Program-made: the position numbers and the translations under genes
Shown: piece by piece, positions 1-64,000 of the stretch
How the letters are laid out: every line of letters begins with the position of its first letter
How positions within the stretch are numbered: the first letter of the stretch is position 1
Source of the DNA: Omphalotus guepiniiformis
Lineage: Eukaryota; Basidiomycota; Agaricomycetes; Agaricales; Omphalotaceae
Direction of reading: 5' to 3'
Length of the DNA: 64,000 nucleotides
Assembly (NCBI GenBank): GCA_028554645.1
Contig: JAQOOI010000018.1
Span: 1,116,001 to 1,180,000, forward strand
The notes under the pieces: generated by a model
The model's database searches: none
Told to the model about the DNA's origin: nothing
What the model saw: only the letters and a program-made list of their open reading frames with translations

Positions 1-1867
1 TCTGATATAGTTGGAAACCTACTGCCATCCAGGAAGTATCTACTGAAAGGGTGATTCCAGTACTTAAATCATAGTCAATAGGACGGAGTGCTGGAGCATT
101 CCTAATCCCATCTTTAATCATTTCTACAGCTTCCAATTCTGCAGGACCCATTTGAAAAGGTACATCTCCAGTTAAGATTGTCAAAGGTTTTGCTTTCTTG
201 GCATAATCCTTTATGAACATCCTCATCTGACCAGCAGTGCCCAAAAATGACCGGATATCTTTCTTCTCAGACCATTTTGATGCATCACAAGTCAGGACAA
301 CTTCAGCTAGCCTTTCCACTGGCTTTTCTCCTTCATAACTGACATGATGTCCAACAACATCACCTTCAGCTACACAGATGAAAGCTTTGGTCCCTGCAAA
401 GGTACCACCAGCATGTTTCATTCTTTGCACAATTCTGTTCATATTCTGCAGATGCTCCCACACAAACCTTCTGATGCCAGAATTTTCAGGGATAGTTTCA
501 TAACCTCCATCTGCAGTTTCATATCTGCTGACAGGCCCTTTTACTGGTACATCATCAATGTAAGGTTTAGTTACATGTGGAATTTCATCTCTGAAGATAT
601 ATGTAACATCATCATGATAGATAGGGACAGAGTTTGTCCAACCCATAGGTAACTTCACTAATCTATGTGGGCCAAAAGGTGTTTGGAAGGTGGTAAGATC
701 TCTTGAACTTTCATCAACCAGCCTCTCATCATACCCAACAAAGATATCCAGTAAACCCAAACATGCTCTTCCAGAGAAGCTTCTAGCTATATCTGCAGTT
801 GCAGGAGGAATCCCTGAATGTTGAATAGTCACTTTATTGAGTGGTTCTAAACTATGGACCAATCTTAAGCTTTTCCCATCTTTCTTTAAGACACAGAACC
901 ATCTGGATCTATAGGATGAACTAGAAGGCTCATATACACCAGCATCTATTTTGTCCTTAATCATTTTACACACTTGATCATAGATCCCTGGAGGTATAGG
1001 GATATTCCTTTCTACCCAAGGAGTGTGTGGTAACACTGGAAACTTTACTGGAGGAAAGAACTCTGTATTAAAGGTTCCTCCTTCAGATGCTTCCCATGCA
1101 AATGCTTTTTCTTGGACTTTCATAAGATGGTGTACAAGTTTCATTTCTTCAGGCCATAAGAAACCTTCATTATGATTCTTGTCTACAATTTCTTTTCTTT
1201 CTTGAGAGTACCTCTCACCAGGAGTGAAATCTGGAGGATGAGTAGGTAACTCAGGCATATCTTTTAACGGATCTCCAATTATTTTTCTTTCAATCCGGAA
1301 CTCCGCAGGTAAGGTAGCTTTAACAGGTTTGACCTTAATAGCAACTGGTTTGTACTTTCTAGAAGCCAAAACAGTCACCAATCTGGCCATTTTGTTGCCA
1401 TTCTTATCTCTACTCCATCTGGGTCTTGAAGATTGGACAGGTTTAGGTTCCCTTTTGACCTTTTTACCCTTATTCATCCTCTTTTCAGTTCCAGATGCGG
1501 GTTCCAAAGTGTGATTAAGTACCGTGCAAGTATCTAAGTCTGAATTCTGAGTATCTAAGTGCTCTTTTGAATTCAAATTTAAATTTTCTCGCCAGGTACA
1601 GAACACTTGTTTCTTTTCTGAGTCTACAGACCGATTTAAATACGATCTAACCGAATCTGCAGCCGCCATATCGTTTTCTCTTATGATGGATTCAGCTGCA
1701 AACACAAATGCCTCAGCCTTTTCAGGTTCTGAAAACAATTCATTGTCTGGCAGCTTATATCCAGCAATTGTGGCATTGCCATCTTCATCCATTTCAATAC
1801 AAACAGCTACCTCTCCCTGATCTCTTATCAGTTCATTGAGGTCCGATGAAAATTTTGAGAGTCTCCC
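1..1867 (-). CDS. Ty3/gypsy pol: reverse transcriptase/RNase H, partial
   Basis: Open frame running off the left edge, so integrase is not visible. The translation contains classic Ty3/gypsy RT blocks: a segment reading FQTPFGPHRLVKLPMGWTN, then YIDDV as the catalytic box (Y/FxDD) near 560, and an RNase H start reading SVDTSWMAVGFQLYQ at the left edge. It would copy the element RNA into DNA. No ATG is needed: the frame opens just after a TGA at 1868-1870 and lies in the -1 frame relative to the protease ORF, which it overlaps by about 37 nt. This suggests translation by frameshift from that ORF. The frame is intact through 1.8 kb, so the element may be young or recently active. Family assignment is firm; activity is unknown. 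Confidence 0.9.
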
Positions 1868-3225
1868 TCATTTTTCACAGGGACACTCGCAGATTTCTGT
1901 GTTTCTGGGACAAGCTTTGGTTCACCAGGAATAGGTTTAACCTTAATTCCTCTACCTCTGTCATATGTTCCCATTGTACACTTCATTCCACTGTTTGGAT
2001 CTGTAATGGTGATCTCTTGTTCTCCAGTTTCAAAGTTTCTGACTACACTGCTTGTCAACACATCAAATGGTCTTCCCAAAAGAACATCATAAGGCACTTT
2101 ATCTATTATGTGGATCTGCATATAGATAGTTATTTCTCCAAAGGTAAATGGTACATTTCTTGCTAGTCCCCTAGTAGCCTGTAATTGACCATTTGCACTT
2201 TGCATATGGATCACAGTCTCTGGGTCCCATCTTAAACCAAGTCCAATAGCTACTCTTGTATCCATGGACACGATTTGAGAACCACTATCAACTACTGTCT
2301 CAACTTGTTGATCAGAGTGATTAATCTTTGGGTAGATTGCCTTTAGACTGTCAGTCTGGCTGGCTACTATAATGATCTTGTCCCTCTCATCTGGAGGTAC
2401 ATCTTTCTGATACTGGTCCACAACATCCTTGTGTACCACTGAGCCTTTCTTAAGGTTATCTGTGTCTTCATCTAGGACAATAAACACATCTTCCCTTTCA
2501 TAGGCCATATCTTCAATAAAGACCATATAATTTGCCTGTACCAGATTGACATCTTCTTCTGGTAGAATACCATCAGGATCATCTTCATCCCTTACTTCAT
2601 GAACAAAAGCCTTTACAGGACGCTTATACACTCTGTTGTTCTTCAATTTTCTCTGCATAATCTTCTGAAGTGCTGGAGATATAGCAATGAGGTCCCCACT
2701 ACTTATATCTATCTCAGATCTAAAGATTTTGTCTGCAATTTCTTCTGCTAGACCCGGTTTGAATAGTGAGTTTCTAAGCTTGAAATCGGGCTCAGATTTA
2801 CGCGGAGGCTTTGTGTATACAATAGCATTCCTTGTATCATTACTCATTCCATCTTTAGTTCCAGATTGAGCTCCTTCAGTCTCATTTGACTTATTCTGGC
2901 TCCCTACAGGCATTCCCTTTGGTATAGGTGGCCTATCTATTGCCTTTACATGATCAAACGGACGGTTAGATACTCTCCGTGCAACATCGTTGTTATTTTC
3001 AGAGGGAGATTCAATCTCCTCAGTGTCAGAATCAACGGGTAGTTCAAAACGAACGGGCTCTTTTCTCATAGCAGGGGGTCTGTATTTCTCCCTTTCAGAT
3101 GGTCTTAGTGTAGGTAGTAACACTTCAACTCTCTTTTTCTTTACAAGTTTATTTTCCTCAGGAGATTGACCTGTTTTGTGAGAAGGATTCTGAGTATATA
3201 CAGCTTCTTCACCAATCTCCTTCAT
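1828..3225 (-). CDS. Ty3/gypsy aspartic protease ORF
   Basis: 465-aa frame between gag and pol. The middle holds the retroviral-type aspartic protease signature VVDSGSQIV (D-S-G active site) followed by the flap/second lobe ending VPYDVLLGRPF, where ILGRPF-like blocks are typical of gypsy proteases. The N-terminal 150 residues are basic and low complexity. The ATG at 3225 lies 8 nt after the gag stop; the frame is -1 relative to gag and extends upstream to overlap the gag end by about 10 nt. It may therefore be reached by a -1 shift or by reinitiation. The C-terminus overlaps pol. Role: processing of the Gag-Pol precursor. Confidence 0.85.
   Translation of the reverse strand: MKEIGEEAVYTQNPSHKTGQSPEENKLVKKKRVEVLLPTLRPSEREKYRPPAMRKEPVRFELPVDSDTEEIESPSENNNDVARRVSNRPFDHVKAIDRPPIPKGMPVGSQNKSNETEGAQSGTKDGMSNDTRNAIVYTKPPRKSEPDFKLRNSLFKPGLAEEIADKIFRSEIDISSGDLIAISPALQKIMQRKLKNNRVYKRPVKAFVHEVRDEDDPDGILPEEDVNLVQANYMVFIEDMAYEREDVFIVLDEDTDNLKKGSVVHKDVVDQYQKDVPPDERDKIIIVASQTDSLKAIYPKINHSDQQVETVVDSGSQIVSMDTRVAIGLGLRWDPETVIHMQSANGQLQATRGLARNVPFTFGEITIYMQIHIIDKVPYDVLLGRPFDVLTSSVVRNFETGEQEITITDPNSGMKCTMGTYDRGRGIKVKPIPGEPKLVPETQKSASVPVKNEGDSQNFHRTSMN
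1849..1855 (-). promoter_or_regulatory. candidate -1 frameshift heptamer, protease to pol
   Basis: In protease codons the minus strand reads CAA AAT TTT, giving A AAT TTT, a canonical X XXY YYZ slippery heptamer. It lies inside the only ~37-nt window where the protease frame and the -1 pol frame are both open (TGA of the pol frame at 1868-1870, TGA of the protease frame at 1828-1830). I did not fold the downstream RNA. Confidence 0.6.
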
Positions 3226-3233
3226 TGGAAACT

Positions 3234-5144
3234 CTAGTTTTTCGACTCAGAGTTGTTTTCTCGTTTCAAAATCTGCTTAGTTTCAGATTTAGCTGCTGGT
3301 GCCAGATTCTGCAAAGTATTGCAAACCTGACTGAATTGAGCAACAAGGCTGTTGATAGCATCTAATGAACTACTTTGAGAGGGACCTGCTATAGCAGAAT
3401 CCTCATCTTCAAAAGCATACAAGTTCTGGTCAACATGAGAGGAAGGTTGTTCCCATCCATGTCTTTTGGCAATTTCCTCAATCTTCTCTTTCTTAGACCG
3501 AGTATCAGACGGATCAGCTCTTGGCCAATATACTCCATCTTTCAATGCCCATTTACCAGCACTATTCTTGATCATCCACCCCAACCTGATAAATCTAAGT
3601 TGATGTGGACAGTCCATAGATCTATGTCCAGGCTCATCACACATATAGCAATTGGAGTCAGCATGAGTATTATTATTCACAGATGACATCTGGGACGATC
3701 TTTGTACACTATTGTGTCCATTAGAGTTCATTCCAGGTTCAGATTGGGAATTTGGAGCATTCATGTTCATCCTAACTGAGCTAGAAGTTGCTTGGGTCAT
3801 TTTTGCCAAGTTAGCAACTGTCTCAGATAGCTTTGCAAGAGCTGCCAGATTCGTTTCCTGGGCTTGTCTAATCTGGTTAAACTGGTTCTGGTGACTATCC
3901 ACTGTTGCAGACAATTTCATTGCCCACTGATCTGGTTCTGACTTCACAGTAGATGCTACTTGGTAAGGATCATATAACTTCCTTGTAGCACTCTGCTCAG
4001 TTGTTGGGAGTATCCTAGAGTATCCTTCTGCCAGATTTGGACCATTCAAGAATAAACCAAAGTTGTATCCCCCTGCTCTTTTTACAGAACAGAGTTTTTC
4101 AGCCTCAGACATTACATCTTTCAGAGTAAAAGGGTCATCCTCTCTCTGAACTTGTAAGTGGCCATTGATCACTTTGTTTTCTAAGCGGTCCAGAAGTTTC
4201 CTTCTGAAGGGTTCATCTAGGGCACTCAAGAAACCAGCTACAGCTTCTGAGTTTGATACTACAGGTGTAGTACCAGAAGATAGTTTCTCATACTCAATCT
4301 CATACTCTCTTTTAAATGCCATCAGTTTCTGAATAGCACCAAGCATTATGAGCTTATATGCATCAATGATAGCATACAATCTTTGTCTAGATCCCAGTCC
4401 TCTATCTGCAGATTCAGGGAAATTTTTCATTAATGCCTCTTTGAAAGCATCCCAATCCAAATCTTTAACAGCTTGAAGCCGTTGAAACTCTTCACGGGTA
4501 TGGAACTCCATATATCTGAGTGCCAACATCACTTTAGCCGCATCTGTTTTAGTTCCGGTTGACACAAAGATGCCTTCCAGCTCTGCCAACCATGCAACCA
4601 ATTCAGATGGATGTTTCTTATCGAAGATGGGGGCCTGCTTAGAGACTTTAGGTAGTTTCTCATTTTGCAACTCTTTAGCTGCAGGAACAGGAATCTGCAT
4701 TCCTGTTGCATTTCCAAAAATGAAGATCTCTTCCATCTCAACAGGTCCTTGGGTAGGTCCTTGTTGTTGGGGAGCTTCATTCCCAGTAGCATTGTCATGA
4801 GTAGACATATTGTTTCTCGGGTTCCTTATTATTTTAACAGGGATTCTTTTATGTGTCAAGGCAAAATATTGAGGACTGTTAACAAAGTTCCTCTTATTTT
4901 TCCTGTATCTAGCTGAGAGTTCAGATAAATCTGGAGGTGTATTCCGTTCAGGAATAGTACTTAGGGACGAAAGAGACGAAAGGGAACTTGAATCTGGTTC
5001 AGGTATGACTTCTTTCTCTTTTCCTTTGGAACTTTTCCTTCTGGATGACTGGTTCAGTGACAATTCTTCTGTTCCAGCTCTCTCAGAATTCTTAGTCTTT
5101 CTAGGACGTGTGTTTCTCTGTGAGCTGCTAATTTTGACAAGCAA
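3234..5144 (-). CDS. Ty3/gypsy Gag with CCHC zinc knuckle
   Basis: 636-aa frame. The N-terminal third is basic and Ser-rich. The centre resembles a retrotransposon Gag capsid (FDKKHPSELVAWLAELEGIF, then a helical region). The C-terminal part has one CX2CX4HX4C zinc knuckle, CYMCDEPGHRSMDC. It would form the particle and bind element RNA. The 5' leader and LTR lie to the right (minus-strand orientation). The frame has no internal stops, which fits a relatively intact copy. Start chosen as the first ATG of the frame. Confidence 0.85.
   Translation of the reverse strand: MLVKISSSQRNTRPRKTKNSERAGTEELSLNQSSRRKSSKGKEKEVIPEPDSSSLSSLSSLSTIPERNTPPDLSELSARYRKNKRNFVNSPQYFALTHKRIPVKIIRNPRNNMSTHDNATGNEAPQQQGPTQGPVEMEEIFIFGNATGMQIPVPAAKELQNEKLPKVSKQAPIFDKKHPSELVAWLAELEGIFVSTGTKTDAAKVMLALRYMEFHTREEFQRLQAVKDLDWDAFKEALMKNFPESADRGLGSRQRLYAIIDAYKLIMLGAIQKLMAFKREYEIEYEKLSSGTTPVVSNSEAVAGFLSALDEPFRRKLLDRLENKVINGHLQVQREDDPFTLKDVMSEAEKLCSVKRAGGYNFGLFLNGPNLAEGYSRILPTTEQSATRKLYDPYQVASTVKSEPDQWAMKLSATVDSHQNQFNQIRQAQETNLAALAKLSETVANLAKMTQATSSSVRMNMNAPNSQSEPGMNSNGHNSVQRSSQMSSVNNNTHADSNCYMCDEPGHRSMDCPHQLRFIRLGWMIKNSAGKWALKDGVYWPRADPSDTRSKKEKIEEIAKRHGWEQPSSHVDQNLYAFEDEDSAIAGPSQSSSLDAINSLVAQFSQVCNTLQNLAPAAKSETKQILKRENNSESKN
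3237..3243 (-). promoter_or_regulatory. candidate -1 frameshift site, gag to protease
   Basis: The end of gag reads TCG AAA AAC TAG, giving G AAA AAC, an imperfect form of the A AAA AAC slippery heptamer. It sits within the ~10-nt overlap between the gag frame and the -1 protease frame (stop of the latter at 3247-3249). Stop-and-restart at the ATG 8 nt downstream is the alternative. Confidence 0.4.
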
Positions 5145-7335
5145 ACTCTAAGTTATAAAACTTATAGATGGTTCAACAACTTCAAGGAAATTGTTGCTAA
5201 GTGAGGAACAGGGCAAAGTTCAACACAGAAAAGTCCAGATTTATTTCCAGACACGTGTAAATACACAGATAGTTCAATTATCAAGTCTAAAGCCACCCCT
5301 CGCGGTGGGCTCCAGTTGTAGTGACTATGAAATGAATGAGAGAGATACTCAAATGAGCACAATCCAACTCAAATCAAAATGATGTAGGGTGAGGTGTGAC
5401 TGGCGTTGTCAGAGATTCCGCACAGTTAGACGCAACAATTGAACTTTGAATCTGCAGGGTTACAGATGTCTTTATCTCAATCTGGGTGAAAAATGGCAGA
5501 GGGTATCTCAAAACACAAGATTCAGACAGAAGGTAAGGGTGGTTTTCAGGGTTCAGGAGGGATTCAGGACAATCAATCTCGATGTTTAAACTCGATCCAA
5601 TGGTCAGACAATGCAGGGAACAGTTTCAGATGCAGCACAGACAGTTTCAGCAGGCAGATTCAGCACAGACAGAACAGCAGTTTCAGCAAAGATTCAGTAT
5701 CTCTTTCAATTTATCTGCCACAAGGGACTTTACAGAAGTTTTCACAACTGGATATTTCTCGAACTGAACTCTAAAGAGCCAGGCTATATTTCGTCTAAGA
5801 AGGTTTTCCTGCTTTGGCTTGTAGCTTTGGGCAGTACTTGCTTAAGAAAATCTAAATAGATACTCTGTAAGCTATATATACTAAATCATAAAATCAAACA
5901 TATATCTCGAAATTAAAAGAGTAATCTGAACAGTAAATGAGTCAAAAGTAAGTAAGTATCAATTGAGCAGAGATTGGATTCTTTTTAGGTAGTTTTCTAG
6001 GTAATTTTCCAGTTAGATAGTCAAAATGAAGGAACTTTGGGTATAGATTGGTATAAAAACAGAAATATATCGCTTTGTCCGCGTTCTAGGTGTGTTAGGG
6101 CGTACCCAGGGTATCTAAATAAAGGTCCAGATCCTGTAAATAGCAACCAGTATCCTGACAGGTGACATTCTCCTTAGTGCATTGCAAATCTGGTCCCCTA
6201 TAAGTTTCTCCAAAATTGGCACATCCTCCTCTACTAGGGCAGCATTAGGAGTTGTGTAGAAGCTCTAGAGCTTATCTAGACCATGCTTCATCGTTTCTAT
6301 CAGCCACAGTAAGGTACAGTAACTGTTTATTTCAAGTTTTACCCCTATACATCTCTTTTTGGTCAGATTTGTACTCAGGTTATATTTCTTGTTTAGGATA
6401 GCTCTCAGCTTCTCCTAGGACAGTATTCTATCCCATAGTTTCGTCTAAGACCTCCAATTAGAGTGCCTTTGTCTTTCATCAAGTTCAGAGGGTTACTGAA
6501 TTTCAGAGAGATACTCAGATCCAGAGAGATACTCATTTTCAGTATCTAACTCCTTCCAGCATGAGTATTGAGTATCTAACTCATTTGTGCAGATGTAACT
6601 TTTGAATCTACTTCCCTTATTACACAGATTGGCATTTCATCTCAGTGACATTATATCCACATAGTACTCAATGTACAATATTTCTCTGGTAATACAATCT
6701 TCAAGATTGCCCATATTCTCAGCATTCAATCTTATAGTGCCAACTTAGTTAGCAAGACCAGCTGGAACTTTTGATTAGTCCAAAGGACTTAGATAGTTGT
6801 TCAATTGAAGTGAAAATCCATCAACCCCTTGGATTACAGTCAACAACACTTGGTAGAGTCTCTAGTTATTAGAGGGTGGGTCTGACCAACTCAATCTGGT
6901 ATGGAACATTGGAATTCCAACACATCTGGAGAGGCATAACTAGTATCTCTTTGTATAACCCATTGGTCACAGTTGCTTAGTACCAGATTCAGTACTGTAG
7001 CAAACACTACACTTAGGCATTGTGAGTACAAGTATGTTTCATGTCTTAACTAGCAGTCTGGGGTGACTCTAGTCCTTTATGTTCAGTTTCCAATGCTTGA
7101 ACATTCCATATTTACTTCAATCTGATAGATTTCAGTACTGAAAGGCTTTTTGACGCAACACCGCGGTCGTATCACCGGCACACTCCTTGAATTGCCACCT
7201 TGACAGGGTGAGACTGCAAGTAAGTCGATCCAAACATGAGGACAAGTTTACGCTTCTCATCTTAGCCCACATCAATAGTTTGTATGAGAAGCCGGTTGAG
7301 ATAGGACTCAGTCAGGAGGTTTAAGGATTTACGAT
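5145..7335 (-). repeat. gypsy 5' leader and probable LTR (outer end unresolved)
   Basis: No believable gene in this stretch. Reading the minus strand, a candidate LTR end is TACA at 5320-5317, followed after two bases by TGGAGCCCACCG, which has the form of a primer binding site (starts TGG, complement of a tRNA CCA end). The plus strand correspondingly begins TGTAGTGAC at 5317. The rest is AT-rich, CpG-poor sequence that would hold the LTR promoter and older repeats. The outer LTR boundary cannot be fixed without the second LTR, which lies beyond the left edge. Confidence 0.45.
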
Positions 7336-8094
7336 GATTACAAATTCAGAGTGTAATGAGAATTCGTTCTTATGGCAGCACCATCCAGCCAAAAATTTGA
7401 CAGTTAAGTGGGCCTCCAGTTTGATTGGAGTGACCTTAAATTGTATACGTAATAATTGTATATCTTAGTCACCATTTTTCTGCCCTCGTTTTTGCGCACT
7501 ATGGGTCAGTTAAGCTGGCCTCTGGTTAAGTCAGTTGTCATAAGTTAGTTGTCATTGCCAAAGGCCTGATTATTCAGTGTTTCTCCCCCTCGTTTTTGCA
7601 CTCCCTGGTTAAGCTGGCTCCGGTTTAATCGGTCTGTCCTTGCCTGAGGCTCATTCTGCCCTCATTCTTGCGCTCTATGCCACTGGTAGAGCTGGGTTAG
7701 AAAATATTTTGAGGTTGTTAAATGTAACATATTCTAGGGATTCAACTTGGACTGTCAGCCTGCATCACGGGATGCAGGCGGGAACGAATTCAGTTTTGGC
7801 AGCACATCTGTGCATGCAATACAGACAAAACTGTCACTGGACACAATTTAACATAAAATCTGAGAAAATGCTAAACATATATTGAATCAATACCAAAATT
7901 TTTCATCATTTTTTTTGCTACTAATACTAAAATTATGTTCAAATTATAGTAAATTGTATCAACACAATACCTTCATTTCTCCAACATCAAACACAGTTAT
8001 TTACAGTGAACAGATCTTGAACAAATATCAAAAATCATTTATCATAAATTCCATAAAATCTTATCATTATTTTTGGGAAAAGTGTTTAAAATAA

Positions 8095-8750
8095 ATATTG
8101 AATTTTGGATGCAATTATGTTAATCAAGATCATGATTGTTTCATCATAAAATACAGAGACAAATGGAAAAGGTGTGTGGAAACTATGCTAAAGCAATTCA
8201 AAATCAATTCAGAATAATAGACAGGATATTACTGTGAACTCATGCCCAACAAATGTGAAACTAATGTTAAATGTTTCTAAAGTAACATTCATGTTTTGCT
8301 TGTGCAAATATACTGAAGATATGCTGAACAAATAAGATATATTCAGAGTTAAATACAGAGAGAAATAGAATAGATGTGTGAAAAATATGCTAAACCAATT
8401 TAAAATTGATTCAGAATAACAGACAGAAAATTACTGTGAACTTATGCTAAACATATGTGAAAGTAATGTTAAATTTCTGATGGTAAAATTTATGTTTTGG
8501 TTATTCATATATACTAGCTATATGTTGAACAAATAAGAAAACTATGATAAACAGGATCATTTATGTATATAGTCTGTGTATATGGATACAGTTGTACATT
8601 AGGTGAATTCATCTTGCATATCCCATGTGTATACATCCAGGATGCATCTGCATGGACCTAGTAGATGGACACTGATATCTCTGTATAGAGAACAGAGGGG
8701 TTAATATATACAAACTTGTGTACAGAAGGTGTTTCCAAGGTGAGGTATAT
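8095..8750. other. AT-rich loop of the foldback element
   Basis: Very AT-rich sequence with imperfect internal duplications: two similar stretches around 8160-8300 and 8350-8480 share GACAG..ATTACTGTGAACT and ATGTGAAA. No ORF or RNA gene is recognised. Confidence 0.6.
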
Positions 8751-9298
8751 ACAGACAAGGTATACACCCATATAAACTCTGTATACACCCTGTATACATG
8801 TCACCCTGTATACCTGTATACACTCTGTATACACCTGTGTACACCCTGTATACACCCTGTATACACCCTGTATGCACTCTGTATACACTCTGTATCCAGC
8901 CTGACCCTGTATACACCCTGTATACACTCTGTATACAGGATTATACACCCTGTATACACCCTGTATACACCCTGTATACACTCTGTATACACCCTGTATG
9001 CACTCTGTATACACTCTGTATGCACTCTGTATACACCCTGTATGCACTCTGTATACACTCTGTATGCACCCTGTATACACCCTGTATCCACCCTGTATCC
9101 ACCCTGTATACACTCTGTATACATCCTGTATACATGTCATCCTGTATACCTGTATACACCCTGTACATCTGTCACCCTGTATACAGACAGTGTGTATACA
9201 GGTGTACAGGGTGTATATGGGTGTATACAGGTGTATACAGGTGTATACACATGTGACAGGGTGTATACATGGTGTATACAGGTGTACAGAGTGTATAA
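8750..9298. repeat. TGTATACA minisatellite, arranged head to head
   Basis: About 8765-9180 is a tandem array of an 11-bp unit CTGTATACACC with variants (CTGTATGCACT, CTGTATCCACC). From about 9190 to 9298 the orientation flips to GGTGTATACAG units. Each unit contains the self-complementary TGTATACA. All long ORFs here on both strands are periodic artefacts of the repeat and are not genes. Confidence 0.95.
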
Positions 9299-10178
9299 TT
9301 AAAGTTTTATGATAAATGATTTTTGATATTTGTTCAACATCTGTTCACTGTAAATCACTGTGTTTGATGTTGGAGAAATGAAGGTATTGTGTTGATACAA
9401 TTTACTATAATTTCAACATAATTTTAGTATTAGTAGCAAAAAAATGATGAAAAATTTCCGTATTAATTCAACATATGTTTAGCATTTTCTCACAGATTTT
9501 ATGTTAAATTTCATCCAGTGTATAAAAAATTACATGTTTCTTACAAAAAATGTGTTTTTTTTTACTTGTATTTAACATCTTGTTTTAATACATTTATAAC
9601 TTGGACCTCCTAGAATATTTTATGTTTATAACAACCTCAAAATAATATCTAACCCAGTCCTGCCAGTGGCATGGAGCACAAAAATGAGGGGGCAGATGAG
9701 GGGCAGAACGAGCCTCGGGCAAGGACGGACCGATTGAACTGGAGGCCAGCCTTAACTGACCACGGAGCGCAAGAGAAACGCTGACTAATCAGGCCTCCGG
9801 CAATGACAACCGACTTAACCGGAGGCCAGCTTAACTGACCATAAGTGCGCAAAAACGAGGGCCGAAAATGCTGACTAATATACAGTTATTACATATACAA
9901 TTTAAGGTCGCTCCGATCAAAGCGGAGGCCCGCTTAACCGTCAAATTTTTGGCTGGACGGTGCCGCCATAAGAACGAATCCTTCGTTACACTCCGAATTC
10001 GTAAATAATAAACAAATGACATGTATTTGAGAAACATGCTAAATACAAGTATAAACACACTTTTTTGTAAGAAACATGTAATTTTTTACATTTTGTCTGT
10101 AGATTGCATGCGCAGGTGTGCTGCCAAAACTGAATTTGTTCTGGCCTGCATCCCGTGATGCAGACTGACAGTCCAAGT

Positions 10179-10530
10179 GAGGAGTAGCCAATAATGGTAT
10201 CAAGTGATTGCAAAAGGTACGTGACATTTTGAGAGATGTATGGATGGGGGCATGGTTGTAACCTTCCTCTTGCAGGGCAATGCTGAAGCTAGCATCTTGG
10301 AGGTTGTCATCAGAGAAGATGCCATAGTCAATCATTGTGCGACGAGTTCCCTGGAAGGATGTGAACCCGGCACCAACAAGCCCAAATTGATCTATTCCAT
10401 TCAGTATGGCAAGGTTATGAGCCCCAAGGTGCTCGAGCAAGTTTCGCCCTCGTGTTGACACTACTGTATCTGGTGAGAGTGAGCGATTAGGGTGCTGTGG
10501 GCAGGCAGTCCGGGAGCCTGTTTGCGCATG
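10179..10530 (-). pseudogene. LINE-type endonuclease domain fragment
   Basis: The minus-strand translation reads DTVVSTRGRNLLEHLG, then LAILNG, FTSFQG, TMIDYGIFSD and a NHAPI block. This matches the C-terminal half of the apurinic-like endonuclease domain of non-LTR retrotransposons (RG..L, LNG, S.IDY, SDH.P patterns). The conserved SDH is degraded to YNHAP. It is truncated on its left by the end of the foldback element at about 10178, which suggests that element inserted into it. No RT domain follows. Confidence 0.6.
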
Positions 10531-10755
10531 GTATCTTTATGTTTGGGCCAGGCTGGGTGTGACAGCTGGGTGCTTAGTCACATGAAGAGAAAACAGGTAT
10601 GGGTTTTCTATTCTCTATCTAATTCTATCGTGACATTTTGGGTTTTATACATTTTCTAGCAAGATACAAAGATAAGGAAAGGATACAATAACAAGAGTAA
10701 TGTGGAGCGGTTAGTGGAGTGATAAGAAAAGGTAGTAAGTGTCATTCAGTCAGAC

Positions 10756-12340
10756 TCAGTATGACTGCCAGTTACAGATGCCCTCCTGGTCAACGCGAGT
10801 TGAGGATACAACGAGAACGTTAACGAAACTTCTCTTCACCTCGAGCTTTGCCACGTATAATAGAGTGGACGTGGTCGAGTAACACGCGCTGAAGACATTG
10901 ATATTCGGCTTCGGGAACAGTAACATATCCGGGAGGTGTGACCTTGTTGGTTTCGAAGCACAAGTAAGGAGCAATGGCGAATGCGTTAACGGATGAGGGA
11001 GGATCATCAATATAACAAACAAAGGAAGTGTTGTCTGCATTGTAACCAAGCATAGCAAGTTTGAAAGGTGTGTCTTCTGCATTAAACTCTTCCACAACCT
11101 GCTCATACCCAATAGGTGACCAGATCATGTCTCCACCCTTTCGGCGAAGTTCAGTGTCATACTGAAGATATAGACGCATCTCCTAGGATGAGAACAAGAA
11201 GATATTCCCATCAGTTGTAGTGATTTTGAAGCAATCAGGGGCAGTTCGTACGAAGCAAGTCAACTCAAGCTTCAGAGATTCGGGATGAGTATTGCTCATG
11301 ATAGAAATGGTGGATAAGGTTCTCGAGTGTAGCGTGATGTTAGAAGATGATTGTCGAGGTTGGTTAGGATAGGATAGGAAGGTTTGGCCCAGATTTAAGG
11401 TCTCTGGGAGTGCACAAATTTCAAACTCTTGTGCCCCATTACAAAGGTCATAACCCATGAGTCCTATCTGCATTTCAGTAGGTGGCTCTGACTCTGTTCC
11501 TCTTGGAAGTTGTCCGATGGAGTCGCAGCCCAGCAGCTCCAAATATTCAGATAAGCATTTCTTATCGCAAACCTCGTTAAATGATAACCAAGTCTTGTCA
11601 CCAGTTGACCATATGACTTGGAACACTGCATTTTCTTTAGCACCTGAATGTGAAATGATACGGTCGATTCTCCACTGGTCCTCCGCTTCTGGTATCTCAC
11701 TTAGTTGAGTCTCCAACCTGCCAGGGAACCATCTATTGTCATTCGGAATGTGATTACGAAGTAACAATGCATGAAAAACCAGGTGTACTCCTCTTTGTAA
11801 GAAAGTATCTGGTAACGCTACTTGAAAAGAATGATTAGTGAAGTTCTTTATGATTTTATAGGGTCCAATATACTTTGGTATGAGTTTACGAGCAAGTCCC
11901 TTCTCAAACGTTAAGTTCTTGGTGGATACATAGATCAGTTCACCTTCCTTAAATGGTTCGAGTCTTCATTTCCTATTTGCGAGATGAGTTTGCTTAACCC
12001 GGGCCTGTAAGATACTATTATGTGCTGCCATTACCGCAAGTTGTCGTAACCTGGCAAATGTTCTAACTGATGGATACTTGTTGGAAATGTTGGAGTTCCA
12101 TATCATTGCCCGAGGCATTCGACCTGTGTTTAGAACAAATGGAGCATATCCCGTAGATTCCGATTGTGCATTGTTAATCGCAAACTCAATAGCTGGAAGT
12201 TTCATGACCCAATCCTTTTGAGTGGCTCCTACACATTGCCGCAGCATTTGTGTCACGATTCTATTTGCTCGCTCGGTTGAACTATTACTTTGTGGGTGAT
12301 ATGCACTAGACATATTTAGCTGTGTCCCAATGAGATTATG
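10756..12340 (-). pseudogene. decayed Ty3/gypsy integrase with chromo-like tail
   Basis: From right to left on the minus strand: an integrase core end (MSSAYHPQSNSSTERANRIV, 11966-12313), a frameshift near 11955, a linker reading KYIGPYKIIKNFTNHSFQV, a HALLLRNH motif, and a chromodomain-like block with WRIDRIISH and VIWSTGDKTWLSF (11183-11767). A short unknown C-terminal frame follows (10820-11179) after a stop. RT and protease are absent, so this is a 3' pol remnant. It is separate from the intact element at 1-5144 and gives no sign of function. Confidence 0.75.
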
Positions 12341-12348
12341 TAGATGTT

Positions 12349-14752
12349 TTACAAATTAGTAGTGTACAAAGAATTTGTTCTTATGTGTGCATCGTTCAGC
12401 CAGTTTTGGCCCCTCAACCAGGCCTCTGATTGCATTGGTAATTATTACTCATTGTCACTTAGTCATCTCATGTTGGCCATGACTGGCCATTTTGGGCCGA
12501 TGGTAAGCCCAATTTGGCTTAACCCCTTGAACCCAATTTGGTTTGCACTTAAACCAAATGTAGAATTATGACACATAAGTATTATGTGAGCCCAGATGCC
12601 CCTTGCTTTGACCATAAAAACACAAATGTGACCGGAAATTCTTGTCTGCCAGCACCTTCAGAGGGAGGAAGATACTTTTACATTATCCAATAAGCCAAAT
12701 ATGACTGCTTAATGATTAAAGCTACTGGGTTCAAATCTCATGGTTTAATTAAATCATTTTGAACCAATATTGGACATACTTAATGAGCAGAACACCATGC
12801 ACCAGAAACTAAATAGCTTCTAGTATGATACAGCACATAGCCTTAGAAGAGAATCAAAGTAGCTCAAAAAGTCTCAAATGAATATCACAGTAGAAAGTTC
12901 TAGTACATCTATATTCAATACTTACTTCACACTGCAATTCAGAAAACTTTGGGTATAGACTCAGACTCCTGTTGGAATCTCTTTCTATGGCTGGTATATT
13001 CTGTTTAACAACCAGTCACATATCCCAGTCACATACCCCAGTATGCAAATGCAGTCAATCTCCTCAGAAAATTGTGTTTTTTTACGATTTCCTGAAATAA
13101 ATTCAGAAACATTCAAATTCACTTCACCAAGGCCTTAAGCTGTGTATATAGATAATATTCAATGCTTGAAACTCCTACTTGTGAGTTTCATATAACAGTG
13201 CAAGAACTAGATGTGCAGAGGAATTGAACCTAGCACTAGTATGAGGAAAAATTACATAACAAAAATAACACACTAGACACATAGACTAAAGTAGCTTACA
13301 TATATAAACTGTATCAAGACATAATGATATACTTTTTGATTCCTCTGAACTGGTTCCAGACATCATGCTGGAGCCTGATAACCAGGACCTTATGCTAGCT
13401 TCTATTCTTCTCATCAGGTTCCTGTTGTTTTTCAACTCCTTTCCCCTGTAAGCAGACAGAATACAAAATAAAGCAAACATGGCCCCTTTTCCCAGTGCTC
13501 TTAATGATCTGGTGACTATACCTTGTTTACTCAAGAACTCTGGACTTGACATTGTCAGGCATTGACAAAGTTTGAAGTAAAATCAGTTAAATATTATAAT
13601 TCTCTATATAGTAAGCCTTATAATATACTATGATTCTTATTCTTGATTCTTGTAAAAGTAAAAATGAGATTGTCAGAACCTTGTAGTATGCACTATACAT
13701 GAACAGGTATTATTTCCATATACATAAATATATATAATGGCAGAACTTTCTGGGAAAAGGAGAAAACCCATGGAACATTCCAGTACCATTCATACTCATT
13801 GCTTTAGTGTAATGATTGAACAGTGTAGTAGAACAATACAGAATGTCCTGCAAGATTGTGCAGGCTTGTAGGACAATGTAGAATATTCCACCTAGTTCTT
13901 AGAACATTTCCAAATGTATTTTTCAGGAATAGTATATAAAGGCTGTTTCTGGGCCTGAAAAATCCAATTCTTAACCTTTACCTCTAACCACCATCAGTAT
14001 AAGTTTTATTTCTCAAGCTTACTGTAGGAGCACTACAGTCTATTTTCTGATTAGAAGTTTACTCTGACAGTAAATTCTGATACCATTTGTCTGTTAAGTT
14101 CATTGAACAAGGTTTCTCTGAACTAAGTTCTAGTATCACCTGGATCCACATTTGTGTTTTTGGGTATCAGAAGTCTATTAGGGCAGTAGATTCTGGCATA
14201 GCCATTTCCCATTCCTGCAACTATTATCAATTTAGTGAACAAGAGGGTCACTAAGCCACTTTGAATATCAGAAACATCTGGTTCCTCAAGCTATTACTTT
14301 TTTGAATAGAATCAAAGAGGTATCCATTAGTAAACTTCTTTCTTCTAGTCTCTTAAGTTTCAAGTTTTCAGTGTTTTCAAGTTTTTGATCTTAGTCCAGC
14401 GTTTCTGTTAACTACGTATTTTGTATTGACATTCATATTACTCCTGATTTACTTTTTAGTCAGATTATTGCATTTGTATTGTTTGCTATAACCTTCTTGT
14501 TGATCTTATATACTTTCCAGAACTCACAAGTATAGGCAATTAAAAATAAGTTCCCTTCCTACCTTTGGATTTACTGCAAACACACAGTAGTCTGACAGCA
14601 TTCAATTGGCCTTTACAGGAGCATGCAATGAAGTGTTGAACCATCTAATTGCCAGCAGGACACTTGAGCCCAAGAGAGAAAGAATAAAAAAACTAACCAC
14701 CCACAGAATTCGTACCCACCGGCATCCTTGGATGCAGGCTGACACCCCAAGT
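12349..14752 (+). mobile_element. second copy of the hairpin-ended repeat family
   Basis: The left end (12349-12400) matches the outer arm of the 7.3-kb element: TTACAAATT, then GAATTTGTTCTTATG and TTCAGCC. The right end has the same hairpin terminus (GGCATCCTTGGATGC at 14721-14735) followed by CTGACACCCCAAGT ending near 14752. Asymmetric ends with a 3' hairpin recall Helitron-like elements, but no Rep/helicase is present and the CTRR end is missing. The internal sequence is AT-rich with no convincing gene. A short minus ORF at 13286-13552 (88 aa) is unrecognised and probably fortuitous. Confidence 0.5.
13640..14170 (+). repeat. possible solo LTR-like segment
   Basis: A TATA-like AGTATATAAAGG near 13931-13942 is followed by a pyrimidine-rich leader. 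GGGTATCAGAAG near 14160 resembles the initiator-Met primer site (TGGTATCAGAGC) used by many copia elements. No flanking LTR partner or coding region is seen, so this is a weak call. Confidence 0.25.
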
Positions 14753-14759
14753 ACAATAT

Positions 14760-15765
14760 TGCAAAATAAATACAGCACAAATATACAGCAGTATAGATAT
14801 GTAAAATAAATCCTTCAAATTCTCACCAATCATGGTAGTGAAATAATAATTACTGGCACCTGTAATATTGTACAATTGTGGCAGCAAGATTATAACATGT
14901 CAAAATTTCAAGTAATTCTGATGCCATCCATATATGGTATAACAATCCGTGATCATGACATATCTTATCTACATCAAACTCAAATTCCCACAACGCCTCA
15001 CCATGTTTCCCCCGATGTAGTGATGTTACACTGGGACCGTGGCCAGTTTGGCGCAGGATAATGCAGGTTTTTGTTGGGTTTTGGGAGAGTCAAGAGAGAC
15101 AGGAGTGGGAGGCTGAGAGAGGGCATATCCGCATTTCCGTGTTCAATGTTGTCGTGGGCTGGCAACGATCACCCGAAATCAACGCCAACGATGAGGTTGC
15201 TCGGTGTCTTCGGTGGGGGCTTCCTGATCTTCTTGTTTAACGGAGCAGCCGTCTGACCTGGTCATTCGCTGTTTATCCAAAACTTGCATTGGATGATACG
15301 TGGCCCGCAGGCTGCAAGGGGTACAATCCTTAGAATGGTAATTCACCAGCGTTTCCCTTGGAGGAAATACCGAAAATTTATTTGAAAAGGCTTAGGATAT
15401 CCAGGACAGCAAAGGACAGCAATTGAATCGCTTGGCCCATCATTGATTGAAAGGCGAGTCTTTTAAAACGTTACCGATGAGAGCTGATGCCTAATGAAGG
15501 TTATATCCCGGAGGATCTATACAGCGCCCATCTATGCCCATCTATACTTCGCCGAGTGTTCGACAAGCATTGAAGCTACATGCGCGGCGGATGAGTATAT
15601 GCACAGCCATGAAAGGGCTATCTAGTATTTATACTGCAGTTCCCCTCATTTCCTTTCTCTCTATCCCCCTACCTCGGTGCCGGTCGCCTTTCAAGCAGGT
15701 CTTGTCCAACGGTCAACTTTTCGTGAACTTCTATTCTCTTTCCACCGTAGATTTTCTTTATAAAG
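14760..15765. other. intergenic, GH16 upstream region
   Basis: No gene supported. The last 150 bases are pyrimidine-rich, with TATTTATACTGCAG near 15628-15641 as a plausible TATA region for the GH16 gene. Confidence 0.4.
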
Positions 15766-17051
15766 ATGTTCTCCAAAGTTCAAGCTTCCACCTTCCTTGT
15801 CGCTTCTCTCCCTCTCCTCGCGAATGCTCTTCCTTTGACGTTCCGTAACGCTACTTTGTTGGGAACGCGTGCGGACAAGGTGTGGAAACTGCAGGATCAG
15901 TATGCAGGCGATAACTTCTTTGAGTATGTGAAAATGCTTGTTTTTCGTTCGTGATCTAGTCTTGATTCGAAGTTTGTTACAGTGGCTTTGGGTTTTTCAC
16001 CGGGAATGACCCCACCAACGGATTGGTCGATTACGTGGACCAAGATACGGCTACTAAAGAAGGTCTCGCGAAAGTCACAAATGGCGTCGCCGTCATTGCC
16101 GCAGACGCTACTACGCAATTAAATTCTGGCGATAAACGCAAATCGTACGTCTGTTTGTTTTTTCCATGACGTAGAATAGTTCATTTACCCTTTGGTACAA
16201 CAGTGTTAGGATCTCCTCCAAGAAGACCTACAACGGTGGTCTTTTCATCGCCGATTTTGCGGCCATGCCAGTGGGTTGTGGGACTTGGCCCGCCTATTGG
16301 TGAGTACCTTCGTGAAGATATATCTGTCTTTGACTAACAAAGCCTTAGGCTGGTCGGACCAAACTGGCCGTCTGGAGGTAAGCCCACTCTGAGTATTTTC
16401 CCTATGCACAACACTCACTAACACGGTCCTGCACAGGCGAGATCGACGTGATCGAAGGCGTGCGTGAATCCGAATACAACCAGATTGCCATGCACACCAG
16501 CGAGGGGTGCTCTATCGACAACTCTAAAGCATCCCAAATAACCGGTACTTTAGCTAACCCCACTTGCGCAAGCGGCGTCACCGACAACTCTGGGTGTCAG
16601 ACAAGGGATTCGTCGCGCAAGTCGTTTGGCGAGCCCTTCAACGCAGCTGGTGGGGGTACCGTGGCTGTCTACTGGGATCACGAAAGTGATCTTGGTATTC
16701 GCGTGTGGTTTTGGTCTAAAGCGAGCGTACCGGATGATGTCACCAAAGGCAAGCCCAACGTTGCGACGTGGGGCAAACCCACCTCGTGGCTGGCGGACGG
16801 AAGTTCGTGCGATGTGAAGTCGCATTTCCATGATATGAGCATAATTATCAATCTTACGTTTTGTGGGGATTGGGCTGGGAGTTCGTACAGCCCGGATCAG
16901 GGTCAATGCGCTGCGACTTGTGCGGACGCGGTTGCTGATCCTAGGAATTACAAAGGTGTGTCTTTTTATGGTTTCTGTGGTGTTTATCGGTTATTGAATA
17001 GTGGAAACAGAGGCTCAGTGGAAAGTCAACTATATCCACGTTTATAATTGA
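15766..17051 (+). CDS. secreted GH16 family beta-glucanase
   Basis: Six exons: 15766-15923, 15983-16144, 16204-16299, 16349-16377, 16437-16955 and 17011-17051, all with GT-AG borders and consistent phases. The protein starts with a signal peptide (MFSKVQASTFLVASLPLLANA), so it is exported. Catalytic motif GEIDVIEG (E-x-D-x-x-E, nucleophile and acid/base glutamates) lies at the start of exon 5, preceded by PAYWLVGPNWPSGGEID. The C-terminus ends in the beta-strand WKVNYIHVYN. GH16 enzymes cut beta-1,3 and mixed 1,3/1,4 glucans; in fungi they act in wall remodelling or glucan feeding. Substrate specificity is not readable here. Length about 330 aa, normal for the family. Confidence 0.92.
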
Positions 17052-17179
17052 TGGGGTAGTATACTCGATTGAAAATGACATTTCTCTTTCGTGCATATAA
17101 GATTCAATTTGGGTTTTGTGACTTTGGTTAACGTTGATCTCTTGAACGTTCCCAGCTGTCGCGCAGCTAGTCTGCATCT

Positions 17180-17442
17180 CTAATACCGGTTCAACTTCAG
17201 ATCCGACTTCATGTTCGGGTACAAGTCCAAGCCCGGGTCATCGTCCTCTTCCTCGTCATCAGATTCTGACTCGAATTCACTCTTGCTTATCCCGTATCTC
17301 ACTTGCGGGGGATTGTACTCCGGCAATGGACATTCGTACCTGTTTTATAAAAAGATGAACTCGACGACAACTTCAGCCTAAACACAATAGAGACGAACCG
17401 TTGGCCGTATTCTGAACGTTCGTCCCATTGAGAGATAGACAT
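17180..17442 (-). pseudogene. acidic-tail family, mini-copy with core deleted (copy A)
   Basis: The N-terminus reads MSISQWDER, matching the family EWDEKL start, but joins directly to the exon-2 end (YGQR at the donor). The last exon follows (YECPLPEYNPPQVRY and an acidic tail). About 160 residues of the conserved core are missing. Intron 2 borders (CG|GTTCGT and AAAACAG|GTACG) persist, so a short protein of about 70 aa could still be made. Confidence 0.6.
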
Positions 17443-17910
17443 GATTCGTTCTGGTCGAATGGGAAGTTCTGGAACAAAATATGGTTAATCGCTTATCTAC
17501 CCATTGTTGCCCGAGGGAAGTTGCGAGCAGGCTACTCGCGAGTTGTAGCCCATTTGTGGACTGAGACTCCTTCGGGAGTTCTTCTTGCAATTGTTTTGCG
17601 ATTCGAGTTGCGCGGCGGTCAAGCAATTCAGGGCGGTAACACAGAACAATGTAAATTTCATGCAGCGCGCGAAGGAGGAACCATGAGATCTTATGACAAT
17701 GCATTCTCAAAACATGAAATAATTGATGCCACACACTATATTATAATTACTTGCAGACTTCGATGACCGAGACGACAGCTAAGTAGGTCCTGAAATCGAC
17801 GGTGGAATTGGGGACTCGATTCTATGAACTGCCTTAGCTGTTGCGCAGATAATGTAAAGACACGTTCAACGAAGACACCCATGCCATCCGGCTTCCTATA
17901 GTCTGCATCT

Positions 17911-18790
17911 CTAACACCAGCTCATGTTCAGTTTCGACCTCAACGTGCCCGCGCGCAAGTCCAAGCCCGGGCCATCGTCATCGTCATCTGCCTCGGCCTC
18001 GTCATCAGATTCTGACTCGCTGCTGTCATTCTTGGTTATCCCGTACTTCGCTTGCGGGGGATTGTAATCCGGGATTGGACATTGGTACCTGCATATCAAA
18101 ATATGAATCTGAGGACAACTTCAGCCTAACAAATAGAGACCAACCGTGTGTCGCATTCTTCGCCCCAATACCACTTTAGTTGCTGGTCCCCAAGACCAAG
18201 CTCTCGCCTTAGCGTCTTCAAGACATGAGAAACTCTCGCATCCCACCAACCCGAGACCTCCTTCTGATCCTGACACATCCGTCCAGTGTCGTCTAGCGCA
18301 AGAACGTACATATCCTGCTCCAATGTAAGGGGTTGTATCATCTTGAGAGGCAGCATACATTTGACAGAGAGACTTGCTCTGGCAAGTGGTCTAGCAATAG
18401 CTTCGTAACACTTTACTGCACTTGGCGTCCGGAGGTCATCGGGCGTTATGAGTCCATTGCGGTATATATACGCCTCACGGTCGCTGCGATGAAATATGAG
18501 GCCGTAATATAGAGTTGGACGAGCATTGACCGGAACAGATGGGTTAGAGACCAATTCGAGGATTCGAGGGTCAAGTTGCTCTTGTGGAGGCCGCACAGTT
18601 ATGTACGCCTTACGTTTCTATCGCACAGAGTAGATAAATTGTGAAGCTGAGCATGACTTTGAAATAAGTTACACACCTTCTGGAATTCTTGCTCTGCTCT
18701 GCGTGACCGCTCAGGATCAGCTGCAAGGGTTATACGTGTTGGAGAAGTCCATTCGCGAGCGAGCTTTTCGTCCCATTCAGCTATGCACAT
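17911..18790 (-). CDS. acidic-tail repeat-family protein (copy B)
   Basis: Function unrecognised. Three exons on the minus strand. Exon 1 runs from the ATG at 18790 (MCIAEWDEKLAREW) to EFQK. Exon 2 starts RKAYITVRPPQEQLDPRILE, passes LYYGLIFHRSDREAYI and the block GWWDARVSHVLKTLRREL, and ends LKWYWGEECDTR. Exon 3 reads YQCPIPDYNPPQ followed by a Ser/Asp/Glu-rich tail. Both introns are about 50-60 nt with GT-AG ends. No signal peptide or membrane segment. The acidic tail is typical of nuclear or chaperone-like proteins, but this proves nothing. Part of a tandem array with copies A to G. Intact as read. Confidence 0.7.
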
Positions 18791-19262
18791 GGTCGGTAAA
18801 GTTTGAGCTGGATTCTGATACAAAACGACGGTGCTGTCAACAGGGTCACCCTGACCTACTAAAAATCCCAGAGTGTATGCGGTACGCCGTGCAATTTGCG
18901 CATTGTGGCACATTGTGGCCTATAATCCCCAAAGTTGTGGCCTAGTTCAAGTTGTGGCTTGAGGCAAGTCTTGGAACGCGTGGCCATGGGAGTTGTAGTT
19001 TACATGACCACTGACTCATCTGGCATGGACTTGTTGAATTCGAATTCATTGTTTTCAAAAATATCCGTCGAAAGTTTTTACAGGCTGTAGTTCCACAGTA
19101 GTTCCTTGCACAAAGTTGTGCCTCCGAACATGTTCAAGCTCTCTGAACTAGCAATTCAGGTGGTAACACATGTAATTTCTGAAAACCATAACAGAGCTAG
19201 GAGGTTGACCTCATGAGGACGGTCCCGCCTGTCGAACATCTAACGTAAGAATACTGTGACGT

Positions 19263-20156
19263 TCAGCGAAGACAGCATACCAGCATGCTTTCCATGGTTT
19301 GCATTATCTGATCCTCCACATCCGAGTCCGAGTCCGAGTCTAAATCCGGGTTCAAATCCAAGCCAGAGTAGACCGCGTCATCATCAGAGTCTGACTCGCT
19401 GTCACTCTGTATTTCGTATCTGACTTGCGGCGGGTTGTACTCCGGCAATGGACATTTGTACCTGCATATCAAAATACAATTTTGAGGGCGACTTCAGCCT
19501 AACAAAGTAGAGACGAACCATGTGTCGCATTCTGAGTCCCAATACCACTTTAGTTCCTGGTCCCCGAGACCAAGCTCTCGCCTGAGCGTCTGCAAGACAC
19601 GAGAAACTTTTGCATCCCACCCCCCCAGAACTTCTTTCTTATTCTGACGCATCTGTTCGGTGTCGTCTAGCGCAACAACATACACATCCCGCTCAAATCC
19701 AAAAGGTCGTATAATCTTGAGACGCAGCATACACTTGACAGAAAGACTTGTTTCAACGGTTTTTTGAGCAACGAATTCATATTGACCTGATGCTTTCAGT
19801 TCCTCCGCGTTAATGAAACTATTGAGTCCAATGCGGTGTATATACACCTCACGGTCGCTGCGATGAAATTTGAGGCCGTGATATAGAGTTGGACGATCAT
19901 CGACCGGAACAGAAGGGTTGGAGACCAATTCGAGGATCCGAGGGTCAAGTTGCTCTTGTGGAGGTCGCACAGCTATGTACGCCTTATTCTTCTGTCCCGC
20001 CAGTGTAAAGCTGAGATTGACTTTGGAATGGATTGCACATACCTTTTGAAACTCCAGCTCTGCTCTTTGTGACCGCTCAGGATCAGAGGCAACGGATTTA
20101 GGCGTTCGAGAAATCCATTCGCGAGCGAGCTTTTCGTCCCATTCAGCGATGCACAT
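19263..20156 (-). CDS. acidic-tail repeat-family protein (copy C)
   Basis: Same three-exon plan as copy B. ATG at 20156 (MCIAEWDEKLAREWISRTPK). Intron 1 here is 51 nt, divisible by three and without a stop, so its retention would still give a readable protein. Core: RPPQEQLDPRILELVSNPSV, FHRSDREVYIHRIGL, CMLRLKIIRPFGFERDVYVV, LGLGDQELKWYWDSECDT. Exon 3 has YKCPLPEYNPPQVRYEIQSD and a DSDSDSDVED-type tail. Its tail differs in type from copies B and D, so two subfamilies alternate in the array. Function unknown. Confidence 0.7.
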
Positions 20157-20694
20157 GGTCGGTGACGTTTAAGATAGAAAAGGGTGCCAATTACAATTGC
20201 GCATTTTGGCTATTGTGGCCCTGTTGTGGTCTGAGGCAAGGTCTTCGAACGTGGGACTGTTGAAGCGCTGAAGTTTGAGTTGAATTCATCGAAGTTCAAA
20301 TTCAAAGTGTAGTGCGGGTAGTGCTTATTATTATACAGTATAGTGACTCAGTCGAATTCATTGATTATATGCATTGAGAGTTTCTACGGGCTATGATGCT
20401 TTGTACGAAGTTATTGTCCCCGAACATGTTCAAGAACGACGATAGCACTCGATTGGCATTTTACGATACTTTTCATTATAATACATTCATAGTCTGGTTC
20501 GTCGAGGTAGTATCACAACCTTAGTCTCACGTAGACGTAGACGAATATCATTGTTGTAAACATTGTAAACCTAAGTAGGTCCTGAAAATCGGAACTGGGA
20601 GCCTTGATTCCATGAACTGCAGCTGTTGCGCAGCCAATGTAAGAACACGTTCAACGAAGACACCCATGCCATCCGGCTTCCCATAGCTGCATCT

Positions 20695-21577
20695 CTAATA
20701 CCAGTCCATCTTCAATTTCCACCTCAACGTGCCCGCGCGCAAGTTCAAGCCCGGGCCATCGTCATCGTCATCATCCTCGGCCTCGTCATCAGACTCTGAC
20801 TCGCTTTCACTCTCACTTATCCCGTATCTCACTTGCGGGGGATTGTAATCCGGTATTGGACATTGGTACCTGTATATCAAAATATGAATTTGAGGACAAC
20901 TTCAGCCTAACAAATAGAGACCAACCGTGTGTCGCATTCTTCGCCCCAATACCACTTTAGTTGCTGGTCCCCAAGACAAAGCTCTCGCCTTAGCGTCTTC
21001 AAGACATGAGAAACTCTCGCATCCCACCAACCCAACACCTCCTTCTGATTCTGATACATCCGTCCAGTGTCGTCTAGCGCAAGGACGTACATATCCCGCT
21101 CCACTGCAAAGGGTTGTATCATCTTGAGAGGCAGCATACATTTGACAGAGAGACTTGTTTTGACTATTGCTCTAGCAATAGCTTCGTAACAGTTTACTGC
21201 ACTTGGCGTCCGGAGGTCACCGGGTTTTATGAGTCCATTGCGCTGGATATACGCCTCACGGTCGCTGCGACGAAAGATGAGTCCGTAGTATAGAATCGGA
21301 CGAGCATGGTCCTGAACAGATGGGTTAGAGACCAATTCGAGGATTCGAGGGTCAAGTTGCTCTTGTGGAGGCCGCACAGTTATGTACGCCTTACGTTTCT
21401 ATCGCACAAAGTAGTTAATTTGTGAAGCTGAGCATGACCTTGGAATAAGTTACACACCTTCTGGAATTCTTGCTCTGCTCTGCGTGACCGCTCAGGATCA
21501 GCTGCAAGGGTTTTAGTTTTAACTATTGGAGTAGTCCATTCGCGAACAAGTTTTTCGTCCCATTCAGCGATGCACAT
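20695..21577 (-). CDS. acidic-tail repeat-family protein (copy D)
   Basis: Closest to copy B: near-identical exon 2, and the same tail type with GPGLNLRAGTLRWKL. ATG at 21577 (MCIAEWDEKLVREW). Exon 3 reads YQCPIPDYNPPQVRYGISES followed by SESDDEAEDDDDDDG. Splice borders are intact (ATATACAG acceptor for exon 3). Upstream sequence (21600-21780) matches that upstream of copies B and F, so promoters were duplicated with the genes. Function unknown. Confidence 0.7.
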
Positions 21578-21779
21578 GGTCGGTAAAGTTTGAGCTGGAT
21601 CTGATACAAAAACGGTGCTGTCAACAGGGTCACCCTAGCCCACTAGATATCCCAGAGGTACGCGGTACGCCGTGCAATTTGCGCATTGTGGCAGATTGTG
21701 GCCTATAATCCCCAAAGTTGTGGCCTGAGGCAAGTCTTGGAACGCGTGGCCATGGGAGTTGTAACTTGTAGGTTTACAT

Positions 21780-22440
21780 GACCACTGACTCAGCTGGCAT
21801 GGACTTGATAATTCATCAATTATAAAATTATGCGTCGAAAAATTTTACAGGCTCTAGCGGAACAGGCATTCGCTCATTTATATCCTTTTTCATTTTACTT
21901 CGATGTGTCTTTCTCTTTCCTTTCATATAAGCATGTAATCAATGTTGTTTACTTACTCTTCACAGCTGGCAATTTTTGGGTATTGAGCGTCCGCGAGTTA
22001 TCATCGTTCCTCTATCCTGCTTCATTTCCAGCTATACCCTACATGTTGTATACAATATCTTCAATCATCGATGTTCATAGTTTCGCGGTAGACGCCAAGC
22101 ACTAGCCCAGCACTAACCCCGACAGAATACGATATCGCAACACAAGTGTCGTACCTAACCTGACATGAATACCTTCAGCTCGCCTCTTGTGATCCTGTGT
22201 TCCTAATATCATCATTTCCACCTTCCATAGACAAAGAATGTCGTCTTTCAAACAAGAAAGATATTGTCCCGCCTGGCACTGTGCGACGAATGTCACTAAC
22301 CACTTCAATGACCGAGGCCGGAAGATCTGCATTCGAACTTCCTCTCCTCTGATCAGCACGAAGTATACGTCAATCGACTGCTAATAGCATTAGAAAAGCC
22401 CTCAGTCACTCTTTGAAGGCATTCCGCGCGGGACGTTACG
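21780..22440. other. intergenic
   Basis: No gene supported; short overlapping ORFs only. The part near 21830 continues the duplicated upstream block of the family array. Confidence 0.4.
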
Positions 22441-22444
22441 CCTT

Positions 22445-23189
22445 TCATGAGCTGTGGCCAGGAGTTTCCGAATAGCGAGATACGCTGTTCATAACGCGCT
22501 TGTGTATCTCCGAGGACACCGAAGAACTTGGTTCAGAGCAATTACTCCAGAACCCGCGATGCGTGTTGTGTGCGATACTGCGCAAAGTAGGGAAGAAATG
22601 TACCATTGAGCCGGGCGTTCCGCAGACGACAGGACAATCCGGGTTAGGACAGCCAGGAGGGTCAACCCCATTTTGCTGACACTTGCCATGGAAATATCCG
22701 GGAAAGATCGATGCTTCGAGAGGTTCGTAGATTCCCGCCGTATATGCGTTGTACAGGATAGTCTGAATGGAGCTTGATTCTGAGATGGAGAACTCTCTAT
22801 CAATCATTTGGCTCTGGGCGAGATGTCAAAATGAGCAATACAAGAGCCAGAGATCACCAGAAAATAGTCACCGTTTGACTTATGATAGCTTTCACCGGAG
22901 TTTCATACTTCTCGATGAACTTGTTCGTAGTGCCGTTGATACATTCTCCTTCGCACGCGTATACCGCTGAGAGTACGGAGGACAAGACAAAGAAAACGAG
23001 AGGCGCATGACAAGCGTCTATCTGGCCGAAGATGGAAGTAATAGTAGAAAGAGTAATGCAATCCTTCCTCGCCCGCGGTACTCCAAAGTTCATCTCACGT
23101 GATGTCAAAGCAGAGTATATCAGCTTGATCCATATCTTCGGTTCCATAGTAGTTGCCTTGCAAGAAGTTGTTTCTCCGAACATGTTCAA
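22445..23189 (-). CDS. putative small secreted protein, 5' end uncertain
   Basis: Minus-strand frame with a hydrophobic leader PLVFFVLSSVLSAVYACEGEC followed by INGTTNKFIEKYETPVKAII. An intron (AAACG|GTGACT to CGCCCAG) then leads into SQMIDREFSISESSSIQTIL and a Cys-rich stretch GVDPPGCPNPDCPVVCGTPG. The leader, CEGEC and the Asn-glycosylation site suggest a secreted protein. No good ATG sits just before the leader, so a first exon may lie further up or the start may be lost. The C-terminal exon end is also uncertain. Family resembles unnamed agaricomycete secreted proteins; function unknown. Confidence 0.45.
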
Positions 23190-23199
23190 GCCTTCTGAA

Positions 23200-23600
23200 C
23201 GACGATAGCACTATTAAGCTATGAAGTCTCTAGCTCTTTTTCAGCCTGATTCTAAGTGGCCATCGGCTCTCTTGTTTCGCGCTTCGAATTCAGCAGCACT
23301 CGTAAATAACGGTCGTTTGTGTGCAGTGGCTAGCAACTGAGGTGGTACAATAACAATCATGATCAGAGATACATGAGACTCGGAGATTTCATAAATTCAT
23401 TCTCAAAACGTAAAACAGTTGATTCCATACACAAGTGGTACTCTTCCATGACCTAGATGACAGCTACATAGTTTCCCAAACCGATATCGGAGCTGAGAGG
23501 TTGATCTCATGAGAACGGTCCCGTCTATCGAACATCTAATGTAAGAATACTGTGAAGTTCAGCAAGACAGCATACCAGCAGGCTTCCCATAGTCTGCACT
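23200..23600. other. intergenic of the family array
   Basis: No gene. 23490-23600 matches the sequence at 19200-19290 and 28190-28280 (GAGGTTGACCTCA..GAACGGTCC and ACTGTGA.GTTCAGC), a duplicated 3' flank of the C/E/G subfamily. Confidence 0.5.
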
Positions 23601-23602
23601 CT

Positions 23603-24450
23603 CTATTTCTCCTCATCCGAGTCCGAGTCCGACTCTGAAGGGTTCAAATCCAAGCCAGAGTAGACCGCGTCATCATCAGAGTCTGACTCACTGTCACTCT
23701 GTATATCGTTTCTGACTTGCGGCGGGTTGTACTCCGGCAATGGACATTTGTACCGTGTATATCAAGATATGAAACTTGAGGACAACTTCAGCCTAACAAA
23801 GTAGAGACGAACCGTGTGCCGCATTCTGAGCCCCAATACCACTTCAGTTCCTGGTCCCCAAGACCAAGCTCTCGCCTGAGCGTCTTCAAGACACGAGAAA
23901 CTCTCGCATCCCACCAACCCGAGACCTCCTTCTTATTCTGACGCATCTGTTCGGTGTCGTCTAGCGCAATAACATACACATCCCGCTCAAATCCAAAAGG
24001 TCGTATGATCCTGAGACGCAGCACACACTTGACAGAAAGACTTGTTTCGACGGTTTTTTGAGCAACGAATTCATAATGACCTGATGCTTTCAGTTCCTCC
24101 GCGTTATTGAGAATATTGAGTCCAATGCGGTGTATATACGCCTCACGGTCGCTGCGATGAAATATGAGGCCCTGATATAGAGTTGGACGATCATCGACCA
24201 GAACAGATGGGTTGGAGACCAATTCGAGGATCCGAGGGTTAAGTTGCTCTTGTGGAGGTCGCACAGCTATGTACGCCTTACTTTTCTGTCCCGCCAGTGT
24301 GAAGCTGAGATTGACTTTGGAATGGATTGCACATACCTTTTGGAACTCCTGCTCTGCTCTTTGTGACCGCTCAGGATCAGAGGCAACGTATTTAGGTGTT
24401 CGAGAAATCCATTCGCGAGCAAGCTTTTCGTCCCACTCAGGAGTCAACAT
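23603..24450 (-). pseudogene. acidic-tail repeat-family copy E with damaged splice acceptor
   Basis: ATG at 24450 (MLTPEWDEKLAREWISRTPK). The core is intact through LGLGDQELKWYWGSECGTR. Before exon 3 the expected ATATACAG|GTAC is changed to ATATACACGGTAC by one inserted base, so the usual acceptor AG is lost. Without splicing the frame ends at 23788 after FVSTLLG and the acidic tail (YKCPLPEYNPPQ and SESDSDSDEEK, stop at 23603) is not joined. It may make a tail-less protein or be dying. Otherwise closest to copies C and G. Confidence 0.55.
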
Positions 24451-24818
24451 ATTTGGTTGAAGTTATTGGGTTGGATTATTCTTGTGGTCACTGGTACATA
24501 TAGTAGTGTGAGATCATGCACGTGCCAAACTGTGGACGCCCACACCACGGAGAGCCACCGTGACACTGAACAACACCCAACTTTCCTTGTTCGTTACTCC
24601 CTTATTGTTCGCGCACTGGTAATGTGGTTTTCTGCATTGTTCTTCGAAATTGCTAGGCCATATTTGGGAATCTAATTTCAGTTCAATTGTCTTAGCACTG
24701 TGGCATTTGTTGCCTGGGATGGGGTATATATAGCATCGGCGTATATCGAGACTTTATTTAAGTATTGGACATTAAGTATTGGACAGCAAGATACCTTCGC
24801 AGCTCTAACCCATTTGTG

Positions 24819-26256
24819 ATGGCCACCTTCTCCGATATATCCAGCAACTTGTCCACCCTCACTAATGTGTCTTCACTGTCGGCGCCAGTGCCAGTGCCAG
24901 TGCCAGTGCCAGTGCCAGTCCCAGTCCCAGTGAGTTGTCCTTCATGTGCAATGTAATAGATCATCTCTCACCTCGCCCATCACACATCACAGGATCCTTC
25001 GCCACCAGCCCTTATCATCACTCACGCACAGTTCATGAAAATTCTGAACCACGCAGCTTCCGCAGCCTGGGAGAATCGTTCAGCAGAATCAGAATCCTAT
25101 AGTTTTATTGGCGCGTTGCTTTTTTATTTTAATGCAACAATCATCCAGGATGTTGATGGGGCAGTCGGGTGCGTCCCTCAGGGGAAGATCCGTTTCAAAA
25201 GCGCAACCTCATCCCCTGACTTCACCAATTTACTCTACTCCACTATGCAACGAGCTCTCAAGCGGGGTGCTTTGGGAAACTGGTGGGAGGTGAAGCAATT
25301 TCCGCCTGCAGATGAGGGTGAACCTCTACCTGATCACAACACCACCCTTACGGCTTTCTCCACAGCGTTTGAAACGCACTTTCCGCAGCTCAAGCGCCAA
25401 GCTAGTGCCGCGTTTGATTCCTACCCACAGGCCCACCAGTTCCGCTCTATCTTTTCTGCCGGACTATTGTTCGCTCTGATTGAATGGCCCAACCCTCGCA
25501 ACTGGCATGCTCACAATTCCGGCTGGACTTGGGTAAAGAAATTCGAGGAACTTACTGTTCGTGAGTTCAACCAACACTACGTTCAATACAATGTGAGATA
25601 TGTGAAAGCCCAACACGCACTCGCTACGCGCTACTCGAAGGAAAATCTAAATAGGCTCCAGGACGCGGCTGCTCGTAAAGCCTTCAAGGAGGAAAAGAAG
25701 CAGCTGTCGCAAGCGATAAAAGCAGTCAAGACTGAAATGAATCCTAAGTTGTTTCCGCGTATAATTTATTTTGGGGAGCCTATGTTCTACTCAGAAACTA
25801 CAGACCAACAATGGGACTGCCTCACTGGCCTTACACCCCAGCTGCGTAATGCCCTTCGCATGCTTTATTATGCCCCATATCCTCAAACACCCAAACTGTC
25901 ATTCCGACCTTCGTTCTTTGACTTTAAGGAGGACGAGGAGCTTCTAAAACCTCAAACCGCTCTGGTTGGTTCTCATCACTCGTTGCTACTGACTTTGATG
26001 ACTGACGTTGTTTGCAATGGTTCAACAGGACTCGGGAGTCGCATCACTTGCGGCAGAGCTAGCAGATATGGTTTCAATTTTGTGCGAAACAGAGCCAGAG
26101 CTGCAAAAGTTTTCTGACTACAAAACCCCCGAACCCCAGGAGGATATGAACGACCGTACTGTTCATAGCAATGCTGTGCCAGGACCCACTAATCGCGAGA
26201 CTCGTAGCGAGACTCGGGCTCGGGCTCGGGCTCAAGCGCAGCAGAATCAGGGATAA
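24819..26256 (+). CDS. conserved-looking unknown protein, 436 aa
   Basis: Three exons: 24819-24929, 24993-25964, 26029-26256; all lengths are multiples of three, so introns are phase 0. Exon 1 ends in a Pro-Val repeat encoded by a (CCAGTG)n microsatellite. Exon 2 has NWHAHNSGWTWVKKFEEL, a basic helical stretch (ARKAFKEEKKQLSQAIKAVK) likely to form a coiled coil, and an acidic end. Exon 3 carries an Arg/Ala-rich tail (RSETRARARAQAQQ). No signal peptide. I recognise no catalytic motif. It sits alone inside the tandem family array in the opposite orientation, which may mark an insertion. Function unknown; gene structure well supported. Confidence 0.65.
24883..24929 (+). repeat. (CCAGTG)n hexanucleotide microsatellite in coding exon
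   Basis: Tandem CCAGTG units with late CCAGTC variants, encoding a (Pro-Val)n run. It directly abuts the exon 1 donor (CCA|GTGAG), so the splice donor itself belongs to the repeat unit. Confidence 0.85.
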
Positions 26257-26259
26257 GCA

Positions 26260-26925
26260 TTAAGTGACGGTGTGCAGTTTCACGGATCGGAACCAAGGTT
26301 ATCGATAGGTGTTCGAGGGAATGTGGGTAATTACCAGCGACGCACGACACGCCAGAACAATGTGACTAGTAAATAGATTCGCAGAGCGAAGTTATGAAAT
26401 CACCCAGTATTGATGATAGGGCAGAGGTATCTGAGTCGCTAAATGGCTTGAGCATTCAGTAGCGATTTATCCCAAAGAGCTCATGATCATAAATCGAGCC
26501 ACAAACATATGCTCGGTGGCACATAACTTGACCCTTATATATGGGCATTAGGCCAAGGAGGAAAACGAGAGACTTTAGTGGTCTGTTCTCATTAAGAAAA
26601 CATAAGAAACACCTCATGGCTTCAGACATAGAATATTTCCATTCAGGTTCGGGAACAGCTATGGCTGGTGAAGTCGTAATGGTACGTCTATCGTGTGATG
26701 TATGCTCAGCGGTTCACTGCCAACGACAGAACTTGTTTAAGAAAGCAAATCTCAGGTACTTCAGGCGAAGGTGGAACATGAGGTTTCGTCGTAGCCAATT
26801 CTCAACGAGAAAAGTCAAACACTGGACACCATACACGCCAGAGTATAGACGCTTGCGAACGATGGTCTAGACAGATAATCAGCGAAGAGACACCACGCCA
26901 ACAGGCTTCCCATAGTCTGCACTCT
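26260..26925. other. intergenic with a family relic
   Basis: No gene. Around 26641-26680 the minus strand reads MAVPEPEW, matching the first residues of copy G (MDIPEPEW). This is a broken 5' end of another family copy. Confidence 0.4.
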
Positions 26926-27789
26926 CTAATCCTCCACATCCGAGTCCGAGTCCGACTCTAAATCCGGGTCCAAGTCCAAGCCAGAGTAGACCGCGTCATC
27001 ATCAGAGTCTGACTCGCTGTCACTCTGTATTGCGTATCTCATTTGCGGCGGGTTGTACTCCGGCAATGGACATTGGTACCTGCATATCAAAATATGAATT
27101 TGAGGACAACTTCAACCTAACAAATAGAGACCAACCGTGTGTCGCATTCTTCGCCCCAATACCACTTTAGTTGCTGGTCCCCAAGACAAAGCTCTCGCCT
27201 TAGCGTCTTCAAGACATGAGAAACTCTCACATCCCACCAACCCAACACCTCCTTCTGATTCTGACACATCCGTTCAGTGTCGTCGAGTGCAAAGACATAC
27301 AAATCCTCCTCCCATGCAAGCGGCGTTATCATATCGAGATCCAGCATACACCTGCTAGAGAGGATACACTCGACTGTTGGTCTAGCAGCAGCTTCATACC
27401 AATCTGCTGCATCGGGTGACTCATAATCAGACTCGGGGAGGATTTCGAGTCCGTTGCGTTTTATAAACGCCTCACGGTCGCTGAGATGAAAGATGAGCCC
27501 GTAATACAGGTGTGGACGAGCATGCGTCGGAACAGATGGATTGGAGGCCAATTCGAGGATGCGAGGGTCGAGTTGTTCTTGCGGAGGCCGCACAGCTATG
27601 TACGCTTTACGTTTCTATCGCACAGAGTAGTTAAGTTGTGAAGCTGAGCATGACTTTGAAATAAGTTGCACACACCTTGAGGAACTCCTGCTCTGCTCTT
27701 TGTGACCATTCAGGATCAGCTGCAACAGTCTCAGGTGTTCGAGAAGTCCATTCGCGAGCAAGCTTTTCGTCCCATTCAGCGATGCTCAT
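26926..27789 (-). CDS. acidic-tail repeat-family protein (copy F)
   Basis: ATG at 27789 (MSIAEWDEKLAREWTSRTPE). The exon 2 N-half is the most divergent among the copies (TVECILSSRCMLDLDMITPL), while its C-half is nearly identical to copy D (LGWWDVRVSHVLKTLRRELC, LKWYWGEECDTR). Exon 3 carries the C-type tail (YQCPLPEYNPPQMRYAIQSD, ESDSDSDVED). It is thus a mosaic: a B/D-type middle with a C/E/G-type end, probably by gene conversion or unequal exchange. Paired with copy G exactly as B is paired with C. Function unknown. Confidence 0.7.
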
Positions 27790-28255
27790 GGTGAAGTTTG
27801 AGTTGGGTTTTGATACAAAACGGTGCTGTCCAGGTCCTGTCAACAGGGTCACCATGACCCACTAAATATCCCAGAGTTTACGCGGTACGCTGTGCAATTT
27901 GCGCATTGTGGCAGATTGTGGCCTATAATCCCCAAAGTTGTGGCCTGAGGCCTGAGGCAAGTTTTTGAACGCGTGGGACTGTTGAAATTTGAGTGTAGTT
28001 TACACTAACCTCAGCGAGCATGGTCTTGAATTCGAATTCATTGATGTTGAACATATGTGTCGAAAGTTGTCTACAGGCTGTAGTTCCTCAGTAGTTCCTT
28101 GCACAAAGTTGTACCTCCGAACATGTTCAAGCCCTCTGAACTAGCAATTCAGGTGGTAACACATGTAATTTCTAAAAATCATATCAGAGCTGGGAGGTTG
28201 ACCTCACGAGGACGATCCCGTCTGTCGAACATCTATTGTAAGAATACTGTGACGT

Positions 28256-29176
28256 TCAGCGAAGACAGCATACCAGCATGCTTTCCAAGGTTTGCATTAT
28301 CTGATCCTCCACATCCGAGTCCGAGTCCGAGTCCGAGTCTAAATCCGAGTCCGACTCTGAAGGGTTCAAGTCCAAGCCAGAGTAGACCGCGTCATCATCA
28401 GAGTCTGACCCGCTGTCACTCTGTATTTCGTATCTGACTTGCGGCGGGTTGTACTCCGGCAATGGACATTTGTACCTGCATATCAAAATACAATTTTGAG
28501 GGCGACTTCAGCCTAACAAAGTAGAGACGAACCGTGTGCCGCATTCTGAGCCCCAATACCACTTCGGTTGCTGGTCCCCAAGACCAAGCTCTCGCCTGAG
28601 CGTCTTCAAGGCATGAGGAACTCTCCCATCCCACCAACCCGAGACCTCCTTCTGATTCTGACGCATCTGTTCGGTGTCGTCTAGCGCAATAACATGCACA
28701 TCCCGCTCAAATTCAAAAGGTCGTATAATATTGAGAGACAGCATACACTTGACTAAGAGACTTGTTTCGACGGTTTTTTGAGCAACGAATTCATAATGAC
28801 CTGATGCCTTCAGTTCCTCCGCGTTATTGAGAATATTAAGTCCAATGCGGTGTATATACGCCTCACGGTCGTTGCGATGAAATATGAGGCCGTAATATAG
28901 AGTTGGACGATCATCGACTGGAACAGAAGGGTTGGAGACCAATTCGAGGATCCGAGGGTCAAGTTGCTCTTGTGGAGGTCGCACAGCTATGTACGCCTTA
29001 CGTTTCTATCAAGCCAGTGTAAAGCTGAGATCGACTTTGATATTGATTGCACACACCTTTTGGAACTCTTGCTCTGCTCTTTGTGACCGCTCAGGATCGG
29101 AGGCAACGTATTTAGGCGTTCGAGAAACCCATTCGCGAGCAAGCTTGTCGTCCCATTCAGGTTCCGGGATATCCAT
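28256..29176 (-). CDS. acidic-tail repeat-family protein (copy G)
   Basis: ATG at 29176 (MDIPEPEWDDKLAREWVSRT). Exon 2 from AYIAVRPPQEQLDPRILE to QPKWYWGSECGTR. Exon 3: YKCPLPEYNPPQVRYEIQSD, then the longest acidic run of the set (alternating Ser-Asp, positions about 28305-28360), ending VCCLR. Splice signals are intact. Its downstream and upstream flanks match those of copy C, so the F-G block is a duplicate of the B-C block. Function unknown. Confidence 0.7.
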
Positions 29177-29179
29177 GAT

Positions 29180-29744
29180 TGGCGAAGTCAAGGTTAGCAA
29201 AACGACGCGACAGGTGTTTTGCAACCTGAGATTTGTGGCCCAAATATTGTGCTCTTGTGGCCAGAGGAAAGATGCATTTGAAAAACTTTGAGAGCTTGAT
29301 TCTTCAATCATCGTGTCCATCTCAAGCTTCTCCAAGGCTCTAATATGATGCACTTGTGTCCAATGTCCATGTTGTCATTCCAATACTCCAGGTTTGAATC
29401 CATTGGCTGACAGCGAGTATACGTGCTGAGCGTTGAGCTCATGGTGGTCCAGTAGGATACGCAATTAATTATTAGGGTGCAATTTGTGTCAACCAGCGTC
29501 AAACGATTCACCAAAGTCCCACGTTTCTTCCTTCCCTCATACTGAGCCTCAACTCGACCTCAAGAATTCACAGCATGAATCGCAACCTCAAGGACATAAC
29601 CAATACATACAAGCAGTGACATGTGCGCACTGCGATGCACCGATGCAACGAATATTTCGTTCACATTTGAACAAAGCGTGCATTTTCCGGACTTCCAGTA
29701 TCACCCTGCATGGAACAATGAAATGAGAGGAGAATACTCGGCAC
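29180..29744. other. intergenic
   Basis: No gene supported; only short frames without family features. Confidence 0.4.
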
Positions 29745-30060
29745 CTGTCTTTTGTATACTTGATTCACGATGTGCTTCCTGGACCTGCTTTTCGATGCCT
29801 GAGGCTCTCGGGCTTCAATTTGGCTGCTCGCATATCTGTTCAGACAATGGTACAGAATGACAGTCGCCGAAATGAGGTTGATCTGACCATTGGTGGCTGG
29901 CTAGGGTCAAGACTCGCTCTTTGACGAGGTGAGTTTTTGATGGCTCAAATCTGCTGGTTATAAGTAACAATCGTTCATACTCAGCATCGCAAAGGAATGT
30001 TCGAAACAAACCTAATCTGCAATGAAGACTACTCACGAACGAAGGCGTGCGGACTGCTTT
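29745..30060 (+). repeat. dispersed repeat R, uninterrupted copy
   Basis: About 310 bp that matches 50930-50971 plus 57567-57850, where the same repeat is split by the 6.6-kb helicase element. Shared blocks include TTCCTGGACCTGCTTT, GCTCGCATATCT.TTCAGACA, GAATGACAGTC.CCGAAAT and GACTACTCACGAACGAAGGC. Noncoding as read. Confidence 0.8.
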
Positions 30061-30304
30061 TGCTCCACGATTGAGATTCACAGACGGATTCAAAGCACAA
30101 CTTATGACACTGAGTATAGGCTTGTATCTAGCTCATCAATCACGCAAGCAGTGAGACGTTGCCAACAAGCTTGGAAGCAGATGCTTAGTTCACTGTTTGT
30201 TTTCAGGCTCATGGATAAGAAATCAACGCGCTATGTTACATGCATGCATATAATTACAGAAATCACCGAAAGTTCACATTTCTTTCCCGCTCTCCGCTCT
30301 ACTA

Positions 30305-31827
30305 CTAGGCTGACAGAGCAGGCATAACCTTCTTCCTCGCCTCCTTTCCTTGTTCCGGTGTAGCGAGGACAAAATCGTATTTGAGCTCCATATGAGGTTT
30401 CGACTCCTTGAATCCGCGTTGGAGAGTGAGCGACGTGTCTTTTATTTCTTTGAGATCCTGAAAGGGCAGGCAGGGTTAGTAGGAGCTCAGACCAAAGCGA
30501 AAAACATAAAACAAGGGGAAAAAGCAAAACGAAAATTAATTCATCTATAGATTGACCACTCACCACGATCAAACTAGATCTAACACCAAATACCGCATCG
30601 CTACTCAGATACGGATCTCCTCTTGGATAAAGCGCTGTCGTGAGCTTTTCGAATCCGGGTGCATCGATTTGCATGTGGAGGTGGGCAGGTCGGAAGACGT
30701 GTCGGCCAAGTCGAGTTACCATACCCCCGACAGGACCGTCAGAAGGTATGGGGTAGGATACGGGTCTGGAAAAACGGTCAGGATAAGGGGTTGGATAATG
30801 GATGTAAGGTGACTCACACGACTGCACGGAAGGAATAACTACCGTCTGCGGATGAATGAAGGCGGCCTCGGCAGTCTGGTTCTTGTCGATCTGCATACTG
30901 AATGCACGAAAGGGTTAGGTGATGCCGGACTTTAGCATTGGCACGGACTTACCTGGGTATCGTACAGCCCATGCCCATCGGTCTCCCAAGTATCGATTAT
31001 AGCGTTTGGGATAGGGTTGCCTTTCGTGTCGACTACTTTGCCGTGGACGTACATGTAGTTGCCTTTGCCTTCTGAAGCGATTGAGTCGCCGTTCTCAACT
31101 GTGTGGGATGGGATGGGGAAGATATGTCAGAGGAGATGTTAGATCATTGAATGAAGGGATAGCATATCAACGCACATTCATGAGCATCTTCAGTGAAGAA
31201 AGGTCCGAGAACAGTAGCTTCAGTCGCACCGGGTGGTTTAGCGTGGTTCACAGAGTCGACGAGGGTAGATATGCCGAGGACATCAGAGAGTAAGATGAAT
31301 TCTTTTTGTTTGCATTGAATGATACCGAAGAGTGCAACATGATTGAATTAGTAACTTGATTGAGCTGGTAAGGTTAGGAGGGGAATACACACCTTGACGA
31401 ATATCTGAGCACTTCTTGCCGCATTCAGTGAGGAAGCGTATCGAAGTCCTAGATATTTTGGAACTGGATTACAACCCAACCAGACTTAAATTAGAGCATG
31501 CGAAATGGGCTCACATCCACTCCTCCGTCGTGATCGATGTCTCTCGCACGAAATCGTGTAGATGTTGGACCAGATTCTTGAACACGAATTTCATACGTGG
31601 ATCCTGGCCTGATCGTGCAAACTTCCTTCAATGACTTATACTACAGACTCCAAAAAACAACACAACTCACAGTTTGAGTTTATCAAAAGAACATTGTCCG
31701 TTATAGTATCAGCGGAGATATCCACAAGCTTGGGAAGCTTGGAGAGATCGATGCCGTGCTCTGCAGCGCGCCTGTTGGCAGCGAGCATGCTCTCGGTTGT
31801 GTAATCTGCTGGAGCGGTGATGGACAT
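30305..31827 (-). CDS. intradiol (hydroxyquinol 1,2-) dioxygenase
   Basis: Multi-exon minus-strand gene, ATG at 31827 (MSITAPADYTTESMLAANRR). It joins DPRMKFVFKNLVQHLHDFVR, EFILLSDVLGISTLVDSVNH, ATEATVLGPFFTEDAHE, GNYMYVHGKVVDTKGNPIPN, IDTWETDGHGLYDTQ, PVSYPIPSDGPVGGM, HVFRPAHLHMQIDAPGFEKL, and ends ARKKVMPALSA. Iron(III) ligands expected for this family are visible: Tyr in GLYDTQ, Tyr in PVSYPIP, and the two His of RPAHLH. The N-terminal helical domain with LHDFVRET is typical of hydroxyquinol/catechol 1,2-dioxygenases, which open the ring of hydroxyquinol to maleylacetate in the cytosol during aromatic breakdown. Chlorocatechol-type specificity cannot be excluded. Confidence 0.9.
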
Positions 31828-33808
31828 CGTCGAGGTTTATTTATCGTTGAAAGTTGAGATGAGATGTAGAAGAATAGACAGTGAGATTACAAGGGGGTTT
31901 TGGAAATCCATGAGTGTTGGATCCAGTGATCATATAGATTCAGGATGTACATATGCAGTAACCGATTCTCGGGGAGACTCCTGGGAAAGCATGGGAAGTT
32001 TGGTATGTAGGGCTCTGTAAAGATTCTTTGCTTATTCGCGTTCATGGACTTGCATTCAATAGATATGTATTGATGATACATCGCAGGGAATTACAAGATT
32101 CAAATAATGATACCGCAACCCGGTGTAAGTCCTTGTAAGTCTCGTACATAATTTGAACACTGCTACAATTGGCGCGGAGGCCGTCTTAGTGTATAATAGG
32201 ATCTGATGACCCACCTAATGCTCCAGCAGAACTCAAGAATCGTATATGATGTGGTTGACAGTATCAATTTCATCCAGACACGGAGGCCGCCTAGGCCCGG
32301 TGCAAATGTCCGTAAAGACGAGGACCTGATGACCTGGTCGATGCCGCAAAGGAACTCGAACGTTAGGCTACTGTTAGGTATCAGTCAAGAGTAACGGGTC
32401 CACGGCTGAGAAGCATATTCGGATTTGGGGGTCGGTTGTGAGGGTTCGGCGAGGATGGACTCTACGGCGAGTCTTCCAACATTCAAACTTCGCGTTCCAA
32501 ACGAAGGGAAAGAATGAATCCGGTATCGGTGTAGGGGTGGGGGCATTAGAAGAACTTGAATATTGCCGCAGCAATCGACTTTACCTCGAATCATCCTTGA
32601 ACATTCTGTGACGAATCGACGTTCGACATTTGCTCTAATAATAGTGAAAGCGTTTGATACAATGTCACTCCAGCTGCTTCCTTTATGAAACTTCAAGGAG
32701 CTCGATGTCCGAGTAATCGCTTGTAATTGCAAGTCCAATTGAGAAATCCTGCCCTCTACGGCACAACTACTGCGCCTCGGTGAGCTCACAGAACCCAAGG
32801 GAGGTCTTGTTCGACTTCCTATGACAACGAGAAATTGAAGGTATACAGGTTATCTTCTATTCGGCGCCCTTGAGGACCTGCAACGTAGACATTCAGACGA
32901 ACGGTGAACGTCAGCTGTACAAAAAGTGACTACTCACTCACGGGTGGCTATCAAACATCAAAGCGTGCAACGTCGCGAAGGAAGAGAAGATACCGAGTTA
33001 AAAAAAAACTTGGTCAAGTATCGCCAGAGGTCTAGCGGCCAAAGTGTATGTAAATGGGATTCGGAAAGTGAGTGGGTGCGGTTAAGAGCATGCATTACCA
33101 AAGCAGAAATGATGGTTCGGCTTTTCTAATTTCTTCTTCTCTCCCACTCTCCTGGCGGCACGAGCTTCTTGCAATACTACTCATGTTTCTGATTATCGCT
33201 GTAGATGGCTGTCAGTTATTGAACCAAGGATCTCTGTTATCTGAACAGAAACTCGTCACGGTGAAGTTGTATATGTGGTTAGCCAAAAGGGTAGGTGCAT
33301 AGATTGTCAAAGCTCGCCATAGAGTGTATAGGGCTCTATTAGTATGGGAGCTACATCCGGCTATACAGCGGCACCCCAGGTGTTCCTGGCATATCATCAG
33401 CTGAGGTACAAGTAAAGCGATCTATGGATGTCGTGGAAGCATAAGCGGGTAAAGGTACCATGAACTTGTGGATCTGTAGAAGTAGTGAGTACTCGCAAAT
33501 CATCAGTACACTGACAGCAAATCAGACTCAACCATTGTGACAGGGTACAGCAGGGTATAGCCACTTGTTCAAGCCTATCTATCTGGCATGTATTACTTCA
33601 TGAGCATTTTCTCATCTACCGCGGCGCGGGTAAACCTCAATGTATGCCTTTACATGTCTTCGCGGACTCATGAATCTTGACTTGCGACACTCTAAGCCCT
33701 CGGATGGTGACGACGCAAGTCCATCTGAGCCAATGGCGATCACGTAAACAATCCTATTTCCTTACCAGATATAAGGCTATGGAGAGATCGTCCAGTTTTT
33801 CACTGACA
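31828..33808. other. intergenic, no firm gene
   Basis: A minus-strand 137-aa frame at 32385-32798 (MGSVSSPRRSSCAVEGRISQ) is unrecognised, could hold a short exon or nothing, and has no codon or splice support. The remainder shows no coding signal. The last 250 bases precede the P450 start. Confidence 0.35.
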
Positions 33809-36543
33809 ATGGCTATCACTCTACCTCAAATGTTCATCGCAACGCTGCTCTCGGGCGTTCTTTGGTACATTCTACGACATAGGATCAAGGGAACATGCCT
33901 GGATAACATTCCGGGACCAAAGGCGCAATCGTGGTGGACAGGTAACGTTTGCGGGACTTGTCCTTTCTTCTCGCAGTTACTGAAATAGTCTTCGCCTCTA
34001 GGTAACTTTGAGCAGTTATTGAACCCCAACGCTTGGGACTTTCATGCGAAGCTGGCCGAACAATGTGAGTCGTTTTCGCATTCGTTAATTTACGTTCACC
34101 TAGTTCGCATCCAGATGGTCAGGTCGTTAGTGTTCAAGGGTTGTTCGGGGTGAATACAGCCCTAAGATGAAATAACCTGAGGCTAGTCTACTGACTGATT
34201 AACAGGAAAAGTGGCTCTACACGTTCGATCCTAAGGTTATGCATAGTATATTTTTGAAGGTGCGTAGATTGCCTCCGACTTTTATGATCAAAAAGCAATC
34301 ATACCCTCTTCTCAGGATCAAGAGATTTTTCAGGCTAACGATGTATTCATCAAGTACGCGGAGCAATATCCTTATGTATCCTTATGTCTTCTAATTGGAC
34401 ATGATTTTTTCTCCCTGCAGTGGTAACCGGCTGGTATTTGGTTATGGATTGCTGGGTACTCTAGGTAAGACGTGTGGAAAGCTGCGATATTGTTGTGGTG
34501 TTTAGACTCAGGCAGGGGAGCAACATCGTAAGCAACGCAAGATGCTCAACCCTGTCTTCTCTGCAGCCCACATGCGGGACATGGGTACGTACATAGAATC
34601 GATATGCCAGGAGTGGAACGCCCATTGATTGCGTCGACAGTGCCTATCTTCAACAACGTGGTTGATAGGGTCTGTTTCCTCCCCTTTCTTCTCATCTAGC
34701 ATCTAGCTCAATGCACATTTTTTGCTTATAGTTACGAAGCACACTCAGGAGGAAACTTGAGCAAGGTCCTGCAACGCAAGAGGCAGTGTGAAATCTTGTC
34801 ATGGATTCATTCAATACTGACTTTCGAAGGTTCTTAGATTGACATACTGGCTTGGATGGGACGCACAGCGCTTGAATTGATCGGCCAGTCCGGTTTGGGT
34901 TTCTCTTTCGATTCTTTGGAAGACGACGAGAGTACTGCCCATCCCTACAGTAGGATCGTTAAAGAGCTTTTGTAAGTAATTCTATCTCTTTCTCCTTTCA
35001 TATACTAACACCTCTATAAGTCCGACCACGACACGTCTGAGGTTCATTCAAAACTTCATTATGCCTTGGCTATCAAGAGTTGGCCCTCCCGCCTTCCGCC
35101 GGTTTTTAGTGAACATCACCCCGTCGAAGGATGTCCAACAGATGCGCGACATGACAGATTATATGTGGTCTTTTGCGACTGAAATCTATGAAGGGAAGAA
35201 ACGCGCTTTGGAGAAAGGGGATGAGGCGCTTACGGAGCAGGTTGGGATGGGAAAGGATATAATGAATATTCTCAGTACGTTCGTCGGACATGATTGACCT
35301 TTACGATCTATTGAACATCTTGTACAGTGAAGGCGAACATGGTGTCTTCGGTTGAGGACAAGCTTGAGGAACACGAGGTTATTGGACAGGTCAGTGATTT
35401 AGTCGTAACTCCTATGCGTGCTATTCTCATTGCTATCTTAGATAAGGTCAGCGTTCAGTTCTAGATTGTTCGTAACAACCTGAACCTGAATGTCAATTTG
35501 GTGTTCTTGTAGCACGCTGGTATTTGGTGCAATGGATACCACCTCCGTACGTTGTCAAACAACAAACCATACCGAGTTCATGAAGCTGATTATATCTCTC
35601 AGACTGCAATGTCGCGCATGCTACATCTGCTGGCGATGCACCCGCATATTCAGACTAAGCTTCGGCAGGAGCTCGTCGAAGCACGGGAGAATTATGGAGG
35701 GGATCTCCCTTACGACGATTTGGTAGCACTACCTTATCTTGACGCTGTTTGTCGAGAGACCTTGAGGCTGTAAGTCGTTTCGCATGCCTCAACTAAACGC
35801 CGACTGAAATCTCCAGTGTAGTCACCCTCCTTTCCCCCTTACCCCGCGAATGTGAGTCTACTGAGGCACCACAATAATTGCTTTCAGTACTAAGATGATT
35901 TTCAGTGCGCGCAAAGACGTGGTAGTCCCCTTGCACACGCCAATTACTGGTGTAGACGGTACGGAAATGCGTGAGATATTCGTCGGGCGCGGTACGCAGA
36001 TTTGGGTTCCGGCCTTGAATGCAAACCGCAATGTAGCGCTGTGGGGACCAGACGCGACAGAATGGAAACCTGAACGATGGCTTCGACCACTTCCAGAGGT
36101 CTTGACGGCTGCGCATATTCCGGGTGTTTATTCTAATTTGTGAGTATCGCTTTACTGCTTCTCACTCAAATGAGTTACTGACCGCTTGTGTTTTGATGAT
36201 TGTTTAGAATGACGTTCATTGGTGGAGGACGATCCTGCATGTCAGTAGTTTTCTACTCGAATGATCTTACCAACGGTCATTGACGTGTTCTCTCTAGCGG
36301 CTTCAAGTTTTCACAACTGGAAATGAGTTGGTTCATTCGTTGATGTTTTTATTGATGCCGTACTCACCGATGGATCCTTCAGAGGTCGTGATGTCCGCTC
36401 TCATCAGCACGTTTGAGTTCGGTCCTTCGGAGAAAGATTCTGAGCTGACCTGGCAAATGAATATCATTTCTTCTCCGGCTGTGGGGCAGGATAAACGTCC
36501 ACAGCTACCTTTGACGGTAAGCTTGGTGAAAGGTGAGGATTGA
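33809..36543 (+). CDS. cytochrome P450 monooxygenase
   Basis: Gene with about a dozen short introns. The N-terminal membrane anchor is LPQMFIATLLSGVLWYILRH, followed by a proline hinge NIPGPKAQ. A helix-C region reads EQHRKQRKMLNPVFSAAHMR. The I-helix oxygen-binding site is FGAMDTTS. The ExxR is CRETLRL (about 35750-35770). The heme loop FIGGGRSCIGF has its Cys ligand at 36236-36238, with an intron interrupting the motif. The C-terminus, LTVSLVKGED, follows one more intron. Anchored in the ER and working with P450 reductase. An in-frame ATG at 33779 is an alternative start. The CYP family cannot be fixed by eye; substrate unknown. Confidence 0.9.
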
Positions 36544-36739
36544 GATCTATATTTGCGTTACAGTATGTACGTACAACATACAGAGATTCTACGTATACAT
36601 AAGTTATCTTGACCATTAAAATTCGTGCGAGATATGTAGAAGAGAAGAAAAGCCTAAACTCGGAGTCATGAATTGTGATTTGGACCCGTCTGTGAACCCA
36701 ACGGGATAGCAAAAGCATGCCCTAGATTAAGGCTCAATA

Positions 36740-37455
36740 TCAATTTTGACACCCCAGAGCTTTGATGATATCTTTCCGATAGGAGACAGGTTCCCAGTGG
36801 GCAGTCACCACCTCATCAGGATAATAACCCTGATAGTAAGCTAGGACTTGCTCCTTGGTGAGCGCTTCGACGTCGTTAGAGTTACAAATGGGGGGAAGTG
36901 TCACTCTGGTTGGAACCGTAACGCCACTGCTAGTGGGAGTACGAACATCAACCACCTGGTTCCAGGGCATGGTACCGTCAGGAAAAGGAACCTCTAGCAA
37001 TGGGCCATAACTCGATCTCATGGCATTAGAATCCTATATTCGACCAGATTAGAACACGACTCCTCGGAGGACCAGAATTATAACTGGTTTGGAACCCCCC
37101 CACCTTGGCAAATCGCCTAAAGACATCAGTTACCATCTTCGTAGTGTGCTTCGCCCTCGCCTTCAACTCTTCCAAATCATTTTGAACATCCACAGACTGA
37201 AAATCGCTCAACGTCACGAATTCCCTCATACTATCCAAATCAAACTGAGTTTTTCTTTGATTTTCGTCAATTTTCTTTTGAAGGCGTGTTAGTTGAATAT
37301 TTGTTGTGTTTAATTCAGATCGAAGCTGCTGGATGTCGTTGGCAAGTTCAGCTGGGATGCTTTCGAGTGTTTGTTTGAGATCGGTTAAGAGTTGTGTGAT
37401 GTTATCGGGGAAAGTATTCGCTGGGGTCATAGGGCGGAGCCTGAGAGTTGGTTCC
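36740..37455 (-). CDS. Mug135-like domain protein
   Basis: Two exons. Exon 1 starts with the ATG at 37455 (MEPTLRLRPMTPANTFPDNI), has a long heptad-rich helix (IPAELANDIQQLRSELNTTN, LTRLQKKIDENQRKT; coiled coil) and ends DVFRRFAK. Exon 2 begins after a short intron (GTGGGG to AATATAG) with DSNAMRSSYGPLLEVPFPDG and ends LPPICNSNDVEALTKEQVLA, YYQGYYP, ALGCQN. The end pattern (LPP, a short helix, Y..GY) resembles the C-terminal domain named after fission yeast Mug135, common in basidiomycetes. Molecular function unknown. The frame is open upstream of the chosen ATG, so the start could be further 5'. Confidence 0.6.
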
Positions 37456-37809
37456 ATTGGCGTTGAGGGAAAAAGCGCGGTATAGTAGAAGGTGCGACGT
37501 TGAATGGAATCAACTCTTATAGCGAGAAGTCCCTCAGTTCCATAACAAAGGGCGCCACTCGCAAGTGCCCATCCTTGTCTCAACTTTTTTGTGGTAAGTA
37601 GGGTAAGGCTCGGCTGCAACGTTTAGTTTCAGAACGCATTGCATGTAAACGAACCAACAATGGCATTGTCTGTACCGGAATGGGACAAAGAGGAAAAAGA
37701 GGTGCGGGACGATGAAGATTGCGAAGAAGACCATTGGGGTAATTACCAACCCGCCGACACTTGATTCTCGCTTGACAACGATCTCTCTTGAGCATTTACT
37801 TGACAGATT

Positions 37810-38101
37810 CCTGGCGAAAATCCTTCTTCAATGACCGAATACAAGGAGTTCTCGCCACATCCTCGTATAGACCCCTTTGTGGAAGCCTCAAGCTCAAGGG
37901 CCTCAAGGGCATTTCAAGGAAAATATCTAAACAAAACCGATGACAACCATCCAGCCTTGCCAATTACCTCACAAATGGGCCACAACACAAGTCGCCACTT
38001 TTCACGGCCAACAATGGGTCAGCCAGGGTGGCCTGTCGGCTGCGACATCTATAGTTTGTTCAGAACCCCTTCCCATTCGATAAACGAACCCAGAACGAAC
38101 C
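37810..38101. other. intergenic promoter region
   Basis: Gap between the Mug135-like gene and family copy H; short ORFs only, no motif assigned. Confidence 0.3.
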
Positions 38102-38979
38102 ATGGCCGCTGTCCTTGAACGTGAACTTGAATGGGACGAAGAGCTCGCTCGCTCATGGATTTCCCTTTCATTTAGACCAAAAGTTGATCCTGAGTGGCGA
38201 CGTAGGGCACAGGAGGAATACCAAAAGGTGTGTATTCGATCCATTTCAATATCACTCTTTGCTTGACCTTTGCGCTGTTAGCAATATAACGCATATGCAG
38301 CCGTACGACCTCCACAAGATCAACTTGACCCTCGTATCCTTGAATTGGTTTCCAACTCAGCAGTTCCGATGAATACTCGCCCGCTCCTGTATTACGGGCT
38401 CATATTTCATCGCAGCGACCGTGAGGCGTACATATCGCGCAATGAACTGACTATTCTCGACGATCCCGTGAAACCGGGGATGGCAGTTTCTAATCCTGAT
38501 CAATGGGCAGGGGTTTATGAAGCTACTGCTGAAGCGACTGTCGAAGGAATTCTCTCTGTCAAGTGTATGCTACCCCTCAGAATGAGACAACCCCTTGGAT
38601 TCGACTCCGATGTGTTCGTGTGCGCACTAGATGACACTCAGAAGTTGCGTCAGTTTCAGAAAGATGCCCCGACTTGGTGGGACAAGAGAGTATCTCGTGT
38701 TTTGAAGACGCTTAGGTTAGAATTTGGTCTTGGAGATCAGCAACCGAAGTGGTATTGGAGTTCTGATTTCGACGCAAGGTTCGTATTTTCGTCAGACTAC
38801 GACTCGGATCTTCTGTTGAGTTGATTTCTTGCTTGTGTAGTTATAATTGTCCGTTGCCGGAGTACAACCCCCCGCAAGTGAGATACGCGGCAAAGAAGAA
38901 GACGTCGGACGAGTCAGACTTTGATGAAAACGACATGGACTTTGACTTGCACTGGGACTCAGACTCAGACTCAGACTAG
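38102..38979 (+). CDS. acidic-tail repeat-family protein (copy H, dispersed)
   Basis: The best-structured member: exons 38102-38227, 38282-38778 and 38841-38979, phases 0 and 2, giving 253 aa. N-terminus MAAVLERELEWDEELARSWI. Core VRPPQDQLDPRILELVSNSA, LYYGLIFHRSDREAYISRNE, SVKCMLPLRMRQPLGFDSDV, FGLGDQQPKWYWSSDFDA. Exon 3 reads YNCPLPEYNPPQVRYAAKKK followed by DESDFDENDMD and a SDSDSD end. More divergent than the clustered copies and lying 9 kb away on the other strand, so probably the older lineage. Function unknown. Confidence 0.75.
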
Positions 38980-39586
38980 AGGAATGAGGAGGATACACTG
39001 GACTACGTGAAGCCTAGTGGTTGTTGTTTCTCATTTCGTTAGGGGAGAGGAAGAGTCGGAACGAAGAGCATCAGGAAGCTTGAGGCCAGCCTGGTTAGAG
39101 TTCATCGACATCGAAGGGTCGGTGAAAAAGAATTGTACGTAAGACCGAGGTTGACAGGCTGGACATGTACATCAAAATCTCTGAGAAACCACAAATTTGA
39201 AAAAAATTATTATGCCTACGTCCCTATGTCTTTGAACGTGTATGTGTATAACAGTCACCTATGTAAGATCCATGCAGCGTAAGTATGAAACTACTGGGAA
39301 ACAAAGCTATGAATAACTACTGGCTGAGAAGTCTGTGTAAAGATGTAAGTGCAAACAAAAATTACGGTTCTTTGTAGGATACGAGAAAAACTAAAGCAAG
39401 GCTACAATGCATAGTGAATTAGATTATAATAAGTAAGTACTGTAAGTAAGAGCAGAAGCACGTTTAAAGCGTTTATAAAGGACGAACGTTCGAACTTGGA
39501 ACCCCATCATACAAAATAGACAGAAGAAAACCTATAATACAAATACAGAAAACCCATATACAACCTAAATACAATGAAACATTAAC
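38980..39586. other. intergenic, AT-rich
   Basis: No gene; presumably the 3' ends of two converging transcripts (copy H and the TEA/ATTS gene). Confidence 0.4.
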
Positions 39587-42185
39587 TCACCCCATTCGCA
39601 TATGCGCCTCACCCGTAACATCACTTCCATCGAGTACAAAATGCTGTCGAACATCATGCACATGCTGTGGTCCGAATGCGCTCGCCGCCGAGCTCGTCCT
39701 ACCATGAGTGAGTACCAACGACTGATCCTCTGAGTCATTGAAACCCCCTCTCATCGGCACGCATTCAGCATGTAGCTGACGCTGCTCATGTGCCATATAG
39801 AAATCTTCATCAGATTCACAAGAAACGCGCTGTCCATGAAACCCACATGTACCAGTCATCCCAGCCATCTGGTGGACAACGCCACTGGCAGGCTGTAACG
39901 GATAAGGAGGGACATAAACAGGATCCGATGAAAAATCAAAAGTCCCTGATGATTCTTGTCTTTGAAATCGTGAGAGAGTGGAACTAGAGGGGAAAACGTA
40001 TGTCGCGTGTGTATGTGCTTGTGCGCGTATATTTTGATTGAAAGAGTCTTCCGAGACCCACTGTGCGCCACTGTCGTACACCTGTTGATCATGATTGGAA
40101 AATGCACGGGGATGATCTTCTGTGCCGCCGGACAAAATTTCTTCGTGAGGAGAAGGACAAGACGAGGACGTGGAAGATATCGTGAAAGGCCATAGAGGTT
40201 GTTGGTTCCACTCGCTGGACAGTGGAGGATAATGATTAGGATAATTGTTTGAGGTTCTAAGACTAGAGGTTGGAGTGACCATGTTATACGTCCGGTGACC
40301 TGACTGCGTCGTCGAGTGGTGATGCAGAGGGGCTTCCGGCAGTCGCTCTATAGTTCCAGCGTTAGGGTCCTCGGCGTTGGGTACGACGACGCCACTAGCA
40401 GATGCATGTACGGAGAGACAATCGTTCGAGATCCCATCAGAGGAGCTGAAGCCCTCAAAACCAGCATTGTCCATATTCTGCCTCATAGAAAGGGCCGTGT
40501 TGGCGGATACAGGATGATGGTATCTCGACGACAACACAGTAGTCCTCTGATACGATGTTTCGTGTTGAGCGCATGAACCACTTGCATTACTCTGAAGATT
40601 ATGAAAGGCCTGCGCGGTGCGAGATTCTTCGAATGGGCTACCCTCTGAGTGCATAGATGAAATTAATGGGTGTTCTTCCTCTTCAGGTAAGCTCGCGGGT
40701 ATTGGGTAGTGAGCCCTCCCGGCAGGTTCAGTAGAATAGGATGGGTCATCGAGACCCAGCGCGTCAAGAGCCCGAGCGTGGTTGGGTTTCACAGGCGCTT
40801 GAGTCAACTCAAGAGTAGACCGCGTAGTTCCTGAAGACGCAGTACGTCGGAGGATCGGAGCATAGTCCCTTGGAAAGTTCTCGGAGTGTGAAGACACATC
40901 ACTTGGACCAGAGCCACTCGGTGCTGCTACCTGTCGAACGTTAAACTGGTACGTAATGGTATGAACAACCCGAGTTGGAGGGCCAGGGGACGCTTCGGAT
41001 GGTAGACATTCCATAGGTTCTCTTTCAGCAATGTACTGGCTGACTGTGTATTGCGATAAGTCTAAGAAGGGACGTCAGCTTCGAAGCTGCCTATGGAAGG
41101 ATACACAACTCACTAAAATTACGGCGCATTCGTTTCCAGAAGGAGGGTATGAAACTGGTTTGGTAGTGGTAAACTAAACCAGGCTTCGATCCGTTATAAG
41201 ACACAAGTCTTTCCGTTGATAAAAAGACGAGACTGGTCCAATCCGAATGAACAAGCGTACCACCAACGAATACACGGTACATGGAAGAGTGCCTTGACAG
41301 AAGGGTATGACTGGTGAAAGAGATGCTAGGCTCGCGAAGCCATGAGGAAGGATGAGATGCCAACAGCGATATACGTCCGCAATCTGTACGGATGATTGGG
41401 AAAAACTGACTATCACCTGAAGCAGAGGTTGGCCCATGAAAGTTTCGACTAGACGAAATCAGCTCGATTGATACCGTGGTGTGCGACGAGGTGGCGGTTG
41501 GAGAATTTCTACGAAGGGTTGGAGCTCTGGAGACAGATGGCATGGATGAGACGCTGAATATGTCAGACGTCGTGGAGTACTCCGACGTAGCCGAGTCAGA
41601 AGGTGAAGATACAGGTGAAGACAACGTGGAGGCCATCTCCGCACAAGGGCTATGTTCGGATCCATTGTTCGTCTCACGATCAGGAGAATACTCACGTCGA
41701 AAGAGCAATCTATGAACTAGCTCAACAACTTAGAAGGTCGCGGGAGATCTCTGTGATAGGTGAACTTACTGCGCTCGTCCGTACAAGTGTCTCGAAGCTG
41801 TTGAAGTCTACTGCCGACTTGCTTCGGAGACCTGTCTCGACCCGTAGTGTGTTTGATGTAGTTAGATATCCAGCTGTTACGCTTCGGAAAGCGCTTCAAA
41901 AGTGAGACGTCCTTAACAGATTTCGGTCTGTATTTCTCCAATCCTAAAATATTCGGGCATGTCAAAACGGAAAAACGGGAGAAAAGCCTGGCCTGCCAAC
42001 TGACCTGCGATCAAGGCGGCCTCTACGGCGGGTGGCCACACCGCTTCATTCTGCGACTTTATCGTCTTCCAAGCTTTCCGACTGGATATGACGCTCTCAG
42101 CTGCAGTCTGCGTTCGCGGAGGACAAGTTGAGACGCGCTGAGTATCACTGATATCGTCGAGGGTCATCGCGGGATAAACTGGCAT
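39587..42185 (-). CDS. TEA/ATTS domain transcription factor
   Basis: Four exons: 42185-42005, 41943-41770, 41716-41114, 41061-39587, all with good GT-AG borders and matching phases. The DNA-binding TEA domain spans the first junction: KAWKTIKSQNEAVWPPAVEA, then after the intron GLEKYRPKSVKDVSLLKRFP, KRNSWISNYIKHTTG, RSPKQVGSRLQQLRDTC. The rest is Ser-rich and mostly disordered, with one folded-looking block (FPIIRTDCGRISLLAS, YRVFVGGTLVHSDWT, PGLVYHYQTSFIPSFWKRMR) that fits the C-terminal region of fungal family members. Related to Tec1/AbaA, which control development. Nuclear. Start taken as MPVYPAMTLDD; the frame is open further up. Confidence 0.85.
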
Positions 42186-42189
42186 AGGA

Positions 42190-42899
42190 AGATATGGATG
42201 TCGACGAAGCGACTTCCCCAGGATACAAAGAAGTAGCAGCAGTAGGGTCGCGATCAATCAACAGACTTGTTATAATGTGCATTCGAATGAATTGAGAGCA
42301 AGTCCAGAGGCCGATCAGATCCTCAGGCTTGATCGCATGCTGGGCTCGTAGCTTAGCTTCACACACGAGGATATATGTCGATATTTAACTATCCTATCTT
42401 GGAAAGAAGGAGATTTCGGAGAGGATCTAGGGAACCAACGGCAAGTGCGGCTTCTTCAAAAAAGTGAGATTTGCTCCCGTGCAAGAAAAGGAGGCTGGCT
42501 TACCGCCTAATTGACAGGGTAACGGCTTTGTTTTTTCAGGTTCTCGTGCCTCCATTACGATAACACGTGTGGCTATGACCACGACTAGCCATTTAGCTAA
42601 GTTAGATGGCAAACTTGACCATATGAAGATACATTCAAGTGTATGACAGACGCGTATCGTCGTTGTATGTACTGGTCTGTTGTCAAAACTTTAAGCGCTG
42701 AATTGTTCGGAACCGGAAAGTTGCGAACATACCTATGTACAGACTTGCTTATCCAGGGAAGAGAGGGCCAGTTGAACGTCGAGGTCGAGATCTGATGGTC
42801 GGGCGTCTGGGGCGTTTGTTAGATATGAACGAGCTTTGCAATCATATACAAACTAACTCTCACTAAAAATTTGAAACTGCTTTTCTCTCCGCGACCACA
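42190..42899. other. intergenic between divergent TEA and WD40 genes
   Basis: No gene supported. A 61-aa minus ORF at 42427-42612 with a hydrophobic start lacks any family support. The last 60 bases before 42900 are pyrimidine-rich (promoter/leader). Confidence 0.35.
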
Positions 42900-44465
<1,566 letters not shown>

Positions 44466-44754
44466 ATCGATCCTCTTATCTCTCTTGTTTGTACTCTTGA
44501 TTTTTTCTTGTGACGATTGTACATTTGTATCCTTAATATTTCTTCAAGCACAATTGTACATTCTATTAGCGAGGCACTACCTTGCCAGCACTTTGCATAT
44601 GATATGGTATTGATACAAGACATTGAAAGCTGTAATTCATGGTAATAAACAAAGTCCAGATGCCACGAAAGGACCAAACTTCATCATTTCACAGGTTCTG
44701 CGTTCAGTAAATCTAAAAAGAGAAACGTGAATAAAACAACACTAGAAGAGTTTC

Positions 44755-47700
44755 CTACAACCTACCTTTAGCTACCTCCTTGTCAGCCTCTGTCAACCCG
44801 GAATCATGGGCTTCCAAGAACGCGTCCACCTAAGACAGTCCGTCAGCATACGAGGGGCTTAGCACAATCGCCGAGTTTAACCAACCTCATCCATGACTTG
44901 GTCATCATTAATGTCAGCATCTAGGTCATCCTCGCTCGCCTCGTCATCATCCTTGGCATCGTCAATGGTAAACGCCGGACGAGACAAGAGCGCAGCGTTC
45001 GCAGCTTGCAAATGGGTCATCGGTGAATAATCTGGTTTCTCATCCTTCTCAATCTTCGACGTAGATGTGTCCACAGTGAGTGTAGACGACGGTGACGAAG
45101 GTCGTAATGAAGAAGTGCTTGTCGACGGTTTGAGACTGGTCTTTGACGTAGAATGACGCATAGACGGCATGAGTAGCGATTCCCGAGCTTTGGGCTCTTC
45201 CAGCGTCTTGTATCTGCCAATCGATGGCTTATGAACAACTTGGTGAAACGGCAGTCAACACCAGAAGCAACAGTCAATCATACGAGTTACCCACTTGGTG
45301 TTTCCCGATTGTTTTACCGATTTCATCAGTAAACATGTTAAACATTTTCTTATTACTATCGGTAGCGATGGAGTGCCAGATATCGCCGAGGAGACCACTG
45401 CTTGACATTGGGAGCTCAAGGTCGACCACAGGATCCAGTGTGAAAGAAGCAGAAAGGTCCGTCTCAAAGAACGACTCCAGAATCTCATCAGCTAACACGA
45501 CCATACGAAACCTGTTAATTAATCATTCAATAGCCGGTCGTAAGTCCAGACAAAACACAGCACATACGTCGCCAGATTAAGATATGGTTGATTTGAAGGG
45601 ATCGGCGGAGGTGGTGACCGTGGCTCACCATCCGGTAGCTGTTCTGGAGCTTCCGGCTCCGGGAGCAGGGCATCCCCGTACTCGAAGGCGTTAGTCATGA
45701 AGCGACTGACAGCACCTAGATATGCGTCTCCGATCTCATACCTGAATATAAACTAATGGAAGACGCCGTAATGTAAGCCAGTGTCACAGCCTGCTAGGAA
45801 CATTGCGCGTAGACAGTTACATACCAGGAGAGACTCAGAAACCGTTAGCACCTCATCCCTCGTCAGGTAGCCGTCTTTATTCTTGTCATGCAAGTTGAAG
45901 AACCACTCGATATTCTCCATTAGATCATTGAACATTACACCGTCTAATCCAGAAACCAGATCTTGACATCGATGAGCTAAGCGCCAGGGAATAACACGGA
46001 GCAATCACATACTTGAAAGGAAAGTGCTCCACGACATGAAGTATCCCAAAAGAAGAATAAACGGTCAATAAACTCGTGCTCGGCAATATCTCTGTCAACT
46101 CGTTGCTGAAATGTTTCGTTAGTACTCCTCTTGACAGAAGAGAATAATGTACGCGCGAGACACATACCTGGAAACCGTTACTGACTATTTTCTCGTCTCG
46201 CGCCCAAGTTGCGATCTCACTCATGAAATACTGGAACGTCGTCAACTGTATCCTCGTCTCGGGTTTTTCCTCGTGTCCGTCATTAGTAGCCAACAGAGAG
46301 GGTGGAGGCAACGAGGCTGGAGGCGGTGGAATGACACACATCGCCTGATATAACGCGTCATAAATCAGTCCCACTTTATCCTTGGAAAACCTTCCAAGAT
46401 CTCGTAGATTTCTAATCGCAGACCGTTTAGAGAAATTCTCTATACTGTGGACAATTTCATTCCTGAATCTCTTTCGCTCAGAGAGAATTAAATCATCGGT
46501 GATGACCGAAAACTCTCTAAACGAGACGAGCATAAGCTCCTGGAAGCGCGTGATTGCACGCGCACGCGGATCAGAGGAGTTGGGATGAGCAGAGTCGCCG
46601 AGCGAACTGAAGTAGTCTCGCATCAAGCTAGAGATAGATATGGAGTTATTTGATGAAAGCCGGACTGAATCAGGGCAAGACTCACTTCAAGAATCCTCCA
46701 TCATCTTGAACCTGTAGCAATTTCTCCCCGTTTATTTTCAGGATAGCTAAAGCACCCAAAGATATCAGACGATATCTCTAGATAGCTATGAGAGTCACTA
46801 ACCAAGACTATCCAAACGAAAACAATCAGTGGTCAACTCATCACCGAGTACAACAATACTCACCCTACTTGGAACAGAACCTTTGGTCCCATACAGAAGA
46901 AACAGTCCACTATCCGGAAGGCGAAGATCATCGGCATACTATTGATGTATCTATAAGCAAAGCATTAAGTACTTGCGCCGTCCAGAAAAGTTAACCACAA
47001 ACAAACTCAAGAACCACGGCAGTGAAGCAACCGACAGCTGAACGTCAACTTCTGTGAAGTGATCATGTATCATGGGCAGACAGCGCTGAACGAGTGACTC
47101 AAACACGCGCTGATCGAGAAGTGTTCCATGCATAGAAGGACTTGGTAGAAAAAAAAGTATGTCAGGACGACAACGACTTGCCATTGTCATTAACGGGAAC
47201 ACAGAGTACGCACGCATAATAACCAGGTAACAACCGGTCACATAAGACTTCCAGGAGCCAAAATGCTTGTTCTTCAGACATATAACTATAAGTTCGATCA
47301 GCGAAAACGACGACACCAAAAGTAAGACAGAAAGAGCTATACATCAAAATAGCAGCAGCAAGGATATTCATAGCCTATCAAAAATCAATCAAAAACGAGC
47401 CCATCCACCAGTAGGAACAAAAGACCATACCTGACAATACCCAAGTTCAGGATTCTTAAACGAATATGCCTGCAGAACTCTTCTCAGCGCGCTTATGCCC
47501 TCCTCCGATTGATATCCTGCATACTCTGGCAAACTACGATGCAAATCCTTCTCAATGTCCTCCGTACTAGTCGTTACCCGACCCTTATTCTCTTCCAGCA
47601 TGCGATCGTACAGACCAGGATTGGAGTGTCGCAAAAATATCGAACCTGAAAGTGTCTCCCACATTTCTCCTCGTAATCGGTTCGGTAACCCGACCTGAAC

Positions 47701-48690
47701 GAGTCGAGTACATTGAGGGTATCGTAGGAGAGTAAGGTTGCGTCCGTGAGCTGATCCTCCTCAGTATTAGCTATATGACCCGTAGATAGATATGCTCACT
47801 TTTGAGGTAGGTCGTCCATAATTTTAATTTAGATGCTTCACGAAGCCTGACAGGACACGAAATCATGAGCAAAGTTGGATGGAATAATTAAAGAAAGAGC
47901 TCTCACTTCTTCGCATCACCCGGAAACTTAAACCGTAGCCCAAGACCACCATGATAAGAAGACTCCGAAGCTTGTGAATTATCGTCCTTATCCTCCCCTT
48001 CCACCGATTGAGACCCAGAATTCGACACAAGAACTTCAGAGTAACACGTCTTCACGAACCCTTTCACAGACTTCATCATCCCACGTTGCAGCTCAACCTT
48101 GAGTGCATCACGTAGGAGAGCACAAAACAGATCCGCAGTAGGTCTCAGAGACGTCAGTTGGACGATCTAGGAAAGAAACGACAGCAAACGACAGCAAATC
48201 AGCATTCCATTTCAACAACAAAGATCCCCAACCAAAACAACCACCAAAAACATACTATTTTGCTTCCGTGCCATAATGAGAGACTGAGAGCGTAGATCCC
48301 AGCACGCGCATTAAGTCGTTCGACGCGCCGTACAGTAGAAAGCGGAATAGTGAAACGAACAGACTTCTTGTCCAAAGACGAAAATGCCAGATACGGTGCC
48401 ATTAAGTATAACTTTCCAGCCTATATAGCAAATTGCAACAACGGATTGTAATGAGACATACAGCGAGCCCCCATCTCCGATACATGGACCGAACTCACGT
48501 AGGCTTCTTCCTCCCCCTGAGCACCCAAGCTCAACACAGCGTTAATATCCATCTTCTCGATCTCCTCATCGTGAGCACTGTTCTTGCCATCAAGGTTACT
48601 TGGTACTGAAGGAAGTGAGAAGAAGTTTTGCGTTAGCTGCTCTTTCGTGGGTTCCTTGAAGTTTCGTAGTGCTGTCGAGATAGTCGACAT
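44755..48690 (-). CDS. GRAM-TBC-EF-hand Rab GTPase-activating protein
   Basis: Large gene with many introns; ATG at 48690 ([20 protein letters not shown]). Order: a GRAM-like region ([30 protein letters not shown]; about 48.2-48.4 kb); a TBC domain starting [20 protein letters not shown], with the arginine finger [11 protein letters not shown] (Arg near 47538) and the glutamine finger GYCQ; then [25 protein letters not shown] and [20 protein letters not shown]; a helical region; and an EF-hand loop [12 protein letters not shown] near 45860-45905 with all canonical Ca-binding positions. The tail is Ser-rich then acidic ([17 protein letters not shown]). Same architecture as fungal Gyp2/Mdr1 and animal TBC1D8/9, which switch off Rab GTPases in membrane traffic. 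The last few residues (stop at 44755) assume no further 3' exon. Confidence 0.85.
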
Positions 48691-49098
48691 CGTTCAAAGA
48701 ACGACAAGTGTATTGCCCTTTATCTGTTCCCTTGCAAGGATATTTGAGTACAATTCGATGGCGGTGGCAATTGTGGAGGATACTAAGTAGGTATCTACTC
48801 TGGAAAGTAGAGCGGTGCTAGCAGTCCGCCAAACATCTCAATACACCCTCGGCGATCGTATGTAACTATTCGGCCCTGCGGACCAGCCAGCTGAACTATG
48901 TCTAGATTCCAATTTCTTTACAGATACACACAACAGTACTTAGGACTATAATAATACAACTTTGTCGAATTAATTATCGACAGGAGAACGAATAAAGCGC
49001 GCCAAGTTACATTTACAAAAACATGCTATCCATGAAGTCGAACCTTGATGACCTGGCAGACATTAACTTGGGAATTATAAGAAATGCTTGATAACACC
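48691..49098. other. intergenic
   Basis: No gene; contains the GAP promoter and the 3' end of the F-box gene. Confidence 0.35.
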
Positions 49099-50662
49099 TT
49101 ACCTCGAAGGAGACTTCTGCACTTCATATCTGACGTGAAGACCATTTTCACGCTCCTCCCTTATGATAGTAATCATCTTATAACTACCTCGCTTTCCGTG
49201 CTTCTTTCGGTGGTCCAGTCGCTGCAACTTCGGACACAGCTCAACCAGCTTCATGATGGCCAAATGCATCCGGTTATTATCGTGCCCAACCGCTGTCCAT
49301 AGTCCAGGCCCATGAAACACCTCCAGATTGCGGAAAGATGATAAAAAGTCCAACCATACATTCTTGGTACCTGTCAGCAGGGAAAAAACCACAAATGCGA
49401 AAAAAAACATACATTCAATTCCAAAAACACACTGCTAGCCACTGATAGCCACCTCAGCGAAGGACAAGAGTTTGAAACCAGGTTTAGTTCGTCCGGGCAG
49501 TGTATCCCGATAATCCCAAGTTTCTGAAGACTGCCAAAATTGAGTCGTGACAACACGTCTTCGTCGAAAAAGAAACGGTCAAGGTGGACGCAGTCCAGGT
49601 TCGGCAGCTGTTCCACAGACCTGAGCGAATTGACAAAACAACGCTCCGTGGCAAGTCTCTTTAACTTTGGGAGGCCCTTGAAAGGAACAGTTATTCCAGA
49701 CGAAGGATTACACCAAAGATCTTCTAGCAGTGGATGATTCTCCAAAAAGATATTCCATCGTTCGTTCATAGAAGCGGTTGTGCCTGATTGTAAGAAGAGC
49801 GTCAGCTGTCTGAGTTGCGGAAATACGCAGTCAGCTACGCCGATGGCCTCAATTGGGAGTTGCAGACCCTAGACCACATGATGCCGTTTAGCCCTCTGCA
49901 AGAGAAAGTGGGTATCAAAAATGATACCTTGAGCATGGGTGTCTGCTTGAGGAGGTACTTGAGAGAAGCACCAGCAGATGGGGATGCCCACACGTCCCCT
50001 AGCAATGAAATGTGTTGGAGAGCGGTAGTGCTCCAAACCTTGAGAGTACCGAGATCAACATAAATTCCCATGGGTACTAAGGAACCCACATTTCGAAATA
50101 GCTCTGCGGTGGGCGGCAGCAGGATCCTCAAGTTCCCAGAAATGACCAAGCGCACGAGCGATGGCAACTTGTTCAGCGTCCGGAGAATGTCCTCCTCCTG
50201 AACAATACTCATGGGGATGATGAAGTTGACAGAGTCAAAATCCCACATGAACACCTCTAGCTTCTTCATGTACCCCAACGCCACACAAATGTCTTTGATG
50301 CGCTGCTCTTCCTCCTTCACTGTTTCCAGTACCCCGTCGGGTTCAGAGATGCTGGGAACGAGTGTCGAAGGATACCGGTCAGGGGCCGAATAGTCATCTC
50401 GTTGGCACAGTTGGATTTCTCTGATATGGCGCGTGAGATCAGAGCGTTTAGCCAAATGGGCCCACAAAGCAGGCATTCGATGTCGGGCCCTAATAATTCG
50501 ATACTCGCTATGCCTAGGAATAACTACCCCAGCAAGCCGACGACACGTCAAAGCCAAGGAGATAAGGTCAACATGAGAGTCGATTTCTGCAAAGATCTCG
50601 TCAAGAATTTCTGGCGGAAGCTGGGAAAGCTTCTCAGCACTGATAGACGACCTGAAAGGCAT
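49099..50662 (-). CDS. F-box protein with leucine-rich C-terminal region
   Basis: ATG at 50662 (MPFRSSISAEKLSQLPPEIL). F-box: LSQLPPEILDEIFAEID, LISLALTCRRLAGVVIPRH. Leucine-rich-like strands follow (LNKLPSLVRLVISGNLRILL, LKVWSTTALQHISLLGDVW; then after an intron LENHPLLEDLWCNPSSG, LPKLKRLATERCFV, LPNLDCVHLDRFF, CPSLRWLSVA). The last exon reads WLDFLSSFRNLEVFHGPG, LVELCPKLQRLDH and IIREERENGLHVRYEV, the common end of agaricomycete F-box genes. Predicted SCF ubiquitin-ligase adaptor; target unknown. Intron borders in the 3' half are approximate. Confidence 0.75.
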
Positions 50663-50929
50663 GATCCATGCAAGCTCGACTTGTAAGATGGACGACGAGC
50701 GAGCAAAACCAGTTCTGGCAGTGTAAGCGAGCGGAGGGAACAAGAAGCAGCAGTGGATGATGGCAGATTCTCCCAGAAAAGCCAACTCCAGTCTAGCTCC
50801 TGGCTTCTTGCCGCAGTGCGACAAACCCGTGAGGGAGGTTTCTCCACGTGCTCAATTGCCGACGCGTCCCGCCATTTCCGGTCCGAGTGCCGGAAAAGTG
50901 CCGGAAACAGTTCAATCTTCCTTTCTTGG

Positions 50930-50971
50930 TATTTTTATTTACAGCGACAATGGTTCCTGGACCTGCTTTCT
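50930..50971 (+). repeat. dispersed repeat R, left half of interrupted copy
   Basis: Matches 29745-29788 (TTCCTGGACCTGCTTT and upstream TTATTTACAG.GA against TTGATTCACGA). It stops at the left boundary of the helicase element; the rest of the repeat continues at 57567. Confidence 0.7.
50963..50971 (+). repeat. 9-bp target site duplication, left
   Basis: CTGCTTTCT, identical to 57567-57575 on the other side of the element. Confidence 0.85.
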
Positions 50972-50980
50972 TAGGCTCGT

Positions 50981-51060
50981 GACCAGCTCCCTTCCTGTCT
51001 TATGGCCACATGGCCTCTCGGACCGTACGTTCCGATAATAAGACTAGGAAGGGGCTGGTC
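50981..51060. repeat. left terminal T-shaped palindrome
   Basis: Outer stem: GACCAGCTCCCTTCCTGTCT (50981-51000, then TAT) pairs with ATAAGACTAGGAAGGGGCTG plus GTC (51038-51060), about 22 bp with two single-base bulges. Inside are two small hairpins side by side: GGCC-ACAT-GGCC (51004-51015) and CGGA..TCCG (51019-51034). The whole can fold as a stem with two cross-arms. Confidence 0.85.
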
Positions 51061-51242
51061 CAAACGGTAGCGATTTTGGCAGGCGCTGCCAAGTGTGACA
51101 TTGGACTTGGTGGTTTTCAGACTTATAACTTCAAAAAAAATGTTTCTGAGAGTGTATGTTATTCTTTTGTTTCACGCAACGCTCTTTCGATTCATGTATA
51201 TGTCAAAAAAAAAATTTCTCGAGAAAATACACTATACTAAGA

Positions 51243-53880
51243 CTAAGAACGCTTAGGCGGCTGGTAAGGGATGAAACGAATATTGTCAGCAGTGTACTGT
51301 GGTGATTGAGAGGTATACGGATGTAAATTAGAGGGGGCAGGTGCAGTATGGTAAAGACCAGAGGCAGGATATGAGGGATAATGACAGGTTGTCCAATTGA
51401 ATGGTACAGGAGAGGATGGTTGCATCTGGTTTGAAGGAGATATCAGAGGAGCGAAGAACAACGGCTGTTGAGCCACAGAGTACTGAGTGAAAGGGGGCAT
51501 ATGATAATGAGCAGCGGGCGCCACAACGTTGGGATATGCGCGTAGTGGTTGGGCAAGCGCATACTGAGGTTGAGATACAAGTCGCGCGTAAGGATTTTGA
51601 AGCAGGTGATTCGAGCTCACAACGCTCGGAGTGCTCGACGACGTTGTGCGCGTCCGTGTCAACGTGGTTGGCGAAGTCGTAGCCGCGTCTTCTGCAGCCA
51701 CGTTAACGCCGGCGCCTCGTGACTGCCGTTTGTTGCTCTCACTCTCCTCATTGCTTTCTGCACCTCGCTTCGTTCCTCTCGACGGTGTTGGTTTTGGGAC
51801 GAACGCTGGCATCTCTAGCTGTGAGATGAAGTCCCATAGCTCGTCTCCGTACTTCTCGAACCACGTCCACTGACCCGCAAGCACCTTTTCCAACCTTGAC
51901 TTCGATTTAATGGGCCCGACTGACGACAGCAGCTCAATCGTTTCGTCTTTGAGGATCCCCGAAGCTGCGAAGAGCGTATAGTTGTAGTCCCGGTCAAAAA
52001 CGGTTGTACGCCACTTATGAAGCTCTCGTTGGGTGCTACGGCAAGGTCGACCTCGCCTGATCTTAGACTGCCGCGCTGTCGGCTGCGGGGGACTGGGACG
52101 CACGCGATCGAGAAGCTCAGGGCTACAGAGGTCGCAGCATGGTACGGTAGGTTGAACTGAATCTGTCAATCCGCGTGAGTTCATGTCTAGCAATGGAGTT
52201 TGTGTACTAACGAACAGCACCATGATCATGGTAGATCTTTGTCAGGACCTGACGACGGCACACGCCTGTTTGCACAAGTACATAGAGCCCTTCGTTGGGT
52301 GCGTCACAATCAAGAGGTGGTTCGGTTTTGGTGTAGTTTGTGTCTCGTCTACCGCCATGCGAGCCTCGATGTATGCCACACGCCTCTGCATATGCAGCTC
52401 GATCCTTTGCTGACCATTTTTGTTTTTTTTGGTTACCTTTAGCTTTTTTCATGCTTAGGCTCTTGGATGAAGCCATCGTGTCCTCAGTGACGTTATTTGT
52501 AGCTCGGAGATCTTCCGTGTAGGCACTTCGTTCTGCAAGGAGCACGGCAAGACCGTGTCGATCTTGTGCACGCGCCGCTCGACCAGCTCGTTGGACGAAT
52601 GCCGAAATTGTTCCTGGCAGTTTCCATTGGACCACAATATCGATGTCAGGTATGTTGCATCCCTTTGAAAGGACAAATGAATAAACGGTCTCAGCAGGCA
52701 AACACAAAACATACCATTCCTGCCGCATCTGTGCATACGAGGACACGGACTTCTCCCGACTTGAAGCGTTGCATGACTTCATTGCGATAGTGGCTTGAAT
52801 ACGCAGCGCTGTATGTCTGTACTACATTGCTGGATCGCAATGCGAGAGGTAAGAGTTCTCTCAAATGGTCCTCGATATCAATTCCTTTAACAACGTTGTC
52901 TGCGTAGACGAAGGTCTTCGGAATCTGCAAGGCTGATTGGGTGTCCAAGGGGATAATGAAGTCGAGATCTCTATAAGAGTGCAAGGGATGCTGAATTGCC
53001 CTGACAAGTAGCGATACGTTTGCTCGGTCGTTCCCTATGTCGATATATTCAAAGTCTTTGCCGTACTGCAACTTTGTCAGTATGTCTCGCCGAACACGAG
53101 AGGGTAGTGTTGCCGACATGGCAAGCATGGGGATTTTCGGTGGAAGCAGAGCTCTGATAATACCCAACTCCCCGTATTTCTTCCGGAATCCTTCACCCCA
53201 ATGTGACACTACGTGCGCTTCATCGATTGCCACCATCAACACGCGTTTTCTGAAATCTGGGTCACGCAGAACTCCAGCAATGAACCGCTTCGACAAGAGC
53301 ATCTCTGGAGATAGTATGACAACCTGCCACTTCCCCCGACAAATGTCCTGTAAGTTTAATGATTAGGCTGTCTTTTTCACTACTGACGTGATCACATACA
53401 GCCATTACTTCTGACGTACAACCACCGAGATTGCTGTTAATTGCTACTGCATCAAGCTTAAACTCAGTTTTGAGTGTCTCGACCTATATATGTGAGCAAG
53501 CAATTGTTTGAGTTTATAGTGTCAGAGCAAGGACTCACCTGTTCATTTTGCAGTGCAATCAGTGGTGAGACAAGAATCGTGACTTTGCCTTTGCTCGTTT
53601 CGTGAACGTGAGGCCCCGCAACCAAGGTTGTCTTCCCTGACCCTGTACCTGCATGTACCAGGACATCATGGCCACGCAGGAGAGCACTCGTTCCTTGTAT
53701 CTGGAATTCTCTGGCTGCAAAGTGTGAAGGCCATCCAAAATGAGCCTTCATCTGCTCACCCAAATCCTCTGACCTTGGATCGCTGGCTGGCGTACTCGAT
53801 ATAGTCGGTTGTTCATTACTACTTGCTTGCGTGTTTCGTGGGTGGGTTATTTTGTTGGTGGGTTGAATTTCAGGGAGCAT
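51243..53880 (-). CDS. RecQ-like DEAH-box helicase of the mobile element
   Basis: Five exons: 53880-53539, 53483-53400, 53347-52715, 52662-52221, 52156-51243; every phase closes, giving 804 aa. Motif I HAGTGSGKTT (Walker A, near residues 72-81), motif Ia VSPLIALQNEQ, motif II IDEAHVVSHWG (DEAH), motif III AMSATL, motif V region VLVCTDAAGMGCNIPDI, motif VI QRAGRAARAQDRHG. Before motif I, FGWPSHFAAREFQIQG is the RecQ motif 0 type. The C-terminal part has CCDLCSPELLDR and a Ser/Thr/Pro-rich disordered tail. It would unwind DNA 3' to 5'. Such RecQ copies are often subtelomeric or repeated in fungi; here it is enclosed by transposon ends and divergent from the DUF6589 gene by 47 bp. Confidence 0.88.
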
Positions 53881-53927
53881 GTCGAAGTCAAGGCAAAACT
53901 CATGATGAATTTGATTTAGGAGCTGTC
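53881..53927. promoter_or_regulatory. 47-bp shared divergent promoter gap
   Basis: The only sequence between the helicase ATG (53880, minus) and the DUF6589 ATG (53928, plus). The two transcripts must overlap or start inside each other's 5' regions, which implies co-regulation. No TATA box is obvious. Confidence 0.5.
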
Positions 53928-56900
53928 ATGTCCCTTCCGCGCTCAAGTCCACCTCTACAACTGCTCGGTGATTCCAGCGATGCAGAATCCTGGCATGATA
54001 CCGATGACGATAATGCAAGCGACTTAGACGATGTACCTCTAGTAGTAGAACCTCCGACCAATGTGACACCTCGGCCTTTTTACCCTCGGCTCTCTTCTCC
54101 ACCTCTGAGAACACCCTTGCTATCGATTCCTTTGCCATCCTCCAGCGATCCTGGTGTCATACCTACGAGCCCAGTCACAGGAAGGACACCGGCAGAGCGT
54201 GCTAAGAAGAATCGAGCAAAAGCGGCACGAAAAAAACGTATGAAACTATACCTCGCCAAGGCGAAAGCCTCTGCTCATAAAACTCGGTCCCAGTCACACA
54301 CTATCAATGCTGTCCTGCGCTATCTTCGTGAACGTAGCGTTTCTCTAATGGAGTTCATGGTGCATGTCTTTGATCCTTCCAAAGGTCACGGCAATACTAG
54401 ATGGGAGTTCTTCAGAAAGGAGGGAAATGTTTCGAACATTTTAGACCTCTGGATGTCAACCCAAAACTCTTCAAAAGGCCGGAAGGATACATCGAGATGG
54501 GCTATAGGTCATGTTGTGCAGTTGGTTGGCTCAGAGGCTCGAAAAGTCACGCGATTGGGTATTCTCCAAAGCATCTGCACACCGATAACTGTGGACAACG
54601 TTTTGGGATTTGATCTACAGAGGATATTTACGCAGTTCAAGGCAGGTCTGGCGTGTACAACAGTTGAGGTGTTCCAAGCCCTTGCTTCGGCTCCTCGACG
54701 GTTGAACACCCAAACTGAAGGAAGGCAGCGGCGTACTGAGACAGTATGTCTTCTGAACTGAACCTTACTAAAACCTGAACTCATATTGTTATAGGTGGTG
54801 ACGACGTCAATCCTCGCAGGTCTGGGTGAATACAGTCAGGCAAATAACTTTCCGAAACGTCTCATGGCATTGTATCTATTTGCTACGGGTACCTCGCGAC
54901 AGGTCATCTCAGTTCTTTCACGCTTTGGTATCAATGAGAGCTATTCCAATCTCGTAGCCAAGGATACACGATCCAAGAAACAACGGGCAAGCGACGATGC
55001 TGCATATGAGGCTGGACGGATTCCCGATCCACCCAAAGGTGGCACTTTGAAGCGGTTGTCAGACTCAGCGAGAAACAAGGCTCGTGAGATTGCTGCAGTT
55101 GGACTGTATGGCACGGTATATGACAACATCAACATGTCTTTCCGAAATGCGGAGCAGACCATAGGACGCCACGGTCAGTTGCTACTATCATTTTTGGTTC
55201 ACAATGCTCACTCTCATCAACTAGACACACAGGAGAATGGGACGTGTGCTACCATCTGGCCACTTCGTCGTGCTAAAGCGGAGGATATGAAGCGGTCTGA
55301 CCATACTCGAGCATTCAACGAAGCCCTACCCCTGTCTCTCAACGACATTCTCCACAATGAAGAAGACGCACGCATGTTCCGTGAATGTCTGATTCATTGT
55401 ATCTTGCGTATTATTGTAGCCCATGGTGGTGAAGGGTTCAAGTCCTTTGAAAAAGACGTCGAGGAATGTGTACCACGGACGGGACATTTGATCGACCTCT
55501 TGTCAGAGGGGGCTACGAAGCTCTACCCACTACCAGCATTCGAAATTGATGAGTCGACGATTGTTGGAAATGCTGAGGTAGATAGCGCTATTGTCAAGGA
55601 GCTGCGAGTACAGAAGTATAGGTGGTTTTGGGAGAGAGTGCGCATTGTAGCTGGAGATCAGCTCTCGTTAGCACGGCTACGTGCTATCTTCAACCTTCGT
55701 GCGGGAAAGGAAGGTGGTTATGCATCGTTCGGGTGGGGAGTCTGGCTGCCTGGCCTGTTTCATGGGAAGATTGCTGATATGCATGGAATGTTTGCTGTGC
55801 ACTGGGGCAAGGCTAACTGTGGAAATCGGAACCCTGGCTGTCTCGCCTACCATAATACTCAACTCAATCGACTACCAATCTCGCCTACCTCATTACCCAC
55901 CTTTCGCACCTGCCGTGATCTTGTTTTCGTGTCCCTTTATGCTCGCGTCCTTCATTGCCTTCTTCTAGTATCTGGCTCTTCAACGTTGGAAGTATGTGCC
56001 TCCAAGGTCCGCGACTTTGAGGATCTCTATACATATGGTAAAGAGATATATGAGAAATACACCAATTCTCAAGATGTTTTCAACCTACGATGGGAGCGGT
56101 CAATGGAACTCGCTGAGATGACAGAGGAGGATTTTTCGGCACCGAAGCCTCGGCCAGCTGAGGGAGATATGGTTTACGAGAATGCTGTTCTCTTTTTGCG
56201 TGATGCGCTCATCTCGCGTGAATTCACCGATGCGGTCAAGCGCGGTGATTCAGGGCGTGTTCTTTTCGTTCTCAAAGTATGGGCGTTAAGCTTTCGTGGC
56301 AATGGAAGGTCAAAATACGCATACGAGATGCTTCACATCATACATAATCTGACTCATGTCTGGCCAAGAAACATTCGGTGTGTGATTTCTCGATAGCTTG
56401 TGTGTGTTGCTCACTCTGTCTTGTATAGACAAATTGTCTTAGACAATTGGCTTCTCAACCCATCAGGACGGCCGAACTCTTGGGTCGAGGTTGACCTCGT
56501 ACAAGAGCATATGAATTACTGGATCAAGGTACAGTTTTGGCATCTGCTTGACTGTCTCGGAGTCTGATAATGTCTATAGAGTTATTACAAAGCTCAGGGT
56601 AGCAACGCGTCTTGGGAATGGCTTGAGATGGTGGCACCATGTGTTCAAGCCCTTCGTCACATTACTGGGATGATAAACGGAGTGTTAGGAATCAATGTTG
56701 GCACGAAACATAGTACACCTGACCTGTCTGCCGATATTGCGAAGCTAATGTACAGCTTGGAGGAACATCAGGTCTATAGCATTCAAAAGGGTCGTATCCT
56801 TGATGAGGATGATCCTCCAGTTCCTGATGTTGTCTCTCTGGGCCTCCAGTCTCTTTCAGATGCTGCCAACAACCCTCTCGATGAATATAACCGTGCGTTT

Positions 56901-57266
56901 GCACGACTTCAGGCTCGTTACCACATGCACCCCATAGTTGATGATACACCTTCTGAGTTCACATCAGCTACATTGGTTTACCAATCTTCAATTACACTCG
57001 CTAGACAAGTTGCGCACTCTAATGCACCTGTACAGAGTCTTTCAACCGAATCTCAAGGAGCCCTTGTTGATGAAGACAATGTTGAGTCTGACTCTGAAGA
57101 TGATGATCTAGCACTTCTAGATGACGATGAACCAACCTTAGAGCGTCTATCAGCAGAAGATGTTGCTCTTGATATGGATGATGATACTGGTCAGTTTGTT
57201 TTGGATGAGGAGTACTGGCAAGAGATAGAGGCTAGCAGAGACGATGACATGGTGGACAGTGAATAG
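53928..57266 (+). CDS. DUF6589-type protein, candidate transposase
   Basis: Five exons: 53928-54743, 54795-55173, 55225-56377, 56429-56528, 56580-57266; all phases close, 1044 aa. The N-terminal 120 residues are Pro/Ser-rich and then basic (AERAKKNRAKAARKKRMKLY, a nuclear signal). The centre has the features I associate with DUF6589: VYDNINMSFR, ENGTCATIWPL, FEIDESTIVGNAEVD, VAGDQLSLARLRAIFNLRAG, LPGLFHGKIADMHGMFAVHW, NNLTHVWP-like end, then SWVEVDLVQEHMNYWIK. The C-terminus is strongly acidic (SDSEDDDLALLDDDEPTLER). Asp in YDN (about 382) and Asp in GDQ (about 543) could be part of a DDE/D-type RNase H-fold centre; this is my inference. Its place inside TIRs and a target duplication argues for a transposase. 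Confidence 0.8.
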
Positions 57267-57462
57267 CAAGTAGATAGTGTGATAATATATATAATATTAG
57301 TTGCATTACATTCCTCCAATGTTGTTTTCACAGTAGATGCACTGTTGTTATACAGTACAAGGGATTTGTGTTATGTTCCTATTGATATGTCTGAGCTAGA
57401 AATGTGCAAATCACTAAGTCCAAAGTCACAAACCGTGACCCTGCCAATGTGACGCCCGTTTG

Positions 57463-57557
57463 GACCAGTCCCTCCACAGAGTATCTCGGTTTGTTGCACA
57501 AACAAACCAGATTTGGATTGTTTATCATCCAAATATACTCATGTGGAGGGACTGGTC
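57463..57557. repeat. right terminal T-shaped palindrome
   Basis: Outer stem: GACCAGTCCCTCCACA (57463-57478) pairs perfectly with TGTGGAGGGACTGGTC (57542-57557), extended by GAGTAT/ATACTC. Two internal hairpins: GGTTTGTT..AACAAACC (57488-57508) and ATTTGGAT..ATCCAAAT (57511-57534). Same plan as the left end, but with unrelated cross-arm sequence. Confidence 0.9.
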
Positions 57558-57566
57558 GCGAGTCTA

Positions 57567-57575
57567 CTGCTTTCT
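57567..57575 (+). repeat. 9-bp target site duplication, right
   Basis: CTGCTTTCT, identical to 50963-50971. Confidence 0.85.
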
Positions 57576-57850
57576 GAGCTTTTCTGTCCTGAGGGTCTCG
57601 GCTTTAGTTTGGCAGCTCGCATATCTATTCAGACAACGTATAGAATGACAGTCACCGAAATCAGATCAATTTGACCGTTGGTGGCTGGTGCGGGTCAGGT
57701 CAAAGCTCGCTTTATGACGGGGTAAGTTTCTTGTGGCTCAAATCTGTTGTGATTTACGAGTAACAGCCGTTCATGCTCATTGCGAAAAGAAAATGCTCAA
57801 AACAATTCATCTGCAAGGAAGACTACTCACGAACGAAGGCCTGCGGGCAT
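57567..57850 (+). repeat. dispersed repeat R, right half of interrupted copy
   Basis: Aligns with 29789-30055 (GCTCGCATATCTATTCAGAC, ATTTGACCGTTGGTGGCTGG, GACTACTCACGAACGAAGGC). Roughly 80% identity by eye. Confidence 0.8.
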
Positions 57851-58363
57851 GTTATGGCTCTTGATTCCCGAAACTAATCTCTTGCGTTACTTTCCAACCA
57901 GTACTCGCACTCTGGCTACAGGCTAGCGTTCGCTTGGTACTCTACTCCGAGACAGCATCACCAATGGCCATGGGTTGCAGGCGCTGCAATGCGCATTGTG
58001 TTAATCACCTCAGTTCTCCGTCCATTGAATGTCTCAGATACAAGTTTTCCCCGGGGATACACGGTCCACATGTAATGCTGTTCAAATACGCCACATAGGT
58101 GTACCTGCTCAACCCTCTGTTTCCTTGGGACGGGTCTTCCTCGCACAAGTTCCGTATACAACATGTGTCAGAGTCCACAGGCTACCGTGGCTCAACTGCG
58201 ATGCTTTTGTGTTCAGCACCAAGCGACGGATGTTACTCCACCTAACTCCGTCAATATCAAGGCTTGGGCCACTTGGAGTCTGTGTGGCTTGTATATAAGT
58301 GTCTTGCAGGATTTTCGCGGCTGTTCTAATCATATCTCCTGCTTCTCGTTCCTCCCAGACAAC
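57851..58363. other. intergenic
   Basis: No firm gene. The frame of the following F-box gene is open upstream, but no better start than 58364 is seen. Confidence 0.35.
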
Positions 58364-59682
58364 ATGGCCGACTCTTGCAATGATCAGGGCGTGTCTCTTC
58401 CCTCAGAACTAGCAATGAAAATCATTTCCCACCACCACGGCGACAAAGAAGCGTTGCGCAACGACTGCCTCGTCTGCAAGGACTGGTGTAACATCGCTCA
58501 ACCCCATATTCTATCCGTAGCCCGCTTCTCTAGTCTCGGAGATCTCGTGAAATGGGAAGTTTACACTTCCTCCTCTCCTCACATTCTACAACTACTCCAA
58601 GTCGTGGTCATTGACTCTGGCCGTGAACCTTTCATTTGGATTGGGAGTGAACGTTACGACCAACGGCCTTTATTGGATCTTTCTCCAACGGATTTCGATG
58701 AACTTCCTGTTATGCCGAACGTTCGACTGCTAGTCTGGGCGCCTCACCATCGGTGGTACCTACGCACGACACCTACTATCCTTCGACTCTTCGAAAAATT
58801 CCCAGCACTCGAAGCGATCTCCTTGAACTCCAAGTTCGTCACCGTCTCTCAAGTCAAACTACTTCTTACTTTTTGCAACTCCATCAAACGTCTTGAGCTT
58901 CGGGATGAATTCTTCTTGACTAATTATTTAGACGAGTTGGACTATGGAAGTTCTCTTCCCAGTACCCCGATATATGACCTCACTCAACTTGAAGAACTGG
59001 TGTTATCAATCAGTTCCAAACTTTCGAAACATTCCCCGGTGGACTCGGATTGGATTGTGGGTGATATTCTGCATCATAGTGCTCCTACGGCACTACGTTC
59101 TCTGGTCATACAAGGCGATCGAGTGCTTACCATTCAATCTTTCTCTCGTATAATACGCATGGCTGCACCAAGTCTTCGTCATTTAACGTTACAACCTTCA
59201 TCAGTATATTTGTTCGGTGAGTGCACCAGGTTGAACTCATGTAGACGTGCTGTAACCTGATGATCCTTTACGTCTCAGATCGAAGCCCCTTGTCGCCTCT
59301 GGTCGGTGTACTACCTTTTCTCCGTTCACTGTCATTAGGACCTATCAACCTCGACGATGACGGGATCGATTCTCTCGAACATACCACAAATATTCTTTTA
59401 TTGTTTCCTCAGATGTTGCCTTCCCTGGTCACGCTCGATTTGTCGTTCGAGGTGGCGGATCTGGAACACCTTTGCCAATTTCTAGATGAGGTTGACATGG
59501 CCGACGATGTCGAGTCGCTCGAGTCTTTCATTATCGAACAGTCTGTTCCCTCACAACTAAGACTGAACTTCCTGGTTCGTAATTCCGAGAAAGACACTAG
59601 CTTGATTGGAGTACTGGAGGCGATAATAAGAGAAAGGCTTCCAGGTATAGGAAAGCATTTGGAAATATCGTGGGGTGCGTAG
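58364..59682 (+). CDS. F-box-like / leucine-rich protein
   Basis: Two exons, 58364-59216 and 59279-59682 (phase 1 junction G|GTGAG to TCTCAG|AT), 418 aa. N-terminal F-box-like helix set: VSLPSELAMKIISHHHGDKE, NDCLVCKDWCNIAQPHILSV. Then repeated leucine-rich strands: ILRLFEKFPALEAISLNS, CNSIKRLELRDEF, LTQLEELVLSISS, APSLRHLTLQPSSVY, LPFLRSLSLGPINLDDDGI, MLPSLVTLDLSFEVADLEHL. Ends LPGIGKHLEISWGA. Likely SCF adaptor; target unknown. Unrelated in detail to the F-box gene at 49-50.7 kb. Confidence 0.75.
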
Positions 59683-59973
59683 ATATTCCTTTCAGTATTT
59701 CATAACATCCAAACTAAAATATCTGTCTTAGATTTTCCTGAGAAGGATCCCAAATATACTACTCGAGCCTGACTTGGGTTTCGCGTTTAGGAGTTGAACA
59801 TTCAGACATTTATGAGTAGAAGTTGATCTCTGCAAGGTTATATAAGTACCACCGTAACCACAGTGATTTTGCAAATGTAATCATGTATATATCGTCACTG
59901 TATGTAGTAAGCTGGTTTCCTAATACTGGTTGAAGTATCTCAACGCTCCAACCCTGCCCCAGTGCTCACGGAT

Positions 59974-60913
59974 TTAGACCTTGTCAAAACCGTCGCTGTC
60001 AGCGATGGAATCAACACCACCGTTCGGTTGTGTTTGGCCACCAGTATTAGTCGCTTCAGAAGCGTTGTGGTACTGCGAATACAGCGCGCAAGTGAGCAAC
60101 AGACTTCCGTTCTGCACAATGTCTTCAAGTTAAAACACAATGACTATGCGACTAATTCCAGCGTACCTTTCCGTTCACATCGTGATAAGCTGGAGATGGT
60201 ATGGTCGTCAGTGAAATGTCGCAAGTACATAAGTAAGAACTGACTGTTGATAAAATTGCAACCGTCGACAGAGTCACACATCTCTTCGCATTCTGAAATG
60301 ACGAATTTCGTTGATGAAAACATTCAGCGGATGCACCCAACAGGTAGAAACTCACGGGTAATAGTATCAGTCAGTCCATAGGTCAAGTAGTCCGGTGCTT
60401 CAATAGCGGCGGTTAAATTAAGGAAAACAGGCCTATACTGGCCAGGCGTTGTCGTAGGCTGAGAAGGAATCGTCGAAGAGGTAGACGTGGGCTTTCCAGA
60501 AGGCTTCGAGGATCGGGTGGTCTTGGTAGGAGTAGGTTTGGGCTTCGGAGTATACTTCGGGCATTGAATGCATTCAGGACGAGCCGCCAGCGCAGCACAC
60601 AAGTTCTGGAGAATTGACCATCAAGGGTTGGGATGCAAATACATACGGAGCGTGAGGAACCGCTGGAACTCACCGGGTCTTTTAGCCAAGGAAGGTTTGA
60701 GTCGACAAAACCTGGATTATCACCGAAATACCACCCGACTTGAGAAAAAGGGTCCCAAGGAGGTGCAGGAGAGCCATAATGGTTCGACTGCACGAGTGTA
60801 TTGACCACAGAGATGGACAGAGATGTGTCTTGTCGAACACTATGACCTTTCAAGGTCAAAGCAAACGTGCTCGAGACCGCGACGCTGAACAACAAGCCTA
60901 TAAGGAGCTGCAT
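59974..60913 (-). CDS. small secreted Cys-containing protein
   Basis: Five exons: 60913-60674, 60605-60356, 60292-60245, 60189-60167, 60111-59974, phases consistent, 152 aa. Signal peptide MQLLIGLLFSVAVSSTFA. Then WDPFSQVGWYFGDNP, NLCAALAARPECIQCP, a Lys/Pro/Thr/Ser-rich linker likely to be O-glycosylated (KPKPTPTKTTRSSKPSGKPT), NLTAAIEAPDYLTYG, and the block QCEEMCDSVDGCNFINTYHD split by two tiny introns, then GSLLLTCALYSQYHNASEAT. The CEEMCDS..GCNFIN.YHDVNGK block recalls secreted agaricomycete proteins linked to fruiting bodies, from memory only. Function unknown. One exon is only 23 nt. Confidence 0.65.
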
Positions 60914-61669
60914 TCTTGAACCTGGCGTCACAAGAAGCAAAAGTTGCTGAGGAAATGAATCCGCCAAGTGAAGAATTTATACTGCTGGTGTCAGGCAACA
61001 GAACCACCCGTACTCGTTCCTCGTGTGAGCGGGCATGGTGTCCCATGTTGAGAAGCACGCCCTTGATATTACTCTGAAGCAAATGGGGTGACTAACCTGC
61101 CTTGAGCGTTGACTTGGACCTACTTGGACGCAAAAGACAGGAACAAAGAACTACGTTATTTGTGCCTAGAAAAACACGTTCGTAATTTATTGAGAAAAGG
61201 CCGGCCGGTCGCAATGATTCGAAAATTTCTGTCTAATTGTGAGATTGCAGACAAAGGGCTAGTACACCTTGATAACCCACGTAAGGCAAGAATCACTGCC
61301 ATGGAATGAAGTATGGAGATGAAACCCCTAGTACTAGTAGGACGAAGGTGAAATCGAGTCTTCTAGAGCCATGCCGAGAATTTGAGATGAACAGCACTGA
61401 AGGTACAGGCAGACTGTAAGTCGCGAGATCCTGAATGAATAGTTGCGATTGTCCGCCGACAAGTGTTATAATGAGTGCAGGGTAGACTTATTATGAGCGT
61501 TCTTCGCCAAGGTTCAGACCAGACCACGCAGATTTGTGGCCTCCACGAATAATCCGAACAGATGTCCTATTCATCGAGACCAGTATCGTTCTACGAAGTG
61601 TCGCCGTAAGCAGATAATAGTAGGATGTCCGCAATCCTGATATGCTCCCCCCTTTTTTTACTCCACTCG
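60914..61669. other. intergenic
   Basis: No gene or repeat recognised. Confidence 0.35.
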
Positions 61670-62392
61670 TCATCGCCAACTAATACGCCTCCACTCTTTC
61701 GCATCGCGTATCTCATTTGCGGGGGAATGTACTCCGGCAATGGACACTCGTACCTACGGCAGAGCGTAAATTCGAAGAGCTTTAGACTGACAAAGATAGA
61801 GACGAACCGTGAGCCGTATTCGAAACCTCAGAACCACTTCAAGCTTTAGCCAGGCTTCTGCAAGACAGGAGGAGCTCTCCTGTCCCACCACTTCGACTCC
61901 TAGTCTTCGAGACGTCTCGGTGGCACATCTCCAGGGTGTCGTCCATCGAAACAACCACAAAGGTGCCTTCGTTTACTGCAAGCAGGTGATTGTAAGGTTC
62001 TGTCTGCACCAAACAGAGGAGTAACCTCGGACAGTCACTTCAGAGAAGTCCGCTGGGTGGGGAGCGCTATGTTGCTGAAATCGTCTTTGTGATGAATGTA
62101 CGCCTCACAGCTGAGTGCCTGTGACGAAGGGATGAGCCCGTTTTACCGCCACACAAGCAAGGACGAGCATCCATTGCGACAGCTCGATTGGAGACCGACT
62201 CGAAAGTCAAGTTACTTCAGTGGAGGCCGCACGACCAGGTTCTGACCAGGTACGCCTTCTATTTTTATTGTTTCTCGTCAAGATGAGCTTGGCATTCAAT
62301 GAATCACACACACCGTTGTATTCTCTTGTTCTCAAATGATACAGAAATGCACGACCGAACGAGTTCTTCGTCCCATTCAAAGATAGCCCTGG
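61670..62392 (-). pseudogene. acidic-tail repeat family, decayed copy I
   Basis: Recognisable pieces in the right order: N-terminus IFEWDEELVRSCISVSFE with the start codon lost (about 62340-62392), the exon 2 start (VRPPL-like, 62190-62240), and exon 3 YECPLPEYIPPQMRYA (about 61690-61755). Stops and frameshifts lie between, and the acidic tail is missing. Closest to copy H (WDEEL, ISVSF against ISLSF), so it belongs to the dispersed branch. Confidence 0.6.
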
Positions 62393-62399
62393 TTGATTA

Positions 62400-62885
62400 T
62401 TTCGAATGGCGTTCTGAAACCAAACGACACCGAGCGTGGCTCATCGTTGGCGGAGAGGACACGACCAGAGTTGCGAATTGCGAGTTGCCCCATTCACTGT
62501 GGCCCAGCTTGAGGAAAGACTGAGTAAGAACGGGGTGAGAAGGCAGCTTCGAGATGGGAGAGTAGAAGAAAGCAGCGAGCCGGCAGTATCATTATGTTTT
62601 CCTTCGTAATTTATGTTGTCACAACATACCTGCGCCGAATCATTCCGTTCGATATCGACTATGGCAACTCATTTCTGAGGCCAGAAGGTTTCCTTTCGCT
62701 TCACATTGCTGCACGTTTTCTGATTCATATAGATGGGAGGTCGCTGGTCGCTGGTCGGCTGGCAGTGGCCGGCAAAAGACGGTGCGGTCGCATGACTGCG
62801 CTGCTTAATCTTGTACTAAGACTTGTTTCTTGTTTCTTATTTCAACATCTACTTACGCCAGACCTGACGCAAAACATTTAAATTC
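62400..62885. other. intergenic, promoter of the kinase gene
   Basis: No gene supported. Confidence 0.3.
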
Positions 62886-64000
62886 ATGCGAGGAGAGCCT
62901 GTCCATGAAATGAGCGAAGAGATGGTTGTGTGTGCAATCCAAGCATTTGAAGAACACTATCTGCCCTTTTGTCCGAAGGAAGAATACATCGACGGCGTTG
63001 TGGAACATCTTGTGGTTGAAGGACAACTATGCAAAAACGAAGACGGTTCTCTGCACTGGAAAGCCTTCAAGGACGGAGTCGGTCCCGGTCAAGAGAATGC
63101 TGTTTTCAAACCTCTGCTGCAGATTGCGGAGGCCATAGGAAAGGTATCCCTGGACGGTCTCAAACTCAACTTCAAGCTGGCGCACTCGGACCCACATGAG
63201 ACACTAGCCTCGGGTACATGGGGTGAAACGTACAAGCCGGACGGTGTCTTTTACCATGAGGATCATCAATACGAAAGAAATGTTGTCGGGGTCAACGAGT
63301 ACAAGCTGGGAAATGGAAATGATACCAAGACTGTTGCTCAGGCAAGTATTGAATTTTCTGTATGCCTCATTCACTGAGTTGTGTATTGTAGATCCGACGC
63401 CGACTTGCTAGTGCTGCTTCTCATATCATGGACAATGATCCACAAAGAATGTTCACCTATGGCGTTGGTGTCTCTTGTCTACTCTCTTTATGTCTCCTGA
63501 CCCACCGCATCTCATCTCAATCTCAGCTTACACTTGAAGACAACCAAGCATCCGTGTGGTATTTTTCTCGATCTCACTCTGCCAAATTGGCCAATTTTGA
63601 CTGGACGAAGGTGCGTTTTCCTTCAACAAAAAACAATCTTCAAGTCGTGTATCCTAAAGGCTAAAGGTCTTGATGTCATAGGATTATCGTGAACTTATCA
63701 AAATCCTCATTTCGTTCATGTTTGCAACCTTCGAGCAGATTGGCTACGACCCCAGGGTCAAACGCAGTGAGGTCGATGGGAAAGAATACTATATATACGA
63801 GGTCGATGATGCCAAGGACGGAAGACATTACTTCAAGACCATTCAATTGATTTCACAGCATCCCTCTCTTCATATCACAGGACAAGCAACACGCGTCTGG
63901 GAAGTCATCAAAGTCAAGTCTTTCAACGACCTTGATGTGATCTCACCCACCAAATACATCATGAAGGATGTATGGCTCAACGAGGGTGCTTCCACGGAAC
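62886..64000 (+). CDS. FunK1-type fungal protein kinase-like, partial
   Basis: Cut by the right edge. Exons 62886-63341, 63392-63610, 63682 to beyond 64000. N-terminus MRGEPVHEMSEEMVVCAIQA. Then KPDGVFYHEDHQYERNVVGV, a GNGNDTKTVAQ border, IRRRLASAASHIMDNDPQRM, SVWYFSRSHSAKLANFDWTK, ELIKILISFMFATFEQIGYD, and ITGQATRVWEVIKVKSFNDL leading to YIMKDVWLNEGASTE. These blocks match the FunK1 family, an expanded kinase-like group of multicellular basidiomycetes; the IMKDVW lysine would be the ATP-binding lysine. The first intron (63342-63391) uses a GC donor. The catalytic loop is outside the window. Confidence 0.85.

Follow-up and report, generated by a model that had tools for sequence, protein, structure and literature searches.

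Within the window, by which we mean the whole analysed stretch of 64,000 nucleotides, positions 50972-57566 (C18:1166972-1173566 of the genome) hold a complete two-gene element of 6.6 kb with TAG-tipped ends. The gene of a RecQ-like helicase of 806 amino acids is located on the minus strand at 51243-53880 and consists of the exons 53880-53539, 53483-53400, 53347-52715, 52662-52221 and 52162-51243. The DUF6589 gene on the plus strand (53928-57266) encodes a predicted DDE transposase of 1044 amino acids and comprises the exons 53928-54743, 54795-55173, 55225-56377, 56429-56528 and 56580-57266. The 47 bp between the divergent start codons (53881-53927) are probably the shared promoter region of both genes. 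According to our hand-made gene models each gene contains four GT-AG introns and is open from the ATG to the stop codon once spliced.

The DUF6589 protein matched PF20231 with an E value of 1e-101. For the helicase, PF00270 (8.4e-24) and PF00271 (5.5e-18) scored above the cut-off, and the match to TIGR00614 (E value 1.1e-47) reached 162.9 bits, which is under the curated cut-off of 219.8. The best solved relatives of this protein are RecQ and WRN. It contains the motifs GTGSGKT, DEAH, SAT and QRAGRAAR and, downstream of the RecQ core, a C...CC..C cluster which resembles the RecQ zinc module. A Pfam scan of seven ORFs of the window gave DUF6589, DEAD and Helicase_C as the only domains above the cut-off.

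Boundaries and target site of the element

The left terminal inverted repeat TAGGCTCGTGACCAG starts at 50972 (50972-50986, plus strand), with its outermost 9 nt forming the tip, and the complement of the right terminal inverted repeat TAGACTCGCGACCAG, which is read on the minus strand (57552-57566), ends at 57566. The coordinates given in a preliminary description of the locus are therefore exact. The 15-bp inverted repeats named there are present as well and are identical at 13 of 15 positions, but the inverted repeat extends beyond this length, and in each end a hairpin interrupts it. The nine-base tip is directly followed by a fold-back of the form GACCAG...CTGGTC, which measures 80 nt and includes two inner hairpins at the left end (50981-51060, plus strand) and measures 95 nt at the right end (57463-57557, minus strand). 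Further inside, the subterminal inverted repeat GTGACATTGGACTT at 51095-51108 (plus strand) agrees at 13 of 14 positions with its partner at 57416-57429 (minus strand). Both ends are directly flanked on the outside by the 9-mer CTGCTTTCT (50963-50971 and 57567-57575), which bears out the perfect direct repeat described earlier.

When the whole window was scanned for perfect 9-bp repeats flanking inverted ends, the pair at 50972-57566 ranked first with 12/14, and the runner-up reached 10/14. The value of 12/14 was attained in none of eight overlapping element-free segments of the window and in one of 300 first-order Markov resamples of a 10.5-kb segment. Taken alone, the locus is therefore suggestive only; the case is settled by the sister copies described below.

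Using the flanks of the element joined with one copy of the 9-mer as a query, we found a paralogous uninterrupted target site at 29773-30052 (plus strand). The alignment extends from the insertion point over 21 bp leftwards and 271 bp rightwards, and 228 of 297 columns (77%) are identical to the joined flanks. The single 9-mer at this site, CTGCTTTTC, agrees with CTGCTTTCT at seven of nine positions and is included in the 21 bp of the left part; an 8-bp gap is located just to its right. Since the left arm is short, this paralogue is support and not proof.

Related copies in the same genome

DUF6589 is present at seven places in the genome, and at six of them a helicase lies within about 2.2 kb (domain to domain). 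The seventh place, C16:174478, is a 243-bp fragment, and C20:500014 has the remnant of a helicase but no DUF6589. Five of the six DUF6589-helicase elements, including that of the window, possess the two ends, the two genes and a perfect 9-bp duplication. The other four are located at C73:866997-873762 (6766 bp, duplication AGCCTTTTC), C74:587954-594330 (family A, 6377 bp, CGGAAGGGT), C18:1394302-1400543 (family B, 6242 bp, GGGTGACAG) and C18:1361395-1367645 (family B, 6251 bp, GGGTACGTA); the tblastn alignments of these four are broken by stops or shifts of frame, part of which represent introns. In the sixth element (C74, about 951-958 kb) a left end and the two genes are present; its right end has decayed, and no duplication was found. 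Altogether the five complete elements and the decayed one fall into three families. The two genes point away from each other in the window family and towards each other in families A and B, so that of the two intact divergent genes of the preliminary description the intactness stands, whereas the divergence is not a fixed feature. Compared with the 203-amino-acid helicase exon of the window element, the helicase of family A shows only 36% identity and that of family B 27%, which suggests that the pairing is old.

Over 6267 bp the two copies of family B show 99.2% identity, which ends at the termini, and they lie between different duplications. The two-gene unit has thus moved as a whole and in recent times. 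A joined-flank search for the uninterrupted target of the second family-B copy, done for this one family-B copy, matched only its own two flanks. A check within this genome for copies of the pair lacking shared ends or duplications did not refute the earlier claim that both genes are carried by one element. The five elements with ends, genes and perfect duplications, two of them nearly identical from end to end, establish this claim: the DUF6589-helicase pair moves as one unit, and the stretch 50972-57566 is confirmed as a complete DNA transposon carrying both genes.

Two neighbouring host genes with flanking repeats by coincidence would be the alternative. The equally good ends in one of 300 resamples speak for it, as do the names of the DUF6589 relatives: among the best 120 of at least 382, those with a named source are called hypothetical, uncharacterized, unnamed or DUF6589 domain-containing, and never transposase. 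This reading is refuted by the sister copies, that is by the five elements with perfect duplications and by the family-B identity that stops at the termini, and it is also contradicted by the uninterrupted paralogue of the target, which leaves it a negligible probability.

In addition to the two-gene elements, the genome contains short copies. The end pattern occurs 33 times, compared with four times for the same pattern read backwards. We examined 20 candidate elements from all families; ends that were solitary or incomplete, such as those on C13, C15, C34, C35, C63 and C75, were left uncounted. Twelve candidates were paired by their ends alone, and nine of these have a perfect 9-bp duplication and one a duplication with eight of nine matches; at the remaining two, C19:647144-647743 and C77:1663206-1663819, no 9-bp duplication was found. 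Four candidates (C73, C39, C61 and C21) were completed by seeking a duplication near the expected end, which gave exactly one match in each case, with the variant tip TAGGCTCTCTTGCCAGC beside every one. Three more came from scans requiring both inverted ends and a duplication; the true pair reached 13/14, and the runner-up 9 or fewer, or no other pair was listed. The tally over all 20 is 16 perfect duplications, one near-perfect, two candidates without a duplication and one with a single recognisable end. Duplications of 9 bp thus accompany 17 of the 20, and their sequences are varied.

Short copies of 174-614 bp with the termini of the window family make up thirteen of the candidates, and a further candidate is an 8-kb copy with an interruption. 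Identity among the short copies at C37, C77 (three) and C74:281625 amounts to 98.5-99.5%. Over 150 bp, the right end of the two-gene element on C73 recurs with 96.7-99.3% identity in C39, C61 and C21, which suggests that these are moved by such an element. As short copies too small for either gene have moved, neither gene is needed in cis.

DUF6589, the helicase and the fold-back ends

AlphaFold models of DUF6589 scored higher with the transposases Hermes, P-element, RAG1 and Transib than with unrelated folds, and rows 1-22 of the model comparison were transposases or RAG1 without exception. The clearer model was obtained from a longer homologue. A first model, truncated at the C-terminus, gave no relevant Foldseek match among the best 50 listed, and comparison of the DUF6589 sequence profile with the PDB gave one match, at chance level. 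The model shows an RNase H-like core in which the third acid is placed on a helix that follows a helical insertion. The conserved residues D382, D543 and E809, whose codons lie on the plus strand at 55122-55124, 55656-55658 and 56505-56507, are the predicted first, second and third catalytic residues and fit a DDE triad. Since the models match transposases and these residues fit the triad, DUF6589 is very probably a transposase, and the predicted structure and the conserved acids support the assignment made in the preliminary description. The term DUF6589 was not found in the literature searched, the coverage of which is limited, so that the link may already be in print. If the assignment is true, a domain with at least 382 protein matches at E <= 0.001 would move from 'hypothetical protein' to 'transposase', and both the number of genes and the RecQ inventory of mushroom genomes would have to be revised.

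The pairing with a helicase was followed in other fungi using the best 120 of these at least 382 DUF6589 relatives and the best 120 of 253 relatives of the helicase exon. Sixteen of the 120 listed DUF6589 relatives agree with a listed helicase relative both in source and in the exact length of the longest contig, compared with a mean of 0.96 and a maximum of 4 when all lengths were shifted by 1 to 60 in either direction, and for this reason the pairing is likely widespread. Among the matches listed, Candolleomyces aberdarensis has a DUF6589-helicase pair with the consecutive gene names EST38_g13443 and g13444. We take the named sources among the 120 listed DUF6589 relatives to be agaricomycete genera. 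A search for DUF6589 relatives in viral_contigs gave 111 pattern matches, none of which was confirmed.

These data bear on the part played by the helicase. It could be a passively captured host gene without any role in transposition, with DUF6589 alone moving the element, and the movement of short copies too small for either gene would agree with this. A passenger, however, should have disappeared from some lineages, and the helicase has been kept beside DUF6589 in three families despite the low identity of the family-A and family-B helicases to the window's exon and the differing gene order; the two genes also likely share contigs in other fungi. We consider a passive helicase unlikely.

Folded as single-stranded DNA and compared with shuffles, the two ends of the window element gave z values of -7.0 and -10.3, in comparison to +1.7 and -0.1 for two internal control stretches. 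The arms of each end are accordingly predicted to fold into hairpins. For alignment we used 14 of 17 left ends and 13 of 16 right ends of the window family. C77:1693877 was dropped as a near-duplicate of its sisters, C20:756779 has its inner arms deleted, and the left end of C76:102537 is interrupted. In the left ends (14, of which 8 are distinct) 98.4% of the cells are paired and both sides have changed in 8 of 24 pairs, a number reached by one of 500 shuffles and compared with 0 to 2 in slid controls. The stem of the left end changes in step between subfamilies. In the right ends (13, of which 10 are distinct) 99.3% are paired and only two pairs change on both sides, as many as in 194 of 500 shuffles. 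The ends of families A and B were folded singly, outside the alignments. The right end of family A (z -5.5) and the left end of family B (z -3.1) fold back with stems unrelated to those of the window family. Since the right end of family B folds weakly (z -1.9) and the left end of family A has no fold-back (z +0.4), fold-backs are usual but not universal.

The fold-backs may instead represent two inverted binding sites of the transposase and not working hairpins, the matched changes having arisen by template switching between the arms of a palindrome. Palindromes can be corrected from arm to arm, and this could also produce matched changes. Both arms keep the CCAG/CTGG motif unchanged, as expected of a site bound by a protein, the double-changed pairs of the right end do not exceed the shuffles, and a 174-bp copy without inner arms still has a perfect duplication. 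Against this stand the outer stem of the left end, in which 6 of 15 pairs change on both sides without one broken cell, and the recurrence of hairpins with unrelated stems in the family-A right and family-B left ends. We regard the binding-site reading as a serious contender, with a probability approaching one half.

Proposed mechanism and comparison with known transposons

Our preferred reading, which we hold with good confidence, is that of a complete DNA transposon with two genes which likely belongs to the AcademH lineage. DUF6589 is its predicted DDE transposase, and the RecQ-like helicase likely serves to unwind or remodel the ends with their hairpins. DUF6589 would bind to the GACCAG...CTGGTC modules, bring the two ends together and cleave the DNA at the TAG tips through DDE catalysis. 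The subsequent strand transfer into a target cut with a 9-base stagger would then produce the 9-bp duplication. The helicase likely opens, resolves or remodels the hairpin ends, or helps to repair the donor gap; the preliminary description had placed its action at the ends or in replication, a role that remains putative. Short copies would be moved in trans by the transposase of the two-gene copies, and movement would be cut-and-paste and not replicative. A more far-reaching version, which we find possible but doubtful, would be that DUF6589 is an unrecognised transposase family of a major agaricomycete group, that its ends consist of a nine-base tip and a long covarying hairpin, and that the element carries its own RecQ because transposition passes via extruded single-stranded hairpin ends; it would be a DDE transposon with ends marked by their structure. 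With these ends and the intact two-gene copy, the reason why certain DDE transposons bring a RecQ helicase with them could be studied concretely.

The AcademH lineage of the Academ superfamily was reportedly defined by Kojima in 2020. In the excerpts considered here, AcademH is described as a helicase-encoding DDD/E transposon with target-site duplications of 9 or 10 bp (PMC10045372) and as present at low copy in Basidiomycota (PMC10799480), and fungal Academ copies are reported to match PF00270/recQ_fam helicases and to be frequently annotated as host genes (PMC6416283). The preliminary description thus implied more singularity than the element has, as fungal Academ elements with recQ-family helicases, often annotated as host genes, are already published according to the same excerpts (PMC6416283, PMC10045372). 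Excerpts of PMC8290104, PMC9674265, PMC12730594 and PMC4522978 contain nothing that alters the reading of the element, and among the literature matches listed no description of hairpin ends of Academ elements was found in titles and abstract openings.

The element has 9-bp duplications (17 of 20 candidates) and a helicase with PF00270 and PF00271 above the cut-off, both as in AcademH; the DDD/E transposase is matched by prediction. DUF6589 could nevertheless be the transposase of a real element of a DDE lineage separate from Academ, which gained its RecQ independently, as in KolobokH. The likeness to Academ is one of descriptions, the predicted DUF6589 fold scores highest with the hAT and P transposases, at 7-12% identity in the structural alignments with these two, and Kolobok, another DDE superfamily, has a fungal RecQ-carrying lineage according to the excerpt of PMC9587614. 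On the other hand, the 9-bp duplication, the fungal host, the RecQ-like helicase and the low copy number all match AcademH or fungal Academ as far as these are described in the excerpts. A separate lineage seems improbable to us, and we retain AcademH.

DUF6589 may resemble the hAT (Hermes) and P-element transposases in its predicted core and in the position of the third acid. The element differs from both in its 9-bp duplication and its RecQ partner; hAT and P elements generate 8-bp duplications and are not known to have a RecQ partner. MULEs (MuDR) also make 9-bp duplications, but possess a MULE transposase domain and are not known to carry a helicase. They were ruled out, as the Pfam scan of seven window ORFs revealed no MULE transposase domain. 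Helitrons, which are not known to have inverted ends or a target duplication, were ruled out by the presence of both. Kolobok elements target TTAA, in contrast to the 9-bp duplications of varied sequence observed here. KolobokH resembles the element as a fungal DDE transposon carrying a RecQ helicase, which in the excerpt of PMC9587614 is located downstream of the transposase domain; one rhodophyte Kolobok carries RecQ on the complementary strand (same excerpt). The helicase of the window element is a separate gene on the opposite strand, and this together with the non-TTAA duplications ruled out KolobokH. Taken together, the element fits the descriptions of AcademH in duplication length and gene content and likely belongs to this lineage, and useful additions to this known kind are DUF6589 as its predicted transposase and the hairpin ends.

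A 174-bp copy on contig C20

A copy of 174 bp at C20:756779-756952 (C20, like the other contigs named here, belongs to the same O. guepiniiformis genome) is flanked by a perfect duplication. Both nine-base tips and the outer arms of the end hairpins are kept in this copy and the inner arms are gone, apparently by a deletion between short CGTTTC repeats. Unless this deletion postdates insertion, the copy represents a natural test of the minimal end requirement. Close to it lies a short element of an unrelated kind (668 bp, C20:757413-758080) with inverted ends AGGACCCCCGAAAG matching at 14/14 positions and an 8-bp direct repeat GACGGGCT.

Apparently composite and interrupted copies

At C19:647031-647743 two ends meet head to head between outer flanks that differ from each other; apparently one copy has landed in another or has recombined with it. 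The 8-kb copy at C76:102537-110585 is bordered by the perfect duplication GGCGAATAC. It resembles a short element of 0.6 kb whose left end has taken up a further piece of DNA, about 7.4 kb long, less than half of which was read. A minisatellite array is located at window positions 8760-9297; its units, some 10-19 bp long, are built around GTATACACCCT/ACAGGGTGTATAC. Similar repeats occur within or close to the C76 copy and close to the copies on C37. Family B, a separate two-gene family, has a terminus standing alone at C18:1002567-1002588, with one mismatch.

Flanks of the window element

The two-gene element of the window is flanked on the left by an open reading frame at 49835-50824 (minus strand) and on the right by one at 58163-59260 (plus strand), whose predicted products resemble F-box/leucine-rich proteins in their motifs. 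The right flank is part of a repeated segment with a paralogue at about 29.8-30.1 kb of the window.
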